DNA of 64,000 nucleotides. Origin: Poseidonibacter parvus (GTDB taxonomy: Bacteria > Campylobacterota > Campylobacteria > Campylobacterales > Arcobacteraceae). Numbering within the stretch: position 1 is the stretch's first letter; each line of letters begins with the position of its first letter. The translations under genes were made by a program, and so were the position numbers. The stretch covers positions 2,232,001-2,296,000 of the forward strand of contig NZ_CP019070.1 of assembly GCF_001956695.1 (NCBI RefSeq). The letters run 5' to 3'. The notes below the pieces were generated by a model, which did no database searches, had not been told where the DNA came from, and saw only the letters and a list, made by a program, of their open reading frames with translations. Positions 1 to 64,000 of this stretch are shown here, in pieces.

Positions 1-551
1 CAATTGCACCTAATATCTTAAATAGAGACTTTTATGCTTCAAGTCCAGATCAAAAATATGTAGGGGATATTACTTACATTCCAACAGGTGAAGGCTGGTT
101 ATATTTAGCAACGGTAATTGACCTATACTCAAGAAAAGTAGTTGGCTGGAGCATGGATGATACGATGAAAGTATCATTGGTAAATGATGCATTAAGTATG
201 GCAATACTTCATAGGAATCCACCTTCTGGACTCATTTGGCACACAGATAGAGGCTCACAATATGCTTCTTATAGCCATAAAGATTTATTATTAAAAAACA
301 ATATTACACAAAGTATGAGTCGAAAAGGCAATTGCTGGGACAATTCTGTTGCTGAGAGTTTTTTTAAATCATTGAAACAAGAATTAGTTTATAACACATA
401 TTTTTATACAAAGAAACAAGCTAAAAAAGAGATATTTGAATATATTGAATTTTATTATAATAGAGTTAGAAGTCATAGTTATGTAGGAAATTTATCTCCT
501 GTTAAATTTGAAGAAAAACAAAATGCGTTACAAAGTGAAATGGTGGCTTAG
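1..551 (+). CDS. IS3-family transposase (OrfB), 5' end cut by window
   Basis: This is the C-terminal part of an rve-type DDE integrase that moves an IS3-family (IS150-like) element. It is open in frame from base 3, so the start lies outside the window. The catalytic triad is visible: Asp in GDITYI (66-68), Asp in WHTDRGSQY (246-248) and Glu in NSVAESFFKSLK (354-356). Exactly 35 residues separate the last two, the classic D35E spacing. The C-terminal YNRVRSHSY-x-NLSPVKFE segment is the family hallmark. In the family this ORF is usually made by frameshift from OrfA, which is not in the window. The element abuts the nuclease fragment on the opposite strand. Family identity is secure; whether the copy is active is unknown. 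Confidence 0.93.
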   Translation, partial: IAPNILNRDFYASSPDQKYVGDITYIPTGEGWLYLATVIDLYSRKVVGWSMDDTMKVSLVNDALSMAILHRNPPSGLIWHTDRGSQYASYSHKDLLLKNNITQSMSRKGNCWDNSVAESFFKSLKQELVYNTYFYTKKQAKKEIFEYIEFYYNRVRSHSYVGNLSPVKFEEKQNALQSEMVA

Positions 552-570
552 GGATAAGCAAAAAAGTGTA
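1..570 (+). mobile_element. right part of an IS3-family insertion sequence
   Basis: The transposase stop is at 549-551. The element probably ends near base 570, just after the stretch GCAAAAAAGTGTA, as IS3 elements carry short untranslated tails. The left inverted repeat is outside the window, so neither the exact end nor the target duplication can be confirmed. The nuclease ORF on the minus strand ends at 581, within about 11 bases of this inferred end. Confidence 0.6.
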
Positions 571-580
571 TGAATTTTAG

Positions 581-1084
581 TTACCTCTCCACTTCAATTA
601 AATTAAAAATACTCTTATCAAGAGAAAAAAAGTGTTGTGATATATTTTTATTTTCTTCACATACAAATTCAGATTCAAAAAAGCTTGGAGCTCTCCATTC
701 TAATTCAATGCCTGAACTGTTAGCTTTGTCTTCTACTTCAATCTGCCCTTTTGGTTTTTTACCTTTATCTTGTCCCCATTCTTGATTAGTATAAATTAAA
801 AGTTTTGTGATACTAGGATAATCTCTTTTTGCCTTATCTATTGTATCAAGTAAATCTTTTTTATGTTCAGAAATTCGTACTTCATAAAATTTTGCTTGCC
901 AACCTATTACTTCATTATCAACTTCAATAGGATTTGTTTCTACTGCAGACTGATTTTTATAACGAAAGATTCCATAAGGTTGTTTATATTCTTTACAAAA
1001 TAATAAGTAAGAAAACCATTCAAAGTTTTCTGTGCAATTGTCACTAAATTTAGCTTGAAATATTTTCCAGTTTGGTTTTATCAT
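581..1084 (-). CDS. PD-(D/E)xK-like nuclease domain protein, probably truncated
   Basis: This 167-residue protein resembles the N-terminal effector domain of large NTPase defence proteins (Avs/Cap4-like nucleases). Visible signatures are an N-terminal aromatic helix (ENFEWFSYLLF, residues 19-29), the GIFRY strand (38-42), an acidic ET pair (49-50) and the IGWQAKFY strand (60-67), whose QAK would be the (D/E/Q)xK element of a PD-(D/E)xK core. The segment LLIYTNQEWGQ and the Glu-Trp-Arg strand near 130 fit the same fold. It stops shortly after the nuclease domain, beside the IS3 copy, so a C-terminal NTPase and sensor part may have been lost. A free-standing nuclease is the alternative. The assignment rests on motif recognition only. 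Confidence 0.55.
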   Translation of the reverse strand: MIKPNWKIFQAKFSDNCTENFEWFSYLLFCKEYKQPYGIFRYKNQSAVETNPIEVDNEVIGWQAKFYEVRISEHKKDLLDTIDKAKRDYPSITKLLIYTNQEWGQDKGKKPKGQIEVEDKANSSGIELEWRAPSFFESEFVCEENKNISQHFFSLDKSIFNLIEVER

Positions 1085-1281
1085 TTTTTCTTCTTGTATA
1101 AATAATTTAATTTGATTATATCAAAGAAAAAGATAATAACAAGTAACTTCAATTACTCTCAAATAAACAACTCTTTTCATAAAATAAGGATAAACTACAA
1201 TTTTAAAAGATGTTCATAATCTTTCTTTATAATTCTTAAGATTTTTACCTTGTCTTTAGATATAGGGCTGTGTATCTAATA

Positions 1282-3765
1282 CTATTCATTTATATAATAT
1301 TGAACTTCAAATTTTAATATTTCATTTTCATTATTTTCTTCCATTGCTTGAATAATATTACTATTTACCTTTAAATCATTCTCTAAATTAATATATTCAT
1401 TATATAGACCACTTTTAATTACTTTTGCTAGTTCAATGGAGAAACCTTCTTTTAAAAGTTTAATCATTTGAATATCACTCGTTCCATACTTTATTCTATC
1501 ATAGAAGCTACTTTCGATTAACTCGAGGTCATTTAATATTTCTACATATGGCATTAAATTGAAATCTATAAAATCTTGCTCTTCTTTAATCCTTAATATA
1601 GCTATGTTAACTTTTTGACTTGGAGATTTTCTTGATAAGTCAATGTACAATTCTCTAAAACCATCCTGATATGGAGATGTTATCTCACCCCATCTTCCAC
1701 CAACATAAATATATGAGTCTTGTTTAACATTCTCCCAGTACCATATAAATTTATTAATCATTTCATTATAGGAAGTCCCTGTTCCTCTCCATTCTAAAAA
1801 CATAGAGTAAAAAGCTTTTGCTTTATCATTCTCTATACGGCTAAAGTTGGCAGAAGATTCATCCTTTAATCTTATTCTAAATAAAAATATTTGAGCAATA
1901 AGGAATATTAACCTATCTGAGGTAGATATAGGTTCAATATTTTTTGAATTATTATAGTTTTCTTCTAATTGTCTTTCATTTTCAAATATATCAAAGTCAT
2001 GAATATTATTTTTAAAACATGCCTTTGCAATCTCGGTAGTTACAACTCTAAGGTTTTCAAGTTCACTCGTTCCTTCTTCTATATTTTCTTGAAATTCTTC
2101 TGCTTTTCTAATCTGATTTTCTTCTTCTGTAGTTAATTCATCGTCAAGATTTTTTTTAATTAATGGGTTATCTATTTCATCACTAATTATCTTATTATCT
2201 TTAACCCTTTCTTTTAAAAAATTTTCTATATTTGCTTGGTTATTAGAAAATTCACTTTTTATAATATAAACTTCAGGTTCTAGTAATTTTAAACTACCAT
2301 TTTCATTGTCGAAAACTTCACTAAATCTACAAACCCTTCCTACTAAGTTTTTAAATTGTGAACTATTTAAGTTTCCTTTACCTTTTTTTGTATCTAAAAG
2401 AAATATTTTTTCTGCAGGAATATTAACTCCTTGTAATAATGTTGAAGTAGTGACTACATATTTAATCTCTTCAATTTTTGAAAAAGCATTTTCTACATAT
2501 AAACGTACATTTTCAGGCATTCCTCCATGATGATAAACAACACCATTCCTTAATGTTTTGATTAAATCATAATCTACATGCAAAAATTCTTTCAATGCTT
2601 CTTGCACTTTTCTAATATTATCTGTAATTTCAATAGGATTTTGAATACTTTTAGAGAAGTTCTCTACGTACTTTGGTCTATTTATATATATAATATTTTT
2701 ACTAGCTGCAAATCTATTTATAAAATCAAATGGATTTTGAATCATTTGCAAAGTTTGAATATCAAAGAACTTATTAACAAACTGGTCATAAATTTTTAAT
2801 ATTTTTTCATTAGAAATAAAATCATATACAAAATATTTTTCTACTTTTATAAATTCATAAATTTTATCTACTAATAAATTATTATTATTAAAAACTTTTA
2901 GTTTTTTTGGTTCAACTAAAAAAGGAGTAAAATAATAGTACCTTGTTTCAGGATTTCTTTTTTTTAATATTTTTAAATTTTGAATTGTAAGAATTTCTCT
3001 TTCATCATTTTCAATTAAATTATGAGCTTCATCAATTAATGTCATATCAAATGTTAACTCAGGATGTTTTTGTAGTAATCTTAACAATCTTTCTTGAGTT
3101 AAAATAGCTATAAAGTTCTCTGAACTATCATTTAACATATCAGGATGAGTAATTACTTTATTACGACTTTCCCGAATAAGAGAATTTTTAATAATTCTTT
3201 TTCTTGTTTGAGATAAAAGTGATTTAGTAGGAACTAAGATACAGATATTTTTATCTAAATTATCTTCAACCTTTTGAATTATTAATTCTGATTTCCCATA
3301 TGAGGTAGGTGCTACAACAATAAAGTCATTTTCATTTTTAGAAAATTCAAAAAGTCTTTTTTGTCCAGCAGAAAAATAAATATTTTTATCATCTTGAGGA
3401 TGTTTAAAATCTTCTTTATATGAAGACATTAAAAGTCCATGAAAGCTTTCACTAAAACTTTCAGAATTTAAATATTTTTCCTCAATAAACTTCGAAACAG
3501 GAATATAATCTTTATTAATTGAAATATCATAAAGTGGTTTATAGTCATTAAACGTATTTGCATACATCAATATGATTCTGTAACCAAATTTTTCTAATTC
3601 ATTCTCTCCATAATTTAAAAATACTATAGCTGATTTTAATAATAAAAACTTTTCATTATCAGTTAAAGAATCATCTTTTTTAATAAGCTTTTTATATGCA
3701 CTAAAAAAGCTAGTTTCAGTAAGAGTTCTTATTAATTGTATCTTTTGTAATTTTATTTTACTCAT
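1282..3765 (-). CDS. hamB: Hachiman defence helicase HamB-like (SF2 DEAD/DEAH)
   Basis: This superfamily 2 helicase has about 827 residues. Motif I (VVAPTSYGKSELI, near residue 150), motif II (LIDEAHNL, near 243), the GVNIPAEK segment and motif VI (NLVGRVCRF, near 470) are all present, followed by a long C-terminal region without recognised motifs. ATG at 3765 is chosen because it overlaps the hamA stop by 8 bases (ATGAGTAA), typical of translational coupling; a longer in-frame start at 3789 exists. In Hachiman systems the helicase works with the DUF1837 nuclease HamA against phage, and the order hamA then hamB matches. The gene has no in-frame TGA, unlike the recombinase upstream, so it uses the standard code. 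Confidence 0.85.
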   Translation of the reverse strand: MSKIKLQKIQLIRTLTETSFFSAYKKLIKKDDSLTDNEKFLLLKSAIVFLNYGENELEKFGYRIILMYANTFNDYKPLYDISINKDYIPVSKFIEEKYLNSESFSESFHGLLMSSYKEDFKHPQDDKNIYFSAGQKRLFEFSKNENDFIVVAPTSYGKSELIIQKVEDNLDKNICILVPTKSLLSQTRKRIIKNSLIRESRNKVITHPDMLNDSSENFIAILTQERLLRLLQKHPELTFDMTLIDEAHNLIENDEREILTIQNLKILKKRNPETRYYYFTPFLVEPKKLKVFNNNNLLVDKIYEFIKVEKYFVYDFISNEKILKIYDQFVNKFFDIQTLQMIQNPFDFINRFAASKNIIYINRPKYVENFSKSIQNPIEITDNIRKVQEALKEFLHVDYDLIKTLRNGVVYHHGGMPENVRLYVENAFSKIEEIKYVVTTSTLLQGVNIPAEKIFLLDTKKGKGNLNSSQFKNLVGRVCRFSEVFDNENGSLKLLEPEVYIIKSEFSNNQANIENFLKERVKDNKIISDEIDNPLIKKNLDDELTTEEENQIRKAEEFQENIEEGTSELENLRVVTTEIAKACFKNNIHDFDIFENERQLEENYNNSKNIEPISTSDRLIFLIAQIFLFRIRLKDESSANFSRIENDKAKAFYSMFLEWRGTGTSYNEMINKFIWYWENVKQDSYIYVGGRWGEITSPYQDGFRELYIDLSRKSPSQKVNIAILRIKEEQDFIDFNLMPYVEILNDLELIESSFYDRIKYGTSDIQMIKLLKEGFSIELAKVIKSGLYNEYINLENDLKVNSNIIQAMEENNENEILKFEVQYYINE

Positions 3766-4573
3766 TGTTATTCTCGTTAAATTGGTCAATTAAAAAATCT
3801 TCTATTCTAGAATAAGTCTCTTTCTGTATTGAAAAGACAACTAATCCTACAAAAATATTTTCTGAATCTACACCTATTTTATAATTTTTTAGATTCTCAG
3901 GACAAATTCTAGTATCTAAATTTTTATATAAAACTGAACTTAGAATTACATTTCTTTCTAAATTTCTGTTTTCAGTATCGGGGTGATCTTCATCCAATAA
4001 TTCTTTAATATCTAATCTTCTTTCTGAATTGAAAATAGTTGAGTTTACATCTATTAAAACCGAATCCCATAAAGTTGCTCTATTCCCTAGAGAATGTGCT
4101 TCTATATCATCTTTTGCTTTTTTTAGAAGACTTATATTTTTTGTATCTATATTTTCAGTAGAATTAGTATCTCCTCCAGATTTGACTTCACAATACCAAA
4201 TAAGATCACTTTCATCAGTATAAACAACATCAAAACCTTTTCTTATACTATTCTCTTCTTTATTTTTCATTATAGAAATAGCTTCTAAATTAAGATAAGT
4301 AGGAAGTAATAAATGTGTTAACAATTCACCTATCATTCCTTTTTTTGTATCTGCTGTTTTAGTTTGATATCTTTCTAGAAATCTTTTTACTGTCGTATTA
4401 TAAGTAAATTGAGGTCTTTCTTCTGCATCAACTGAACCATGCCAAAGACTACTTAACATTTGTACTATTTTTTCTTTTAATTCATCACTAAATTCTTCTA
4501 CATAACATATGTAAACATTATCTTCTAAATTATGATGAAAACTAATACCTGAAATCATATTTATATCTTTCAT
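3758..4573 (-). CDS. hamA: Hachiman nuclease HamA-like (DUF1837)
   Basis: This 271-residue protein shows the DUF1837 pattern of a PD-(D/E)xK nuclease: Glu83 in KGMIGELL, Asp115 in RKGFDVVY and Glu129-Val-Lys131 in WYCEVKSG. In the family HamA is the effector of the Hachiman anti-phage pair, held and released by the HamB helicase. It overlaps hamB downstream by 8 bases. The start is the first ATG (4573). No strong Shine-Dalgarno is seen, but a TATAAT box lies about 31 bases upstream. The gene follows the TGA-recoded recombinase on the same strand with a 68-base gap. Assignment is by motif and partner; the residue triad and gene order agree. Confidence 0.85.
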   Translation of the reverse strand: MKDINMISGISFHHNLEDNVYICYVEEFSDELKEKIVQMLSSLWHGSVDAEERPQFTYNTTVKRFLERYQTKTADTKKGMIGELLTHLLLPTYLNLEAISIMKNKEENSIRKGFDVVYTDESDLIWYCEVKSGGDTNSTENIDTKNISLLKKAKDDIEAHSLGNRATLWDSVLIDVNSTIFNSERRLDIKELLDEDHPDTENRNLERNVILSSVLYKNLDTRICPENLKNYKIGVDSENIFVGLVVFSIQKETYSRIEDFLIDQFNENNNE

Positions 4574-4604
4574 TAATTTTTAATAAAATAAAATTATTTT
4601 ATTA

Positions 4605-4635
4605 ATTATAATATAATAATGTAATATCTTTGTAA
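4605..4635 (-). promoter_or_regulatory. likely promoter of hamA-hamB
   Basis: On the minus strand, TTACAA at 4635-4630 and TATAAT at 4610-4605 form a sigma70-like pair with a 19-base spacer, about 31 bases before the hamA start. The spacer is slightly long. The surrounding 68-base gap between hamA and the recombinase is nearly pure A/T, so chance matches are possible. Confidence 0.4.
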
Positions 4636-4641
4636 CATATT

Positions 4642-6192
4642 TTATAAATTTCAATATTTTATAAAATTACTAAATTTATCTAAATCTTCTAAATCTATTT
4701 TTGACAAATACTTTTTAAAAGTTCTAATATCAAACTCTTTAGGGATACCATATAACTTTTCTAACATTTTTGAGCTTTTTACTAGCGGAGTTTCGGCTAG
4801 TTGAAGCTCTTTTTTGTTGTTTACAGAAAGTTCTAACATTAATTTTCTTGTTATATATGCCTTTCATTCATTATTGGACTTAATATAGCTTGTATAGTAG
4901 CTTCCTGCTAGTTCTAACATTATTAGGGTCTTCCTTTCAAAATCACTATTATTGAGGTTCTCTTTTAGCTCTTCTATATCTTTTATTTCATTTTCTATTT
5001 GATTATTTTTAGATAAATATATTTCATGTTTTATCTTTTCATCAAGATGTAAGTCTAAAAGCTTATTTTGTCTATTCTTTAGATTTACTATTTTTTGTTT
5101 TAAATCATCTTTTTCAATTCAATAATTTCAATTTTCTTTTTTTATTAAATCTAAAATAATATTTTTATCTATATCTTTTAATTTTTTACTATCTACTTCA
5201 ATTTGTTTTATTTTATTTCAAATTTTTTGAAAAAGTAAATTTTCATTAATTGAGATTTTATGATTACTTCTGTATTGATGAGAATAATAGGTAATATCTT
5301 TCTTAATATAACTAGTTAAATTCATTCAAGAGGGGTCTTTAATAAATCATTTTAAATGATATTCTCACGGTTGTCTTTTTAGAATGGTTGTTTTCTTTTC
5401 ATGTACTCACTTTCAAATATCATTAGCTTGGTCATATATTAGTTTTGTAATTATAGGTTGATGACTTCAAGTTATATCTTTTCCTTTCCACTTAAAAACA
5501 CCATAATAAAACTTCATACCTACTAATCTTTGAATTCTACTTGAATCATAATTAAACTTGATTTTTTTAGAATACTTCTCTTTTAATACTCTAGCTATAG
5601 TCGTAAATGCTTTTCACTCAATCCTTAGGTTATATATCTCTTTTACTAATTTTGCTTCTTTCTTATCAAGTATAATATCTTTATGTCATTTTCTAATAGT
5701 AATATTTTTATATCAATATGGAGCTTTTCCTAAAAATCTTCAAGTGTTTCTTATGCATGATTCCATTTTATCTTTAGTATCTTTTCCCCTATCTTCATTA
5801 TCCATCTTAGATAATGATAAATCTAGTTGTAATAGGAACTTATCTCTTGAATTATCAGATTTATATTCTCTTGAAGTTCATAAAATTCAAGCTATTTGAT
5901 TTTTATCTAGTAAATCAATTATTCTTGATGTATCTAAATTGTTTCTAGAAAGTCTTTTTGGTTCATCTATTATTATATAATCTACTTTTCAAGATTTACA
6001 TATTTTTATCAATTCATTAAATCAGTTTCTCGTTCATTCTGTTTTAGCACTTCTGCTCTCTCAAATTTCTTTATATGTTTCAAGTCATTTTAAAGTAGCC
6101 ACTCTTCTACAATTTTCTAATTGATGTTCTAATGAATTAGCTTGTTTATCATCTCTATCTGTAGATTTTCTATAATAAATTATTGCTTTCAT
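4642..6192 (-). CDS. large serine recombinase readable only with TGA as glycine (code 25)
   Basis: Read from ATG at 6192 to TAA at 4642, this frame runs 516 codons with 22 TGA and no TAA or TAG. TGA falls at residues 36, 44, 53, 57, 68, 102, 105, 151, 160, 169, 193, 242, 260, 262, 276, 282, 289, 325, 355, 358, 443 and 514. With TGA as Gly the product is a resolvase/invertase-type recombinase: IYYRKSTDR with catalytic Ser10, KRLSRN (79-84), then a recombinase domain with GKAPYGYKN, where the second Gly is TGA. A C-terminal coiled-coil-like region follows. The zinc-ribbon cysteines usual near residue 285 are absent. Only seven GGN glycines and one TGG tryptophan occur. Gracilibacteria and Absconditabacteria use this code. 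In a standard-code host it would yield only short peptides. Confidence 0.9.
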
Positions 6193-6196
6193 ATCT

Positions 6197-6340
6197 TTAT
6201 GTATTAAAAAATAAATCAAAATTTTCTACTAGTCATTCCCAAAATTGCACTCTTAATTCAAATATTTCTTCTATTTTTTCATCTGAGTAGCTAGGATAAA
6301 GTTTTTTAAACTCATCCTTATGCTCTAGAAAATTTAGCAT
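6197..6340 (-). CDS. small protein upstream of the recombinase, also with TGA as glycine
   Basis: ATG at 6340 opens a 47-codon frame ending in TAA at 6197, four bases before the recombinase start. It contains one in-frame TGA (codon 37), right after TGG-GAA, giving FWEGLVENF when read as glycine. Because Trp is written TGG two codons earlier, TGA is unlikely to be Trp here. The product is acidic and probably helical (KLYPSYSDEKIEEIFELR). The tight spacing suggests an operon with the recombinase, perhaps a small accessory factor. No family is recognised. Shortness alone would make this weak; the shared code and position support it. Confidence 0.6.
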
Positions 6341-6377
6341 AAATATAATGAGTTAAAAAATATTAATTTTTTATTTT

Positions 6378-7631
6378 CTAAATTAATGTTTTTAAAGGAA
6401 TTGCCCAAAATTGGTATTCTTCAATTTTAAATGGTAGAACTTTATCCCCGCCATAAAATACTATACCTTTAAAATTTTTATTTTTAATTGTCTTAGCTAT
6501 TGCAAGAAGACCTTTAAAATGCTCACTTTTAATATTTGAACCTGATTTTATTTCTAAGGCTACTATATCTCCTGAACTTGATTCCAGTACAAAATCAACT
6601 TCTTTTTTTTGTTGATCTCTAAAGTGATATATTTCTACTTCTTCATTAGCAAATGATTGATGTTTAATAAGCTCACTATAAACAAAGGTTTCTACTAAAT
6701 TTCCTAAGTGTTCATTTTTACCTATCATAGATGATTCAACACTTGCATTAAGTAAAAAACTTGCAAGTCCTGAATCAATAAAATGGACTTTTGGACTTTT
6801 AGTTACCTTTTTAAGTGTATTATTTGAATAAGAAGGTACTAGTTTTATAATATATAATGCTTCAAGTAAACCTATATATTTTGCAACAGTTTTATCTGCA
6901 ATTCCAATACTCTTAGCAATATTTGAATAATTTACAAGTGAAGCTACTTGCCCTGCTAAAACTTTTAGAAGTTTTGATAAATGAGAGATAGTATCTACTT
7001 GTACATTTTCAATACTTGCTATATCTTTTGTTATTCTAGCTTTTATATAAAAATCATACCATGCTTTTTTGGCTTTTTGTGGTAAGTTGTAAACTTCAGG
7101 ATAACCACCATTAATTACAGCATTTATAAATTCTTCTTTACTTATACTCTCAAAGTTTATATCAAACTTATTAAAGTTATCACTAAATAACTTATCAATG
7201 ATATTTATATCTCTAGAATTAATTTCACTATATGATAAAGGAAATAGATTAAAACTAACCATTCTTCCAGCTAATGATTCTTTTATTTTTGAATTTTTAA
7301 ACATATCAGAAGAACCAGTAAGTAAAAACATACCTTTTCTATTTTCTTCATCAACACTCATTTTTATTGGAGGTATAATATCAGGTATCATTTGAACTTC
7401 ATCAATAGCAACATTTTCATCTTTTGAAATATAATCTATAAAACCTTTAGGGTCAGAACTTGCTGTATCAAAAATTGTAGCTTCATCAAAAGTATAATAC
7501 TTCATATTTTTATTCTTCGCTATTTTCTTTTGCAAAGTTGTTTTACCTGATTGTCTAGGGCCATTAATAGCTACTATTCTAAAAGATTCTAACATTTCTA
7601 CTATTGTGGATTCTAATTTTCTATGTACCAT
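6378..7631 (-). CDS. ATPase with DUF4143 domain (AAA_14-type)
   Basis: This 417-residue ATP-binding protein has a Walker A motif NGPRQSGKTT (23-32), Walker B VAIDEVQ (74-80) and a sensor-like LLTGSSD. A winged-helix-like middle follows, then a C-terminal PD-(D/E)xK-like domain with KKEVDFVLE and VALEIKSGS. Such proteins are common in bacterial and archaeal accessory regions; their role is unsettled, and ties to defence or toxin-antitoxin function have been proposed. The gene ends in TAG and has no in-frame TGA. Four exactly phased repeats lie just upstream (7644-7731) and may be its operator. Confidence 0.85.
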   Translation of the reverse strand: MVHRKLESTIVEMLESFRIVAINGPRQSGKTTLQKKIAKNKNMKYYTFDEATIFDTASSDPKGFIDYISKDENVAIDEVQMIPDIIPPIKMSVDEENRKGMFLLTGSSDMFKNSKIKESLAGRMVSFNLFPLSYSEINSRDINIIDKLFSDNFNKFDINFESISKEEFINAVINGGYPEVYNLPQKAKKAWYDFYIKARITKDIASIENVQVDTISHLSKLLKVLAGQVASLVNYSNIAKSIGIADKTVAKYIGLLEALYIIKLVPSYSNNTLKKVTKSPKVHFIDSGLASFLLNASVESSMIGKNEHLGNLVETFVYSELIKHQSFANEEVEIYHFRDQQKKEVDFVLESSSGDIVALEIKSGSNIKSEHFKGLLAIAKTIKNKNFKGIVFYGGDKVLPFKIEEYQFWAIPLKTLI

Positions 7632-7643
7632 CTTTTCTCCTTC

Positions 7644-7731
7644 TTACGAAATAAATATACTAACTTTACGAATTTTACAAGTAAGTATTACGAAATTTAT
7701 ATTGGTATATTACGAAGTTTATACTTAAAAG
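7644..7731. repeat. four TTACGAA heptamers at exact 22-bp spacing
   Basis: TTACGAA begins at 7644, 7666, 7688 and 7710, so the period is exactly 22 bp, about two helical turns. The bases between copies are not conserved apart from a partial TTTATA after the third and fourth copies. The block sits between the integrase end and the start of the DUF4143 ATPase, read as TTCGTAA in the direction of that gene. Iteron-like phasing suggests cooperative binding of one protein on one DNA face, for autoregulation or as a recombination or replication site. The binder is unknown. Confidence 0.75.
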
Positions 7732-7744
7732 CAAATTTTTTAAT

Positions 7745-8842
7745 CTAATTGTATAATCCATTAACAAACTCTTTTCCACTATCTGGCATTAATTTTGCAT
7801 ATCTTAAAGTCATTTCAATTGTACGGTGATTCATTAATTTTTGTACAGTAAAAATAGGTGTTCCATTAATAGCTAGATGAGAAGCAAAAGTATGTCTTAA
7901 AGTATGAATAACTACTCTATTTTTTGCATCTTTACTATCTAATCCTTTATTAAAATTCTTATCAAGAATTATTTTTAATTTTCTTTGTATTGTTGTAGTT
8001 GGATATTTATTTTCTAAACCTCCAATTACATAATCATTAATCCCTAATCCTCTTATATGTTTTTTTAATAATTGTTTAAAATCATCACTTATAAAACCTC
8101 TGTAATTACTTTTGTTTTTAAAATCTTTTAAGACAACAGTATTATTCATAATATCAATATTCTTTTTTTGAATATTGAGTACAGTCTCTAATCTTCCACC
8201 AGTATTTAATGCTAAGTTAACAAATAAAGATAAAACTACATCATGATTTACTTCTTCTAGTAAAATTTGAATTTCATCAGTATTTAAAAACCTTTCTCTA
8301 TCATTATCCATATTTAGTTTTCTTAAACCAAAGCAAGGATTATTAAGAGTCATTTCTTTCTCTTTTATTGCATAGTTAATAATTGCATTTAATAAAATTA
8401 CAATTCCATTAACTGTATTATTTGCTTTACCTTCTTTAAGTATTTTATTTCTAAACTCAGTAATATCACTCTTCTTTAATAACTTAATATTTGTATTACC
8501 AAAAATAGGTTCTATATGAGTTGTATATTTAGATTTTTGTCTTTTGTTTTGAGTTACATCTAAATCTTTATCATTAAAATACAATTCAGATAAATAGTTA
8601 ATTGTGATTATTTGTTCTTTTTTGTGTTTTAAAGGTAGTTCTTCACCTAGACGAATTTTATTAATTAACTCATCTCTTTTTTGTTTACAAAATGGTTCAG
8701 TTATACCTTTTGATTTGTCACCAACTTTAATTCTAACAGATTTTCCGTATTCATTTTTATATCTAATGTAGTAAGAAATATCTTTATTTTTTTTATGATA
8801 TAATTGTATTCCATCATATCTTTTTGAGTTAATATATCCCAT
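7745..8842 (-). CDS. tyrosine-type site-specific integrase
   Basis: This 365-residue phage-type integrase has an N-terminal arm and SAM-like core-binding domain (about 60-165), then a catalytic domain. Visible catalytic residues are Arg in NTGGRLETVL, the HTLRHTFASHL box (His and Arg), the later His in LMNHRTIEMTLRY and the nucleophile Tyr in that same motif. It integrates or excises a genomic island by recombining att sites. The start at 8842 is ATG. No intact tRNA gene is seen beside it; a GC-rich patch with an att-like repeat lies at 8994-9029. Confidence 0.92.
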   Translation of the reverse strand: MGYINSKRYDGIQLYHKKNKDISYYIRYKNEYGKSVRIKVGDKSKGITEPFCKQKRDELINKIRLGEELPLKHKKEQIITINYLSELYFNDKDLDVTQNKRQKSKYTTHIEPIFGNTNIKLLKKSDITEFRNKILKEGKANNTVNGIVILLNAIINYAIKEKEMTLNNPCFGLRKLNMDNDRERFLNTDEIQILLEEVNHDVVLSLFVNLALNTGGRLETVLNIQKKNIDIMNNTVVLKDFKNKSNYRGFISDDFKQLLKKHIRGLGINDYVIGGLENKYPTTTIQRKLKIILDKNFNKGLDSKDAKNRVVIHTLRHTFASHLAINGTPIFTVQKLMNHRTIEMTLRYAKLMPDSGKEFVNGLYN

Positions 8843-9007
8843 ATAAATCCTTCATTTTTAGTCACCTATTAGACACCCTCTTTGGTAAAATAAGCTATTT
8901 TTTGATTTAATATGATAACATAGATTTTCACTGTAAGTACGTGTAGTAAGTCATTTGAGAGGTTTTGATGACATTTAAAGAAGTATGATAAAGACCCGGA
9001 TATGATC

Positions 9008-9029
9008 CCGGACATCCCAGTATATAATC
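9008..9029 (+). repeat. att-like direct repeat, copy 1
   Basis: CCGGACATCCCAGTATATAA and the two bases after it recur at 10275-10295 with one deletion and two substitutions. The pair brackets the winged-helix and nucleotidyltransferase genes. The local GC content stands out from the neighbourhood. It could be a remnant of an integrase attachment core. Confidence 0.4.
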
Positions 9030-9194
9030 CTTTCAAATCTAAAGTTTAATGTTACTTTCTATGTTACTTGATTTTAAAAAGTAACAGGAATTTAAATAAG
9101 GACTTAAAATTATGCCTAAAATACCAATGAAATGGTGGAGTGAGTATATTTTATCGTTGAAGAATTAATATCATATACTTGACTTTAATAAAAT

Positions 9195-9255
9195 TATGTT
9201 CTACAATAGAGTACAAATATATTCTATAGTAGAACATACGTTCTAAATAAGAGTA
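9195..9255. promoter_or_regulatory. inverted-repeat operator before the winged-helix gene
   Basis: TATGTTCTAC at 9195-9204 is matched perfectly by its reverse complement at 9229-9238, and the symmetry continues inward (AATAGA facing TCTAT). A third, degenerate half-site (GTTCTAAATAAGAGTA) starts at 9240. It lies 20-80 bases before the start at 9274, a natural position for autoregulation by that winged-helix protein. Confidence 0.55.
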
Positions 9256-9273
9256 TGTAATTAAGGAATATTT

Positions 9274-9630
9274 ATGTTAGAAGTATTATTTGGAAGTAAA
9301 AATGCAGAAAGAGTATTGCAATATCTTTTGTCAAAAGAATCAGGATATATTAGAGAGATTGCACAATTTTATGAAGTTAGTCCATCTGTTATAAAAAAGC
9401 AATTAGATAAATTTGAACTTGCAAATATTATTGTAGGTAAAAATTTAGCCAATATTAGAATGTATGAGTTAAATAAAAGATATGCCTTTTATGAAGAATT
9501 AGTTGCTCTATTAAAAAAAGCTCGTTCTACCTATTCAGATGAAGAAAGAATGAAACTTATTAGAAAAAAAAGAACAAGACCAAGAGCAAATAATAAACCT
9601 TTAATAATGAGAAATAAAAATGAAAAATAA
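9274..9630 (+). CDS. winged-helix regulator, antitoxin-like
   Basis: This 118-residue protein has an ArsR-like winged helix: a leucine-rich first helix (AERVLQYLLSKESGYIREIA), the recognition segment SPSVIKKQLDKFE (45-57) and a wing with the NIRMYELNKRY motif. The C-terminus is basic (KKRTRPR). It overlaps the following nucleotidyltransferase frame by 11 bases, as in transcriptional-regulator/nucleotidyltransferase pairs that act like toxin-antitoxin modules. It probably represses its own operon through the upstream inverted repeat. RBS AAGGAA precedes the ATG. Confidence 0.7.
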   Translation: MLEVLFGSKNAERVLQYLLSKESGYIREIAQFYEVSPSVIKKQLDKFELANIIVGKNLANIRMYELNKRYAFYEELVALLKKARSTYSDEERMKLIRKKRTRPRANNKPLIMRNKNEK

Positions 9631-10171
9631 TCCATTAGATACGTTATTAACTTTAGAAGAAACAGCATCTTATGTATATACTAAATTAAAAGATAAAAAT
9701 ATTGATGTTGTTTTATCGGGTGGTTCATGTATGGAAATATATACAAAATCTAACTTTTCATCTTTGGACATAGATTTTATTCCAAATCCATCTGTTACTT
9801 CAAAATAAATTGAAGAAACAATGCTTGAACTTGGATTTGAAAAGACTGAATCAAGGTATTATAAATATCATAATAATCCAAACTACATTGAGTTTCCAAC
9901 TGGTCCAGTTACACTAGGAAACGATTTAACAAAAGAATTTGCTCAATTAAAAACTCATGTTGGAACATTAACTCTACTTACTCCAACTGATTGTATAAAA
10001 GATAGATTATGTACATTAGTTTATCATGGTGGAGAAGAGTGTTTTAATCATGCAATTGCAGTAGCGCATTTAAATATTATAGATAAAGAAGATCTTTTTA
10101 ATTGGGCAAAAAATGAAGATGATGAATATTATCCAAAAATGGATTCATTTTTTAGAAAACATATAAAATAA
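9620..10171 (+). pseudogene. nucleotidyltransferase-fold protein (DUF6036-like) broken by a TAA
   Basis: One reading frame of 183 codons is interrupted by TAA at 9806-9808; the frame before and after is identical, so this is a nonsense change (likely from AAA), not a frameshift. The N-terminal part has the nucleotidyltransferase signature GGSCMEIYTKSNFSSLDIDF with its DxD pair. The C-terminal part has TLLTPTDCIKDRLCTLVYHGG, typical of such toxins. With the upstream winged-helix gene it looks like a toxin-antitoxin-type pair whose toxin half has been inactivated. Translation could restart at ATG 9821, but that piece lacks the active site. Confidence 0.7.
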
Positions 10172-10274
10172 GATATCAATATATTTTATACTCAATTAAA
10201 AGTTTAGGGAACTTTTTAAGGGTCTTTTTATAAATAGTAATCTCAAAAGCCTTTATATTAACAAACTTAAATCT

Positions 10275-10295
10275 CCGGACACCCAATATACAATC
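10275..10295 (+). repeat. att-like direct repeat, copy 2
   Basis: CCGGACACCCAATATACAATC is the partner of the 9008-9029 repeat, in the same orientation, about 1.27 kb away. It lies in the 10172-10294 gap, which otherwise shows only A/T-rich sequence. Confidence 0.4.
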
Positions 10296-10573
10296 TAATC
10301 TTTTAATTTCAACCTCAAATAAACTTTATACTTTAATTTATCTAATTTAATAGACAATTCTTCAATATCATTGGCTTCTAATATTTCTTGCATTTTCTTA
10401 TAATTTCTTATTTTTTCATCAGTAATATCAACTATTAATAAATCTTTACTTGTAAAAGATTTACTATTAACAGTATCAATCATTTCTTGTATACTTTCTT
10501 TATTAACTTTTTTATATAACTTCCCATTTCTATGGTAAACTTTATCAAAATATCCTTGTTCTTCAAAGCTCAT
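10295..10573 (-). CDS. hypothetical protein, 92 residues
   Basis: No family is recognised. The start is placed at ATG 10573, because GAGGAT lies a good distance before it; a TTG five codons earlier is less likely. The product is charged and mixed helix/strand, with an N-terminal YFDKVYHRNGKLYKKVNK hairpin and a helical C-terminus. Its final codons overlap the second att-like repeat. The gene stands alone on its strand between the broken toxin pair and a small membrane protein. Confidence 0.55.
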   Translation of the reverse strand: MSFEEQGYFDKVYHRNGKLYKKVNKESIQEMIDTVNSKSFTSKDLLIVDITDEKIRNYKKMQEILEANDIEELSIKLDKLKYKVYLRLKLKD

Positions 10574-10683
10574 AATATTTATCCTCAAATTTAAACTATT
10601 AATATATTATCTAAAAATTTCTCATATTATAATCAAATCAATTTACAAATTATGATAAAATACAAAATAATTTAGGAGTAATA

Positions 10684-11031
10684 ATGATAAATAAAACTAA
10701 AAAAGAGATATATGATTTTAGCTCAAATATTAAAACTAGTAAAAACAGTGATGAACTTTTAAACTATATCAATTATAGCTTTTATTCAAGTATCAAATTG
10801 CTAATAAGTATTTCAAAGGTATTTTCTATTTATTGGAAAGTAGTTTTACCTATAATTATCACAATTTCTATATTAACTCTATTGTCACTTGTTGAAAAGT
10901 TTCCTTCTATTTTAAGCACTGAAGTTTCTTTTGCTATTTTAGCTTTTTTAATAGCTTTTAAATTTTATTATATTTCTAGTTCAAAAAAATATTTTATTCA
11001 TTGTATTGAAGAGATTAAAAAAACTTTCTAG
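10684..11031 (+). CDS. small membrane protein of unknown function
   Basis: This 115-residue protein has two hydrophobic segments (about 54-72 and 82-98) joined by a short polar loop, after a hydrophilic N-terminal third. RBS TAGGAG precedes the ATG. It converges with the CPXCG gene, separated by a single base. No family is recognised, and nothing in the context indicates a role. Confidence 0.6.
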   Translation: MINKTKKEIYDFSSNIKTSKNSDELLNYINYSFYSSIKLLISISKVFSIYWKVVLPIIITISILTLLSLVEKFPSILSTEVSFAILAFLIAFKFYYISSSKKYFIHCIEEIKKTF

Positions 11032-11032
11032 A

Positions 11033-11227
11033 CTAGTTTTCATTTCCTTCGATAATATTATAAGATAAGCTCGAAACTACACCGTCTTCGACGATATAAG
11101 ATATTTCAATTGGTCTGCAACAAACCTCACAATCATCAATTAATGTTGTGTATTCATAAACACCAGTATCAACCAAAACTGTAACAGCTTGTAAGCAATA
11201 AGGGCATTGTATATTCATTTCTTCCAT
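11033..11227 (-). CDS. CPXCG-motif cysteine-rich small protein
   Basis: This 64-residue protein has a CPYC pair near the N-terminus (residues 8-11) and a CEVCCRPIEI second knuckle (about 34-43), the layout of the CPXCG zinc-ribbon-like family. The rest is a beta-rich, acidic segment. The function of the family is unknown. It lies downstream of the ParA and RHH-like genes on the same strand, 11 bases after the latter, so the three may form one transcript. Confidence 0.75.
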   Translation of the reverse strand: MEEMNIQCPYCLQAVTVLVDTGVYEYTTLIDDCEVCCRPIEISYIVEDGVVSSLSYNIIEGNEN

Positions 11228-11238
11228 GATTATTCCTT

Positions 11239-11499
11239 TTATTCGTTTATTTTTATAATATCATTTTTAATTAAAAGCATTTTTATAACACTTCCAACTG
11301 AACGATATTCTAAATTTGCATACTCTTCAAGCTGCTTTTTTTGACTTGGAGTTAGGGCTATTGTTAAAGATGCATTCGATTGTTCTTTTTTAACTTTACT
11401 TCCAAGAGGACGTCCTGCTTTTTGTTTTTGTAAATCTTTATGTGTAAAATTCTCTTTACTTTGTGTATTTTTTAAATTATCAAACTTTGCTCTTGCCAT
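11239..11499 (-). CDS. small DNA-binding partner of ParA (RHH-like)
   Basis: This 86-residue basic protein has an AT-hook-like KAGRPLGSK (about 28-36) and a C-terminal ribbon-helix-helix-like segment (NASLTIALTPSQKKQLEEYA, then RSVGSVIKMLL). It follows the ParA gene with a 21-base gap on the same strand. By analogy with ParA/small-ParB pairs it may be the centromere-binding or repressor partner. No exact family can be named. Confidence 0.55.
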   Translation of the reverse strand: MARAKFDNLKNTQSKENFTHKDLQKQKAGRPLGSKVKKEQSNASLTIALTPSQKKQLEEYANLEYRSVGSVIKMLLIKNDIIKINE

Positions 11500-11520
11500 A
11501 ATAACTCCTAATAAATTCTA

Positions 11521-12111
11521 TTATTCTAAATACTCTTCTATTTTCTTTACAAAATCTTTCATAATTCCGCTTATTTTCCTGTATGTGTGTTTTCTTAAGC
11601 CTGAACTATTTGCAAATTCGATTATACTAACACCTTCATTTTCAACTGTTTGTAAAGCTCTTGTATGTGGTATTACGAAAAAATCAATCTCATCTTGTGT
11701 ATTTTCTTTTATGAAACTTATTGATTCTTCAACATCTTTATCATTTAAAACTGCATTCACTACAAATAACACAGGTACATTTTGAGTTTTTACTCTGTTA
11801 TAACTTTTTAGTGTAGTTCCAAGAGAATTAATAGTTGGGTTAAAGGGAATGATAATCAAATCAGCACTTTTAGATATCTCATCTAATCTTAAATCATCAA
11901 AACCACCAAAATCATAAATAACATCACCCTCTTTTATTTCAGGTACTTTTTCATTTAGTTCAACTTTATAAACAATATCATCACCTAATGTATCATTTAA
12001 CATTCCATATGGATCTAATTCGATTATAGTTGTATCAAAATAAAGTGCTAATTGAGTTGCAAGCATTGACTTTCCAACTCCACCTTTTTGATTATATATA
12101 ATTATTTGCAT
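11521..12111 (-). CDS. ParA-family partition ATPase
   Basis: This 196-residue P-loop ATPase starts with a deviant Walker A, YNQKGGVGKSMLATQLA (7-23). The KGGVGKS with a signature Lys is typical of ParA/MinD. It has a DPYG switch and DFGGFDD (Walker B region near 70). It would segregate a plasmid, island or chromosomal locus together with a DNA-binding partner, probably the next gene. It is shorter than chromosomal ParA/Soj. An inverted-repeat operator lies directly before the start. No replication initiator is present in the window, so its cargo is unknown. Confidence 0.85.
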   Translation of the reverse strand: MQIIIYNQKGGVGKSMLATQLALYFDTTIIELDPYGMLNDTLGDDIVYKVELNEKVPEIKEGDVIYDFGGFDDLRLDEISKSADLIIIPFNPTINSLGTTLKSYNRVKTQNVPVLFVVNAVLNDKDVEESISFIKENTQDEIDFFVIPHTRALQTVENEGVSIIEFANSSGLRKHTYRKISGIMKDFVKKIEEYLE

Positions 12112-12118
12112 TTATATA

Positions 12119-12212
12119 CCTTGTAATATAATATTTTATAGTATATTACAATTATTTCTCTTGTTTTTAATTTAAATAAAATTAATATATTTAGATATAA
12201 TTTATTACAAGG
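12119..12212. promoter_or_regulatory. TTGTAATATA inverted repeats before parA-like gene
   Basis: TTGTAATATA (12121-12130) and TATATTACAA (12142-12151) form a perfect 10-bp inverted repeat with an 11-base spacer, 10 bases before the ParA-like start. A further TATTACAAGG at 12203-12212 mirrors CCTTGTAATA at 12119-12128. Three half-sites in a divergent promoter suggest an autoregulatory or partition-complex binding site. Confidence 0.5.
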
Positions 12213-12273
12213 TAATTAAATATATTAAATTATAAAATTGATATAATAATAAATATTTAAAAAAGGATATAAA

Positions 12274-12708
12274 ATCGCAAATTTTGAATTAAAAACACCC
12301 TATTTAGCAGCAGATGGAATAATTAAGCTCTATAATACTAAAGAAGAATTTCAAGGAATAGTTTTAATACAAAGATTAAATGAACCAAAAGGAATAGCAA
12401 TTCCTGGTGGCTTTGTAGATGTAGGTGAAAGTGTAGAAGATGCAGCAATACGAGAAATGAAAGAAGAAGTAACTTTAGATGTGAGTATTGAAAAACTTCA
12501 AGGTGTTTATTCAAACCCAAAAAGAGATAAAAGATTTCATTGCGCATCATGCGTTTTTGTATGTAAAGCTTATGGAACACCAAAAGCAGCTGATGATGCA
12601 AAAGAAGTTTATATCTATCCTATAAAAGATATTCCTTATGAAAAACTAGTTTTTGATCATGCAGAAATTTTAAGAGATTTTGTTAAGAACTTTAATACAA
12701 AAAAATAA
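12274..12708 (+). CDS. NUDIX hydrolase, no standard start codon
   Basis: The frame encodes a NUDIX fold with the box GGFVDVGESVEDAAIREMKEEV (about residues 46-67); the usual Gly near the box end is Thr. It hydrolyses a nucleoside-diphosphate-linked substrate, unspecified. The conserved N-terminus (ELKTPYLAADGIIKLY) begins at about 12286. No ATG, GTG or TTG lies at the expected start; AAAGGA at 12262-12267 is well spaced for ATC at 12274. Either a rare ATC start is used or the ATG was lost by mutation. The first in-frame ATG (12457) would remove the NUDIX box. Confidence 0.8.
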   Translation: MANFELKTPYLAADGIIKLYNTKEEFQGIVLIQRLNEPKGIAIPGGFVDVGESVEDAAIREMKEEVTLDVSIEKLQGVYSNPKRDKRFHCASCVFVCKAYGTPKAADDAKEVYIYPIKDIPYEKLVFDHAEILRDFVKNFNTKK

Positions 12709-12736
12709 GTGCTTTTTAAGCACATTATAATAAAAT

Positions 12737-13069
12737 ATGAAACTTTTAAAAAAGGATACAATATTGGAACCACAATATGAAAAAATCATAGTATTAGTTA
12801 TAGTACTTTTAGCAGGTTTTGTAACTTGGAAAATGGTAAAAGATTTTTATATTACAAAAATGCATAAAGTAATTGCACACTTAATAGCAGTTGCAACTTC
12901 ATCGTTTATGTTATTATCAACGATGTTTTTATTTATGCCAAAGAACTATCAAAGAGGAACAGGTCCAGAAGTAGAACTAAGCTTCATGTCTGTTATTACT
13001 GTATTCGTGATGGTTGCAGTACTTTATGTATTTTTCAAATACGCACCTCAAAGCACAAAAAAGAAATAG
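12737..13069 (+). CDS. small membrane protein of unknown function
   Basis: This 110-residue protein has three hydrophobic segments (about 17-34, 46-67 and 82-100) and a lysine-rich cytosolic tail. It starts at ATG 12737, 28 bases after the NUDIX stop, with a small GTGCTT/AAGCAC hairpin between. It may be co-transcribed with the NUDIX gene. No family is recognised. Confidence 0.6.
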   Translation: MKLLKKDTILEPQYEKIIVLVIVLLAGFVTWKMVKDFYITKMHKVIAHLIAVATSSFMLLSTMFLFMPKNYQRGTGPEVELSFMSVITVFVMVAVLYVFFKYAPQSTKKK

Positions 13070-13092
13070 ACTTTAAGTCTTTTCTTTTTTTA
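13056..13092 (+). terminator. rho-independent terminator
   Basis: AGACTT-TA-AGTCT, flanked by complementary AAAAGAAAT and TTTTCTTTTTT, forms a hairpin at the end of the small membrane protein gene, followed by a T-run. Confidence 0.6.
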
Positions 13093-13102
13093 AATCACTA
13101 AA

Positions 13103-13168
13103 TGATATCAATTATTATTAACTTTATTATTAATACTTGCAGATAAAATATAATGATAACTACAATCA
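13103..13168 (+). promoter_or_regulatory. imperfect Fur-box-like sites before the porin
   Basis: TGATATCAATTATTA (13103-13117) and TGATAACTACAATCA (13154-13168) resemble the 7-1-7 Fur palindrome (TGATAAT-x-ATTATCA) with several mismatches. They lie 90-155 bases before the porin start, within a 188-base promoter region. The matches are weaker than those before the feo and flavodoxin operons. Confidence 0.35.
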
Positions 13169-13257
13169 ATATAAGCTAACTTTTAACTTTCTTTCATTAT
13201 TATTCCACACAAATAAATGACTTCTCCTAAGAATTCAAATATAAAAAGGAAAAATAA

Positions 13258-14331
13258 ATGAAAAAACAATTAAGTATTATTACAAGCGCGGTAATTTTAT
13301 CAACTAGTTTTGCATATGCAGAATCTGAAAATGTAAATGAAGCTTTCAAAAATGGAAGTGTATCAGGTGATTTATCAGCGTACACTCAACAAGTTGATGA
13401 TGGAACATCTAAATCAGGATTTTCATCTGCAACATTTGGTTTAAATTATGAAACAGGTAGTGTAAATGGATTTTCTGCACAAGCTGGATTTAGAGCAAAT
13501 CATGAATTATCAAGTAAAAATGATGGTGACTATAATGGTGAGTTTGCAAATAATGCATTAATGACATTAGCTAATATTAAATACTCAAATAATATTGCAA
13601 CTATAATTGCAGGTAGACAAGAGATAGATTTAGAATGGATTGGTGATTACAATGATGCACTTTTAGCAAAACTAACACCAATGGATAACCTTGAAATAAC
13701 AGCAGCTTTTGCAAGAAGACAAGCAGCGGCTGGTGTTGATGAAAGTACAGATTTTGAAAAAATCGGAGAAGATGGTGTATATTTAATTGATGCGAAATTT
13801 GAAGCATTAAAAGGTTTAGTACTAAACCCTTACTTTTATGAAGCAAAAGATGTAGCTTCTTACTATGGTTTAAAAGCTACTTTTGATAATGATATGTTTG
13901 GACTTACAGGACATTATGCACAGAGTAATGAAGACGATAATTCAATAAAAGATGCTTCTATTTATAATCTAGAAGCTAGAACATCAGTAGCAAATCTTGA
14001 CTTAGCTCTTGGATATATTAAAACAGATGAAGATATTTCTTCAATTGCAACAGCTGGAGATAATATTGACCCTACGGAAGAAATTGGTGACTCTGTATAT
14101 GCAACAGATTCAAAAACTATATATGCAAGTGCAGGATATACAATTGCAGATATTGAATTATCAGCAGGATATGCTCAAGCTAAATATTCAAATAATAAAG
14201 ATAAAGAGTTTGTTGTTGGTGCAGGGTATAGTTTTGTAGAAAATTTATCTGCTGAAGTTTTATATGTTGATTATGAAATTGCAGATGTTGATCAATCAAA
14301 GGTTGCTGCAACACTTACATACGAATTTTAA
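13258..14331 (+). CDS. outer-membrane porin
   Basis: This 357-residue protein has a Sec signal peptide ending in AYA (about residue 20) and then alternating beta-strand sequence rich in Gly, Asn, Asp and Tyr. It ends with the aromatic C-terminal residue expected of barrel proteins (LTYEF). It is probably a diffusion porin of the Campylobacterota type; substrate preference cannot be read. RBS AAAGGAAAA precedes the ATG. Weak Fur-like palindromes upstream hint at iron control, and a strong terminator follows, so it is a single-gene unit. Confidence 0.85.
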   Translation: MKKQLSIITSAVILSTSFAYAESENVNEAFKNGSVSGDLSAYTQQVDDGTSKSGFSSATFGLNYETGSVNGFSAQAGFRANHELSSKNDGDYNGEFANNALMTLANIKYSNNIATIIAGRQEIDLEWIGDYNDALLAKLTPMDNLEITAAFARRQAAAGVDESTDFEKIGEDGVYLIDAKFEALKGLVLNPYFYEAKDVASYYGLKATFDNDMFGLTGHYAQSNEDDNSIKDASIYNLEARTSVANLDLALGYIKTDEDISSIATAGDNIDPTEEIGDSVYATDSKTIYASAGYTIADIELSAGYAQAKYSNNKDKEFVVGAGYSFVENLSAEVLYVDYEIADVDQSKVAATLTYEF

Positions 14332-14354
14332 TAAATACTAATTAATTACATTCT

Positions 14355-14389
14355 AAAAGGGAAAAGGCTTTTGTCTTTTCCCTTTTTTT
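14355..14389 (+). terminator. rho-independent terminator of the porin
   Basis: AAAAGGGAAAAG (14355-14366) pairs perfectly with CTTTTCCCTTTT (14375-14386) across an 8-base loop, followed by a T-run. Confidence 0.9.
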
Positions 14390-14406
14390 ATATCTTTTTA
14401 TTTAAA

Positions 14407-14473
14407 TGATAATTACTATCAGTATTAATAAAAGATTAAGCTTTATTATATATAATACTAATAACAATTATCA
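14407..14473 (+). promoter_or_regulatory. promoter with two Fur-box-like palindromes
   Basis: TGATAATTACTATCA (14407-14421) is a 7-1-7 palindrome with one mismatched pair. TAATAACAATTATCA (14459-14473) is a second, slightly weaker match. A TATAAT box lies at 14451-14456 between them. Position and quality suggest iron-dependent repression of the downstream peptide/DUF2325/flavodoxin operon by the Fur encoded nearby. Confidence 0.65.
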
Positions 14474-14489
14474 ATATAAGGATTGAATT

Positions 14490-14564
14490 ATGAATGAATT
14501 AGTAATCAAAAATAAAAAAGACCTAGTGAAACCTACAGGTTGTACTTGTATGTGGGGAAAATAA
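14490..14564 (+). CDS. 24-residue Cys-containing peptide, iron-regulated leader gene
   Basis: ATG at 14490 follows a good Shine-Dalgarno (AAGG) and opens 24 codons ending in TAA at 14562-14564. The N-terminal half is lysine-rich and the C-terminus is TGCTCMWGK, with a CxC pair and a Trp. It is first in the putative Fur-controlled operon, and the DUF2325 start follows after one base, so coupling is likely. The GGGGA of its Trp-Gly codons also serves as the ribosome site of the next gene. The length is below what gene finders report. It could be a metal-binding peptide, a modified-peptide precursor or a translational leader; none can be shown. Confidence 0.6.
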   Translation: MNELVIKNKKDLVKPTGCTCMWGK

Positions 14565-14565
14565 A

Positions 14566-14895
14566 ATGAGTGTATTAATTATAGGAGGAGATCAAATCTC
14601 TTCAATTTCAACAATGCTTAAAGGTCTTGGTGCCCAAACAATCAATCATTGGGATGCAAGAAAAAAGTCTTCAGCTCCAAAAAAGAAAGTACCACAAGAT
14701 ACTGACTGTATTTTAATGCTTACATCATTTTTAAATCATAATACAATGCTTAAATATAAAAATGAAGCTAAAAAGAAAAATATTCCTTTTATCTGTGCAA
14801 AAAGATCAGTTTCATGTGTATATGAAGAGTATGTAAAAATCATGGGAATTGAAAATTGTGATCAATGTTATGCCAATTGTAAAGGAAAAAAATAA
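14566..14895 (+). CDS. DUF2325 protein
   Basis: This 109-residue protein starts with the Rossmann-like MSVLIIGGDQISSI strand-loop-helix typical of DUF2325. It has a conserved TSFLNHNTMLKYKNEAKK middle and a cysteine-bearing C-terminus (CDQCYANC) that could bind metal. Family function is not established. It shares its stop with the next start (last base 14895), within the putative Fur-regulated operon. This suggests a role in the response to low iron or in redox metal handling, by context only. Confidence 0.8.
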   Translation: MSVLIIGGDQISSISTMLKGLGAQTINHWDARKKSSAPKKKVPQDTDCILMLTSFLNHNTMLKYKNEAKKKNIPFICAKRSVSCVYEEYVKIMGIENCDQCYANCKGKK

Positions 14896-15665
14896 TGGAC
14901 TTTACTAATTTCGTAGGATTTGATGGGAAAAAAGAGCTATTACCATGTGGCTTTGATACTTTTGATTCTGAAGTAAAATTAAGACAACTATTTTTACACC
15001 TTAGTAATTTTGTTTTAAATTCAATATGTCATTTTAATAAATATGAACAAAAAAACTTTGCAAAAATTCCTTTAAAGAATGCATTTGAATCAAAAATTAA
15101 AAGCTTATTGCCTTTACACAAATTAAATAGATTAAATAACTTTGATAAAAATAGAAAATTCAATCTTTGTTCAAGTTCAACAAGAATCATAAATAACTAT
15201 TACAATCCAAAAACAAGTCAAAGATTAATAGTAAATAGTAAAAAACTAATACCAGCAGCAAAGTTAATATCACACTGTTTTATAAACAATAAGATGCAGT
15301 TATTAATGGATAAAAATCTTTTATTTCATGAATTTGTTCTTGAAAAACTAAGAAAACTACATAAAGACAAAGAAGTTTTAGACTTAGGTGATTCAATTTC
15401 AATAAAACAAAAAGATGTTTGTGCACTTAAAATATATACATCATGGAAAAATATTCAAAGAAAAGATCCAAATATTGAAAAAGAAGTTAATCATGCAATA
15501 AACGTTATAAAAGAAGGAGATTACAATCAAGTATATTTAATTTATCCAAAAGATAATGATTTTACTAGACATATACCAGTTTATGTAGAAGAATTAAAAT
15601 ATAAAACATATCAAATAAAAGCAATACCTTATTCTTTAAGGTCAATTATAAGAAAAAATATATAG
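14895..15665 (+). CDS. unrecognised protein in the iron operon
   Basis: This 256-residue protein has no family I recognise. It is soluble, basic and mixed alpha/beta. It has scattered cysteines (CGFDTF near 19, ICHF near 45, LCSSSTR near 91) and a C-terminal segment resembling a phosphate- or nucleotide-binding fold (EGDYNQVYLIYPKDND). It overlaps the DUF2325 gene by one base and is followed after 9 bases by flavodoxin. Operon position ties it to iron limitation. No signal peptide or membrane segment is seen. Confidence 0.7.
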   Translation: MDFTNFVGFDGKKELLPCGFDTFDSEVKLRQLFLHLSNFVLNSICHFNKYEQKNFAKIPLKNAFESKIKSLLPLHKLNRLNNFDKNRKFNLCSSSTRIINNYYNPKTSQRLIVNSKKLIPAAKLISHCFINNKMQLLMDKNLLFHEFVLEKLRKLHKDKEVLDLGDSISIKQKDVCALKIYTSWKNIQRKDPNIEKEVNHAINVIKEGDYNQVYLIYPKDNDFTRHIPVYVEELKYKTYQIKAIPYSLRSIIRKNI

Positions 15666-15674
15666 GAGTTAAAA

Positions 15675-16172
15675 ATGTCAACAGCCTTATTTTATGCAAG
15701 TAGTACAGGAAATTCAGAAGAGATTGCAGATAAAATTGCAAGTGAACTTGGAGGGATTGAAATTTTTGATCTAAGTTCTTCTAGTGTTGAAAAAATCAAT
15801 GAATATGATAAAGTGATTTTAGGTGGTTCAACATGGGGTGATGGTGAATTAAATGATGATTGGGATGAAGCTTGGGATTCATTTAAAACGCTTGATTTAA
15901 CAGATAAAACAATAGCATTATTTGGTTTAGGTGATCAAGATGGTTATCCTGATGAATTTTGTAGTGCTTTAGGAATTATTTATGAACAAGTAAGTACTAG
16001 TGGTGCTAAAATTGTAGGTTTTACATCGACTGATGGTTATGATTTTGATGATTCAAAAGCTGTAATAGATGGAAAATTTGTAGGTTTAGTTATTGATGAA
16101 GATAATCAAGATGATTTGACTGATGAAAGAATTTCATCATGGGCTGAAAATATCAAAGCTGATATTCTATAA
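15675..16172 (+). CDS. fldA: flavodoxin
   Basis: This 165-residue long-chain flavodoxin carries FMN and replaces ferredoxin as low-potential electron carrier, for example when iron is scarce. The phosphate loop ASSTGNSEEIADKIA (8-22), the Trp-containing loop GGSTWGDGELND (50-61) and the GLGDQDGYPDEF loop (91-102) are all present. RBS AGGAG precedes the ATG. It is the last gene of the operon that begins with Fur-box-like sites, which fits iron-starvation induction. A hairpin follows between it and fur. Confidence 0.95.
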   Translation: MSTALFYASSTGNSEEIADKIASELGGIEIFDLSSSSVEKINEYDKVILGGSTWGDGELNDDWDEAWDSFKTLDLTDKTIALFGLGDQDGYPDEFCSALGIIYEQVSTSGAKIVGFTSTDGYDFDDSKAVIDGKFVGLVIDEDNQDDLTDERISSWAENIKADIL

Positions 16173-16173
16173 A

Positions 16174-16205
16174 AATATATTAAGAGGTCAAACTCTTAAT
16201 ATATT
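16174..16205. terminator. bidirectional terminator between fldA and fur
   Basis: AATATATTAAGAG (16174-16186) pairs perfectly with CTCTTAATATATT (16193-16205) across a 6-base loop, located between two convergent genes and overlapping the fur stop. Confidence 0.75.
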
Positions 16206-16641
16206 ATTGACAATCTGAACATACACCATATAGTTGCATTGAGTGACTTGTAATTTTAAACTTATTCTTCTTAGCAATTCTTTCTTGTCTTTTTTCTATT
16301 TCATCATCTAAAAATTCAATAATTTTACCACACTCTGTACAAATTAAGTGATCATGATGAGATTTTGCATTACTTTCATATTTTTTACCATCTGTTCCAA
16401 AGTTAATAGATGTGATTAAATCAACTTCTTCAAGAAAACTAAGTGCTCTATATACTGTAGCAATACCAATATTTGAGTTGTTATCTTGTGATTTTATTTC
16501 GTTATAAACTTCTTCAGCTGTTAAATGGTCTTCTGCGTGAATTAATATATTTAATACGATTTCTCTTTGTTCTGTATATTTAAGACCTTTTTGCTTAACA
16601 ATCTTTTTTAGTTCTTCAATTGCCTCTTCTGTGCTAATCAT
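16204..16641 (-). CDS. fur: ferric uptake regulator Fur
   Basis: This 145-residue Fur-family repressor has an N-terminal winged helix (TEQREIVLNIL, then IGIATVYRALSFLEE as recognition helix, 58-72). The metal-binding dimer domain carries HHDH (95-98) and two cysteine pairs, C101/C104 and C141/C144, for structural zinc. Iron-loaded Fur would bind the palindromes upstream of feoA and of the flavodoxin operon. The gene lies between those two targets, divergent from feoA. Zur or PerR are alternatives within the superfamily, but the context favours Fur. Confidence 0.9.
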   Translation of the reverse strand: MISTEEAIEELKKIVKQKGLKYTEQREIVLNILIHAEDHLTAEEVYNEIKSQDNNSNIGIATVYRALSFLEEVDLITSINFGTDGKKYESNAKSHHDHLICTECGKIIEFLDDEIEKRQERIAKKNKFKITSHSMQLYGVCSDCQ

Positions 16642-16786
16642 ATAAATGTGCCTCTTAATAGTTATCTAATTTGAAAATAGTATAGCTAAAGTTTTTTTAA
16701 AACACAACAGCAATTATTATCCCTTGACAATAATCCTTATAATAATAGTTGATATCAATCAAGTATTAGTAATCTTAATTTCGTTA

Positions 16787-16801
16787 TAATAATCATTATT
16801 A
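16787..16801 (+). promoter_or_regulatory. Fur box before feoA
   Basis: TAATAATCATTATTA is a perfect 7-1-7 palindrome close to the Fur consensus, 18 bases before the feoA start. Further partial matches (GTTGATATCAATCAAG at about 16748-16763) lie in the shared fur/feoA control region. Confidence 0.7.
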
Positions 16802-16819
16802 ATTTTACAAAGGTAAACA

Positions 16820-17047
16820 ATGACTCTAGATAAACTAAATATCGGAGAAAGTGCAATAATAAAAGCAGTAAACTGCGAAAATGCACTTAAGAATAGATTC
16901 TATTCTTTTGGAATGGTAAAAGGTTCAAAAGTATATATAGAAGAAGTGACTTTAACAAAAAGTACAATGGAGATAAGAATCAATACAACTAAAGTTGCAA
17001 TTAGATTATCAGAAGCTAAAAAAATCGAGATAGAAAATGAACAATAA
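16820..17047 (+). CDS. feoA: ferrous iron transport accessory protein FeoA
   Basis: This 75-residue SH3-like protein has the FeoA pattern: an N-terminal TLDKLNIGESAIIKAV strand pair, the NRFYSFGMVKGSKVYI turn (26-41) and a terminal strand with TKVAIRLSEAKKI. FeoA assists FeoB at the inner membrane. Its frame overlaps feoB by 11 bases, so the two are coupled. A Fur box directly upstream indicates induction under low iron. Confidence 0.93.
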   Translation: MTLDKLNIGESAIIKAVNCENALKNRFYSFGMVKGSKVYIEEVTLTKSTMEIRINTTKVAIRLSEAKKIEIENEQ

Positions 17048-19142
17048 AGTAATAAAAGTTGCATTAGTTGGACAGCCTAATGTTGGTAAATCAATGCTTA
17101 TTAACTCTATATCAAATGCGAGATTAAGAGTTGGAAACTTTTCAGGTGTAACAGTTACAAAAGAAGAAGTATTTTTAGATTACAAAGGTTATAAAATCGA
17201 AATTACTGATTTACCGGGTGCTTATTCTTTAAATGACTATACACTAGAAGAAAAAGTTACAAAAGAGTTTTTGGATAATTCTCCTTATGACATAATATTA
17301 AATGTATTAGACTCAACAAATCTAGAAAGAAATCTTTACTTAACATCAGAATTATTAGCATTAGATAAAAAAATGATTATTGCATTAAATATGATTGATG
17401 AAGCACAAAAAGAATCAATACAAATTGATGAGAAGCAATTAGGTAAAATTCTTGGAAAACCTTGTTTTAAAACTAGTGCTGCAAAGAATATTGGTATTAA
17501 TGAACTAGTTGAAGCAATTGTAAAAAAGTTTGAAGATCAAAAACTTCCAACAAAATTAATATTTTCAGATGTAATTGAAGAAGAAATTGAAAATATTTCA
17601 AATTTATTTAAAGATACTGGATTTAAAACACATTGTACTTTTAGAGAACTAGCACTCAAACTTTTAAAAGAAGATAAGCAAACCTATAAAATGTTCCATG
17701 ATGAACCAATATGGGTTAAGTTACAACCTATTTTAAATCATGCTTTTGAACATATGTATATTCACTATAATACTAAAAATATAGAAGATATATTTAATGA
17801 TGAAAAATTTGCTTTTGCAAAAGGTGCAGTTACAGAAACAACTAAGCAAAAAATTTCAACTGCAAAAACACTAACTGAAAAAATTGATTCAATTTTAATT
17901 CATAAAATATTTGGTATTCCAATTTTTCTTTTCCTAATGTGGGGAATATTTCAATTAACTTTTGTACTTGGAAATATTCCTATGGATATGATTGACTCAT
18001 TTTTTGCAAGTTTAATTGATGCAACAAAACAAGTCCTAGGAGATAATCAAATTTCATCCATGATTGCAGATGGTGCAATAGCAGGTGTAGGTGCAGTTAT
18101 TTTATTTGTGCCAAATATTGTGATTTTATTCTTTGGTATTACCTTGCTTGAAACAACTGGATATATGAGTAGAGTAGCCTTTTTATTAGATGGATTTTTC
18201 CATAAATTTGGACTTCATGGAAAGTCATTTATTCCTTTAGTTACAGGTTTTGGATGTTCAGTTCCAGCTTACATGGCAGCACGTACTTTAAAAAATGAAA
18301 AAGATAGATTACTTACATTATTTATTATTGGATTTATGTCTTGTGGTGCAAGATTACCTATTTATGTACTTTTTACTGGTGCTTTTTTCTCACCTGAAAA
18401 TGCTGGAAATATAATATTTCTAATATATATTTCTGGTGCAATTTTAGGATTAATTGCAGCTAAGGTATTAAAAATTGTAGTATTTAAAAGTGAAGATGAA
18501 CCTTTTGTAATGGAAATGCCAAAATATAGAATGCCTTCAACAAAACTAATATGGCATACCGTTTCAAACCAAGCTTATATGTATTTAAAGAAAGCTGGAA
18601 CATATATTTTAGCAGCTTCAATATTAATCTGGTTTGCTTCAAACTATCCTAAATATCCATTAATTGAAGATGAATATTCAGTAAAAATCGAGCAAGCTGT
18701 AAGTGAAGAAGAACAGCAATATTTATCAGATAAACTTGCTTTATATAATTTAGAGAATTCATATTTAGGTATTATTGGTAAATTTTCAGAGCCACTTTTT
18801 GCACCTTTAGGATATGATTGGAAAATGACGATAGCCTTAGAAACTGGTCTTGCTGCAAAAGAAATCGTTGTTTCTACGCTAGGTATCTTATATGGTTTAG
18901 GGGAAGAAAATGATGAAAATTCAAAAGGACTTATTGAGAAGATAAGAAATAATATACCTTTTGCATCAGCAGTATCATTTATAGTATTTGTAATGATTTA
19001 CTTACCTTGTTTAGCTGCATCAATGGTATTTGCGAAAGAAGCTGGAGGATGGAAATATTTAGTTTATTTATTCGTATTTACAACTATAACAGCTTGGGTA
19101 TTAGCATTTGTAGCATATAATATTACGAAGTTAATTGTATAA
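17037..19142 (+). CDS. feoB: ferrous iron transporter FeoB
   Basis: This 701-residue inner-membrane Fe(II) transporter has an N-terminal G domain with G1 GQPNVGKS (12-19), G3 DLPGAYSL (about 58-65) and G4 NMID, then a helical spacer (GDI domain). The membrane part has two Gate motifs with key Cys residues (GFGCSVPAYMAAR near 405 and FMSCGARLPIY near 440) and a conserved ETGLAAKEIVVSTLG near 605. It is slightly shorter than E. coli FeoB. It works with FeoA just upstream, under the Fur box. Confidence 0.97.
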   Translation: MNNKVIKVALVGQPNVGKSMLINSISNARLRVGNFSGVTVTKEEVFLDYKGYKIEITDLPGAYSLNDYTLEEKVTKEFLDNSPYDIILNVLDSTNLERNLYLTSELLALDKKMIIALNMIDEAQKESIQIDEKQLGKILGKPCFKTSAAKNIGINELVEAIVKKFEDQKLPTKLIFSDVIEEEIENISNLFKDTGFKTHCTFRELALKLLKEDKQTYKMFHDEPIWVKLQPILNHAFEHMYIHYNTKNIEDIFNDEKFAFAKGAVTETTKQKISTAKTLTEKIDSILIHKIFGIPIFLFLMWGIFQLTFVLGNIPMDMIDSFFASLIDATKQVLGDNQISSMIADGAIAGVGAVILFVPNIVILFFGITLLETTGYMSRVAFLLDGFFHKFGLHGKSFIPLVTGFGCSVPAYMAARTLKNEKDRLLTLFIIGFMSCGARLPIYVLFTGAFFSPENAGNIIFLIYISGAILGLIAAKVLKIVVFKSEDEPFVMEMPKYRMPSTKLIWHTVSNQAYMYLKKAGTYILAASILIWFASNYPKYPLIEDEYSVKIEQAVSEEEQQYLSDKLALYNLENSYLGIIGKFSEPLFAPLGYDWKMTIALETGLAAKEIVVSTLGILYGLGEENDENSKGLIEKIRNNIPFASAVSFIVFVMIYLPCLAASMVFAKEAGGWKYLVYLFVFTTITAWVLAFVAYNITKLIV

Positions 19143-19163
19143 GATTTAATCTTATACAATTAA
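19131..19163. terminator. palindrome at feoB end, likely bidirectional terminator
   Basis: TTAATTGTATAAGATT (19131-19146) is the reverse complement of AATCTTATACAATTAA (19148-19163), a 16-bp inverted repeat overlapping the feoB stop and abutting the convergent gene. T-rich sequence follows on the plus side. Confidence 0.65.
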
Positions 19164-19553
19164 TTATTTTAGTTCAAATTTAGATTCAAATACTTTTTCA
19201 TTTTCAATAACTCTAAAAACCCAATCTCCAGAAAGTCTTCCATTTATATATCTAAAATCATAAATTGAACCATGTCCCGCAGGAACTATCATATTTCTAC
19301 TTCTAGAAATATCCCCTTGTGGGTCAATCCATTGAACAACAATTTCTTGATCTACATTTATTCTATTTCTTTCAAATTTACAAATAATAGAATTCTCATC
19401 TTGTAAAATCAAACAATCAACAGAAGGTTCGATTTTAAGTTCATTTGAATAATCTATAGGTTCATTATCTATTAATTCATCATCTTGTGTATTAATATTT
19501 TCAGCATTAAGTATTGTTATTAAAAATAAAAAAGGAAACAAGTATTTAATCAT
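19164..19553 (-). CDS. exported hypothetical protein
   Basis: ATG at 19553 gives a clean signal peptide (MIKYLFPFLFLITILNA) and a mature domain of about 110 residues with two cysteines (DCLILQDENSIICKF) that could form a disulphide. A beta-sandwich-like part follows (VVQWIDPQGD, GDWVFRVIENEKVF). An upstream in-frame ATG (19571) is possible but would spoil the signal. It overlaps the preceding two-helix membrane protein by 8 bases. No named family; it resembles periplasmic Ig-like domains of unknown role. Confidence 0.65.
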   Translation of the reverse strand: MIKYLFPFLFLITILNAENINTQDDELIDNEPIDYSNELKIEPSVDCLILQDENSIICKFERNRINVDQEIVVQWIDPQGDISRSRNMIVPAGHGSIYDFRYINGRLSGDWVFRVIENEKVFESKFELK

Positions 19554-19776
19554 TTTTATTCTCACTTTCATCTTCTTCTACATCCATATATTTAATTAAT
19601 AGATGTTTTATTGGTGCGTAAAATGTTGTCATTGACACAATTGCTATAATTAATTGGGTTACTTTAAAAAGTCCACTCTTTTCATCTAATACTAGTAAAG
19701 CTCCATAATAACTCAATAAAAGAGATAGTATAGCACAAATAACAATACTTATGATTACTACAACATTATAATTCAT
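19546..19776 (-). CDS. small two-helix membrane protein
   Basis: About 76 residues with two hydrophobic segments (VVVIISIVICAILSLLLSYY and a second after a short loop) and an acidic C-terminal tail (DVEEDESENKND). ATG 19776 is preferred because GGGAAAAAT precedes it; ATG 19800 is an alternative. It overlaps the end of bpt. No family is recognised. It may be co-transcribed with trpA and bpt upstream and the exported protein downstream. Confidence 0.65.
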   Translation of the reverse strand: MNYNVVVIISIVICAILSLLLSYYGALLVLDEKSGLFKVTQLIIAIVSMTTFYAPIKHLLIKYMDVEEDESENKND

Positions 19777-20503
19777 ATTTTTCCCAAATTGTTTCTTCAT
19801 CTAAACTAGGTCTATTTACTAATACTTCAAAAGGTGTATATGCTTCTTTATATCCCATAGAATAATGATCTTTAATCCAATAACCTAAATAAATATAAGG
19901 AACATTCATCTCTTTTGCAATTTTAATTTGTGCCAAAATAGAAAACTTTCCTAATGATAAATCTGCATAATCATGGTCATAATAACAATAAATTGAAGAA
20001 ATAGCATTAGGTAGCATATCAACTAATGCAACACCAATAAGTTTATTATCTCTCATATATAAAAACTCTTTTGCATACTCTTCTTTAGATTCAACATAAG
20101 ATTTTGAATATTCATTAGGTTCAATAGGAGAATAAGGCCAATCTTTTTTTCTATTCATAAATTCATGATACTTATCATATAAATCCAAATGCTCCATAGT
20201 CATAGAAGGAGGTCTTATATAAAGTTTTGTATCTTTATTTTTATTAATTACCCTATTTTCAGATTTAGAGAATTTATAATTTTTTACATCAATTCGCATA
20301 GAAACACATTTTGTACATGTATTACATTCAGGTACAAAATGCATTCTTCCAAATCTTCTCCAACCACGTTCTAGCATAGCTTGATATGAATTTGGAGAGC
20401 ATGAATACATATATTTATATCTAATATCTGATATATTATCTTCAAAATAAGAGCAAGATCTTTGCTCTTCAACAAATTCAATATCTTTATTTAAAATATG
20501 CAT
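19766..20503 (-). CDS. bpt: aspartate/glutamate leucyl-tRNA-protein transferase (Bpt/Ate family)
   Basis: This 245-residue enzyme transfers leucine (bacterial Bpt) from aminoacyl-tRNA to proteins with N-terminal Asp or Glu, making them ClpS/ClpAP substrates. The conserved N-terminal cysteine region is present (SCSYFED, SCSPNSYQAMLERGWRRFG, CNTCTKCVSMRIDV). The C-terminal GNAT-like part has YLYMRDNKLIGVALVD and AIYLGYWIKDHYSMGYK-type motifs. It starts two bases after the trpA stop. The products of aat, clpS and clpA, all within 12 kb, act in the same pathway. Confidence 0.92.
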   Translation of the reverse strand: MHILNKDIEFVEEQRSCSYFEDNISDIRYKYMYSCSPNSYQAMLERGWRRFGRMHFVPECNTCTKCVSMRIDVKNYKFSKSENRVINKNKDTKLYIRPPSMTMEHLDLYDKYHEFMNRKKDWPYSPIEPNEYSKSYVESKEEYAKEFLYMRDNKLIGVALVDMLPNAISSIYCYYDHDYADLSLGKFSILAQIKIAKEMNVPYIYLGYWIKDHYSMGYKEAYTPFEVLVNRPSLDEETIWEKYEL

Positions 20504-20505
20504 GA

Positions 20506-21261
20506 TTATTCGTTTATTTTTTCTTTTATCTCTTTTGCAATTGCAGAGATTTTAGTAATTTTTTCATTATAAGATAAAGAATCATCAATTATATGTTTAA
20601 CAAAAGTACTTCCAACAATTACTCCATCTACACCTTGTGATTTTTCTTTACATGTATTTTCATCCACACCAAAACCGATATATAAAGGTGTATTTGTATA
20701 TTTTCTTACATTTGAAATAATAGTACTTAAATCTTCACTTTGTCCACTTCCTGTAATTCCTGCGTAAGCAACCATATAAATAAACTTTTTACTATCAGTA
20801 ATAATTTCTTTTATACGTTCATCACTATCTGTTGGTGCTACAAATGATATATTTGCCTTATTATATTTTTCATATAAAGGTGTTAAACTGCCTGCCATTT
20901 CAAAAGGTAAATCAGGAATAATAGTTCCAGTAATCCCATATTCATCTGCTTTTTGTAAGAATTTTTCAATTCCATATCTATAAAAAGGATTCATATATCC
21001 CATCCATAAAGTATCCATATGTGGTGCTATTTTTGAAGAAACTTCAAAAAGGTCATTTAATTTAAACCCATTATTTAGTGCTAGTAAATTTGCTTTTTCA
21101 ATCACAGGACCATCTGCAACTGGATCTGAAAATGGAATTCCCAATTCTAAGGAATCAACACCAGCTTCTTTCATACTTAATGCTAAATCAACTGTAAAGT
21201 TGTTTTCTGGGTATGAAGCTGTAATATATCCTACAAGTTTTTTATCAATATTTTCATTCAT
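20506..21261 (-). CDS. trpA: tryptophan synthase alpha chain
   Basis: This 251-residue TIM barrel cleaves indole-3-glycerol phosphate to indole. The catalytic Glu is in DSLELGIPFSDPVADGP (about 36-52), with PDLPFEMAG following, and the phosphate-binding glycines appear in YAGITGSGQ and GFGVDENT. No other trp gene is in the window, so the beta chain is encoded elsewhere, unlike the usual trpBA arrangement. It heads a minus-strand run with bpt and two small genes, divergent from panB. Confidence 0.95.
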   Translation of the reverse strand: MNENIDKKLVGYITASYPENNFTVDLALSMKEAGVDSLELGIPFSDPVADGPVIEKANLLALNNGFKLNDLFEVSSKIAPHMDTLWMGYMNPFYRYGIEKFLQKADEYGITGTIIPDLPFEMAGSLTPLYEKYNKANISFVAPTDSDERIKEIITDSKKFIYMVAYAGITGSGQSEDLSTIISNVRKYTNTPLYIGFGVDENTCKEKSQGVDGVIVGSTFVKHIIDDSLSYNEKITKISAIAKEIKEKINE

Positions 21262-21409
21262 TTAACTATATCCTATTCAATTATTAACATATATATTATC
21301 TAAAATCAAGTTTATTCTCTCTTTAAAAAACTCTTGAAAGTTTTATTTATTTATTAGAAAGATTTTTTTGCTAAAATATCTATTATATTAATAAATGGGA
21401 AAATACAAA

Positions 21410-22219
21410 ATGAGTATTATAAAAAATGATTTTGAAAAAATGAATATTACAAAAATTATAAATTATAAAAATAATAAAAAACTTACAATGATAACAGCAT
21501 ATGATGCACTATTTGCAAAACTTTTTGAAGAAATAGCAGATATGATTTTAGTAGGTGATAGTTTAAATATGAGTTTTGCAGGAAAACCTGATACTCTTTC
21601 AGCAACGTTAGAGCAAATGATTTATCATACAAATGCAGTATGTGCTGGTGCTTCTAAGGCTTTTGTCATTTTAGATATGCCTTTTGGAACATACATAAAT
21701 GAAAATCAAGCTTTACAAAACGCTGTAAAAGTTTACCAACAAACTAACGCAAGCGCTGTTAAAATTGAAGGTGGCGAAGACAGAGCACATATAATTAAAC
21801 ACTTAACTTCAAATTCAATTGCAGTAATGGGACATATTGGCTTAATGCCACAATATGTAAGAAGTGAAGGTGGCTATAAAGTTAGAGGAAAAACAAAAGA
21901 AGATGAAGAACAACTAATAAAAGATGCTATTGCAATAGAAAAAGCAGGAGCTTTTTCTATTGTAGTTGAAGGTGTTCTAAGCCATGTTGCAAAAAAAATA
22001 ACTGATGCTGTTTCTATTCCTGTAATTGGAATTGGAGCAGGAAATGTAACAGATGGACAAGTATTAGTTTGGTCTGATATGTTAGGCTTTTTTGAAGATT
22101 TTAAACCAAAGTTTGTAAGACATTATTTAGATGGAGCACAATTAGTAAAAAATTCCGTAAATCAGTATAGAAGTGATGTTCAAGATTCAACTTTCCCTTC
22201 TAAAGATGAAGAATACTAA
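21410..22219 (+). CDS. panB: 3-methyl-2-oxobutanoate hydroxymethyltransferase
   Basis: This TIM-barrel enzyme makes ketopantoate for pantothenate and CoA synthesis. Signatures are [45 protein letters not shown] and VIGIGAG. ATG 21410 is preferred because GGGAAAA sits at a good distance upstream; ATG 21395 would add five residues. About 269 residues is normal. ruvB starts two bases after its stop, an unrelated partner sharing the transcript. Confidence 0.95.
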
Positions 22220-22221
22220 GT

Positions 22222-23250
22222 ATGGAAAGAATTGTAGAGGTTGAATCAGTATCTTTTGAAGAGGATAATAATGAAGTTAATTTAAGACCTTCTTCTTGGG
22301 ATGATTATATTGGTCAAGAAAAAATAAAAAGAAATTTAAAAGTATTTATTGAAGCTTCAAGAAAAAGAAATGAAGCCTTAGATCATATACTTTTTTATGG
22401 ACCTCCGGGACTTGGGAAAACAACAATCTCGTATTTAATTTCAAATGAAATGGATACAAATATAAAAATTACAGCAGGTCCAATGATTGAAAAATCAGGT
22501 GATTTAGCTGCGATTTTAACAAACCTTGAAGAAGGTGATATTTTATTTATTGATGAAATCCATAGACTCTCACCTGCTGTTGAAGAGATTTTATATCCAG
22601 CAATGGAAGATTATAGACTTGATATTATAATTGGCTCAGGACCTGCTGCACAAACTGTTAAAATTGATTTACCAAGATTTACACTAATTGGAGCGACAAC
22701 AAGGGCAGGAATGCTTTCAAATCCTTTAAGAGAAAGATTTGGAATGCATTTTAGAATGCAATTTTATAATCATGAAGAATTAGCAAAAATTATTCAAATA
22801 GCCTCTACAAAATTAAATAAATATTGTCAAAATGATGCAGCAGAAGAAATTTCAAGAAGAAGTAGAGGAACTCCAAGAGTTGCTTTACGATTATTAAGAC
22901 GTGTACGTGATTTTGCTGAAGTTGAAAATGAAGACGAGATACACCTAAAAAGATGTAAATATGCCTTAGATGAATTAGGTGTTAATGAAAGTGGTTTTGA
23001 TGAAATGGATATTAATTTACTTGAATTATTAGTATCAAATAAAGGTAAACCAATGGGTCTTTCTACAATGGCCGCAGCACTTAGTGAAGATGAGGGTACA
23101 ATTGAAGATGCAATTGAACCATATTTACTAGCAAACGGCTTTATAGAAAGAACAGCAAGAGGAAGAATTGCAAGTATAAAAACATATGAAATGTTTAGAC
23201 TTTCATATCCTAATAGTGGCAAATTAGATGACGAAGGTAGTCTGTTTTGA
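22222..23250 (+). CDS. ruvB: Holliday junction branch migration helicase RuvB
   Basis: This 342-residue AAA+ motor drives RuvA-bound junctions. Walker A is GPPGLGKTT (60-68), Walker [10 protein letters not shown] (near 110), sensor 1 GATTRAGML, and the arginine finger lies in [11 protein letters not shown]-terminal winged helix ends in TARGRIAS. The stop is TGA (23248-23250), evidence that this organism reads TGA as stop. The downstream transporter overlaps it by 4 bases. Confidence 0.98.
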
Positions 23251-24293
23251 AGCCCGTTTATTTCTTAATATTTATAGCTGCTATTACAATATTTTTTATG
23301 GTAGAGCTATTTAGTCCATTTTTAAAAGCATTATTTGTAGCCCTACTTCTAGCAGTTGCTACTAATTCTTTAACACTATACTTAGAAAATAGATTAAACA
23401 GTAGAGTTATAGCAACAGTTACGATGACTCTTACACTTGCTGGAATATTTTTTATTCCTGTAATGTATTGTATTTTTGCATTCGCTAATTACTTTAATGA
23501 CCTTAATCAACAAACTTTAATAAAAGAGTTTTCAAATTTAAAATTTTGGGTACAAAACCTTTCAGATGACTTCTTATTTATAAAAGAACAACTAAGTTTT
23601 ATTCTTACAAAAATAGATGTAGGTCAAATTGCACAAAAAACACTAGCAGTAGGTGGTTCTATTGGTAAAAACTCTGCAGGGTTTATGATGGATATGGTTT
23701 TGATTTTAATTTTCTATTTCTTCTTTACTTTATATTCAACAACTATATCTACTTTTGTAAAAGAGTTATTACCAATTAAAAAAGATGATTCAATTACACT
23801 TTTTTATGAATCCTCAAATGTAATGACAGTTGTTTTATATTCTGTAATAATTACAGCAATTTTTGAAGGGTTTTTATTTGGGTTTTTTCTAACATTTTAT
23901 AGATATGACGGTTTATTATTAGGAGTTTTATATGGTTTTGCATCATTAATTCCCGTAATTGGAGGAGTTATTATGTGGCTTCCTTTGGTAATCTATGAAG
24001 CAATAACAGGTTCAATTACAAATGCAATTGTAATTGCAGTGTATTCAATTCTTATGATTTCAGTATTTGCTGATACTTTTGCTAAACCTGTAATTATAAA
24101 ATATATAAATCAAAAAGTTGTAAAAACACCTACAAAAGTACATGAAATATTAATATTCTTTTCTATTGTAGCTGGACTTTCAACATTTGGTTTTTGGGGA
24201 ATGATTATAGGACCTGCAATGGTTACATTCTTTATTTCAATAATGCATTTACTAAAAAAATATTCAGAAGAATCAAAAGAGGATGTATCCTAA
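23247..24293 (+). CDS. AI-2E family transporter (TqsA/YdiK-like permease)
   Basis: This 348-residue membrane protein has about eight hydrophobic segments: a pair at 3-45, one near 58-80, an amphipathic middle, and a C-terminal block with the family motif [18 protein letters not shown] (about 230-247), then [14 protein letters not shown]. The family exports varied substrates and was named for an autoinducer-2 exporter; the substrate here is unknown. It begins with TTG (23247) inside the ruvB stop region. A terminator hairpin overlaps its end. Confidence 0.85.
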
Positions 24294-24307
24294 AAAAAGG
24301 ATACATC
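24282..24307. terminator. bidirectional terminator
   Basis: GATGTATCC (24282-24290) pairs with GGATACATC (24299-24307) across an A-rich 8-base loop, between the convergent transporter and the FTR-rhodanese gene. Confidence 0.7.
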
Positions 24308-24323
24308 TTATAAATAAAGAGTC

Positions 24324-25070
24324 TTACTCTTCTCCACTTAGTGTTTCACCTTGGAATGAAGATATTCCATAATCTAAGTTAGCAACACTTTTATAGCCTA
24401 AATCAAGCATAATTCTTTGACAATAAGCTGATCTACTACCACTTAAACAATATACAACTACAGGAGTATTTTTTTGGTCATCAACTCTTTCAAGTGCTTG
24501 ATAAAATGAAGTAGTTGGAACTAAATAATCTGTACCTTTAATTCTTCTTCCAACCCATTCCATCCATTCTCTTGTATCAATTAAATTAAATTTTACAAAA
24601 CCTAATTCTCTAGCTTCAAGTAAAGATTCTAATTCACTTGAATTTACTTCTTCTTTTAAAAGTAAATCTGCACACTCTTCTTTAGTTAAACCTCTTGAAT
24701 GAGTTGCAATAGCATCATGTAATTCTTCTTCTTTAGCACTTGTTTGTGCAAATTCTGGTGTACAGAAAATCCCACAGTGACAATTACCTTTTTGCGGAAT
24801 CTCTTCTTTTAATGCAGGTTTACATGGACATAATCGGTTATCGGCAGCTTTTTGTTCTTCTTTTGTTTCACCAATAACCATAAAACAGGGACAATATCTT
24901 TTACCATAAATCATTTTATTTCGTGCAAGTCCCATTTGAATTGATTCATTCACTTCATCATTTGGATTATATGCAAATTTAAAGTTTTCAACTACTTTAT
25001 CTGTGAATTGTTTAGTAAGTTCTAATTCTGTCTGAAACTCTTCACTATTTGTATCTATTTTTTTTATCAT
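24324..25070 (-). CDS. ferredoxin-thioredoxin reductase catalytic-like domain fused to rhodanese
   Basis: This 248-residue protein has an N-terminal FTR-beta-like domain with the cysteine pattern CPC (60-62), CPC (81-83), CHC (97-99) and C103, as needed for a 4Fe-4S cluster beside a redox disulphide. A C-terminal rhodanese domain (about 150-245) has the active Cys loop YCLSGSRSA. The fusion suggests thiol/persulphide redox chemistry driven by ferredoxin, but no reaction can be assigned. It is a single-gene unit with convergent neighbours. Confidence 0.85.
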   Translation of the reverse strand: MIKKIDTNSEEFQTELELTKQFTDKVVENFKFAYNPNDEVNESIQMGLARNKMIYGKRYCPCFMVIGETKEEQKAADNRLCPCKPALKEEIPQKGNCHCGIFCTPEFAQTSAKEEELHDAIATHSRGLTKEECADLLLKEEVNSSELESLLEARELGFVKFNLIDTREWMEWVGRRIKGTDYLVPTTSFYQALERVDDQKNTPVVVYCLSGSRSAYCQRIMLDLGYKSVANLDYGISSFQGETLSGEE

Positions 25071-25135
25071 TATATAAAATTCCTCTCAATTTAAAAATGT
25101 ATCTTAGTATAATATACTTTAGTTTTTACAATATT

Positions 25136-25357
25136 CTATGATTTAAACGTCTTAATATACAAGTTTTCGACCTTCGTTCTTGCCCATGGAGTTTTTCTTA
25201 AAAACTTTAAACTTGATTTAATTGAAGGGTTATTATAAAAACAATTAATTTTTATTCTTCTATCTAATTCTTCCCAACCAAATTCATCAACAAGTTCATT
25301 TAATATCATTTCTAATTTAATTCCATGTAATGGATTATTCTCATTATTCCCAGCCAT
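25136..25357 (-). CDS. VF530-family DNA-binding protein
   Basis: This small protein of about 73 residues has the VF530 signature: [16 protein letters not shown] (near the N-terminus), [14 protein letters not shown], then [21 protein letters not shown] 25357 is preferred because AAGGAAT precedes it; an ATG five codons earlier is possible. Family members fold like double-stranded DNA binders of the SAP/HTH kind, with unknown cellular role. It stands alone. Confidence 0.85.
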
Positions 25358-25489
25358 TTTATTCCTTATCATTTTATATATTATAGCAGTTTAACTTTTT
25401 ATTTTATTTAGGTTTTAATCCCTTTTTTTATATAATAATTACTTAAAGAATTATTATTTAAGAATAATATACAAATAAGAAAGGACAAA

Positions 25490-25981
25490 ATGTTTAATCA
25501 AAAACAAACATATTTTACAATACTTTTTTTATTAGTCTTTTCTGGATGTTCAGCAATAAACCCTAGTAAAAATATTGAAGTTGAAGCTAAAAATATTGAG
25601 AAAGCAATTGTAAAAAATGAGATTAAAAAAGAAACAAAAAAAACTCCTATAAAAAAAGCTGTAATAAAAAAGAAAACTCAAAGTTATAAATATTGTAATA
25701 AACATAGAAAAATCATGGATCATGCTTCTTTATATATCAAAAAAGAGTTCAATAAAGGGTATTTTATTCAAAAAGATATACTTGGTGCAGAAGCTCAATT
25801 ATTTTTAATAGAAAGTAATTCTCAAAGTATCTTTGCTAAAAATATAAATAATGCATTAAAATCTTATAATCGTGAATATACTATAGCAAAAAGAAATAGA
25901 TGTAATCTAAGTAAATATAAGACTTCGCCAATAAACAAAGTGAAATTAGAAATTAAAAGATTAAAAAAAGAAGCAAAATGA
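25490..25981 (+). CDS. lipoprotein of unknown function
   Basis: This 163-residue protein has a lipoprotein signal with lipobox LVFSGC (Cys near residue 20), a lysine-rich linker (30-65) and a helical C-terminal domain with two cysteines (YKYCNKH and RCNLSK). It is the first of four overlapping genes (lipoprotein, small periplasmic protein, response regulator, histidine kinase), so it may be part of the sensed envelope process. The stop is TGA, overlapping the next ATG. Confidence 0.75.
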   Translation: MFNQKQTYFTILFLLVFSGCSAINPSKNIEVEAKNIEKAIVKNEIKKETKKTPIKKAVIKKKTQSYKYCNKHRKIMDHASLYIKKEFNKGYFIQKDILGAEAQLFLIESNSQSIFAKNINNALKSYNREYTIAKRNRCNLSKYKTSPINKVKLEIKRLKKEAK

Positions 25982-26235
25982 TACTAAAAAAAACAATTAT
26001 AATATATTTATTATCTCTTACAACTTTTGCATTTGCACAGAATAAAGAAGTTAATAAATTATTAGAAAAAGTTAATCAAGCGCCAACAGCTGAAGTGAAA
26101 AAAGAACTAATTGAAGAATTAAAAGATAAATTAGCATCTGAAAATAAAAAAGCTCAACAAGAAGCAGATGCAATTATAAAAGCAAAGAAAAAAATTCCTC
26201 AAAAACTTTACAAGCAAAATACCTTATCAAAATGA
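25978..26235 (+). CDS. small periplasmic helical protein
   Basis: This 85-residue protein has a signal peptide ending in FAFAQ (about residue 21) and one charged helix (KEVNKLLEKVNQAPTAEVKK and on). It overlaps the lipoprotein upstream and the response regulator downstream by 4 bases each. Its mature part resembles that of the small protein at 27920-28144 on the other side of the two-component genes, suggesting a shared family. Function unknown. Confidence 0.75.
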   Translation: MILKKTIIIYLLSLTTFAFAQNKEVNKLLEKVNQAPTAEVKKELIEELKDKLASENKKAQQEADAIIKAKKKIPQKLYKQNTLSK

Positions 26236-26876
26236 TTAAGCAAGCTAAAATCTTACTCTTAGAAGATGATGAAATACTAGCTCAAACAATGCTTCAAATT
26301 CTAAAAGATGAAAACTATGATGTAACACTTGTTAATGATGGAGAAGAAGTCCTTGAGTACACTTATGAAAATAAATATGATTTATATTTATTTGATATTA
26401 ATGTTCCTTTATTATCAGGACTTGATACTTTAAAACTTTTAAGACAAGCTGATGATTTAACACCAACTTTTTTTATTACTGCAAAAAGAGATATAACAAC
26501 TACACTAGAAGGTTTTGATTGTGGTTGTGATGATTATATAAAAAAACCATTTGATTTAGATGAATTACTTGCACGTGTTAAAGCTATTTTAAAAAGGAAA
26601 AACCCAATTATTAAATATTCTGATATAACTTTTGATTTACTTGAAAACAGAGTATTTAAGAATAATGAAGAAGTAGCCTTAGGCTTAGTAGAAAAAGAAA
26701 TATTTTCACTCTTAATTAGAAATATAAATATGACTGTAAATAAATCAACATTTTTTGATTACATGAATAGACCAAGTGATAGTGCGCTTCGTGTTTTAAT
26801 AAGTAAATTGAAAAAAGTACTAGATATTAATATCTCAAATACAAAAGGTATAGGATATAAACTTGAAGAATTATGA
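26232..26876 (+). CDS. OmpR-family response regulator
   Basis: This 214-residue regulator has a receiver domain with acidic pocket D12-D13, phospho-acceptor D55 (LYLFDINVPLL) and Lys near 105 (YIKKPFD). An OmpR-type winged helix follows (about 125-212: VEKEIFSLLIRN, RVLISKLKKVL, IGYKLE). It is coupled to the histidine kinase by a 14-base overlap and ends in TGA. Targets are unknown; the flanking small periplasmic proteins are candidates. Confidence 0.92.
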   Translation: MIKQAKILLLEDDEILAQTMLQILKDENYDVTLVNDGEEVLEYTYENKYDLYLFDINVPLLSGLDTLKLLRQADDLTPTFFITAKRDITTTLEGFDCGCDDYIKKPFDLDELLARVKAILKRKNPIIKYSDITFDLLENRVFKNNEEVALGLVEKEIFSLLIRNINMTVNKSTFFDYMNRPSDSALRVLISKLKKVLDINISNTKGIGYKLEEL

Positions 26877-27897
26877 AAAAAAATCATTTTTTACAACCTT
26901 ATATCTATTTTTTATTCCTTTATTATTACTTTCTTCTGTAGTTTTATATATGTATCACCAAGATAAAGTAAATGATATTGAGCAAAATATACTTTATCAA
27001 ATGAAAGATTATACCTTTGATTTTAAGGGAGAAAAATTTACATTAGATATTATTGAAAATGATAAAAAAAAACAGTTATTTAAGATATATCATTGCAAAG
27101 AAGGTTTATGTGCATATTTCCAAACAGCATCAACTGGACCTTATTTATTAAAAGTTATATATGATAAAAATAAATATAAAAAAGTTTATAATGAATTCTT
27201 AACAGATATATTTAAATTTAGTTTTATTATATTGTTTTTACTTTTCTTACTCTCAATTGCATTTGCAATATATTCATTAAAACCTATGAAAGAAGCACTT
27301 TATCTCTTAGAAAACTTTTTAAAAGATATTATTCATGATTTAAATACTCCTGCAACCTCAATTTTATTAAATTCTAAACTATTAAGAAAACGTGGAGATT
27401 TTGATGAAATAGAAAGAATAGAATTAAGTGCTAAAAGTATTGCATCATTATATAAAAACTTAGAATATATGACACCTAATAGTATTAATAAAGATGAAAA
27501 TATTTCCATAGAAGAAATAATCAATGAAAAAGTAGAAGTTCTACAAAAAATATATCCTAAGATAAAATTTATTAAAGACTTAAATCCATTAATAGTTCAA
27601 AGTAATAAAAATGGTATAGATAGAATTATAGACAATCTAATGACTAATGCATGTAAATATAATAAGAAAAATGGTCAAGTATCGATTAAAATACGTGAAA
27701 ATCAAGTAATAATTGAAGATACAGGAATTGGAATAAAAGATACAAAAAAAGTATTTCAACGATACTATAAAGAAACTGATGCCGGACTAGGAATTGGAAT
27801 GAGTATTGTAAAACAACTATGTGAGGTTTTAAATATAAATATTTATATAAAAAGTGAAATAAAAAAAGGAACACAAGTTATACTTGTATTCCCATAA
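26863..27897 (+). CDS. membrane sensor histidine kinase
   Basis: This 344-residue kinase has two membrane helices (about 9-27 and 110-133) around a periplasmic sensor of about 80 residues containing a possible CKEGLC disulphide. The phospho-accepting His158 lies in IIHDLNTPAT. The N box is IDNLMTNACKYN and the G boxes are EDTGIGIKD and GLGIGMSIVKQL. No HAMP domain is evident between the second helix and the His box. Its partner is the response regulator upstream. Confidence 0.9.
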   Translation: MKNYEKKSFFTTLYLFFIPLLLLSSVVLYMYHQDKVNDIEQNILYQMKDYTFDFKGEKFTLDIIENDKKKQLFKIYHCKEGLCAYFQTASTGPYLLKVIYDKNKYKKVYNEFLTDIFKFSFIILFLLFLLSIAFAIYSLKPMKEALYLLENFLKDIIHDLNTPATSILLNSKLLRKRGDFDEIERIELSAKSIASLYKNLEYMTPNSINKDENISIEEIINEKVEVLQKIYPKIKFIKDLNPLIVQSNKNGIDRIIDNLMTNACKYNKKNGQVSIKIRENQVIIEDTGIGIKDTKKVFQRYYKETDAGLGIGMSIVKQLCEVLNINIYIKSEIKKGTQVILVFP

Positions 27898-27919
27898 ATT
27901 TGACCTAATAAAATTAGAA

Positions 27920-28144
27920 TTATTTTTTTAATTTTGTATCAATAATTTCTTTTGCTTGACTAAGATCTTTTTTATCAATAACAGAAAGTTCAATTTCTAA
28001 CTTTTTCATTAAAACTTGTTTCTCTTTTGCATCACTTGTTTTGTTGATTTCTTCAACTAAAGCTGAAACATTACTAATTCCATTTGCGAATAGACTTGTA
28101 CTTGCAGCGATTGCTATAGCTGCTATTAATTTTGTTACTTTCAT
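27920..28144 (-). CDS. small periplasmic protein related to the one at 25978-26235
   Basis: About 74 residues: a signal peptide (MKVTKLIAAIAIAASTSLFA) and a short helical mature part with ALVEEINKTSDAKEKQVLMK, like the LLEKVNQAPTAEVKKELIEE of the other protein. ATG 28144 is chosen because AAGGAG lies only one base before the ATG at 28150. It converges with the kinase gene. Likely envelope-stress or two-component output, by position only. Confidence 0.7.
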   Translation of the reverse strand: MKVTKLIAAIAIAASTSLFANGISNVSALVEEINKTSDAKEKQVLMKKLEIELSVIDKKDLSQAKEIIDTKLKK

Positions 28145-28217
28145 TTTCATTCTCCTTAATTTGAATGTATGGAAGTATAAGATAAGAGTGTAAGTTAAGT
28201 GTTAGTTTTAAATAAGT

Positions 28218-28889
28218 TTAAAAAGTTTTACAATTATGAGAAGATTCTTTTACAAGATTTAAAAACTCTTTTCTAGCAATTGTTTTTGCACCTAAAGATT
28301 GTAAATGATTACTAGGTATCTGACAATCAATCATTTTAAAGTCATTTTCTTTAAGTCTTTGAACTAAATGAAAAAAAGCAACTTTAGAAGCATCTGTTTT
28401 TTTAGCAAACATAGATTCACCACAGAAGATATTACCAATATTTACACCATATCCTCCACCAACTAATTCACCTTCATAATAAGCTTCAAAAGAGTGTGCA
28501 AATCCTATTTCATGAAGTTTAGTATAGGCATCAATAATTTCATTTGAAATCCATGTACCTTTTTTATCTATTCCTTCGCGTATTTTTTTACATTCAATCA
28601 TTATATTTCTAAAGTTTGTATCGAATTTAATTTCAAAAATATTTTTATTAATAGTCTTTTTTAAACTTTTAGATATTTTAAGTTCATCTAATTGCAGAAT
28701 ACATCTAGGATTTGGGCTCCACCAAAGAATTGGGTCAGATTCATTATACCAAGGGAAAATACCATTTAAGTAAGCAGTCATAATCCTATTAGGGTTTAAA
28801 TCACCACCATAAGCTACGATACCTTTATCATTTGCATAATTTGGGTCTGGAAAGATATATGAGTTTTTATCCAAAGGATAGATATTCAA
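28218..28889 (-). CDS. aat: leucyl/phenylalanyl-tRNA-protein transferase
   Basis: This 223-residue enzyme adds Leu or Phe to N-terminal Lys or Arg, creating N-degrons read by ClpS. Signatures are YGGDLNPNRIMTAYLNGIFP (about 27-46), WWSPNPRCIL, GTWISNEIIDAY, HSFEAYYEGELVGGGYG and the MFAKKTDASKVA loop. The start is TTG at 28889; no ATG is available nearby. It sits two genes from clpA-clpS and 8 kb from bpt. Confidence 0.96.
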   Translation of the reverse strand: MNIYPLDKNSYIFPDPNYANDKGIVAYGGDLNPNRIMTAYLNGIFPWYNESDPILWWSPNPRCILQLDELKISKSLKKTINKNIFEIKFDTNFRNIMIECKKIREGIDKKGTWISNEIIDAYTKLHEIGFAHSFEAYYEGELVGGGYGVNIGNIFCGESMFAKKTDASKVAFFHLVQRLKENDFKMIDCQIPSNHLQSLGAKTIARKEFLNLVKESSHNCKTF

Positions 28890-28932
28890 ATATAAGCCTT
28901 ATTTTTTAAGATTATATCTAAAAAGAAGTTTA

Positions 28933-28960
28933 TATAAAGAAGGGATGTCCCTTCTTTATA
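28933..28960. terminator. terminator between the cytochrome c gene and aat
   Basis: TATAAAGAAGGG (28933-28944) pairs perfectly with CCCTTCTTTATA (28949-28960) over a 4-base loop, just downstream of the cytochrome c stop on the minus strand. Confidence 0.8.
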
Positions 28961-28969
28961 TTTAAAATA

Positions 28970-29809
28970 TTATAAGTTAGAAATAAATCCAGCTAAAGCA
29001 TCAATTTCAGCATCACTTTTAGTAGCTACTTGACCTTTCATTACGCCTTTCATAACTCCACCGTAAGAACCATCTTTATAACCATTTAATGCAGCAATTG
29101 TTTTAGCTTTATCCCAACCTTTAATAATTTGAGATTTACCTAATGCAGCTTTTTCACCATTTTGACCATGACAAGCAGCACACGCACCAAATAATGCTTT
29201 AGCATTAATAGAAGGTTTTGCATCTGCAACTTTTGCAACTGCTTCAGTTTTAACAGCTTCAACTTTTTCAGCTGTTGCTTCTTTTGTTGCAGTTGCAGCT
29301 GCAACTGTAGTTGAAACGGCACTTGAAACTTTTTCGCTAACTGCATTTGTAGCATCTGATGCTACAGCTTTAGCTTTTTCAACTGTTTGAGATACTGCAG
29401 TTGTTGCTGTATCACTAGCTTTTGTCATTGTTTCAGCAACAACTTCTTTTGCTGCATCTTTAGCAACAACTGCTTTTTCACTTACAGTTGCAACTGCAGT
29501 TGCTGCCATTTCTTTAGTATCAGTTGAACCATTAGCCATTGCTTCTTTAGCAGTATCTACAACATTTTGTGTTGTTTCTTTAACTACAGCAGTAGTATTA
29601 TCAACAACTTTAGTTGTTGCATCTGTAACTGTAGTTTTTAATTCAGTTGCTGCTTTAGTAACAGTTTCTTTAACTTCTTTTGCTGCTTCACTAACAGTAC
29701 TAGTTGCAGATTCAGTTGCTTTTGCTACTTCTGTAGTAACCTTTTTATCTTCACCACACCCTGTTAATAATAATACTGCTACAGCAGAACTAATTAAAAT
29801 TTTTTTCAT
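28970..29809 (-). CDS. lipoprotein cytochrome c with long helical spacer
   Basis: ATG at 29809 gives a 279-residue protein with a lipoprotein signal (LLLTGCGEDKK, Cys near 18). A spacer of about 175 residues follows, made almost wholly of Ala, Thr, Val, Lys and Glu in repeating amphipathic-helix style (like LEA or apolipoprotein sequence). A C-terminal class I cytochrome c of about 80 residues has heme site CAACH (210-214), with a distal Met likely in GVMKGVMKG. The spacer could let the heme reach across the periplasm from a lipid anchor. Electron partners are unknown. Confidence 0.88.
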   Translation of the reverse strand: MKKILISSAVAVLLLTGCGEDKKVTTEVAKATESATSTVSEAAKEVKETVTKAATELKTTVTDATTKVVDNTTAVVKETTQNVVDTAKEAMANGSTDTKEMAATAVATVSEKAVVAKDAAKEVVAETMTKASDTATTAVSQTVEKAKAVASDATNAVSEKVSSAVSTTVAAATATKEATAEKVEAVKTEAVAKVADAKPSINAKALFGACAACHGQNGEKAALGKSQIIKGWDKAKTIAALNGYKDGSYGGVMKGVMKGQVATKSDAEIDALAGFISNL

Positions 29810-29912
29810 TTGCTTCGATCCTTTTAAAATAATTTTGAATTTTACTTTCTTTATCTTAAAGAAGTAATTAAATATGAATAATAATAAATTAAAATTGTAT
29901 AAAAAATGTGTT

Positions 29913-32129
29913 TTACACAAGATATTCAAATACAAATTCATCTTTGTAATCAATATTTACAATTCCACCTTTTTTAAGTTTTCCAAATAAAATCTCATCT
30001 GTTAACACATCTTTGATTTTATCAGAAATAACTCTATTAAGTGGTCTTGCACCCATAGCTTTGTCATAACCAATACTTGCAAGTTCTTTTTTAGCTTTGC
30101 TAGTAATATTAATTTTGATATGCTTATCGCTTAATTGTTCTTCTAAATCAGTAATAAATTTAGCAACAACTTTACTTACAACATCGATTGATAAACTATC
30201 AAATGAAACAACACTATCAAGTCTATTTCTAAACTCAGGTGCAAAGAATTTACTAATAGCTTTGTTTTCATTTAAGTTATCATTTTTAGCAAATCCCATA
30301 ACATTTGCTTCTGTTGCTCCTAAATTTGAAGTCATTACTAGTATTACATTTTGGAAATCAGCTTTATTTCCTGCATTATCTGTAAGTTCGGCATTATCCA
30401 TAACTTGTAATAAAACTGACATTAAATCAGGATGTGCTTTTTCAATTTCATCAAGAAGTAATACTGTATGAGGATGCTTTCTAATAGCTTCTGTTAATAA
30501 TCCACCTTGCTCAAAACCAACATAACCAGCAGGAGCTCCAATTAGTCTTGAAATTGTATGAGCTTCCATGTATTCACTCATATCAAATCTTTCAAAGTGA
30601 ATACCTAATTGTAATGATAATTCTTTTGCAACTTCAGTTTTACCAACACCTGTAGGTCCTGTAAAAAGAAAAGAGCCAATTGGTTTTTTATCAAGACCTA
30701 ATCCTGCTTTATTTCTTTTAATTGATTGAACAATTGTTGTAATTGCTTTATCTTGACCATAAACTCTTTTTTGCATATTCTTTTCTAAAGACTTTAATAA
30801 AGTCAAATCAGATTTTGTAGCAGATTTAGCAGGAATATGTGCCATTTTTGCAATTGTATTTTCAACATCAACTTGAGAAATAGTTACATTCTTCTTTGAT
30901 TTTGTTTTAAGTGTAGATACTAAAGAAATCTTCTTCGAAGCTCCAACCTCATCAATAACATCAATTGCACAATCAGGTAGGAATCTATCAGTAATATATT
31001 TTTTACTTAACTCAACTGCGCTTCTAATTGCAGTTTTTGAATATTTAATTCCATGGAACTCTTCATATTTTGATTTTAAACCTTCTAAAATTAATATTGA
31101 ATCTTCAATTGAAGGTTCTTCCACATCAACTTTTGCAAATCTTCTAGAAAGTGCTTTATCTTTTGAAAAATCATTTCTATACTCTGCAAATGTAGTTGCA
31201 CCTATACATCTTAGTTTTCCATTTGAAAGCATTGGTTTTAAAATATTTGAAGCATCCATTGCTGAACCACCAACACTTCCTGCTCCTACAATTGTATGAA
31301 TTTCATCAATAAATAAAATGGCATTTGGAACTTTTACTACTTCTTGTAAAAGTGATTTTAATTTTTTCTCAAAATCACCTCTATATTTTGTTCCTGCAAT
31401 CATAGAACCCATGTCAAGTGAAAAAACTTTTGCATCATGTAAAAATTCAGGAACATTTTCTTGAGCAATTTCTAAGGCTAATCCTTCAGCAATTGCAGTT
31501 TTACCAACTCCTGGTTCTCCTACTAAAATTGGATTATTCTTTTTTCTTCTACTTAAAATCTCAATTACTCTTGAAATTTCTTTTTCTCTTCCAATTACAG
31601 GATCAATTTCACCTTTTTTTGCAACACTTACAAGTTCAGAAGAATTTTTATCTAAAACTTTATTAGATTTTTCTTCACCCTCTTCTTGCTGTGATGTTTC
31701 ATCAACTTCTTTATGAGATATCTCTTCTAAAATATCAATTCTTTCAATTCCTAAAGATTTTAATAAATATAAAGCATAAGACTTTTCATCTTTTAAAATT
31801 GCAACAAACATATCTTCTACATTTGCATTTCCTCTACCACTTGTTTGTGTATGTGCAACCATATATTCAATTGTGGAAGTTAAAGAAATTGTTTCAATTG
31901 GTTCATCATCAATTCCTTCTGGTAACTTAGGTGTATTTTCTTCTATATATTTTTTTGTATCTTCAAATAATTTATTATTATCAACACCTAAATCTATAAA
32001 CAAATTCTCAATTGATTCATCATGTAATAACATTAAAAAAATATGTTCAATAGTTAAATATTCATGATTACTAGTTTTTGCATAACTAACTGCTTGTGAA
32101 AAAATACTTCTTAATTCTTTACTTATCAT
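29913..32129 (-). CDS. clpA: ATP-dependent Clp protease unfoldase ClpA
   Basis: This 738-residue AAA+ unfoldase feeds ClpP. An N-domain (1-145) binds ClpS; D1 has Walker A GEPGVGKTAIAEG (near 205), D2 has GPTGVGKTEVAKEL (near 490), and the DEIEKAHPD Walker B and MGARPLNRVI sensor 2 are present. An IGL/IGF-type ClpP loop is expected but not obvious by eye. clpS is directly upstream, separated by one base, the usual arrangement. Confidence 0.96.
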   Translation of the reverse strand: MISKELRSIFSQAVSYAKTSNHEYLTIEHIFLMLLHDESIENLFIDLGVDNNKLFEDTKKYIEENTPKLPEGIDDEPIETISLTSTIEYMVAHTQTSGRGNANVEDMFVAILKDEKSYALYLLKSLGIERIDILEEISHKEVDETSQQEEGEEKSNKVLDKNSSELVSVAKKGEIDPVIGREKEISRVIEILSRRKKNNPILVGEPGVGKTAIAEGLALEIAQENVPEFLHDAKVFSLDMGSMIAGTKYRGDFEKKLKSLLQEVVKVPNAILFIDEIHTIVGAGSVGGSAMDASNILKPMLSNGKLRCIGATTFAEYRNDFSKDKALSRRFAKVDVEEPSIEDSILILEGLKSKYEEFHGIKYSKTAIRSAVELSKKYITDRFLPDCAIDVIDEVGASKKISLVSTLKTKSKKNVTISQVDVENTIAKMAHIPAKSATKSDLTLLKSLEKNMQKRVYGQDKAITTIVQSIKRNKAGLGLDKKPIGSFLFTGPTGVGKTEVAKELSLQLGIHFERFDMSEYMEAHTISRLIGAPAGYVGFEQGGLLTEAIRKHPHTVLLLDEIEKAHPDLMSVLLQVMDNAELTDNAGNKADFQNVILVMTSNLGATEANVMGFAKNDNLNENKAISKFFAPEFRNRLDSVVSFDSLSIDVVSKVVAKFITDLEEQLSDKHIKINITSKAKKELASIGYDKAMGARPLNRVISDKIKDVLTDEILFGKLKKGGIVNIDYKDEFVFEYLV

Positions 32130-32130
32130 T

Positions 32131-32430
32131 TTATTCTTCTTCCATGACAGCTTTTAAAGGAAAACCTTTTTCTCTTGCCATTGTTTTAACTTGCCCTACT
32201 TTAGTAGCAGCTATTTCATGTGTATAAACTCCACATACTTCACGTCCATTATTATGTATGTTTAACATAATATTTGATGATTCATCTAAACTTTTTCTAA
32301 ATACTTTTACTAATACATCAATAACAAAATCCATTGTTGAATAATCGTCATTTAATAAAAAAACTTTATATTTTTTTGGTTCTTGTAAATCTAAATCATC
32401 TTCTAATTCTATTTCAATCTCGTTACTCAC
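32131..32430 (-). CDS. clpS: Clp adaptor ClpS
   Basis: This 99-residue adaptor delivers N-degron substrates to ClpAP. The core YKVFLLNDDYSTMDFVIDVL (about 22-41) contains the Asn-Asp that grips the N-terminal residue, followed by the VCGVYTHEIAATKV and FPLKAVMEEE segments. It is the first gene of the clpS-clpA operon and is divergent from bioD across a 69-base promoter region. Confidence 0.96.
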   Translation of the reverse strand: MSNEIEIELEDDLDLQEPKKYKVFLLNDDYSTMDFVIDVLVKVFRKSLDESSNIMLNIHNNGREVCGVYTHEIAATKVGQVKTMAREKGFPLKAVMEEE

Positions 32431-32499
32431 TTCAAACCTTTTTTATGATAAAATACCATTCTAATTTTTAAAAAAATATTATACCAAAAAAGAAATTAT

Positions 32500-33132
32500 A
32501 TGAATAAAGACATTAACTACTATAAAAATAAATCCATTTTCATTACTGCTACAAATACAGATGTAGGAAAAACTTATGCAAGTGAAAAGTTTTTAAGATA
32601 CTTTTCAAGAAAAGGCTTAAAAGTAGGTTACTTCAAACCTTGTGAAACAGGTGTTATCACACAACCAATAGATGGTTCAAAGATGTTAAATCTAACAAAA
32701 GAGCTAAACAAAGATTTTAAAGCCAATATAAACGATGTAGTACCTTATCAATTTAAACTCCCAGCAGCACCTTATGTTGCAAAAGAAGATACAAGAATAT
32801 CTTTAGAAGTATTAAAACAAAAGCAAGCTTATTTACAATCAATGTGTGATGTACTTATTATTGAAGGTGCGGGAGGATTAATGGTTCCACTTGAAGCTAA
32901 TTTATTTATTATTGATTTAATAAAAGAGTTTGAGAGTCAAACGATTTTAATTACACCTTCTAAACTTGGATGTATAAATGATACCCTACTTTCAATTGAA
33001 GCACTTAAAAATAGAAATATTGATTTTGAATTTTTTATTAATTTATATCAAGATAAAGATAGCTTCAAAAAAGTTTCCGAACCATTTTTAAAAGACCATT
33101 TTAAAACACTTCAATTTTTAGATGATTTATAG
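32500..33132 (+). CDS. bioD: dethiobiotin synthetase
   Basis: This 210-residue P-loop ligase forms the ureido ring of dethiobiotin. It has the motif ITATNTDVGKTYASEKFL (about 12-29), KPCETG with the substrate Thr/Lys, and EGAGGLMVPL (about 120-129). No other biotin gene is nearby. The stop TAG is followed at once by a long hairpin. Confidence 0.93.
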   Translation: MNKDINYYKNKSIFITATNTDVGKTYASEKFLRYFSRKGLKVGYFKPCETGVITQPIDGSKMLNLTKELNKDFKANINDVVPYQFKLPAAPYVAKEDTRISLEVLKQKQAYLQSMCDVLIIEGAGGLMVPLEANLFIIDLIKEFESQTILITPSKLGCINDTLLSIEALKNRNIDFEFFINLYQDKDSFKKVSEPFLKDHFKTLQFLDDL

Positions 33133-33176
33133 AAATATTGTAAATTTGCAAAAGAATTTGTAAATTTGCAATATTT
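33133..33176 (+). terminator. 20-bp hairpin after bioD, terminator or double operator
   Basis: The arm 33133-33152 pairs with 33157-33176 over all 20 positions if two G-U pairs are allowed, with loop AGAA and T-rich sequence after. Each arm also contains the near-palindrome TTGTAAATTTGCAA (33138-33151 and 33158-33171), 20 bp apart, with TTTGCAAA cores. Such cores resemble operators of short-chain acyl-CoA-responsive regulators (ScfR family), which would fit the downstream acyl-CoA operon. The terminator reading is simpler. Confidence 0.55.
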
Positions 33177-33440
33177 TATTCTTTATTATTCTTAAATTTA
33201 CATCACTTTTCCTAGTGTTTTTGCATATTTTTCCCTTCTCTTTAAGTTTTCTTTCCCTTAGTCATGGTATTTGTTCTAGTTTTTTGAATTTAAACTTAAG
33301 TAAAAACACTATTTTTTTTTACATAAAAACAATTCATTTTAAATAATGTATAACTTTCACATCAGTTTTATTCTATATACTAATAGAGTTAAAAACAGTA
33401 AGAAAAGAAAATTCAACATACAAAGAAAGGTAGATAAAAA
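33177..33440 (+). promoter_or_regulatory. leader region of the acyl-CoA operon
   Basis: With the hairpin this gap exceeds 300 bases. It holds no ORF. It is T-rich at first and A-rich later. A promoter probably lies close to 33340-33385, where TATAAC and TATACT boxes occur, and AAAGG precedes the start at 33441. No riboswitch is recognised. Confidence 0.35.
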
Positions 33441-34571
33441 ATGACTTCTGCAATAGATTTATCAAAATTAACAGCAAACGATGATTTGACACCAGTTTTA
33501 GGTGGATACTGGCCTGGTATTCAGATTTATTACCCACCAATTAAATTCAACCCACTTGATGGTACATATGAAAGTATGGAGCAAGCTAAATTAAGATTAC
33601 AAAAACATGCTTATAAAACAAAAGCACATACTGTATTATTCGATTTAGAAGATGGTTGTAGACAAAAAGCTATGTCAAGAGAATTATTAATTCAAGAACT
33701 TCCAAAGTTCCCTGAAAGAAATTTCCAAATAGCTGTTAGAATTAACCCATTTAGAACAGATGAGTATGAAGAAGATTTAAAAATGTTAAAACAAATTCAT
33801 CAATATATTGATGTAATTGTATTAGCAAAAGCTGGAGAAGTTTATGGATCTGCTGAAATTAGAGATTTATCTTCTTGGTTAGTATCTATTGGAAGTAATT
33901 TAACAATTCAACCAATTATTGAGCATCCAAAGTCACTTCAAATTGCTGATAGATTAATGGATCACTCAACAGTTAAACATGTTGTTTTTGGTATTCACGA
34001 TTTCTCTAAAGCAATGGCTTATAAAATCACACCAGAAGGTTGGATTAATGAGTTAGAAACATTCTTTAATATGCTTACAATGGAAGCTAGAGTTAAAGGT
34101 GCTGGAGTTATTGGTGGAGTTGAAGTTATGCTTACACCACACTCACTACCTGATCACTGTGTTGAGAAAAAAGATATTAGAAGATGGTTAGATTTACATG
34201 GTGATGATGCATCTAGACATGTTTATGCACATGCACAAAGAGAAAATGCAATGGGATTAACTGGTAAACAAGTTATTACACCAAATCATATTAATGTTTG
34301 TAAAGTTGCATTTACACCAAGCCCAAAAGAGCTTGAGCATGATATTACTGTATTAAAACTAGCAATTGAGACTGATGCTTTATTAAGTGGAGCAATAAGA
34401 TATAAAGGTGAAATGTTAGATCCACCAATGTTTGGTAAGGCTTTACAAAATATTTTAAGAGCATACGCACTTAGAAGTTTAAATAAAGAAGATGAGATAT
34501 TTGCATTATCGGTATTAAATAGAATGCCTATACATACATTTAAAGAAAACTGGCCTTACGGTCAAATTTAA
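33441..34571 (+). CDS. HpcH/HpaI-family CoA-ester lyase (CitE-like)
   Basis: This 376-residue TIM-barrel aldolase belongs to the CitE/malyl-CoA lyase superfamily. It shows VLFDLEDGCRQKAMSRE (about 68-84), INPFRTDEYEEDL with the Arg for CoA-ester carboxylate, QPIIEHPKSL and VIGGVEVMLTPH. It would cleave or form malyl-, citramalyl- or methylmalyl-CoA type esters. It is first in an operon with an acyl-CoA ligase fusion, a MaoC hydratase and another lyase. Exact substrate unknown. Confidence 0.82.
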   Translation: MTSAIDLSKLTANDDLTPVLGGYWPGIQIYYPPIKFNPLDGTYESMEQAKLRLQKHAYKTKAHTVLFDLEDGCRQKAMSRELLIQELPKFPERNFQIAVRINPFRTDEYEEDLKMLKQIHQYIDVIVLAKAGEVYGSAEIRDLSSWLVSIGSNLTIQPIIEHPKSLQIADRLMDHSTVKHVVFGIHDFSKAMAYKITPEGWINELETFFNMLTMEARVKGAGVIGGVEVMLTPHSLPDHCVEKKDIRRWLDLHGDDASRHVYAHAQRENAMGLTGKQVITPNHINVCKVAFTPSPKELEHDITVLKLAIETDALLSGAIRYKGEMLDPPMFGKALQNILRAYALRSLNKEDEIFALSVLNRMPIHTFKENWPYGQI

Positions 34572-34586
34572 TAAGGAGTTATAATA

Positions 34587-37106
34587 ATGAGTTCAAATGT
34601 AACAATTGAAGTACCAGAATACTTAAATATTGGAGTTGCTTGTACATCTAAACATGTAGGAACAGCTAAAGAAAATAGTACTGCTATGATTATTGAAGAT
34701 GATAAGCTTGGTACTGATGAAATAACATATAAAGATTTAGCTACTAAATCAGATCAAATTTGTAACTTCTTAACTGGATTAGGATTTGAGCCTAGAGATA
34801 GAGTTTTAGTTTGTTTAAAAAACTCACTTGCTTACCCTATTTCATTTTTTGGAGCTATTAAAGCAGGTATTATTGCAGTACCAACTTCAACACTTTTATC
34901 AGGTTCTGAAGTTAAATATTTAGCAGAAGATTCACAAGCAAGTGCTATTGTATTATCTGCAACAATGTATGATAATTTATTACCTTACTTAGAAAACCTT
35001 GATAACTTAAAAACAATTATCGTTGCAGGTGTTGATTCAACTGAAGGTTTAAATATTCCTAAGGGAATGAATGTTTACTCTTTTTCTGAGATTTTAAAAA
35101 CTGCAGATAAAAAAGCAAATCACTATAAATCAAAATCAGGTGAGCCTGCTTATTTAGTATATACTTCAGGAACAACTGGTTATCCAAAAGGTGTATTACA
35201 CTCACATAGATCACTTGTAGGAAGAACTCCTGCTACTGAATACTGGTTTGATTTTAAAGAAAATGACAGAATCATGCACTCTGGTAAATTTAACTGGACT
35301 TATGTTTTAGGTTCTGCACTTATGGATCCATTATTTAATGGTCATACAGTTATTGCTTACGAAGGTGGTAATGATGCTGGAACTTGGATTGAATTAATTA
35401 AAAAACATAAATGTACTATCTTTATTGGAGTACCTACAATTTATAGACAAATTATTCAAAAAACTGAATTTACAGCGGCTGATTGTCCATCTTTAAGATA
35501 TTGTATGTCTGCTGGTGAGCATTTATCTGATGAAATGATTGGTTTATGGAGAGATAGATTCAAGCAAGATATTTTTGAAGCAATTGGAATGAGTGAGTGT
35601 TCTTACTATATTTCACATTCAAAAAACAATCCAATTAGACCTGGTTCTGCAGGATTTGTACAACCAGGACATACTGTAAAATTACTTGACCCTGATACAC
35701 TAGAAGAAGTTCCAGATGGTGAAGAAGGTATGATTTCTATTGGTGAAGATGATCCAGGTTTATTCTTAGAGTACTGGCAATTAGAAGAAGAGACTAGAAA
35801 AGCTAAGCATAATGGTTACTTCTTTACAGGTGATTACGCTAAAAGAGATGAAGATGGTTACATCTGGTTCATTGGTAGAAAAGATGATATTATTAATACA
35901 TTTGGATTTAGAGTATCTCCACACGAAATTGAAAGAGTTGTAAAAACTCATGATTTAGTAGCTGATTGTGTTGCTTTTGGTTTAGAAATTGGAAAAGATA
36001 AAGTAATTGTAGCAATTGCTGTAATTGGACATGAAGAATTAACAGCAGAACAAGAAGCAGAAGTATTAGCATTCTCACAAGCAAATCTTGCTAAATACAA
36101 AGCTCCTAAAACAATTTTTGGAATGAAAGATTATCCAAGAACTAAAAATGGAAAAGTATTAAGAAAGCAACTTGTTAAAAATTTACATGATGTTTATCAT
36201 GCAAAAGAAACAGGTGAAGAGATTAAAGAATACAAAGCAAGAAGATCAATGTTATTTGTTCCTGCTTACAACAAACATAATGTTGAAAAAGCAAAAACAG
36301 TATTAGCTGATTCTGTAATCTTTGATTTAGAAGCAATTTTATCTGAGCAAAGAGAACCAGCTAGAGATACAATTAAATCAGTTTATAAAGAAAGTGGTTC
36401 AAAATTTGGTGAGTCTGAAAGAATTCTAAGAATTAACAACTTAGGAAGTGAAGATATTGCAAAAGATTTAGCTTTAGCAAAAGAAATTGAAATCGATGGT
36501 TTATTATTCTCAAAAATTGAAACAGCTGAACAAGTTTTAGAAGCTGTTAAACTAATTGAAGAAGTTAATCCAGATTTATCTTTAATGATTATGATTGAAA
36601 CTCCATTATCAGTTTTAAATATCCAACAAATTTGTGCAGCATCACCTAGAGTTGAAGTTGTAGTTGTTGGTTCTAATAAACTTGCTAATAGACTTCAAAT
36701 TGATATCAAAAAAGGTTCAAAAGCAATGTTTAACTATTTATCACAAATTGCACTTGCTGCAAAAGCATATGGTCAAACTGTTATTGATGGACCTCATTTT
36801 GATGTTCATGATGAATTTGCTTGTGAAGATTCAACAAAAGATGCATTTAACTTAGGATTTGATGGTAAGTCTTTAATCCATCCAATTCAAATTGAATACA
36901 TAAATGATATCTTTACTCCAAAACAAACTGAAGTTGAAGATTATGAAGTTATGATTAATAAATATGACGCAGCTAAAAAAGAAGGTAAAGAAGTAATTTA
37001 TCATAATGATAGATTAGTTGATGGTTCTAGAATTAAATGGGCTAAGAAAATGATTACATTATATGAAACATATAAATCATTAGGTCAAAACCTATTTAAT
37101 AAATAA
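34587..37106 (+). CDS. acyl-CoA ligase fused to CitE-like aldolase domain
   Basis: An 839-residue two-domain protein. Residues 1 to about 535 form an AMP-forming acyl-CoA synthetase (benzoate-CoA ligase-like) with P-loop YTSGTTGYPKG (near 190-200), EAIGMSE, the FTGDYAKRDEDG motif and the C-terminal Lys in TKNGKVLRKQL (near 517). Residues about 550 to 830 are CitE-like: RRSMLFVPAYNKHN, then IFDLEAILSEQREPARDTI. In the latter DLEA replaces the usual DLED, so metal binding may be altered. Fusion implies a channel from free acid to CoA ester to cleavage. It lies 15 bases after the lyase gene, with RBS AAGGAG. Confidence 0.85.
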   Translation: MSSNVTIEVPEYLNIGVACTSKHVGTAKENSTAMIIEDDKLGTDEITYKDLATKSDQICNFLTGLGFEPRDRVLVCLKNSLAYPISFFGAIKAGIIAVPTSTLLSGSEVKYLAEDSQASAIVLSATMYDNLLPYLENLDNLKTIIVAGVDSTEGLNIPKGMNVYSFSEILKTADKKANHYKSKSGEPAYLVYTSGTTGYPKGVLHSHRSLVGRTPATEYWFDFKENDRIMHSGKFNWTYVLGSALMDPLFNGHTVIAYEGGNDAGTWIELIKKHKCTIFIGVPTIYRQIIQKTEFTAADCPSLRYCMSAGEHLSDEMIGLWRDRFKQDIFEAIGMSECSYYISHSKNNPIRPGSAGFVQPGHTVKLLDPDTLEEVPDGEEGMISIGEDDPGLFLEYWQLEEETRKAKHNGYFFTGDYAKRDEDGYIWFIGRKDDIINTFGFRVSPHEIERVVKTHDLVADCVAFGLEIGKDKVIVAIAVIGHEELTAEQEAEVLAFSQANLAKYKAPKTIFGMKDYPRTKNGKVLRKQLVKNLHDVYHAKETGEEIKEYKARRSMLFVPAYNKHNVEKAKTVLADSVIFDLEAILSEQREPARDTIKSVYKESGSKFGESERILRINNLGSEDIAKDLALAKEIEIDGLLFSKIETAEQVLEAVKLIEEVNPDLSLMIMIETPLSVLNIQQICAASPRVEVVVVGSNKLANRLQIDIKKGSKAMFNYLSQIALAAKAYGQTVIDGPHFDVHDEFACEDSTKDAFNLGFDGKSLIHPIQIEYINDIFTPKQTEVEDYEVMINKYDAAKKEGKEVIYHNDRLVDGSRIKWAKKMITLYETYKSLGQNLFNK

Positions 37107-37116
37107 GGAGAAATAA

Positions 37117-38187
37117 TTGTCTAAAATTAACAATAAAATCAATATGGGAAATTTCTTTGAAGATTTCTCTATTGGTCAAAAAATAATTCATCCCCTTCCT
37201 AGAACAATTAGTGAAGGTGACGTATCTTTATACATAGCATTTACGGGTTCTAGATTTGCATTACATTCATCAAATGAAGTAGCAAAGCAAATGGGTTATG
37301 ATAAAAGACCTATTGATGATACTTTAATGTTCCACTTAACATTTGGAAAATCTGTTCAAGATGTATCTTTAAATGCTATTGCAAATTTAGGTTATGCAGA
37401 AATTGCCTTCCCTAATCCTGTTTATATTGGAGATACAGTTTCAATGACATCTGATGTTATTGGATTAAAAGAAAACTCAAATGGAAAATCTGGAGTTGTT
37501 TATGTTCACTCAATTGGTGTAAACCAAAATGGTGATGAAGTATTAAACTTCAAAAGATGGGTTATGGTTCATAAAAAAGATAAGGAAACTTCATCAGGTA
37601 TTAATGAAGTTCCAACTTTTGCAAAAACTACTCCTATTTTAGATAAAATTAATCTTCCAGAAATCAAGTGTGTAGACACTGATTCTACTGGCGGAAAATT
37701 CTTCTTTGAAGACTATGAAGCAGGTGAAAGATTAAATCATCCAGATGGTATTACAGTTGATAATAGTGATCATACACTAGCAACTAAGTTGTACCAAAAT
37801 AATGCAAAAGTTCACTTCAATGACCATATGATGAAAAGTTCACCAATGGGTCAAAGATTAATGTATGGTGGAATTGTTATTTCAATGGCAAGAACATTAT
37901 CATTTAATGGTTTACAAAATGCGCAAAATATTTATTCTATAAACTCTGGAGCACATGCAAATCCTACTTATGCAGGAGATACAATTTATGCTTATACAGA
38001 AGTTTTAGAAACAATTGACCATAAAAGAGAAGACTTAGGATTATTAAGATTAAGAACGATTGCAGTTACAAACCAAAAATCTTCGGAAATTGAAAATCCA
38101 AAAGGTGAAGATGGAAAGTACTTAAAAAATGTAGTACTTGATTTAGATTACACAGTTGTTATTCCCAAGAAAAAGACAAAAAAGTAG
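37117..38187 (+). CDS. two-hotdog MaoC dehydratase, mesaconyl-CoA hydratase-like
   Basis: This 356-residue protein has two hotdog MaoC domains: one begins GNFFEDFSIGQKIIHPLPRT (about 11-30) and the second FFEDYEAGERLNHPDGIT (about 190-207). The arrangement is that of mesaconyl-CoA (beta-methylmalyl-CoA) hydratases. The likely reaction is reversible hydration of a C4/C5 enoyl-CoA dicarboxylate, whose product the neighbouring lyases could cleave. The start is TTG at 37117, with AGGAG eight bases upstream. Confidence 0.82.
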   Translation: MSKINNKINMGNFFEDFSIGQKIIHPLPRTISEGDVSLYIAFTGSRFALHSSNEVAKQMGYDKRPIDDTLMFHLTFGKSVQDVSLNAIANLGYAEIAFPNPVYIGDTVSMTSDVIGLKENSNGKSGVVYVHSIGVNQNGDEVLNFKRWVMVHKKDKETSSGINEVPTFAKTTPILDKINLPEIKCVDTDSTGGKFFFEDYEAGERLNHPDGITVDNSDHTLATKLYQNNAKVHFNDHMMKSSPMGQRLMYGGIVISMARTLSFNGLQNAQNIYSINSGAHANPTYAGDTIYAYTEVLETIDHKREDLGLLRLRTIAVTNQKSSEIENPKGEDGKYLKNVVLDLDYTVVIPKKKTKK

Positions 38188-38238
38188 AAAACAGCTAAGT
38201 AATAAACAAAAAATTAAATTTAATAAAAGGAAAATAAT

Positions 38239-39222
38239 ATGACACACCCTAATGAAGCACTATTCGGTTCTGGAGACAATTTACCAATTATCCCATCTTG
38301 TGAGCACTTTGCTGGTAGCGAAAAGCTAATCTTAAAAGGTTTTGAGATGCAAAAGAAACTTGGACCTGTTTTTGATATTACTTGTGATTGTGAAGATGGA
38401 GCTGAAACTGGTAAAGAAGTTGAGCATGCAGAAATGATTGTTAGAGTAGTTAACTCTGATGCTAACCCATATGCAATGGCTGGTACTAGAATTCATGATT
38501 TTGATCATCCAGATTGGAGACAAGATATTGATATTTTAGTACCTGGTGCTGGTGAAAAATTAGCATACATTACTATCCCAAAATCAACTTCATATGAAGA
38601 TGCTAAAACTCAAGTTGAGTATATTCAAGAAGCAGCTAAAAAAGCTGGAATTTCTAGAGAGATTCCAATTCACGTTTTAATTGAAACACATGGTGCATTA
38701 CAAGATGTAGAAAAAACTGCAACTTTACCATGGGTACAAGTTTTAGACTTTGGATTAATGGACTTTGTTTCTGGTTACCAAGGTGCAATTCCAGCTTCAA
38801 ATATGAGAAGCCCTGGTCAATTTGATCATAGATTAATTGGTGCTGCTAAAGCAAAAGTTGTTCAAGCTGCTTTACAAAACCACATTATTCCTTGTCACAA
38901 TGTTACACTTGATTTAAAAAACCCATACCAAACTTATAAAGATGCTGAAAAAGCAAGAAATGAGTTCGGATTCTTAAGAATGTGGTCAATTTATCCAACA
39001 CAAGTTCAAGCAATTGTTGATGCAATGAAACCAGACTTTACAGAATTAGAAGCTGCGCAAAATATTTTAATTGCTGCACAAGATGCTGAGTGGGGACCAA
39101 TCCAGTATGACGGTGAGTTACACGATAGAGCAACTTACAGATATTTCTGGGAATTAGTTCAAAGAGCAAACTTCTCTGGAACAAAATTACAAGATAGAGT
39201 TCAAGACAGATTCTTCTCTTAA
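38239..39222 (+). CDS. HpcH/HpaI-family CoA-ester lyase (malyl-CoA lyase-like)
   Basis: This 327-residue aldolase is similar to (3S)-malyl-CoA/beta-methylmalyl-CoA lyases. It has an acidic metal site in DITCDCEDGAETGKEVEHAE (about 45-64), GTRIHDFDHPDWRQD with the substrate Arg, HVLIETHGAL with the catalytic Glu and RMWSIYPTQVQAI. It is the second lyase of the operon, clearly different from the one at 33441. It probably yields glyoxylate or pyruvate plus an acyl-CoA. A terminator follows. Confidence 0.85.
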   Translation: MTHPNEALFGSGDNLPIIPSCEHFAGSEKLILKGFEMQKKLGPVFDITCDCEDGAETGKEVEHAEMIVRVVNSDANPYAMAGTRIHDFDHPDWRQDIDILVPGAGEKLAYITIPKSTSYEDAKTQVEYIQEAAKKAGISREIPIHVLIETHGALQDVEKTATLPWVQVLDFGLMDFVSGYQGAIPASNMRSPGQFDHRLIGAAKAKVVQAALQNHIIPCHNVTLDLKNPYQTYKDAEKARNEFGFLRMWSIYPTQVQAIVDAMKPDFTELEAAQNILIAAQDAEWGPIQYDGELHDRATYRYFWELVQRANFSGTKLQDRVQDRFFS

Positions 39223-39230
39223 TCTTTATA

Positions 39231-39257
39231 CAACTTAAGACTTTAGGTCTTAAGTTG
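39231..39257 (+). terminator. terminator of the acyl-CoA operon
   Basis: CAACTTAAGAC (39231-39241) pairs perfectly with GTCTTAAGTTG (39247-39257) over a 5-base loop. The T-run is weak, but the position after the last lyase fits. Confidence 0.65.
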
Positions 39258-39425
39258 ACCTATTTAACCTATTCATAATCAATAATTCAAATTTCTTAAA
39301 ACTATATCAAGAAGGTGTTAAAACACAACACTTTTAAAAATAAACTAAATGTAAACTAATAAAAAAGAATTTTTTCATTAGCGCATTGGTATAATAATAA
39401 AATTTCAAAAGCAAAAAGGAAAACA

Positions 39426-40919
39426 ATGAGCGCAATAAAAGAACAAGATATTATAGATAGTATTGCTGATGCATGTCAATATATTTCATATTTTCACCCA
39501 GAAGATTTTGTAAAATCTATAGTTGAAGCTTATGAAAACGAACAATCTGAAGCTGCTAAAAATGCACTAGGACAAATTTTAATTAACTCTAAAATGTGTG
39601 CTTTAGGTCATAGACCTTTATGTCAAGATACAGGAAGTGTTAATATTTTTGTAAGAGTTGGATTAAAAGCTGACTTAGAAATCACTAAAGAACTAGTAGA
39701 TGTATTAAATGAAGGTGTTGCAAAAGGTTATACTAATCCTGATAATACATTAAGATACTCTGTAGTTTCTGATCCAGCAGGTGCTAGAACTAATACTAAA
39801 GATAATACACCAGCTGTTATTCATGTAAGTGTTGATAACTCTGATGAAATAGATATTACTGTTGCTGCTAAAGGTGGTGGTTCTGAAAATAAATCTAAAT
39901 TTGCAGTATTAAACCCATCTGATAGTGTTTATGATTGGGTTATGGCAAATGTAAGAGAAATGGGTGCTGGTTGGTGTCCTCCAGGAATTTTAGGTATTGG
40001 TATTGGTGGAAACCCAGAAAAATCAATGCTTCTTGCAAAAGAATCTTTAATGGGTCACGTTGATATTCATGAACTACAAGCAAGAGGTCCACAAAATGCT
40101 TTAGAAGAGTTAAGATTAAGACTTTATACTGATATTAATAAAATTGGTATTGGAGCACAAGGTCTTGGTGGTTTAACTACTGTTGTTGATGTTAAGATTT
40201 TAGATTACCCTTGTCATGCTGCATCTTTACCTGTTGCTATGATTCCTAACTGTGCAGCTACACGGCATATTCACTTTAAATTAAAAGGTGGAGAAGGTGC
40301 TGCTAAATTTGCTAAACCAGATTTAAGTATATGGCCAGATATTGAATTACCATTAGATTCTATTAAAAAAGTAAATATTGAAGATTTAACAAAAGAGAAC
40401 TTATCTCAATTTAAATCAGGAGATACTTTATTATTAACAGGAAAAATTTTAACAGCAAGAGATGCTGCTCACAAAAAAATTGTTGAGTATAAAAATGCTG
40501 GTAAGCCACTTCCAAATGGAGTAGATTTAAAAGATAGATTTATTTACTATGTTGGACCAGTTGATCCTGTTAGAGATGAAAAAGTAGGACCTGCGGGACC
40601 AACAACATCTACTAGAATGGATAAATTTACTAAAGACATGATGGAAATTGGAATCATGGGTATGATTGGTAAAGCTGAGAGAAAGCAACCAACTATTGAT
40701 TTAATTAAAGAATACAAATCTATGTATTTAATTGCAACAGGAGGAGCTGCTTATTTAATTTCTCAATCAATTAAAGATGCAAAAGTTCTTGCATTTGAAG
40801 AGATGGGAATGGAAGCTATTTATGAATTTGATGTAGTTGATATGCCTGTTACTGTTGCTGTTGATACAGAGGGTGTTTCTATACACACTACTGGTCCTGC
40901 TAAATGGAGAACAATTTAA
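39426..40919 (+). CDS. class I (4Fe-4S) fumarate hydratase
   Basis: This 497-residue enzyme combines the alpha and beta parts of class I fumarases. Cysteines in HRPLCQDTGSVN (near 63) and the later Cys-bearing motifs (GWCPPGILGIGIGG near 190, NCAATRH near 278) would hold the cluster; GPTTSTRMDKF lies in the beta part. It hydrates fumarate to malate in the citric acid cycle. Some class I fumarases also act on mesaconate, relevant next to the acyl-CoA operon. It has its own 200-base upstream region and terminator. Confidence 0.93.
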   Translation: MSAIKEQDIIDSIADACQYISYFHPEDFVKSIVEAYENEQSEAAKNALGQILINSKMCALGHRPLCQDTGSVNIFVRVGLKADLEITKELVDVLNEGVAKGYTNPDNTLRYSVVSDPAGARTNTKDNTPAVIHVSVDNSDEIDITVAAKGGGSENKSKFAVLNPSDSVYDWVMANVREMGAGWCPPGILGIGIGGNPEKSMLLAKESLMGHVDIHELQARGPQNALEELRLRLYTDINKIGIGAQGLGGLTTVVDVKILDYPCHAASLPVAMIPNCAATRHIHFKLKGGEGAAKFAKPDLSIWPDIELPLDSIKKVNIEDLTKENLSQFKSGDTLLLTGKILTARDAAHKKIVEYKNAGKPLPNGVDLKDRFIYYVGPVDPVRDEKVGPAGPTTSTRMDKFTKDMMEIGIMGMIGKAERKQPTIDLIKEYKSMYLIATGGAAYLISQSIKDAKVLAFEEMGMEAIYEFDVVDMPVTVAVDTEGVSIHTTGPAKWRTI

Positions 40920-40926
40920 TACAATA

Positions 40927-40955
40927 AAATATAAAGACGCTACGTCTTTATATTT
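40927..40955 (+). terminator. terminator of the fumarase gene
   Basis: AAATATAAAGACG (40927-40939) pairs perfectly with CGTCTTTATATTT (40943-40955) across a 3-base loop. Confidence 0.8.
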
Positions 40956-41098
40956 ATTACCCTTGAAAAAACTAATCTCTACTAAATTACTTACTATAAA
41001 ATACTCCTTAGAGTAAAAAACTATGTTTCATTTTTGACGTTAAGAAAAAATGATTAATGTTATATTTCATTATAAATAATAATACAGGAAAATTATAA

Positions 41099-41932
41099 AT
41101 GTTATTAGAAGATTTAAAAGACTATTTATGTTTTGGAGTTGCAGGAAACTTTGCTAATCATTTAGGTGAAGCTGGAGAAGCTGATGAGTTTGCACAAATT
41201 AAAACAGACGAAAAAGATGCCCCTAAAGGAATGTTTCCTTTTTATATAAAAGGACATGATTCTTTTTTAGGAACATATCCAATATGTGACGAAATTATAA
41301 AGACACATGGAAGAGAAGCTGATAATATGCAAGTTGAAGCTGAAGTTGCTTTAATATGTGACTTTGTATATGAAAATGATAAGATAGTAGATATCACTCC
41401 TAAATATTTTTCAGCCTTTAACGACTGTTCACTTAGATTCCAAGATGGAAATAAACTAAGTACAAAAAAGAATTGGGGAACAAATACTAAAGGTATCTCT
41501 CAAGAAGTTATAGAGATTGATAACTTCACGGAAGAAGGTATTTTAAAAAGATATCATATTGCCTCATTTGTTAAAAGAGACGGTATAGTTCATGATTATG
41601 GAACAACATCTTCTGTAAAATCATATTCATACTTTTTTGGGCAATTAAAAGAGTGGATGATAGAAAAACTAAATTCTCAAGAAGATTGTGGTCCTTTAGA
41701 AGAATTAACACAATTTACTAAATATGCAAAAGATTCAAAAGGTATTTTAATAGCAGCAGGAGCTACAGCTTATGCTGAGTTCGGAAAGAATCACTTCTTA
41801 CAAAAAGGCGATGAGATCTTTGTATATATTTATGACGCACATTTCCATTCATTTGATGATATGTACAATGATATGTGTGGAATGGATACTTTCTTAAGTA
41901 AATGTTCTAAACTTCATCAAATATTAGAATAA
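41099..41932 (+). CDS. DUF5718-family protein (FAH-like fold possible)
   Basis: This 277-residue cytosolic protein resembles DUF5718 proteins found in Campylobacterota. It has an N-terminal CFGVAGNFANHLGEAGEA, an acidic VEAEVALICDFVY strand (about 82-94) and AFNDCSLRFQDG reminiscent of fumarylacetoacetase-like folds. No catalysis is established for the family. It is a single gene; the ATG at 41099 follows GGAAAATTATAA. Confidence 0.65.
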   Translation: MLLEDLKDYLCFGVAGNFANHLGEAGEADEFAQIKTDEKDAPKGMFPFYIKGHDSFLGTYPICDEIIKTHGREADNMQVEAEVALICDFVYENDKIVDITPKYFSAFNDCSLRFQDGNKLSTKKNWGTNTKGISQEVIEIDNFTEEGILKRYHIASFVKRDGIVHDYGTTSSVKSYSYFFGQLKEWMIEKLNSQEDCGPLEELTQFTKYAKDSKGILIAAGATAYAEFGKNHFLQKGDEIFVYIYDAHFHSFDDMYNDMCGMDTFLSKCSKLHQILE

Positions 41933-42011
41933 ATAAAAAAATATATTTAATATTAATCTTATTATAAGACTTCTTAAATATAATCACAAAAATTATGTTT
42001 AAGGAACTTAT

Positions 42012-42449
42012 ATGTTAAAAGAATTCAAAGAATTTCTAATTAAAGGGAATATGGTTGATATGGCTGTTGGATTTATTTTTGGAGCAGCTTTTGCTACATT
42101 AATTAAATCACTTGTTGCAAATGTTATTATGCCACCTGTTGGAATGTTACTTGGAAATGTAGACTTCTCTCAATTATTTATTGCACTTGATGGTAAAACT
42201 TATGAAACAATGGCTAAATTAACAGAAGCAGGAGCACCTGCTATTAAAATTGGTTTATTTATGAATGACACAATTTCTTTTGTAATCTTAGGATTTGTGA
42301 TGTTTATGTTTATTAAAACTTACAATAAAATGAAGAAAAAAGAAGAGGAAGTTGTAGAAGAACCAACTACAAAAACATGTAGTGAGTGTGCAATGGATAT
42401 TCCAATTGCTGCTAAAAAATGTGCTCACTGTGGAAACACTGAAGTATAA
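42012..42449 (+). CDS. mscL: large-conductance mechanosensitive channel with zinc-ribbon tail
   Basis: This 145-residue protein starts with the MscL N-terminal helix and first membrane helix (EFKEFLIKGNMVDMAVGFIFGA) and pore motif, with the second membrane helix at about 87-106. It releases osmolytes on hypo-osmotic shock. The C-terminal helical bundle is extended by a four-cysteine zinc ribbon, C123/C126 and C137/C140 (CSECAMDIPIAAKKCAHCG), absent from E. coli MscL. The tail could bind metal or partners in the cytosol. Confidence 0.93.
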   Translation: MLKEFKEFLIKGNMVDMAVGFIFGAAFATLIKSLVANVIMPPVGMLLGNVDFSQLFIALDGKTYETMAKLTEAGAPAIKIGLFMNDTISFVILGFVMFMFIKTYNKMKKKEEEVVEEPTTKTCSECAMDIPIAAKKCAHCGNTEV

Positions 42450-42457
42450 TAAAAATT

Positions 42458-42487
42458 AAAATTAAAAGGTCTAAACCTTTTAATTTT
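42458..42487. terminator. bidirectional terminator after mscL
   Basis: AAAATTAAAAGG (42458-42469) pairs with CCTTTTAATTTT (42476-42487) over a 6-base loop, between convergent mscL and the flavin reductase gene. Confidence 0.75.
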
Positions 42488-43054
42488 TTAATCTAAATCT
42501 ACTAAAGCTTTAAATGTAGCTCCACATCTACCAATATTTTCAACATTTACATGTGACTTTTCATCTAATCTTCCCTCTTCCAAATATTGATGTTTAATCT
42601 CTAATATAATTGGCGTTGTAACACCTGGAATATCAACTGTAGAATAATATTCACATAGTAATGCACTTTGAGAAGAGCTTATCATTGGAGGAAAACTTTC
42701 CATAACTTCGTTAACATCAATTTCAAATTTTTGAATCTCACTATCTTCTTTTGGAAGTGGTATTGCACATTTTTTAACTTGGTTTGCATTATCTTTATTA
42801 ACAAAACAAATAGTAGCTTTCTTATGCTTTAAAATATTTGCTAGTGTATCTTTTGGAACTCCATCTTCTTTTTCGCCAATTGCTACAATTACTAATGCAG
42901 GATTAGTAGAAATTGGAATAAAATAAGAAAAAGGGGCTGCATTTAATACACCCTCATCTTCTGTAACAATCCAAGCTATTGGTCTTGGAATTACTGTATC
43001 TGACATTATTTTATATCTGTTTAAATCGTTAATATCTTTATAGTCTAAAATCAT
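42488..43054 (-). CDS. flavin reductase-like FMN-binding protein
   Basis: This 188-residue protein of the flavin-reductase-like split-barrel family has YKIMSDTVIPRPIAWIVTED (about 13-32, FMN-binding strand), LNAAPFSYFIPIS and DTLANILKHKKATICFVN. It probably reduces or binds FMN using NAD(P)H; the partner is unknown. It is a single-gene unit, convergent with mscL. Confidence 0.82.
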   Translation of the reverse strand: MILDYKDINDLNRYKIMSDTVIPRPIAWIVTEDEGVLNAAPFSYFIPISTNPALVIVAIGEKEDGVPKDTLANILKHKKATICFVNKDNANQVKKCAIPLPKEDSEIQKFEIDVNEVMESFPPMISSSQSALLCEYYSTVDIPGVTTPIILEIKHQYLEEGRLDEKSHVNVENIGRCGATFKALVDLD

Positions 43055-43165
43055 TAATGTTCCTTACTTTATCTTTAAAATATAGCAAAATTATAGCAAA
43101 ATTTATACACTTATAAAAGAATAAAAAATCATTTATTATATAAATTTAATTTATGTTTCTAAAAG

Positions 43166-45169
43166 TTAGTTTGAGGGAAAAACCAGAGGAAAAACTAGTT
43201 TGAAACATGCACCAAAATGAGTTTTATTTTCAATGTAAAATTTCTCATTTGATACAAAAATCTCACCCTTCATACTATTATTAATAATTTCTTTTGTCAT
43301 ATGAAGACCAATTCCAGTACCAATACTTTGATCCTTTGTTGAAAAGTATGGTTCAAAAATTTTATTTTCAATAGATTTAGGAATCCCTCCACCACTATCT
43401 TTTATAATTAAATAAGCATTCTTTTCATCTTGGAAAATATCTATAATAATGTATCTTTGTTTTTCCTCTTTTAATAATAAAATATCTTTTGCATTATTTA
43501 TTATATTTATTGTAGCTTGTAAAAGTTCATTTTTAACACCATAAATTTTAACAGAAGAAAAATTCTGTATAACTTTTATATAGTTATTTTGTAAAGTAGA
43601 ACCAACTAAGATTAAATTTTTGTCAATTAGTTCTCGTAAATCAAACTCTTCTATCTTTTTATTTTCCATAAAAAAGTTTCTAAAATCTTCAATTGTATCT
43701 GATAAGTGTTTTGTGCATTCTACAATTTTAGTAAAATCATTTTTCATATCATTGTTATTTATAAAGTCAAAATCAATCTTAACACAGTTACCACTAGCTA
43801 TTGTAGAAATTGTACTTAAAGGTTGTCTCCATTGATGTGCAATATTACCTATCATTTCTCCCATTGAAGCCATCTTAGATTGTACTTGTAATAATTCATC
43901 TTTATGTCTGTTTTTTTGAACTTCTGAGTCAAATTTTTGTTTTAATTTATTATTTAATACTTCTAATTCTTTTGTTTTTTCCTCTACTTTTACTTCAAGG
44001 GTTGCATTGATATTTCTAAGTGCACTTTTTTGGTTTTCAATACTTTCTTTGTATTGATTTAACATATTAGTAATTTTAATAGAAATAAAATATGATAGAA
44101 AACTTGAAATAAAAATAAAAATTAATGCAGTTTTTATTGAATATTCAATAATTTCATTTCTTTTTGATTCATTTATTCCAATAATCCCTTCTATACTTTT
44201 ATCGATATTTTTAATATTAATATTAATACCAATTAACCAATCCCAAGTATCTATATAACTAAAGACATCAAGAGTGTAATTATTCTTATCAATTTTATTC
44301 CAGAAATATTTATACTCATCTTCTATTAAATCAATTTTAGATAATTTTGCATAATCAAATAATGATGAAATCATATTTTTATTTGTTTGAATAGTTTCAT
44401 AAGAAATATTTTTAAAATTATTTGAAGTGTCTTGTATCACATTTAGTTTATCATCAAGTGTAAAAATAAAACTATTTTTTTGTAGTTTCATCAAGTTTAA
44501 TCTCTTCAAAATTTCTTTTTTAGTATCAACTTCAAAATCTTCTAAATACTCAGAATATCCTAATACTAAATTTAAAGATTCAAACTTCTTTAAATATGAA
44601 ATTTTATTTAATTCTACAAGCTTTTTATCTCTTAATACAGTCTCTTTATTAAAAATAAAACTTGTATTCTTCTTATGTAATACTTCATCTATTTGAACAT
44701 GAAAATCTTTATTTATATTATCTTTTAAAGATATATTTTTTGAATTAAAAGAATTACGATTTTTTGAATATCCATATAAAAAATACTTTCCCTTATCTTT
44801 CGAATTTAATTGACTAAGAGATGATAATATATTTATTTGAATTGCTTCTGAGGATTCAATTCCTATTGAGTTATTATATGATTCAGTAAGTATTGTATTT
44901 GCAAAATCTATTTTATCTTTTACTTTATCTTTTAATATATTTAATGAAGTTAATTTTTTATATTTAACATATGAATTTATTGAATCTAGAATAGTTACTA
45001 AACGTTCTTTTTCTTCATTTAAAAAAGTTTTTTCTAATTTTTTTGAGTCATTTTTAAATTTGCTATCTGCTTGTTTTATATGTATAAATGTAATAATTGA
45101 TGCTGTTAGTATTATAAATAATATCGGAACAACAATTATTGTTTTTGATAAGTTTTCTTCTTTAAACAT
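43166..45169 (-). CDS. Cache-domain membrane sensor histidine kinase
   Basis: This 667-residue kinase has a first membrane helix (about 11-29), a large periplasmic sensor of about 300 residues with a dCache-like WDWLIGININI end, and a second membrane helix (about 340-362). A coiled coil follows (365-430), then the His box at H445 (IAHQWRQPLS), N box INNAKDILL and G boxes DSGGGIP and GTGIGLHMTKEI. The QWRQPLS box is a type common in Arcobacter. No response regulator is adjacent. It lies downstream of a small gene and an MFS transporter. Confidence 0.9.
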   Translation of the reverse strand: MFKEENLSKTIIVVPILFIILTASIITFIHIKQADSKFKNDSKKLEKTFLNEEKERLVTILDSINSYVKYKKLTSLNILKDKVKDKIDFANTILTESYNNSIGIESSEAIQINILSSLSQLNSKDKGKYFLYGYSKNRNSFNSKNISLKDNINKDFHVQIDEVLHKKNTSFIFNKETVLRDKKLVELNKISYLKKFESLNLVLGYSEYLEDFEVDTKKEILKRLNLMKLQKNSFIFTLDDKLNVIQDTSNNFKNISYETIQTNKNMISSLFDYAKLSKIDLIEDEYKYFWNKIDKNNYTLDVFSYIDTWDWLIGININIKNIDKSIEGIIGINESKRNEIIEYSIKTALIFIFISSFLSYFISIKITNMLNQYKESIENQKSALRNINATLEVKVEEKTKELEVLNNKLKQKFDSEVQKNRHKDELLQVQSKMASMGEMIGNIAHQWRQPLSTISTIASGNCVKIDFDFINNNDMKNDFTKIVECTKHLSDTIEDFRNFFMENKKIEEFDLRELIDKNLILVGSTLQNNYIKVIQNFSSVKIYGVKNELLQATINIINNAKDILLLKEEKQRYIIIDIFQDEKNAYLIIKDSGGGIPKSIENKIFEPYFSTKDQSIGTGIGLHMTKEIINNSMKGEIFVSNEKFYIENKTHFGACFKLVFPLVFPSN

Positions 45170-45394
45170 TTATATTTTAAATTCAGCTTCAACTTCTTTA
45201 GCAATAAGATTGCCTTTTAATGTGAGTAGACCATCTGTGATATATTCTTCAGTCTTTAACTTTTTTAAAAGTTTTTTTCCTTCTTTAAGTGAAAATAGTT
45301 GCGTATTTTCTAGAGTTACTACAATATCCATAAGTGTTTCATCATCTTTTTTCTTTAATATTGCTAACAATAATATTTTTTCGTTTATATCCAT
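45170..45394 (-). CDS. small conserved-looking hypothetical protein
   Basis: This 74-residue, mostly helical, charged protein (LLLAILKKKDDETLMDIVVT, then LKKLKTEEYITDGLLTLKG) has the look of a winged-helix-like domain. It overlaps the MFS gene by 10 bases and directly abuts the kinase gene, so the three share a transcript. No family is recognised. Confidence 0.6.
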   Translation of the reverse strand: MDINEKILLLAILKKKDDETLMDIVVTLENTQLFSLKEGKKLLKKLKTEEYITDGLLTLKGNLIAKEVEAEFKI

Positions 45395-46566
45395 TTTAAA
45401 ATCCTAGTATAGTAATAGGCAAATATAATAAATGCAAAGCCTAATAAGACAGTAATTATAGCAAGCGAAGTTAAACTTGCCATTAATCCAATAAATAGTG
45501 TAGTTATAATGCATGAAATCATGAAAAACATGTCATTATATGATATTACTCTACCTAAATATTTTTCCTCACATTTGTCTTGTAGTAATGCATAAGTTAG
45601 TGACCAAAGAACAGTTGTAAATAATCCTACGAAAAACATTGAAATAAGTGAGATATAAAAATTAAACTGTGTTAATCCCCAGATAATTATTGTAATTCCT
45701 TGAAAAATTAATAAATAATGTAAATTATCTTTATTAACATATTTTGAAATAAATATAGGTCCAATCATCAAAGCAACAGCTCTAGTTGCATTTGATATAC
45801 CAATTGCAAGAGGAACTGAAATAACATATTTATACTCGCTTTTTGCAAGTAAAGTAATCAAGGTATCAAAAGATGTTAAACCTACACTAGCATGTAAAAG
45901 GATTAAGTGCATTATGATTTTATTTTCTTTTATATAAATAAATCCATCTTTTATTAATGTAAATATTTTATCTTGTACAACACTTGCCTTTACAACAAAA
46001 TCAATTCTTACAAAAACAAAAAAAGCAGCTACAAAAAATAGTGAGTCAACAATAAAAGCAGCTTTAATTCCAATATAATTTACAATTAAAGCAGAAACTG
46101 CCATTCCAGCTGCATAACAAAAAGACCAAATAATTGAGTGTATTTCATTTGCTTTTTGTAAGGCTTCACCTTTTAAAAGTTTTGCGAGCAGGGACATTTC
46201 AGTTGAGAAAAAAATTGAAGCAGCAGACATTCTAATAAATATAAAAATCATTAAAAGCCATATTTGACTTTGATTTTCTATTGTTAAAAATAGCAATGTC
46301 ATAATAAACTCTATTGCAAGTAAAGAAAGCATTAAAGGTTTTATTTTAAATCTATCTATAATTGCACCTGAAAAAGGTGCGATTAAAACAGCAGGTAAAA
46401 AGTGCATAGCTGTAACTGTTGCAATTGCTAATTCAGATGAACCAAAGTTAACAAGCATTGTATAAATAGCAACATTTGAAAACCATGCTCCAAAATATGC
46501 TATAAATTGAACAAGAGATAAATCTCTTATTATTTTATGTTCCCTAAAGAGTGCTAGATAATTCAA
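45385..46566 (-). CDS. MFS transporter
   Basis: This 393-residue membrane protein has about 12 hydrophobic segments and the motif GAIIDRFKIKPLML (about 60-73) of the major facilitator superfamily loop 2-3. It resembles drug/enterobactin-exporter-type (EntS-like) members by overall layout. Its substrate is not readable. The start is TTG at 46566, overlapping the molybdopterin gene by 23 bases. Confidence 0.83.
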   Translation of the reverse strand: MNYLALFREHKIIRDLSLVQFIAYFGAWFSNVAIYTMLVNFGSSELAIATVTAMHFLPAVLIAPFSGAIIDRFKIKPLMLSLLAIEFIMTLLFLTIENQSQIWLLMIFIFIRMSAASIFFSTEMSLLAKLLKGEALQKANEIHSIIWSFCYAAGMAVSALIVNYIGIKAAFIVDSLFFVAAFFVFVRIDFVVKASVVQDKIFTLIKDGFIYIKENKIIMHLILLHASVGLTSFDTLITLLAKSEYKYVISVPLAIGISNATRAVALMIGPIFISKYVNKDNLHYLLIFQGITIIIWGLTQFNFYISLISMFFVGLFTTVLWSLTYALLQDKCEEKYLGRVISYNDMFFMISCIITTLFIGLMASLTSLAIITVLLGFAFIIFAYYYTRILKWI

Positions 46567-48265
46567 TTTCTATTAATACTTCTTGAAACATAGCAGAAAA
46601 AGATTCTTCATCTTCTTTGTTAGGTGTTAAATAGTTTACTTTTTTATTTCCTGCATAAAAAAATGCACATTCACTTTTTATGTCTTCACTTAATTTAACT
46701 GTAAAATTAGCTTCTCCAAAAGATGAAGAAATTTTAACTGCATCATTATTTTTAAAACCACTTGATTCATTTAAGTAAACATGATTATCAATTGTAAATT
46801 GAGAATTCAATGAGTTTTTACTCTTTGCAGTTATTAAATAGAAATTTGTTGAATTCTTATGTTTATATAAAGGCTCAACATCTACTTCTTCAATAAATTC
46901 AAAAGTCTCAAACTCTTCATATTCAACAGTTTTATTTGTATAATAATCTAAGATTTCTTCTTCACTTTTTAAAGCTTCGAATCCAAATTTTTCAATTAAA
47001 ACACTTGCTAATTTATATTCACTTATTGTGTTTTCTTTTGGGTTTTCAATAGCATTTGAAATAGCTTTATATTCATGTCCATAAGACAATCTTACATCAG
47101 CTTTTGATAAAAAAGAAGAAGCAGGAATTATTAAATCTGCATACTCACAAGTATCGTTGTATGTTGTTGTAAAACAAACTACAAAGCTATTTTTTAAACC
47201 TTCGATTACAGCTTTAGTATTTGGTGCAGAAACAACAGGATTAGCTCCTTGAATGAAAACTAAATCATAAGAAGAAAAATCAACTTGCGCAACTGATACT
47301 TTTTTATTTTTTATAGAGCTTTTAACTTTAAATTGATTTTCATATCCATGTGAAGAGTTACTTAAATACCAAACACCACCTGCTTGCTTTTTATGAACAC
47401 CTAAGTATGCAGCTAGTGAGTCAATACATCTCATAATCTGTGCACCTTCAAAGTACTTTTGAACTCCAAGTCCTACAACAAATGATACTTTTTTGTTTTC
47501 AATTAATTCAAAAAACTGGTTTACTAAAGCTAAGGATACTCCTGTTGTTGCTTCATAAGAAACTACAGGTCTATTTCTAGTAATATCAAAAAACCACTCT
47601 GCGCCTTCGCTGTGTTCTTCTAAGAATTCTTCATCTTCAATATCTTGCATATTTGCAAAACGAGTTAATAAAAGTGCTAACTCGTAATCAGTTTTTGGAT
47701 TAATCTGCATATGTATGTCAGATTTCTTTGCAATATCAGTTTTAATTGGATCAATTGTTATAAATGTTTTATCTTTTACAAGATTATACATATGAGATGA
47801 AGTAACAGAAAAGTTTCTTCCCCAAACAACAATCACATCAGAGTCAATAAGCTTTTGAATTGGAGGGTTTACTATACTTCCTCTTCCTTGTTCAATTCCT
47901 AAGCCACCTCCTCCATCACACAAACTTCCTTTTGTTAAAGTTGAACCATATTGTGTGAAAAAGTTTTTAACAGCAGCTTGCATTTTTCCTAAGTTACCAC
48001 TTCCTTCATAAAAAAGTGTTTTAGATGCATCATTATCTTTTAATTTTGCACTTAAAACTTCAAGAGATTCTTCTAATGAAATATCTTCATTATTAAACTT
48101 AGGACTTTGATGATAATCTTCTTTTAATAGCTGTGCAAAGTTAACACATAACTTTGAATTAGTAGTAAAGTGTTCTTTTGAACCTTTGATATTCTCATCA
48201 ATAATTTCAGCTTGACAGGCATCATAACAATCTAATGGACATGCTACTTTTTTATTTGAATTCAA
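46544..48265 (-). CDS. molybdopterin-dependent oxidoreductase
   Basis: This 573-residue enzyme has an N-terminal 4Fe-4S motif with C9, C13, C17 and a fourth Cys near 42. The molybdopterin domain shows VIVVWGRNFSVTSSHMYN, FITIDPIKT and FIQGANPVVSAPNTKA. A C-terminal molydopterin-dinucleotide-binding barrel follows. A GSLCDGGGG segment (near 142) could place a metal-ligating Cys. No Tat signal, so it is cytosolic. It is shorter than formate dehydrogenases and its substrate is unknown. It overlaps both neighbours, an adaptor and an MFS transporter. Confidence 0.83.
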   Translation of the reverse strand: MNSNKKVACPLDCYDACQAEIIDENIKGSKEHFTTNSKLCVNFAQLLKEDYHQSPKFNNEDISLEESLEVLSAKLKDNDASKTLFYEGSGNLGKMQAAVKNFFTQYGSTLTKGSLCDGGGGLGIEQGRGSIVNPPIQKLIDSDVIVVWGRNFSVTSSHMYNLVKDKTFITIDPIKTDIAKKSDIHMQINPKTDYELALLLTRFANMQDIEDEEFLEEHSEGAEWFFDITRNRPVVSYEATTGVSLALVNQFFELIENKKVSFVVGLGVQKYFEGAQIMRCIDSLAAYLGVHKKQAGGVWYLSNSSHGYENQFKVKSSIKNKKVSVAQVDFSSYDLVFIQGANPVVSAPNTKAVIEGLKNSFVVCFTTTYNDTCEYADLIIPASSFLSKADVRLSYGHEYKAISNAIENPKENTISEYKLASVLIEKFGFEALKSEEEILDYYTNKTVEYEEFETFEFIEEVDVEPLYKHKNSTNFYLITAKSKNSLNSQFTIDNHVYLNESSGFKNNDAVKISSSFGEANFTVKLSEDIKSECAFFYAGNKKVNYLTPNKEDEESFSAMFQEVLIEIELSSTL

Positions 48266-48959
48266 TTTTTACTAACCTTGAAAAAGTATCAATATTAGAT
48301 ACTAGTAATTGTATTTTATATGAAGAGATATGTTGTGAATCTGCAATAGTATAAATCTTATTTATTTTTACATCTGATTTTTTTCCATCAAGATAAATAG
48401 CTTTTTCTTTTAAGTTTTCAACTTCATTTATTGGAACATAAAATTCTAATTTTGCTTTTGATAAATCTTTTGATTCATATAATAAAGTTCCAGGAGTTAC
48501 ATAATCACCTTGTTTTACTGCTATATTTGAAATATAATTTGACTTTTCAATTAATTTTTTATTTTTAATTGTATCTTTTAAATTCTCTATTTGTATAGTC
48601 ATATCAGCTTTTGAAGATTTCAAGTTTATAACTTTTAATTTTTGAGTATCTTTTTCAAAAGCAGACTTTGAAGAAACTTTATTTAATCTTTTATAATTAT
48701 TATTTTCAATTGCAATCATATCATTTATGTATTTTAATTTATTTCTAGATTGAGATAAATCCATCTTATTAACTTTTGAATCAATTTCTATAATTACAGA
48801 ATTATTTGCTTTTGAACCTTCAATTTTTGTATTTGAAAAAACAACTTTTCCTGAAACTGCAGATTTAACTGTGTAACTTTCAATTGGCTCTAATTTTGCA
48901 TAATATTCACCTGCAATTAAACTATTAACTAATATAAAACAAAATATAAATATTTTCAT
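48252..48959 (-). CDS. periplasmic adaptor (HlyD-like)
   Basis: This 235-residue exported protein has a short signal peptide (FCFILVNSLIA) and a biotinyl-lipoyl-like half motif (ESYTVKSAVSGKVVF). A coiled-coil hairpin (about 60-140) and the returning barrel half (NIAVKQGDYVTPGTLLYES) follow. It resembles membrane-fusion adaptors but no inner- or outer-membrane pump component is adjacent. It overlaps the molybdopterin gene by 14 bases and follows a BatD-like gene by 11. Confidence 0.75.
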   Translation of the reverse strand: MKIFIFCFILVNSLIAGEYYAKLEPIESYTVKSAVSGKVVFSNTKIEGSKANNSVIIEIDSKVNKMDLSQSRNKLKYINDMIAIENNNYKRLNKVSSKSAFEKDTQKLKVINLKSSKADMTIQIENLKDTIKNKKLIEKSNYISNIAVKQGDYVTPGTLLYESKDLSKAKLEFYVPINEVENLKEKAIYLDGKKSDVKINKIYTIADSQHISSYKIQLLVSNIDTFSRLVKIEFK

Positions 48960-48970
48960 GTACTTTTTCC

Positions 48971-50431
48971 TTATAATTTCAATTCTTTTAATTTTTTGAT
49001 AATCTCTTTTTTAATTATCTTAATATCTTTTTGTTCTTCTAATTTAAAGATTAACTCATCTAAAGAAGAATTTATCTTTATATAAACTGCTAATATTTTT
49101 AATAATTCATCTTTGGTATTTGAGCTTTTTACTTTTTTTATTAAAGATGTTTCATTAGATTTATTTATTCGTTTATAATTTATAACATAGAAATATAAAC
49201 CTAGTATTAACATTCCTACAATAATACCCAAAGTGAAGAAAATTATTCTATCTTTTTGTGAAGTTTTTTCTACTATTTTTATTACTTGTTTTTCTTTTAC
49301 TTCTTTTTTAGCTTTTTGTAATAGTTCTACTTTTTTAATTTCATTATTTTTTTCTACTACAATATTTATTTCATCACTATATTTCGAAATAACTTGCTCT
49401 AAATCTTTATCAAAGTATTCTATTTTAATTTTAGGAATTGTTATAGAATCATTTGGAATAATTGAAAAAACTTTTGTATAAGTGCCTTTGTATTTACCAT
49501 CTTCATATTTAGCTTTAATTTTGGGTTTATTATCATAAATTGTAGTATTTTTGATATTTAACTTTATATCTTTAATATCTTCAATATTACCATTTCCAGT
49601 AATTACTAACTTATATGATATAGCTTCACCTTGTTTTACTTTACTTTTATCAACACTAGCTTTTATATCAAACTTACCAATTAAATTTGTATTTGATGGT
49701 AATTTCTTTACATTAAACTCTAATTCATTAGAATATATTTTTATATTTGAGCTAGTATTTGAAAATAATGAATAGGAATTACTTGCATCAATTATTTGTG
49801 CATTAATTTTTAAAGGATTTACTTTTAAGATTCCTTCTTTTAAAGGAAATAACAAGAAGTTTAATTCTTGAACAATAAATCCATTCTCTTCATATTGTTT
49901 TGTGTTTGGTAATTGTTTGTACCAAAAATTATCAAAGTTTGGTTTTTCAAAAGATAAATCAACAATATTTGAATTCTTTTTATATTTAAAAACAACAGTT
50001 AAAACAAAGTTTTCACTTACATATAAATCTTTGTTATTTGTCTTTAAGCTCAAGTCAAATATTGGTGAAACAGTTTTTTGTGAATTTTTTAAAGTGATTT
50101 TTTGACTTTTAGTAAAAAATTCTTTTCCATCAATAATAAACTTTAAACTTGGAAATTCAAAATCTTTTGAAGGATATAATGAATATATTTTTCTAATACT
50201 TCTTGTAATTTTATTGTTAATTATATTCGTAGAAGTAGATGAAGATATCTCTTGAACACTATATGAATTTATAGTATCTAGTTTTGGCATTTTTATATCA
50301 TTTGCACTTATTGTTAATGAAAAAACTAAAGGCTCACCTTTTATTACTTCTTTTGGCAAACTTAACTCAACATTAGAAAACAGTGAAATGATAAATATTG
50401 ATGATAAAAACAAAAATCTAATTATTAACAT
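48971..50431 (-). CDS. BatD-like protein (oxygen tolerance family)
   Basis: This 486-residue protein has a signal peptide, then tandem beta-sandwich domains (VELSLPKEVIKGEPLVFSLT at the start; DIKASVDKSKVKQGEAISYK near 258), a membrane helix near 405-423 and a short cytosolic tail. The layout is that of BatD in Bat operons, linked to von Willebrand-type MoxR complexes. No batA, batB or moxR is in the window. It follows flhA by two bases, so it lies in the flagellar transcript. Confidence 0.75.
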   Translation of the reverse strand: MLIIRFLFLSSIFIISLFSNVELSLPKEVIKGEPLVFSLTISANDIKMPKLDTINSYSVQEISSSTSTNIINNKITRSIRKIYSLYPSKDFEFPSLKFIIDGKEFFTKSQKITLKNSQKTVSPIFDLSLKTNNKDLYVSENFVLTVVFKYKKNSNIVDLSFEKPNFDNFWYKQLPNTKQYEENGFIVQELNFLLFPLKEGILKVNPLKINAQIIDASNSYSLFSNTSSNIKIYSNELEFNVKKLPSNTNLIGKFDIKASVDKSKVKQGEAISYKLVITGNGNIEDIKDIKLNIKNTTIYDNKPKIKAKYEDGKYKGTYTKVFSIIPNDSITIPKIKIEYFDKDLEQVISKYSDEINIVVEKNNEIKKVELLQKAKKEVKEKQVIKIVEKTSQKDRIIFFTLGIIVGMLILGLYFYVINYKRINKSNETSLIKKVKSSNTKDELLKILAVYIKINSSLDELIFKLEEQKDIKIIKKEIIKKLKELKL

Positions 50432-50433
50432 GG

Positions 50434-52545
50434 CTAAAAGTCTAGTGTTCCTTCAATTGCAAAGTTAGCTTTTGAATCAAGTTCAGCATGAGATAATACT
50501 GTAATTTGTAAGCCAAATTTTTCATATATTTCGGAAATTCTTTTTCTTAATACTGGATCTACAACCATAGTAACTTTTGAGAAACCTTTTACTTCAATTT
50601 GGTCTACTAGTTCTTTTGTTTTAGTAACAAGATTATTAATTTCAGCAATTGAAAGTAAAAGTTGAGAAACTCCATGTTGTTCTTGTAATTTACCAATAAA
50701 TTGCTGTTCAAGTTCTGGTTTTATAGTAATAATATGTAAAACTCCATCAGCATCTTTAAACTTATCTGTAATTAATCTAAACAGTTTTGATCTTACATGT
50801 TCTAGCAATACATCTGGTGCTTTTGTAAATTCTGCGATATCAGCAATTGCTTCAACAATTGTAAGCATATCAACAATTGGAATTTTCTCATGTAATAAGT
50901 CTTTACAAACTTTTAATAAAGCACCATAAGAAGTAACTTTCATAGCTTCTTCTATTACTATAGGGAAGTCTTTTTTAAGTCCATCTATAATATTAACGAT
51001 ATCTTGTCTTGTAATAATATCTTCAGCATGTTTTTTAATTATTTCAGAAATATGCGTTGAAATAATTGTAGGTGCATCAACAACTGTGAAACCTTTCATT
51101 AAAGCTTCTTCTTTTAAACTAGGACTAATCCATGTGGCTTCTAAATTAAATACAGGTTCTTTTACCTTTAAACCTTGTAATTTTTCATTTCCTAAACCAC
51201 CCATTGCAAGAAGCTTTTCTATTTCAACTTTTCCACTTACAAGTGGTATTCTTTTTAAGAATAATCTATATTCATTTGGTGCTAGTGTTGCATCATCTGA
51301 AATTCTAATTTGTGGAATTACAAAACCTAACTCAGTAGCAATTGTTTTTCTAATTGCTTTAATTTTATCTAATAATTCTGAGTTACCTTGAACTAATTGT
51401 AAAAGCCTAATTCCAAGTTTTAATTCTAAAACTTCAAGTTTCATTATTGTTTCAATAGTTTGCTCTTCATTAGGAACAGCAGCTTTTTTCTTTCTATCTT
51501 TTAATACGTCAATATTATCATCAACTTTTGCTTTTGCATTTTCAGGTTTGAAAAATCTAGTTACAGCATTATCTTTTTCATTATTTATCATATCAATTGT
51601 GTACCCAATAAATACTAATAATAATCCCATAACAATCAAAATCCCAGAAGGAAAACCAGGTATTAATGAGAATAAAACCATTCCAATACCAACTAAAATT
51701 AAAGACTTACTATCTTTGATTAATTGATTAATTGATTGATTTGCAAACTTATCTTCATCCATATTTGAACGAGTAATAATAATAGCTGTTGCAGTTGAAA
51801 GAATAAGTGCAGGAATTTGAGCAACTAATCCATCACCAATTGTTAAAATTGTATAAATTTCACCACTTTGTGCAGCTGTCATATCATGTTGAAATAATCC
51901 AATTAGCAAACCACCAACAAGGTTTACTAAAGTAATTATAATACCAGCAACAGCATCACCTTTTACGAACTTAGAAGACCCATCCATAGCTCCATAAAAG
52001 TTAGCTTCAGAAATTAGCTCTTTTCTTCTTTGCTGTGCTTGTTTATCATCTATAAATCCTGCATTTAAATCAGCATCAATAGCCATTTGCTTACCAGGCA
52101 TAGAATCAAGTGTAAATCTAGCAGTTACCTCAGCAACCCTTGTAGCACCTTTTGTAACAACCATAAAGTTAATAAGTACAAGAATAATAAAAATAATAAC
52201 ACCAATAACCATATTTCCACCAACAACAAAATCCCCAAAGGCCGAAATAATGGAACTAACTGCATCAGGACCATTATGCCCTTCGCTTAAAATGGACCTT
52301 GTAGTTGCAATATTTAAAGAAAGCCTAAATAACGCTAATATTAAAATAATGGTAGGAAAAGTAGTAAGGTCTGCAGGTTTTTGTATATATAAAGAAATAA
52401 GTAAAATTAACAATGATAAAGACAAAGAGATTATTAGAAAAAAATCTAATATTCCCTTTGATAAAGGAACAATAATAATTGTTAAAATTGCTACAAATAA
52501 TGCAACAATGAATAAATCTTTACTTAAAAACTTTCTTAAATTCAT
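50434..52545 (-). CDS. flhA: flagellar type III export protein FlhA
   Basis: This 703-residue export-gate protein has about eight N-terminal membrane helices (1-325), the FHIPEP loop region (LTTFPTIILILALFRLSLNI, MPGKQMAIDADLNAG at about 150-164), and a large cytosolic domain (about 350-703) for chaperone-substrate docking. Full length for the family. It follows flgL, with batD next in the operon. Confidence 0.97.
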   Translation of the reverse strand: MNLRKFLSKDLFIVALFVAILTIIIVPLSKGILDFFLIISLSLSLLILLISLYIQKPADLTTFPTIILILALFRLSLNIATTRSILSEGHNGPDAVSSIISAFGDFVVGGNMVIGVIIFIILVLINFMVVTKGATRVAEVTARFTLDSMPGKQMAIDADLNAGFIDDKQAQQRRKELISEANFYGAMDGSSKFVKGDAVAGIIITLVNLVGGLLIGLFQHDMTAAQSGEIYTILTIGDGLVAQIPALILSTATAIIITRSNMDEDKFANQSINQLIKDSKSLILVGIGMVLFSLIPGFPSGILIVMGLLLVFIGYTIDMINNEKDNAVTRFFKPENAKAKVDDNIDVLKDRKKKAAVPNEEQTIETIMKLEVLELKLGIRLLQLVQGNSELLDKIKAIRKTIATELGFVIPQIRISDDATLAPNEYRLFLKRIPLVSGKVEIEKLLAMGGLGNEKLQGLKVKEPVFNLEATWISPSLKEEALMKGFTVVDAPTIISTHISEIIKKHAEDIITRQDIVNIIDGLKKDFPIVIEEAMKVTSYGALLKVCKDLLHEKIPIVDMLTIVEAIADIAEFTKAPDVLLEHVRSKLFRLITDKFKDADGVLHIITIKPELEQQFIGKLQEQHGVSQLLLSIAEINNLVTKTKELVDQIEVKGFSKVTMVVDPVLRKRISEIYEKFGLQITVLSHAELDSKANFAIEGTLDF

Positions 52546-52562
52546 ATACTATTTTTGTCTAA

Positions 52563-53711
52563 CTAGTTAAGAAAGTTTGTCAAAGATAATTCATTTGTTC
52601 TTTGTATTGTAGAATATAAAGATGTATATGTTAATTCTAAAGCAGCTGATTCAATAGCTAATTTAGTTAAATCAGCTGCTCCAACTTCTTGAGATAATAT
52701 TGTATATTGTGTTAATTTAGAAGTAACTCTCTCAAGAGAAATTTCAAACATTTGATTTTTTGAACCAAGTTCTGAATGAGCAAGATTTAATGCATCATAA
52801 GATTCAGAAAATTTTTCTTGATTTTCAGATAATAAAGCATCTCTAGTATCATCATCAATTGCATTTCCATCTGAATCAACTTTGTTTAATGTATTTACTA
52901 AATCATCTATTAAATCAAAGATATTTGAACGTGCTTCAAATTTTGTTCCAGAATCAGAGCCTATATCATTTATAGTATAAGTAGGAGGAGTTAATCCATC
53001 ATTACTATCTACTGCTTTTGAAGCAACTGAAGTATCAACAGTGCCATCTTTTTTCAACATTTCTATGTCAGTTTTAGCTGCATTTAACTTCCAAATATCA
53101 CCATTTTCATCAATAATTGTATCTGCTTCTTTAAAATTTAAAGTTTCTCCAGATAGTGCTGTGCTTGAAGGATAAGTCATTACGTCATAGCCATTTACAC
53201 CACGTTCTCTATATGAACCATCATCAACTGAAATTTTTCTTGCTATATTATTACCTTCATATGTAACATTACCATCAGAATCTTTTGTAAACGGAATCAC
53301 TGATGAGTCTGAACCAGCAAATAAATATTCACCTTCAACTTGTGTATTAGCTAAATCAAAAAGATTTTCTTTTATACCAGCTAAATTTAGAGCAATCGCT
53401 TTTTTACCTTCATCACTTGTTGTATCAGTATTAGCTTTTATTATTTCTGTTTTAGCCAACTCAAAAAGTGCTTTCATTTCACCTATTGTTGAATCTGAAA
53501 CATTATTTTGAGCAGTTGTTCTTTCTATTTGAGTTTGAATACCTTCGTATGTTCTAATTCTATCATCTATATATATTTCTCTAGAATATAAAGATGAATC
53601 TTCACTACCCTTGTCTATTACTTTTCCTGTAGACAGTTGATATGATATTCTAGTTTGTTCTGCGTTTAAATTAGATAATCTATATAGTGTTTGTTCTGTT
53701 TGATTAATCAT
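52563..53711 (-). CDS. flgL: flagellar hook-associated protein FlgL
   Basis: This 382-residue flagellin-like junction protein has helical ends (TEQTLYRLSNLNAEQTRISY at the N-terminus and LELTYTSLYSTIQRTNELSL at the C-terminus) that form the filament-like core. The middle (about 150-260) is variable. FlgL joins hook and filament. It overlaps fliI by 4 bases. Confidence 0.88.
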   Translation of the reverse strand: MINQTEQTLYRLSNLNAEQTRISYQLSTGKVIDKGSEDSSLYSREIYIDDRIRTYEGIQTQIERTTAQNNVSDSTIGEMKALFELAKTEIIKANTDTTSDEGKKAIALNLAGIKENLFDLANTQVEGEYLFAGSDSSVIPFTKDSDGNVTYEGNNIARKISVDDGSYRERGVNGYDVMTYPSSTALSGETLNFKEADTIIDENGDIWKLNAAKTDIEMLKKDGTVDTSVASKAVDSNDGLTPPTYTINDIGSDSGTKFEARSNIFDLIDDLVNTLNKVDSDGNAIDDDTRDALLSENQEKFSESYDALNLAHSELGSKNQMFEISLERVTSKLTQYTILSQEVGAADLTKLAIESAALELTYTSLYSTIQRTNELSLTNFLN

Positions 53712-55012
53712 TGTAAAACCTTTCTAAACATTGATACGATTTCATTAAAATCATATTTTTCATCAGTTCCCTGAATTAAAAATTCTCTTATTTGTTCTTT
53801 TTTAGCCATTGCATTATCAAGTTCAGGATCCATTCCCGCTTTATATGCTCCAACACGAACTAAAACTTCGTTTTCTTTTATTAACGATAATACTCTTTTT
53901 AACTTTAAAAAGTCATTATAATGCTCTTTATCAACTACTTTGTCCATTACTCTTGATGCAGATTTAAGTAAATTAATAGGAGGATAAAATCCTTGTTCTG
54001 TTAATTCTCTAGTTAATACAATGTGCCCATCAAGAATAGATCTACTTTGATCTGCAATTGGATCATTCATATCATCACCATCAACTAAAACAGTAAAAAA
54101 TGCTGTAATTGAGCCTTTTTGATTATTCCCTGCTCTTTCCATTAATTGAGGTAATAAAGAAAATACTGAAGGTGGATAACCACGACTTACAGGAGGTTCA
54201 CCAGTACTTAGTCCTATTTCTCTTTGAGCCATTGCAAATCTTGTAACTGAATCCATCATAAGTAATACATCATGACCTTTATCTCTAAAAAACTCTGCAA
54301 CTGCCATAGCTGTAAAAGCTCCATATTTTCTCATTAATGCTGATTCATCAGAAGTTGCTGCAATTATTACAGTGTTTTCTAATTTATTGTCCAAGTTATA
54401 ATGTATAAACTCAGGAATTTCTCTTCCTCTTTCCCCAATTAGTGCAACAACTTTTATTTGTGCCTCACAACCTTTTACAATCATTCCCATTAATGTAGAT
54501 TTACCAACACCAGAACCTGCAAAAATACCAACTTTTTGACCTTTTCCAGAAGTTAGCATTGAATCAATTGATTTAACTCCTGTTGAAAATCTATCACCTA
54601 TTATTCCACGTTCAAGGGGAGGCATTGATAGTTTATTAATTGCAGAAGTTTCTTCTAAATCTTTAATTTTCCCACCGTTATCAATAGGTTCACCTAAAGC
54701 ATTTACAACCCTACCTAAAAGTCCATAACCACACTTAATAGATAGACCTTCTTTTTGTAAATACACTTTGTCATATATTCTAAACCCTTCAATAAAAGAA
54801 AAAGGAACAATAGTAAAATCATCATTAGAAATTGATGCCACCATTCCTAAAACTGTGTAAAGATGCTGAACAGATTCAATTTTTACAATATCACCAACAG
54901 CTACTTCTAATCCTGTTGCTGTAATTGTAGTTGTGGAAATATTTTTTATTCTTCCAAATGCAATTGAAAGATTTGTTGAATCAATATTATTAATTAAATT
55001 TTCAATATCCAT
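53708..55012 (-). CDS. fliI: flagellar export ATPase FliI
   Basis: This 434-residue F1-beta-like ATPase powers type III export. Walker A is FAGSGVGKSTLM (about 161-172), the DVLLMMDSVTRFAMAQREI segment carries Walker B, and GYPPSVFSLLPQLMERAG is diagnostic. It shares one base with the upstream TPR gene. No fliH is in this window, so the stator is encoded elsewhere. Confidence 0.97.
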   Translation of the reverse strand: MDIENLINNIDSTNLSIAFGRIKNISTTTITATGLEVAVGDIVKIESVQHLYTVLGMVASISNDDFTIVPFSFIEGFRIYDKVYLQKEGLSIKCGYGLLGRVVNALGEPIDNGGKIKDLEETSAINKLSMPPLERGIIGDRFSTGVKSIDSMLTSGKGQKVGIFAGSGVGKSTLMGMIVKGCEAQIKVVALIGERGREIPEFIHYNLDNKLENTVIIAATSDESALMRKYGAFTAMAVAEFFRDKGHDVLLMMDSVTRFAMAQREIGLSTGEPPVSRGYPPSVFSLLPQLMERAGNNQKGSITAFFTVLVDGDDMNDPIADQSRSILDGHIVLTRELTEQGFYPPINLLKSASRVMDKVVDKEHYNDFLKLKRVLSLIKENEVLVRVGAYKAGMDPELDNAMAKKEQIREFLIQGTDEKYDFNEIVSMFRKVLQ

Positions 55013-57006
55013 TACATCTCATCACACATTTTTTTATAAAGACTTTCATTTGTATCTTTTACATCTTTACACTTAATAATATACTCATCTTGTTTTATTT
55101 TATTTCCTAATGCTTCGTATAATTTTAGAATATCATAATAAATTTTAACTTCATCATTTGGCTTTAATCTTCTTGTATTATCTTTACCTTCTAATAAATA
55201 ATTAATCGATTCTTGTAATTGATTAGTATCTTTTGAAATTTTTGATAACTCCATTTCAACAAAAGGAGAATAAATATTTGCTTTTAATTCTTTTTGTTTT
55301 AAATATAATTTATTTAAAATTTCTTTTGCTTTATTTGTATCATCTTTCTTTAGTAAATATAAATAATAATCATAATAAAAATCTACAATTATTGGATTAT
55401 TTTTATTTAATTCAATAAAATTTATGTTTCTATTTGCGTAAGAAAAGAACTTATCTAAAGATAAACCATCACCTTTTGATTTAAGTATTTGATATCTATA
55501 TAAAAATTCTTTTGCTAAAACATCTTGATTATCAACCATTTCAACTTTTGCAGAATAATCAAGTGCTTCATCACTTAAACCTAAAGAATAAGCCATTCTT
55601 TCTAAATATAAGTATATATTTGGATCTCTACTTGTGTTAAAAGTATCTTTAACCTGTAAATATCCTCTTTCATAAGGTACTTCAATAAGACATTCAAAAA
55701 ATTTATATTTTATAGTTTCATCTTCTATTAATTTTTCTAAAGTTTCATTTCTTGAAGTTTTTAATGCTTTATTTAATTCAAAACATTTCCCCGTATTTAA
55801 AAAATTTTTAATCATTTCAATATTTACTTCATCAAATATTGATTCAATTGATTTATACCCAAATCTTTTTGCTATTGTATTTGAAATTTTATTATAAACT
55901 TTTTTTGAACGCATTATAAGTTTATATTTTTTGTCTTCCTTATCATTTATAAGCTCTTGGAGTAATGCTTTTTGTTGCATAGCTTCAGATGATTTATATT
56001 TAGCCGCAATTACAGAAGGTTTAACTCTTCCTTGCCTCATAAGAATTTCATCAATAAACATTTTAGATCTTTTGGCATAAGCACCCTGTGCATAATCATT
56101 TATAATATCTTTATATAACTCTTTTGCTTTTTCCAAATAAAAATTTGTTCTATCATACATAAGCATATAAGTATTTGCTAACTTATATTTAAAGTCTTCA
56201 ATAGATTCTTCTTTAGAAGTTTTATTTAATAACTCTTTTAAAATTTCAACTGCATGTTCTGGCATATCTGATTTTATTAATTTAGTGATTTTTTGGTTTG
56301 CTAAATATGAATCGTTAGCATAGTATTCAATATTGCTTTTTAAAACATTAGAAATCAAGTTATTTGCTTTCTCAAAATCTTTATTATCAATATAGACATC
56401 AAAAAGTTCATCTGCAACAATTGTAGCAATTAACTTATCATTAGTTTTTGCCAAAATAGAATATAATATTTTTATTGACCTATCATAAGCTCTTTGATAT
56501 TTATATACTTTTGCTAATTGAATTTTTCCATAAGTCTTTGTAATTTCATCTTCAAAGTTATTTATAATTATTTGCGCAAAATATTTAGCATCTTTAGTTT
56601 TATTAATCTTTAATTTTAATTCAACTAAAAGCATATATGCTTTTGCTAAATCAAATTGATTTAATGAAGATGTGTTTATTGCATTTTCAAGCAGTTTTGA
56701 AGCTTCAAGTGAAAATCTTTTTGATTCTTTTTTTAATGACAATTCAGAATAAAGAATTATTAAGTCAGAACTTAAAACATTAATTTTATTTTTTTCTTTA
56801 TAATCTTTTATAAGTGAATAAGCTTCATCAATTTTACCATCACGAGCAAGTAGTTTAGCATTTTCTATTATATCAAAGCCATCACTAATTGTTTGCTTTC
56901 TTTTTTCAGAAATTTGAGCACCAGAAGAATTTATAAAACTATAATAGAAATCTTTTTTGGCATAAAGAGTATTTAATAATATAAATAAAAGTATAAAAAT
57001 TCTCAA
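55012..57006 (-). CDS. exported TPR protein in flagellar operon, PflA-like candidate
   Basis: This 664-residue protein has a signal peptide ending in LYA and a mature part made of helical pairs consistent with many TPR-like repeats. Its opening, DFYYSFINSSGAQIS, and overall build recall PflA, the periplasmic disk scaffold of Campylobacter motors. It lies between flhB (gap 3) and fliI (overlap 1), which supports a motor role. The match to PflA is from memory of the family style, not from alignment. Confidence 0.7.
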   Translation of the reverse strand: MRIFILLFILLNTLYAKKDFYYSFINSSGAQISEKRKQTISDGFDIIENAKLLARDGKIDEAYSLIKDYKEKNKINVLSSDLIILYSELSLKKESKRFSLEASKLLENAINTSSLNQFDLAKAYMLLVELKLKINKTKDAKYFAQIIINNFEDEITKTYGKIQLAKVYKYQRAYDRSIKILYSILAKTNDKLIATIVADELFDVYIDNKDFEKANNLISNVLKSNIEYYANDSYLANQKITKLIKSDMPEHAVEILKELLNKTSKEESIEDFKYKLANTYMLMYDRTNFYLEKAKELYKDIINDYAQGAYAKRSKMFIDEILMRQGRVKPSVIAAKYKSSEAMQQKALLQELINDKEDKKYKLIMRSKKVYNKISNTIAKRFGYKSIESIFDEVNIEMIKNFLNTGKCFELNKALKTSRNETLEKLIEDETIKYKFFECLIEVPYERGYLQVKDTFNTSRDPNIYLYLERMAYSLGLSDEALDYSAKVEMVDNQDVLAKEFLYRYQILKSKGDGLSLDKFFSYANRNINFIELNKNNPIIVDFYYDYYLYLLKKDDTNKAKEILNKLYLKQKELKANIYSPFVEMELSKISKDTNQLQESINYLLEGKDNTRRLKPNDEVKIYYDILKLYEALGNKIKQDEYIIKCKDVKDTNESLYKKMCDEM

Positions 57007-57009
57007 ACT

Positions 57010-58059
57010 CTACCTCTTCTTTTTTAATTCATACACATAAGAAAATATTTCAGCTAAAGCCTTATAAAATCCACTTGGTATTTCTTGTTCTAATTCTATT
57101 TGTTCATGTAATGCACGAGCAAGTGCTGGGTTTTCTATAATTGGTATATTATTTTCTTTTGCAATATCTTTTATTTTTACCGCAATAAAATCAATACCTT
57201 TTGCAATCATTTTAGGTGCAGAATCAACTTCATTATCATATTTTAAAGCAATTGCATAATGTGTTGGGTTAGTGATTACTACATCTGCATCAGGGACATC
57301 TGCCATCATTCTTTTACGTGACATTTCCATTTGTATTCTTCTAATACGACCTTTTACTTGAGGATCTCCATCCATATTTTTAAATTCATCTTTAATATCT
57401 TGCTTACTCATACGTAAAGATTTCATATAATAATGTCTTGTAAAATAAAAATCCATTATAGCAAAAATTATTATAATAAGTAGTATTGCTGCTAAAAAGA
57501 AAAATATTACCTCAATCATAGAAGCTATTGAAGCTGAAGTTTCTTGATCCATCATTGCAAGAAATTTTTTGTGTGTTAAAATAAATAATATAAACATTAC
57601 AACAACAATAATTGTAAGTTTTGCGGTAAGTTTTAAAGCCTCAATTCCTTTTTTCAAACCAAAAATATTTCCAAAACCTTTTATTGGATCTAATTTCTGC
57701 AAATCAATTTTTAAAGGAGTAGTAATAAAACCAAACTGCATCCAATTTGTAGCAAAAACTAATACCATTATTAAAGCAAATAAGGGAAGTAATGCTGATA
57801 AAAAAGTCATTACTGTAGTATATGTAATTGCATAATATACGCTACCGTCCATATCTTGACCAATAAAGCTATAAGAGAACATCATCATTTTTTTAATTTC
57901 ACTCATTGAATAAGAAGAGAAAAACAATAAATACATTGATCCTAAAGTTAAAATTGCAGCACCTGTAACTTCTGCAGATTTATTTACGTTACCTTCTTTT
58001 TTTGCATCTTCAATTTTCTTGTCGGTGGGTTCTTCGGTTTTTTCATCTTCATCAGCCAT
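57010..58059 (-). CDS. flhB: flagellar export switch protein FlhB
   Basis: This 349-residue protein has a charged N-terminus (EDEKTEEPTDKKIEDAKKEG), four membrane helices and a cytosolic domain with the autocleavage motif NPTH at 264-267, where cutting after Asn switches substrate class. Full length. It lies 11 bases after fliR. Confidence 0.97.
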   Translation of the reverse strand: MADEDEKTEEPTDKKIEDAKKEGNVNKSAEVTGAAILTLGSMYLLFFSSYSMSEIKKMMMFSYSFIGQDMDGSVYYAITYTTVMTFLSALLPLFALIMVLVFATNWMQFGFITTPLKIDLQKLDPIKGFGNIFGLKKGIEALKLTAKLTIIVVVMFILFILTHKKFLAMMDQETSASIASMIEVIFFFLAAILLIIIIFAIMDFYFTRHYYMKSLRMSKQDIKDEFKNMDGDPQVKGRIRRIQMEMSRKRMMADVPDADVVITNPTHYAIALKYDNEVDSAPKMIAKGIDFIAVKIKDIAKENNIPIIENPALARALHEQIELEQEIPSGFYKALAEIFSYVYELKKKR

Positions 58060-58070
58060 ATTAAACCTCC

Positions 58071-58820
58071 CTACTCAAATTTTGTTATAAAGTAATTTGT
58101 AAAAGCTTCTGTAAAAACTTCCATACCAAGAATTAGAAAAACAAAAATCAATGCAAACTTCAATTGAAAAGTAATAACAAATGGAGAAAAAGAAGGCATT
58201 GATTTTGTTCCATAGCCATAATAGACATCCATAATAAAACCAATAAAAAATAATGGTAAAGCAAATGCAAATGCAAATGCAAACATTCTTTTTATTTCAT
58301 CAATTGCTATTTGAATTCCATCATAGGAAAAGATATCAAAGGTTCCTAAATTAACCATAGAAAAACTTTTAATAAGTATTACTAAAGTAACTTCATACAT
58401 TCCTGTTTGAAAGAACAATACTATAGCAATCCAATAAAGTAGTCTTGAGACTAATCCTTCCTGTGAACCAGTTGCTGGATCGAACATTGTAGCCATAGAT
58501 AAAGCAGTTGCAAAACCAACAAACTCACCAATAATCCTAACAGACGCAAATATAATATTTACAAACATTGAAGCAACTAAACCTAAAGTAATTTCTGAAA
58601 TCAAACCAAGAATAAATGTATCTTCTGTAATAGGAGTAGTGATTTCAACTAAAGGGAATACAAAAATAGTTATGTAAAAAGCAAAAGCTATTCTAATTCT
58701 TGTACTAACTGCTGTGTGTCCAAATACAGGCATAAAAGCCACAAAAGAGACAATACGAGCTAATAAAAGTAGAAATTGATATACAATATCTTCATTTAAT
58801 AAAGATAAAAATGCTTCCAT
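58071..58820 (-). CDS. fliR: flagellar export protein FliR
   Basis: This 249-residue membrane protein has about six hydrophobic segments with family motifs LLLARIVSFVAFMPVFG (18-34), GEFVGFATALSMATMFDP (about 117-134) and KSMPSFSPFVITFQLKF near the C-terminus. It forms the export core with FliP/FliQ, which are not in the window. It overlaps the fliK-like gene by one base. Confidence 0.94.
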   Translation of the reverse strand: MEAFLSLLNEDIVYQFLLLLARIVSFVAFMPVFGHTAVSTRIRIAFAFYITIFVFPLVEITTPITEDTFILGLISEITLGLVASMFVNIIFASVRIIGEFVGFATALSMATMFDPATGSQEGLVSRLLYWIAIVLFFQTGMYEVTLVILIKSFSMVNLGTFDIFSYDGIQIAIDEIKRMFAFAFAFALPLFFIGFIMDVYYGYGTKSMPSFSPFVITFQLKFALIFVFLILGMEVFTEAFTNYFITKFE

Positions 58821-61378
58821 TACATATAGTCTAAGTTTCTATCTTCTGATTCTAAGTTTTTCTCTCTTGATTCTAAAATAGTTTGTGTATCAGATTCATT
58901 TGTAAATTGATTTTTAGAATCTTCTTGATTATTTGAATTATTATTATCTTGTTCGCTTGAATTAAAATCTAAATTAAATACTGTATTTTCATCAAATGTT
59001 TTATTTAAAGCACTTCTTAAACTATTTTGTCCATCAACAAAAGCATCTAAAGTTGCAGAGTTTGAAATATTTAAACTAATATTTATTCCATTATCTTTAT
59101 CACTTTTCATAACAATTGCAATATTACCAAGTGCAGCTGGATTTAAATTTATTCTTAATGCAGTAACTGGTGGCTTGTAGTTTTCATACATTCTTCTTGC
59201 AATATCTGACATCATTGTTGACATTTGTTGTCTTGCTGCAATAATTCTTGTTTCAATATTTTGAGCTAAGGTAGCACTTACATTTACTGAAACCTCATTA
59301 TCAGTATTTAGAGTATCATTGTTCAAAATAGCCTTACTAGCTTCTACTGAACTTGTTACTAAATTAGTCATTTCATTGTGTCTTGCATTATTATTTAATG
59401 CTAATTTATCTAAGCTATTTCTTCTATCTAATAAATTAAGACTATTATTGTTAATTTCATTTGTTTTAGTTTCTACCTTGATATCTTTAACATTTAATTC
59501 TAATTTATTGGCATTAACTTCTACTTCATCAATTGTTGTTGCATCTTTTACTGCATTTATTGCTTGAGATTTATTTGATAAAGCACTATTATTTATACTA
59601 TTTTGTTGAGAGCTTAAATATATATTGCTTATTACGCTTTTTGAGTTAAATTCTTTGCTTGAAGTATCATTGTTTTTTAATATTGTTGTTTCATTTTCAT
59701 CTAATGTAGTTTGATTCTTAATATTATTAGATTTTTCAATTAAACTGTCCATTAATGATTTTGGTTCATTTTTCTGTTTTAAAGGTAGTGATTCTATTTC
59801 ATCTTTTGTAATGTTTATTTTCTCATTTTTAAGAGCATTACTACTTAATTCATTTAAATCTTTTGCTAATTTAGAGTTTTTATTCTCTACTTGCTCTTCA
59901 CTAATAGAATTAGTATCTTTACTAGTTGTAACATTCTCAGACAACTTACTTCTATTTATTTCTTTGTCTGTATTATTTTGAATAGCTTGTAATTTTTCTG
60001 ATACTTCATTTTTTACTGCGTTTGTGTCTTTATTTAAAAGTACAGATTGGTCAATATTTTCATCAATTAAATTAATAGTTTTTACTGTTTGAGTTGTTTC
60101 AATTTTTTCTGATATTTCTTTTTCTATACTACTATTTTTAGGCAAATCACTATTTAAACTAGAATCTATTTTTGTTTCAGTTTTAGTGTCTTTTACTTCT
60201 TTATTCTTATTATCTAAATCAATTACTTTTTCTACAGATTTTTCACTTATTTCATTTGTTTTTACTATTTCTGTAGTCTTAGCATTTTCTGATATTTCTT
60301 TTTCTACACTATTATTTTTAGGCAAATCACTATTTAAGCTAGAATCTATTTTTGATTCAATTTTATTATCTATTTTTGATTCAATTTTATTATCTATTTT
60401 TATTTCAGTTTTAGTGTCTTTTACTTCTTTATTCTTAGTATCTAAATCAATTACTTTTTCTACAGTTTTCTCTACAGATTTTTCACTTATTTCATTTGTT
60501 TTTACTATTTCTGTAGTTTTAGCATTTTCTGATATTTCTTTTTCTACACTATTATTTTGTGTGTTCTTTTTTGCTTCTAAGACTAATCTATCAAGTAAAG
60601 ATGAACTATTACTACTTTTAGAAATATTTTTATCTAAAGGTTGATTATCAGACTTTTTTTCATCTTCTTTTGAAGATGTTAAATTAGAATCTAATTTTTT
60701 AGTATCTAAATCAATTACTTTTTCTACATTTTTTTCTACAGATTTTTCACTTATTTCATTTGTTTTTACTATTTCTGTAGTCTTAGCATTTTCTGATATT
60801 TCTTTTTCTACACTATTATTTTTAGGCAAATCACTATTTAAGCTAGAATCTATTTTTGATTCAATTTTATTATCTATTTTTATTTCAGTTTTAGTGTCTT
60901 TTACTTCTTTATTCTTAGTATCTAAATCAATTACTTTTTCTACAGTTTTCTCTACAGATTTTTCACTTATTTCATTTGTTTTTACTATTTCTGTAGTTTT
61001 AGCATTTTCTGATATTTCTTTTTCTACACTATTATTTTGTGTGTTCTTTTTTGCTTCTAAGACTAATCTATCAAGTAAAGATGAACTATTACTACTTTTA
61101 GAAATATTTTTATCTAAAGGTTGATTATCAGACTTTTTTTCATCTTCTTTTGAAGATGTTAAATTAGAATCTAATTTTTTAGTATCAGCAAAAGTTTTTT
61201 TGTTTTCAGTAAGTTTTTCATTTGAATCAATATTTTTATTATCAAGCTTTGGATTATTTGCTAATAATTTATCAAATAAAGAAGCTTCTTGTTTTACTTC
61301 TTTATTTCCACCAGATGTACTTTTTAAATTTTTAGCATCATTTGTATTAGTTAATAATATATCTACTTGCTTTGTCAT
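58820..61378 (-). CDS. fliK: flagellar hook-length control protein FliK-like, with internal repeats
   Basis: This 852-residue protein has a long, charged, low-complexity N-terminal two-thirds and a C-terminal Flg_hook domain (about 690-815) with LRINLNPAALGNIAIVMKSD. FliK measures hook length and triggers the FlhB switch. Blocks like SVEKEISENAKTTEIV recur at least four times, and a longer block (SNLTSSKEDEKKSDNQ to LEAKKNTQ) recurs twice, owing to a 480-bp duplication. Length is well above the usual 400-600. In a ruler protein such repeats could change hook length. Confidence 0.88.
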   Translation of the reverse strand: MTKQVDILLTNTNDAKNLKSTSGGNKEVKQEASLFDKLLANNPKLDNKNIDSNEKLTENKKTFADTKKLDSNLTSSKEDEKKSDNQPLDKNISKSSNSSSLLDRLVLEAKKNTQNNSVEKEISENAKTTEIVKTNEISEKSVEKTVEKVIDLDTKNKEVKDTKTEIKIDNKIESKIDSSLNSDLPKNNSVEKEISENAKTTEIVKTNEISEKSVEKNVEKVIDLDTKKLDSNLTSSKEDEKKSDNQPLDKNISKSSNSSSLLDRLVLEAKKNTQNNSVEKEISENAKTTEIVKTNEISEKSVEKTVEKVIDLDTKNKEVKDTKTEIKIDNKIESKIDNKIESKIDSSLNSDLPKNNSVEKEISENAKTTEIVKTNEISEKSVEKVIDLDNKNKEVKDTKTETKIDSSLNSDLPKNSSIEKEISEKIETTQTVKTINLIDENIDQSVLLNKDTNAVKNEVSEKLQAIQNNTDKEINRSKLSENVTTSKDTNSISEEQVENKNSKLAKDLNELSSNALKNEKINITKDEIESLPLKQKNEPKSLMDSLIEKSNNIKNQTTLDENETTILKNNDTSSKEFNSKSVISNIYLSSQQNSINNSALSNKSQAINAVKDATTIDEVEVNANKLELNVKDIKVETKTNEINNNSLNLLDRRNSLDKLALNNNARHNEMTNLVTSSVEASKAILNNDTLNTDNEVSVNVSATLAQNIETRIIAARQQMSTMMSDIARRMYENYKPPVTALRINLNPAALGNIAIVMKSDKDNGINISLNISNSATLDAFVDGQNSLRSALNKTFDENTVFNLDFNSSEQDNNNSNNQEDSKNQFTNESDTQTILESREKNLESEDRNLDYM
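60368..61186. repeat. 480-bp-period tandem duplication inside fliK
   Basis: Bases 60368-60706 and 60848-61186 are identical by eye over about 339 bases, offset by exactly 480. Partly diverged further copies of the inner unit extend to about 60090. The period is a multiple of three, so the frame is kept. Such repeats are prone to expansion, contraction or assembly collapse. Confidence 0.9.
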
Positions 61379-61381
61379 AAT

Positions 61382-61843
61382 CTATACCTCTAAGATACCT
61401 AATGTTTTAGAATCTATATTTTTATGAGTATTAAAAGCTGCAACATTAGCCTCATAAGATCTCATAGCCTCAATTAAATCTACCATTTCAACAACAGGAT
61501 TAATATCTGGATAAGCTACATATCCTTCTTCATTTGCATCAGGATGATTTGGTTCAAATCTCAATACTGGACTTGCTTGTGAATCTAGTATTGATTTAAC
61601 TCCAACTCCACGTAATTCATTTGCTGAATTTCTATTATTGTTAGTTTCAATATCATTATTATTTGTTTTGTTTGTTTGATTGACTAAAACATCTTCGAAA
61701 ACAACTTGTTGTTTTTTATAAGGACCACCTTCATCAGTGTGCGTTGTTTTAGCATTTGCAATATTTGCACTTACAACATTTATTCGTGTTCTTTGTGCAC
61801 TCATTCCTGAAGTAGATACGTTGTAACCATCAAAAAAACCCAT
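61382..61843 (-). CDS. flgC: flagellar proximal rod protein FlgC
   Basis: This 153-residue rod protein has the N-terminal motif YNVSTSGMSAQRTRINVVSA (8-27), NIANAKTT, and the C-terminal YPDINPVVEMVDLIEAMRSY with EANVAAFN. It lies between fliE and fliK in the usual order (flgB is not in the window). RBS and start are consistent, at ATG 61843. Confidence 0.96.
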   Translation of the reverse strand: MGFFDGYNVSTSGMSAQRTRINVVSANIANAKTTHTDEGGPYKKQQVVFEDVLVNQTNKTNNNDIETNNNRNSANELRGVGVKSILDSQASPVLRFEPNHPDANEEGYVAYPDINPVVEMVDLIEAMRSYEANVAAFNTHKNIDSKTLGILEV

Positions 61844-61852
61844 AATTTATCC

Positions 61853-62146
61853 TTATATTTGCATATTCATAATTTCTTTATATGCACTAACTGCTTTGTT
61901 TTTAGTTTCAAGTGCAAGTTTCATAGAAAGCTCAGCTTCTTCAATTTGTTGAACAGCTTCTTGCAAGTTAGTAACCTTACCTGTAGCAATTCCTTCCATC
62001 GCTTTATAACCTTCTATTTGTTCATTATTCACTTCACCAATTGCATCATTTAGCATATTTTGAAATGACTTATTATCATTAATTTTTTGTTCACTGTTGT
62101 TTAAAGTAAGTGGACTTATTGAATTACTTATAGAAGATATATTCAT
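61853..62146 (-). CDS. fliE: flagellar hook-basal body protein FliE
   Basis: This 97-residue protein joins the MS ring/export gate to the rod. The C-terminal half has the family pattern VTNLQEAVQQIEEAELSMKL, then ALETKNKAVSAYKEIMNMQI. It precedes flgC with a 9-base gap. Confidence 0.94.
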   Translation of the reverse strand: MNISSISNSISPLTLNNSEQKINDNKSFQNMLNDAIGEVNNEQIEGYKAMEGIATGKVTNLQEAVQQIEEAELSMKLALETKNKAVSAYKEIMNMQI

Positions 62147-62156
62147 ACTTTATTCC

Positions 62157-62489
62157 TTAATTAGTGCTCTTAGTTTTTTTATTTGAAGCTAATACATCTT
62201 GAATATTTAACTCACTGAGCATTGCATCAATTTTTTCTTCGTTATATTTAAAATTTAATTCATTTTTTTTATTATCTAAACTAAAAAATGAAATAATCAT
62301 CGAAAGCATAATATTAGATATGCCCTTTAGTATAATTGTTACTCCAATTATACCAAAAATCATTTCAATAGGTGTAAAAAAGTCAGCATTAACAACAAAG
62401 AATATTACTGTAGCAAAAAAACCAGAAGCAATAAATAAACGGAATATTCCACTATTTATTACATTTTGAGAAAAACGTTCAACAACCAT
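62157..62489 (-). CDS. small membrane protein in flagellar cluster
   Basis: About 110 residues with two hydrophobic helices (IFRLFIASGFFATVIFFVV and MIFGIIGVTIILKGISNIML) and an acidic cytosolic tail. ATG 62489 is preferred over TTG 62498. It lies between flhG and fliE in an unbroken flagellar run, but no family is recognised. A link to flagellar or cell-pole function is by position only. Confidence 0.65.
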   Translation of the reverse strand: MVVERFSQNVINSGIFRLFIASGFFATVIFFVVNADFFTPIEMIFGIIGVTIILKGISNIMLSMIISFFSLDNKKNELNFKYNEEKIDAMLSELNIQDVLASNKKTKSTN

Positions 62490-62556
62490 GAATCTCAACT
62501 TTTAATAACAGTAATAAAGCATTAGTTACATAAAATGCCTGCACTTTAGCCATACC

Positions 62557-63378
62557 TTAATAAATATTTTTTAGTAAATAATTTATTACGTCCTGCAATT
62601 GTTTAGTTGAATCATCATCAAGAAACTCTTTAGTAAACAGCTTTCTTAACCTTCCGGTTGTAGAAATATTAGCAGACGTAGAAACGTTACCTATATATTC
62701 TACCATAAAATCTTGGTTTAGCCTATTTTTTTTTGCTAAATTAACTAAAGAGTTAGCTATTGTTTCTCCAATTTTATAATTTTTCGTATGATTAAAGCAT
62801 AACATTAATTTATCTTTATCTATAGAGAGCATTTTTATTAAGGAGTAAACATCAGTTAAAGCACTAGGATCTGTAGTTGTAAGAGCAATAATATTATCAG
62901 AAATACTCAAAAATTCCTTTACAAAATCATTCAATCCAGCACCTGTATCAACTAATAAAATATCAAACTTATTCAAAGAAATAATATCTTCAACTACCCT
63001 TGTAAATACAAAAGAATTAGAGTGATTTGAATATTGATATCCACTTTTTCCAGCTAATAAAGAAATATTTTCATAAGAAGTTTGACTTATAACATCATTT
63101 ATAGATTTATTACCATCTATGTAATCGAAAAATGTATATTTAGGCTTAATATCAAATAGAACTTGCATATTTGCCAAGCCTATATCTGCATCTAGTACTG
63201 CTATTTTTAAACCTCTTTGTGCTAATAAAAATGCGATATTTGCAGTAAATGTTGATTTTCCAACACCACCTTTTCCAGAGGTAATTGTAATTAGTTTTGT
63301 TTTAGAATCAACATTTCTTTTTCTACGTGTTGTGAGATTAATTAGCTTACTTGCTTGCGATGAAATACTATTAAACAA
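62557..63378 (-). CDS. flhG: flagellar number regulator FlhG (MinD-like ATPase)
   Basis: This 273-residue MinD/ParA-type ATPase has a deviant Walker A TSGKGGVGKSTFTAN (33-47), AVLDADIGLANMQVLFDIKP and LLVDTGAGLNDFV. In Campylobacterota FlhG limits flagellar number and works with FlhF, which is directly upstream. The start is TTG at 63378, with AGGAAA before it and a 3-base gap from flhF. Confidence 0.95.
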   Translation of the reverse strand: MFNSISSQASKLINLTTRRKRNVDSKTKLITITSGKGGVGKSTFTANIAFLLAQRGLKIAVLDADIGLANMQVLFDIKPKYTFFDYIDGNKSINDVISQTSYENISLLAGKSGYQYSNHSNSFVFTRVVEDIISLNKFDILLVDTGAGLNDFVKEFLSISDNIIALTTTDPSALTDVYSLIKMLSIDKDKLMLCFNHTKNYKIGETIANSLVNLAKKNRLNQDFMVEYIGNVSTSANISTTGRLRKLFTKEFLDDDSTKQLQDVINYLLKNIY

Positions 63379-63381
63379 TAA

Positions 63382-64000
63382 TTATTTCCTAGTACATTTA
63401 TTATTCATAAAGCAATCAATTAAAAAAGAAGAATCAGAAACAATCAAATCATCAGGTACATTTTGACCAATAGAAAAATATGTTATTGATTTTTTTGTTT
63501 TATGAGAAAAAGATATTAAATTTCCGAAACTTTTTGTCTCATCTAATTTTGTAAAAGTCAAATAATCAATATTTAATCTAGAATAATTTGCATAAATATC
63601 AATTAGATCACTTTGTTTTACATTTGCAGGAAGTACTAATATCTTTTCAATTGGCAACTCTTCTACTTTTTTCTGATATTCATTAATTAGCTCAATTTTA
63701 TCAACATCGTATTGACTTGAACCTGCTGTATCTATAAATATATAATTACAATCTTTTAATCTAAAAAGAGCTTCAGCTAAATCTTCTGGTTTTTTCACTA
63801 TTTCAAGAGGTAGTCTCATAATATTAGTATATGCTTGTAATTGCTCTATGGCTCCAACTCTAAATGAATCTAAAGTAACTATACCAACTTTATAGTTTTG
63901 TCCTAATTTATATGCATATCTTGCTGCAAGTTTTGAAATAGTAGTTGTTTTTCCAACTCCGGTTGGTCCCACCATCATAATAATTTTTCTTTGATGTTTT
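63382..64000 (-). CDS. flhF: flagellar biosynthesis GTPase FlhF, N-terminus beyond window
   Basis: This is the C-terminal part (206 codons) of an SRP-type GTPase that places flagella at the pole. G1 is MVGPTGVGKTTTISKLAA, then TLDSFRVGAIEQLQAY (G2 and DSFR motif), FIDTAGSSQYD (G3) and FTKLDETKSFGN (G4/G5). The frame is open to the right edge, so the N-terminal B and N domains lie outside. Confidence 0.96.
   Translation of the reverse strand, partial: KHQRKIIMMVGPTGVGKTTTISKLAARYAYKLGQNYKVGIVTLDSFRVGAIEQLQAYTNIMRLPLEIVKKPEDLAEALFRLKDCNYIFIDTAGSSQYDVDKIELINEYQKKVEELPIEKILVLPANVKQSDLIDIYANYSRLNIDYLTFTKLDETKSFGNLISFSHKTKKSITYFSIGQNVPDDLIVSDSSFLIDCFMNNKCTRK

Follow-up and report, generated by a model that had tools for sequence, protein, structure and literature searches.

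The recombinase gene and its neighbours

The window analysed here is a 64,000-nucleotide stretch from Poseidonibacter parvus (G000), whose genome is a single contig of 2.87 Mb. On the minus strand, at positions 4642–6192, lies the gene of a large serine recombinase that is readable only if TGA stands for glycine. Translation with table 25 gives 516 codons with 22 in-frame TGA, no internal TAA or TAG and one final TAA (4642–4644). Seven glycines are specified by GGN, TGG occurs once, and arginine is never specified by CGN. The plus strand of the same stretch has stops throughout. The first-pass annotation had placed a 516-codon frame with 22 TGA and no TAA or TAG at these coordinates, which are right, with the strand left unstated; its description of the frame as intact also holds, as table 25 gives 516 amino acids up to the TAA.

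The product is a large serine recombinase, with an N-terminal resolvase domain (PF00239, 8.8e-20) that carries the catalytic serine, a Recombinase domain (PF07508, 2.1e-12) and a coiled coil. The catalytic Ser10 is part of the motif YRKS, kept in 12 relatives, and the PHROG match is to an integrase (1.1e-50). An AlphaFold2 model built from 11 relatives has a mean pLDDT of 76 and a pTM of 0.39, and the packing of the domains is therefore unsure. In Foldseek the model shows a full-length match to solved large serine integrases (9dxd, 9iu2 and 9tep; best E 2.1e-18), and the integrases matched along the whole length are those of SP-beta, Bxb1 and phiC31. Helices 340–383 and 389–411 of the model form the coiled coil. 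The zinc-ribbon region has no Pfam zinc-ribbon match and no cysteine at residues 270–320, so that the earlier wording of a "former zinc-ribbon site" is plausible; strands 293–304 of the model could be a ribbon fold without zinc.

The next most TGA-rich frame of the window, 59181–61457 on the plus strand (758 codons, 9 TGA), probably exists only as a shadow of opposite-strand genes. Among the 966 frames of at least 200 codons in 1.26 Mb scanned of the 2.87 Mb genome, no other has more than 12 TGA, and the four that rank next outside the window each shadow a standard open reading frame.

Directly downstream of the insert is a Hachiman defence system in the standard code, consisting of HamA (3758–4573, minus strand; Pfam HamA) and the HamB helicase (1282–3789, minus strand; PADLOC HamB, 9.5e-73). 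A 167-amino acid open reading frame without a Pfam match is found downstream of HamB (581–1084, minus strand). On the upstream side the insert directly adjoins a standard-code AAA_14/DUF4143 ATPase gene (6378–7631, minus strand), and the tyrosine integrase of the island is at 7745–8842 (minus strand). Relatives of this integrase, with DNA identities of 80% and 67%, adjoin TGA-coded recombinases in two other Arcobacteraceae genomes, G087 and G068, and a further one, G067, also has a tyrosine integrase there. Immediately upstream of the recombinase gene is a helper-like open reading frame of 47 codons (MLNFLEHKDEFKKLYPSYSD...; 6197–6340, minus strand) with one TGA. It is conserved in 4/4 Campylobacterota copies of this recombinase family (family 1), and its in-frame TGA occupies one common column of their DNA alignment. 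The statement that neighbouring genes lack in-frame TGA thus stands except for this small frame, which is part of the same insert.

The Hachiman block is common to genome G083 (83% identity), with homology ending at 4616. Several other Arcobacteraceae have the DUF4143 block, homologous as far as 6354–6379, and host cassette copies match each other over 4657 to 6371. From these limits the insert extends approximately over 4617–6375 and holds the small open reading frame and the recombinase only. The window copy is without cargo, and homologous tails downstream of the gene are not present in the window. An empty site with both flanks joined was not found, the flanks occurring separately in other genomes, nor was a TGGT core found at the outer borders of the host insert.

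Glycine at TGA and decoding in the host

At the 21 testable TGA columns in an alignment of 26 related recombinases, ordinary GGN codons make up 15.3% of the cells, as against 1.1% elsewhere, a 14-fold difference. As a benchmark, the frequency at the recombinase's own GGN columns is 21.5%. Judged from this alignment, the TGA sites of the recombinase are the glycine sites of the family, which bears out the original reading of TGA as glycine.

TGA is a stop codon in P. parvus, as had been proposed: 53 of the 631 open reading frames of at least 250 amino acids in the 1.26 Mb scan end in it. The suggestion of a glycine tRNA reading UGA did not survive, since none of the 65 tRNAs of the genome has a UCA anticodon, and decoding of UGA by the host was rejected on this ground. 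The host is thus unable to read the recombinase gene. Elsewhere in this genome (G000:C1:692994–694854) a block of four tRNAs is repeated in tandem with a period of 447 bases, in four full copies and a partial fifth.

Recurrence in other genomes and phylogeny

Intact TGA-coded recombinases are present in at least six standard-code genomes, namely four Arcobacteraceae (two of them complete), a Campylobacterales metagenome-assembled genome (MAG) and Motiliproteus, and these belong to two recombinase families. The first-pass annotation had advised a search for the insert in related Arcobacter-type genomes; among 104 Arcobacteraceae genomes, intact homologues were found in G087 (24 TGA, 62%) and in G068 (23 TGA, 60%), the latter a single contig of 3.27 Mb. 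A scan of GTDB contigs adds the LacPavin Campylobacterales MAG (15 TGA) and Motiliproteus sp. MSK22-1 (12 TGA); the remaining relatives are from Candidatus Gracilibacteria, including the nearest ones, with 15–20 TGA. The fourth Arcobacteraceae case, G067, was reached via the shared DUF4143 gene. Its serine recombinase (L115:4229–5791, minus strand; 20 TGA) belongs to the second, different family and lies beside the same pair of DUF4143 and tyrosine integrase genes. The nearest relatives of this protein in the Gracilibacteria class are encoded by code-25 genes and are 51–67% identical.

The PF07508 domain occurs at nine places in the 104 Arcobacteraceae genomes, and the four that hold the full domain are exactly the TGA-coded genes. 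Islands with a tyrosine integrase hold 4/4 of the full-length large serine recombinases of these genomes. In a draw of 347 Campylobacterota genomes, which does not list G068 and G087, P. parvus is the sole match at E 1e-60; MSK22-1 is the sole match in the order of Motiliproteus (294 genomes). A phage origin was considered and rejected, with no close relative in IMG/VR by single protein or profile. Among the matches listed, nothing exceeds about 28% identity in INPHARED or 26% in PLSDB.

The recombinase gene is almost certainly of Gracilibacteria origin, as first proposed. Two properties, TGA at conserved glycine sites and nearest relatives in code-25 genomes, are both found, and on these sequence comparisons the assignment appears near certain. 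In a tree of 27 recombinases the host copies are not monophyletic. Those of the three Arcobacteraceae fall together with moderate support (89/84), that of the MAG is paired with one from Gracilibacteria (98/96), and that of Motiliproteus stands apart. Host state requires three changes on the tree, at least two of them forced by well supported branches, and this scatter indicates that hosts were entered more than once.

The recombination site and tRNA fusion

A candidate att site is situated inside the recombinase gene (4642–4750, minus strand). It consists of a TGGT core (4747–4750) and a tail of about 105 nucleotides which also encodes the C-terminus of the recombinase. Downstream of the recombinases in G087 and G068, homologous tails recur twice each, with similarity to the recombinase's own tail confined to the part that begins at TGGT. 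That the homology starts at TGGT suggests site-specific insertion of cassettes, and recombination at this core would be the work of the TGA-coded recombinase. A frame that resembles the recombinase C-terminus is retained in the downstream tails; with each insertion the enzyme would then acquire a different, though related, end.

In Gracilibacteria, an antisense tRNA gene is fused at the 3′ end of the recombinase gene in 18/21 family 1 copies, whereas this is seen in 0/5 host copies. The fused tRNAs are mostly Glu-CTC and Cys-GCA, and the two genes meet at TGGT, which is complementary to the ACCA end. Thus the Gracilibacteria copies display the junction at a tRNA 3′ end that marks tRNA-targeting integrative elements, and the host copies do not. 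The five family 1 host copies keep the full tail of about 35 codons, with the tRNA absent there; integration into tRNA genes in hosts was rejected, as there is no tRNA at host junctions. In the G087 cassettes, TTCGAACC stands ahead of the hairpin terminators (L109 reverse complement, 11945–11998 and 12910–13010). This sequence resembles the T-arm of tRNA and could be left over from tRNA target sites.

Cassette arrays and cargo

In G087 and G068 further copies of the TGGT-tail site downstream delimit integron-like cassettes, in which there are additional TGA-coded genes. The G087 array has a gene of 441 amino acids (21 TGA) and a frame of 258 codons (13 TGA), followed by a standard-code GajA gene. 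G068 has two related cassettes and then PDC-S46. Accordingly, with the Hachiman genes of P. parvus, each of the three Arcobacteraceae family 1 cases has a defence gene after the array. In Motiliproteus an open reading frame with 8 TGA comes after the recombinase, and in the LacPavin MAG there are TGA-free PIN-domain and partner genes on the other strand and then a DNA methylase gene in which 5 of 22 glycines are TGA; no second site was recognised in either. A 14.8-kb Campylobacterales contig (L014), on which relaxase and TraG-like genes are present, has an N6/N4 DNA methylase gene (7936–8718, plus strand) with mixed glycine codons, 5 TGA and 17 GGN.

The two G068 cassettes combine both codes. 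One strand has a TGA-free NAGPA-like gene (29 and 24 GGN; GC 0.37 and 0.32) and the other a TGA-coded gene for a membrane protein (13 and 9 TGA; GC 0.18 and 0.15), so that the summed glycine codons are 53 GGN and 0 TGA versus 22 TGA and 5 GGN. The cassettes are colinear across their intergenic stretch, with 86 matching sites where shuffles give at most 70, which indicates that the pairing of the two genes predates the split of the cassettes. Both genes look purified, with dN/dS values between the cassettes of 0.09 for the NAGPA-like gene, where dS is saturated, and 0.29 for the membrane protein gene. The latter must have been selected in code-25 cells. Had the NAGPA-like gene diverged solely there, TGA codons should have arisen in it; the probability of no gain is 0.08, 0.02 and less than 0.003 for 0.38, 0.6 and 1.0 substitutions per site, respectively. 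This is suggestive, though no proof, that the gene avoided TGA.

A relative of the membrane protein, with 13 TGA, is found in one Gracilibacteria genome, outside any recognised array. By eye only, the G068 protein looks DedA-like. NAGPA was rejected as an Arcobacteraceae gene, being present in G068 alone of the 104 genomes, with one weak plasmid match. The TGA-coded cargo of G087, G068 and Motiliproteus has no convincing Pfam, PHROG or PADLOC match, and no toxin family was recognised in it.

Eleven TGA-coded genes were counted in six hosts, with 4377 codons and no TAA or TAG. Neutral drift is thereby limited to a mean of about 0.002–0.003 substitutions per site; the copies are all very young or else have been kept.

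Relation to known systems

The TGA-coded recombinase shares with the large serine integrases (SP-beta, Bxb1, phiC31) the Resolvase and Recombinase domains, the coiled coil and the full-length structural match, and its att sites are probably directional. It differs in having no zinc-ligand cysteines, in a predicted att site inside the gene, at which recombination would alter the C-terminus, and in the use of code 25 in standard-code hosts. As in integrons, cassettes come after a recombinase gene, and a repeated recombination site closes each of them. However, the enzyme is a serine and not a tyrosine recombinase of the IntI type, the site overlaps the recombinase gene, and some cassettes contain two codes. 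The array thus works like a cassette array, yet it is not an integron.

The Ccr proteins of SCCmec are serine recombinases whose site is located within the 3′ part of a gene. CcrB and CcrA are among the NCBIfam matches of the recombinase described here, but at 54 of 900 bits, far under the family cut-offs, and the tRNA target and code 25 are further differences.

Phages are reported to link code-25 CPR bacteria and ordinary bacteria, and those that may work in both mostly avoid TGA (PMC10746230). Both cases involve mobile elements that may touch both codes; here the genes are TGA-dense and reside in the host chromosome. A literature search, mostly of abstracts and with preprints and most subscription journals outside its range, returned no report of code-25 genes in host chromosomes or of a Gracilibacteria serine recombinase.

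A proposed life cycle and its alternatives

We propose, with a probability of roughly 0.55, that these cassettes are code-locked mobile elements, silent in ordinary bacteria and active when the DNA is inside a Gracilibacterium. The recombinase would be the enzyme of a Gracilibacteria mobile element family with TGA as glycine, carried silently in ordinary-code chromosomes, and it would recombine at the TGGT core within its own 3′ end. In Gracilibacteria a tRNA gene would receive the element at its 3′ (CCA) end, with replacement of the C-terminus of the enzyme; in hosts the full tail would be retained, and tail-bearing cassettes would come to lie in a row after the serine recombinase, as in an integron. 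The code would be the lock: the recombinase is not made by the host, but could be made by a Gracilibacterium that takes up host DNA. As the host cannot make the enzyme, cassettes would move only in Gracilibacteria. Host chromosomes would then be a reservoir, with passage back through uptake of host DNA.

The code, the origin, the recurrence, the site inside the gene, the tRNA fusion and the arrays are all read from compared sequences; from these we infer recombination at TGGT by this enzyme, the direction and route of transfer, and a life cycle in which the host stage is regular and under selection. More tentatively, the cassettes may represent a class of element that alternates between two cell kinds with different codes, with genes for each, the code difference as a switch that holds it in place in one kind and permits recombination in the other, and an integron-like array run by a serine recombinase.

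The main rival is recent transfer to a dead end, which is quite possible, if short of probable. Gracilibacteria living on hosts or eating them would release DNA that is occasionally integrated, and the genes would be unreadable passengers with no role in the host and destined to be lost. Uniformly very young copies would be expected to have intact frames, host copies do branch among Gracilibacteria copies, a host function of the cassettes is not seen, and the window copy is without cargo. However, such transfer does not lead one to expect that every full-length large serine recombinase among 104 Arcobacteraceae genomes is TGA-coded and in a tyrosine-integrase island, nor TGA-free genes with ordinary glycine codons within the arrays, in a pairing so old that synonymous change has had time to saturate. 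The first-pass annotation had favoured recent transfer; it was right about the origin but misses the several hosts, the two families, the site inside the gene that bounds arrays and the two-code cassettes.

Perhaps, though this is improbable, the cassette is a weapon that does the host itself no harm and is expressed only inside a DNA-importing Gracilibacterium, where the recombinase attacks tRNA genes. The defence genes that directly adjoin the Arcobacteraceae family 1 cassettes and the TGA-coded cargo without assigned function would fit. But the island could be no more than a hot spot, the cargo contains no recognised toxin family, and integration does not appear lethal, since Gracilibacteria keep many integrated copies and the acceptor tRNA is still predicted.

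Assembly or binning artefacts are very improbable. Some of the host genomes are MAGs (G087 and LacPavin), but the genomes of P. parvus and G068 each consist of one contig, and MSK22-1 carries no MAG label. Standard-code genes flank similar cassettes in comparable islands, and the recurrence of such cassettes in other genomes, one also complete, makes a chimera at this locus unlikely. That the host reads UGA as glycine, or reads through it, and uses the recombinase itself would account for the intact frame but is scarcely credible, given the tRNA complement and the large open reading frames that end in TGA, and it is implausible that a single gene would be read through 22 times.

Gene transfer is usually taken to be blocked by a difference in genetic code, yet here wrong-code recombinase cassettes recur intact beside defence genes in standard-code chromosomes. 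Recurrence in at least five other ordinary-code bacteria points to mobile DNA passing between cells of two kinds whose codes differ. TGA-coded genes may have been overlooked because standard annotation fragments them. The cassettes name likely partners of uncultured Gracilibacteria, Arcobacteraceae and Motiliproteus, and would serve as a DNA marker for Gracilibacteria contacts. On the proposed code-locked reading, a code difference as an expression lock for mobile DNA becomes testable, and a cassette array with its recombination site within a serine recombinase gene would be a new architecture.

Elements between recombinase copies in Gracilibacteria

Two Gracilibacteria loci (L150 in G420 and L151 in G419) have elements of about 8–10 kb between recombinase copies. 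After one recombinase comes what seems to be the tail of a following element, as tandem insertion would produce. By eye, the elements carry cytosine methylase, kinase-like and restriction-like genes. They also have a conserved gene in common (NKIVHHFGLDHLEIFGTFK...).

Follow-up and report, generated by a model that had tools for sequence, protein, structure and literature searches.

A short stretch of the genome of the marine bacterium Poseidonibacter parvus raises the question of whether 24 codons lying between a promoter and a gene for a DUF2325 protein form a gene in their own right and, if so, what so small a product could do when iron is scarce. The window, by which we mean the whole stretch of 64,000 nt that was analysed, lies within a 2.87-Mb single-contig genome, and all positions are window coordinates (Table 1). 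An earlier note had proposed a Fur-controlled operon consisting of the tiny gene, DUF2325, an unrecognised 256-residue protein and flavodoxin. A terminator-like hairpin after the upstream porin gene sets this operon apart from that gene, and on its other side lie a convergent Fur-family gene and the iron-uptake genes feoA and feoB. The DUF2325 assignment (PF10087; E = 4.2e-16; 59.3 bits with a cut-off of 33.6) and the flavodoxin assignment (TIGR01752) were both borne out. The translational overlap claimed for the small ORF and DUF2325 was not found; the two are closely spaced, with one base between the stop codon and the next start.

Table 1 Features of the micropeptide operon and its surroundings
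Feature	Position	Strand	Remarks
Intrinsic-terminator-like hairpin	14355..14386	+	14-pair stem with T tail; 3' of upstream porin gene
Fur-box-like palindrome 1, TGATAATTACTATCA	14407..14421	.	13/14 to 7-1-7 consensus
Fur-box-like palindrome 2, TAATAACAATTATCA	14459..14473	.	12/14 to 7-1-7 consensus
Shine-Dalgarno AAGGA of small ORF	14478-14482		
Micropeptide gene, 24 codons, MNELVIKNKKDLVKPTGCTCMWGK	14490..14564	+	MNELVIKNKKDLVKPTGCTC plus lineage-specific tail MWGK
DUF2325 protein, 109 aa	14566..14895	+	PF10087; cysteine-rich end; Rossmann-like model
256-aa protein, McrC-like fold without nuclease D-x-K motif	14895..15665	+	
Long-chain flavodoxin FldA	15675..16172	+	TIGR01752, E = 4.3e-64
Fur-family regulator gene, convergent	16204..16641	-	PF01475, E = 3.4e-43; NF051891, 152.9 bits, cut-off of 200 not reached
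Fur-box-like site before feoA	16787..16801	.	12/14 to consensus
feoA	16820..17047	+	PF04023
feoB	17037..19142	+	PF02421

We scored Fur-like sites against a 7-1-7 consensus (maximum, 14), by which the two palindromes that had been seen at the promoter, before the tiny gene, hold up well. Four sites in the entire 64-kb window score at least 12, the third of them just before feoA, and shuffling the dinucleotides of the 100-base promoter stretch yielded a best site of 13 in 3 of 2,000 cases and none higher. By the same consensus, the top-scoring site 5' of DUF2325 reaches at least 12 at 78 of 83 loci of the family (shuffle mean, 9.6), and a site of at least 12 lies 5' of DUF2325 at 31 of 39 loci from other families. 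From these sequences we infer that the micropeptide operon of P. parvus would be induced at low iron.

The claim of a conserved small gene was upheld within the family (f1), and the lack of conservation that the earlier note had named as a refutation is thereby contradicted. Of 104 genomes in f1, 84 have DUF2325, and 85 loci were examined, one partial place being left out. At 42 of the 85 there is a small ORF that ends in GCTC or four codons beyond it. GCTC is invariant in all 42 peptides while its codons vary synonymously, and among 37 distinct sequences (from 41 loci without N) pN/pS was 0.50 over the first six compared codons and 0.10 over the last eight, with pN of 0 and pS of 0.45 over the last four, GCTC itself; selection is thus on the amino acids. 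A [DN]-[LI]-x-K stretch preceding the Cys end is also conserved. A TAA stop directly follows the last Cys (...KPTGCTC) in 40 of the 42 peptides, and the four-codon read-on occurs only in the window genome (MWGK) and one other (G091; LWER), where the tails are encoded by the Shine-Dalgarno of the downstream DUF2325 gene. Being present in only 2 of 42, the Trp tail is a lineage quirk, and the CxC-Trp motif highlighted in the earlier note gives way to GCTC, or more widely GxxC, as the conserved end.

Searching 124 DUF2325 loci with a pattern tuned after the peptides were known, we matched 48 small ORFs on the operon strand and none on the opposite strand, whereas 20 shuffles gave a mean of 0.35 matches and never more than 2. 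When GTDB contigs were scanned for DNA of K-P-T-G-C-T-C plus T-R-R, 39 stretches were found, of which 19 adjoin DUF2325 and all end in TAA; the other 20, with no DUF2325 nearby, end in TGA or TGG and look like chance, and a spread beyond Campylobacterota was rejected. We also rejected an RNA element, with no Rfam family near the small ORF and no conserved fold at it (2 pairs, zero covariation). No Pfam or NCBIfam model matches the peptide. Overall, the small ORF is almost certainly a real peptide gene and, judging by its codons, the micropeptide is presumably translated.

Order-wide searches extended the family to five others of the same order (f5, f7, f14, f16 and f20), revealing peptides of 13-25 residues that nearly all end in Gly-x-x-Cys, with likely Fur-like sites 5'. 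Convincing short-frame matches were obtained in 23 genomes (19 in f1 plus G107, G247, G336 and G393), and 21 of these have DUF2325, versus 164 of 398 genomes overall. The position of the gene varies considerably: it stands before DUF2325-feoA-feoB in G107 (MLKIKARDDLIKGNGCTC), after DUF2325 in G188 (MKNELRIYKKDNLIQQDGCTC), between DUF2325 and apbE in G203 (MKHDECFGMDDLIDPNGCTC), at the end of the operon, ahead of what by eye is a terminator-like hairpin, in G247 (MKKNLIKPTGCTC), and directly 5' of the McrC-like and flavodoxin genes in G315 (VKSDLLKQDGCTC), where DUF2325 is on another contig. Accepted short-frame peptide matches in f16 came from 10 of 180 genomes. Six of these peptides lie directly 3' of DUF2325 (G428, G388, G358, G548, G569 and G537, the last position being read from the printed sequence; for example, MFELNNKANIKKFTGKPC), the gene in G358 closing the operon ahead of a terminator-like hairpin that was also identified by eye, and four are encoded by solo genes that follow Fur-like sites and have no neighbour close by on the same strand (G336, G393, G527 and G463).

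These positions bear directly on the idea, raised in the earlier note, that the small ORF regulates translation. As a leader peptide, its translation would sense iron or cysteine by stalling near the Cys codons or the stop, thereby setting downstream translation or termination. The f1 loci fit such a scheme, since the gene comes first with a regulated gene downstream in cis, the spacing to DUF2325 is 1-20 bases and, as in arrest peptides, a variable N-terminus is combined with ten C-terminal residues conserved up to the stop. However, no such downstream gene is found in G247 and G358, where the gene is last before a hairpin (by eye), or in G336, G393, G463 and G527, where it is alone; in several genomes it lies behind DUF2325, conserved RNA structure is absent, and in the window lineage the stop lies four codons further on. 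CruR, a Cys-containing upstream ORF (DUF2946) before a copper-related operon of Bordetella, provides a precedent for metal sensing, but the available text describes an exported protein with CXXC and a RAPP arrest motif that works in cis (PMC9426467), whereas the micropeptide has CTC, no RAPP and no Pfam match, and its gene is found last or alone. Because the gene can be first, second, last or solitary, a leader peptide is disfavoured, and we consider it improbable; a product acting in trans is favoured, and we hold this with good confidence.

The reading that we find most likely, although with somewhat less than even confidence, is that Fur represses a micropeptide which acts in trans at low iron and whose C-terminal thiol is functional, DUF2325 being its likeliest partner. 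Fur with iron would repress the operon promoter, and falling iron would allow transcription of the peptide-DUF2325-McrC-like-flavodoxin operon. The finished peptide would then act in trans through roughly its ten C-terminal residues, up to the Gly-x-x-Cys end, and the thiol of the terminal Cys would probably bind a metal or a cluster, or else a second thiol belonging to the partner, most likely the cysteine-rich DUF2325 protein. A small peptide whose C-terminus is conserved and whose N-terminus is free would be well suited to docking, with an important terminal thiol, and we infer both the thiol function and the binding to DUF2325. In the window peptide, which runs four residues past the last Cys, either an exactly C-terminal thiol is not essential or the copy is decaying.

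DUF2325 is the most regular companion of the peptide, and that it is the target seems to us plausible but short of probable. G336 and G393 carry the peptide and have no DUF2325 at E = 1e-15, so DUF2325 is not the sole target or those copies are remnants. Conversely, 43 of the 85 family loci have DUF2325 without the peptide, which is therefore dispensable; no convincing copy was found elsewhere in the fetched stretches of these loci, nor was a peptide found at 31 of 39 DUF2325 loci from other families. The DUF2325 protein has invariant H28, W29, D30, R32, N57, H58, N59 and C98 across 26 aligned sequences. Its structure model (pLDDT 83) is Rossmann-like, gave nothing in Foldseek that reached E = 0.001, and aligned best by VIA (Z = 9.0) to unrelated Rossmann-like folds; as these matches are uninformative, no function was read from the fold. 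A more specific and rather doubtful version of the trans-acting reading is that of a detachable encoded ligand, a free peptide of at least 13 residues that would insert its Gly-x-x-Cys into a partner, most often DUF2325, with the thiol serving metal, cluster or persulfide chemistry in iron starvation, and whose gene would change place inside the low-iron operon, or leave it, with the Gly-x-x-Cys end preserved.

A free peptide might also work without any protein partner, its thiols chelating or chaperoning ferrous iron, or else zinc or copper, in the cytosol, as the CxC end, the Fur-like sites and the solo copies would permit. This is unlikely: relatives ending in GKPC, GRAC and GRPC have one Cys in that end, which weakens a chelator role, and the conserved [DN]-[LI]-x-K stretch fits docking better than simple chelation. 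Very unlikely is the precursor of a modified peptide (RiPP), whose end would be processed into a thiol-containing product. Its conserved, core-like C-terminus with Cys and Thr would suit, but lengths go down to 13 residues with no conserved leader region, and no shared modifying enzyme was seen, the McrC-like protein being absent nearby in G085, G086, G107 and G203.

The profile searches in f16 suggested a further resemblance. Of 107 genomes counted as matching, most gave an 11-residue match within a frame of about 430 residues, which in those read was HemL (glutamate-1-semialdehyde aminotransferase), and this was the commonest non-peptide match. Its segment is NRDDIVKFTGC or near it (for example, L310), with E down to 0.001 per genome, as if the peptide mimicked HemL and so tuned haem synthesis at low iron. 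However, the f16 matches are orthologues and count once, and in 26 genomes peptide and segment do not co-vary, HemL always having K-F-E/T/D-G-C and the f1 peptides K/R/E-P-T/S-G-C; we rejected this mimicry, which is barely credible. The C-terminal arm of DsrC/TusE ends in ...KPTGC-x and carries sulfur, and the peptide end resembles it, but the peptide is free-standing and there is no DsrC in the P. parvus genome, so mimicry of the arm was rejected.

A second group of small ORFs, ending in ...HRL(I/L)RxGxxC, occurs within DUF2325 operons of one f16 genus, and two of ten further loci carry this HRLIRxGxxC form. Its profile link to the main peptide family is weak (Prob 26), and kinship is possible. 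In G229 (L289, near 1760-2000), an HRLIRSGRPC ORF runs directly into hemP (PF10636, E = 2.6e-16), with DUF2325 next. HemP, like the peptide, is a small protein, tied to haem and iron uptake, and is here preceded by a possible distant relative of the peptide; unlike HemP, the peptide is not covered by Pfam or NCBIfam.

Other features recur around the relatives. In G336, G393, G463 and G203 (L164, L165, L308 and L275), the peptide gene has a di-heme peroxidase-like gene (CATCHD..HGF.DAR, by eye) a few kb away at most. In several genomes, the GKPC peptide is followed 3' by a strong Shine-Dalgarno, an ATG and a stop within 1-2 codons (L246, L247, L304 and L305; for example, ATGAGATAA and ATGAAATAA). 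In f16 and f20, a 64-residue protein (MAQQIINEINKF...) without a Pfam match follows DUF2325 or the peptide (L243-L245 and L268).

The idea that the module was undescribed could be kept only in part. According to the available text of two studies, the DUF2325 gene of Campylobacter jejuni, cj1384c, is preceded by a Fur motif, and it and the adjoining cj1383c are highly iron-responsive and Fur-responsive (PMC4491227, PMC3815106); with these orthologues published, the operon is not entirely new. In f10 genomes the genes run DUF2325 - McrC-like - flavodoxin, and unlike in P. parvus, no peptide ORF was present at the seven f10 loci examined. Violet-blue light raised cj1384c 352-fold, more than any other C. 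jejuni gene in that study, the available text of which gives its function as unknown (PMC9426514). What stands is the peptide, of which no description was found in the accessible literature on DUF2325, Cj1383c, Arcobacter iron, Fur or flavodoxin, and small proteins, or in the available text of a C. jejuni small-protein census (PMC11955535). The micropeptide gene would be one of the shortest conserved protein-coding genes linked to iron control; it occurs in six families within a single bacterial order, and routine annotation has probably overlooked so small a gene. It opens a way to study DUF2325, for which the literature gives no function, and the peptide can be synthesised and directly assayed.

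Finally, we examined the 256-residue protein, which had been called unrecognised. This holds for sequence, where Pfam, NCBIfam, PHROG and PADLOC gave nothing convincing and where neither this protein nor DUF2325 has a convincing PDB relative, but not for the fold. Its predicted model (pLDDT 88) matched archaeal McrC (6ut7_G) with a Foldseek E of 3.3e-5 and a Z score of 14.2 (rmsd 3.8, 235 residues aligned), the next rows reaching 9.4 and lower. The sole PF10117 match in the genome is at another locus, a genuine McrC (contig positions 2695643-2696515), with which profile comparison of the 256-residue family is weak (Prob 1.7, E = 0.03), pairing FLFDMNILFEKFI with LLMDKNLLFHEFV. Where that McrC has LIIDTKYK, the McrC-like proteins have KIYTSWK or KIFTFWE (matched by eye), so the nuclease D-x-K is apparently replaced and the nuclease is probably dead. 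Upstream of the porin gene, 12737-13069 encodes a protein that is small and membrane-like and that matches FeoB_associated weakly (E = 0.009, short of the cut-off). At loci of genus g10 (for example, L122-L136), the McrC-like gene begins 515-720 bases past the DUF2325 start, where about 330 is usual, which leaves room for an extra small gene between the two.
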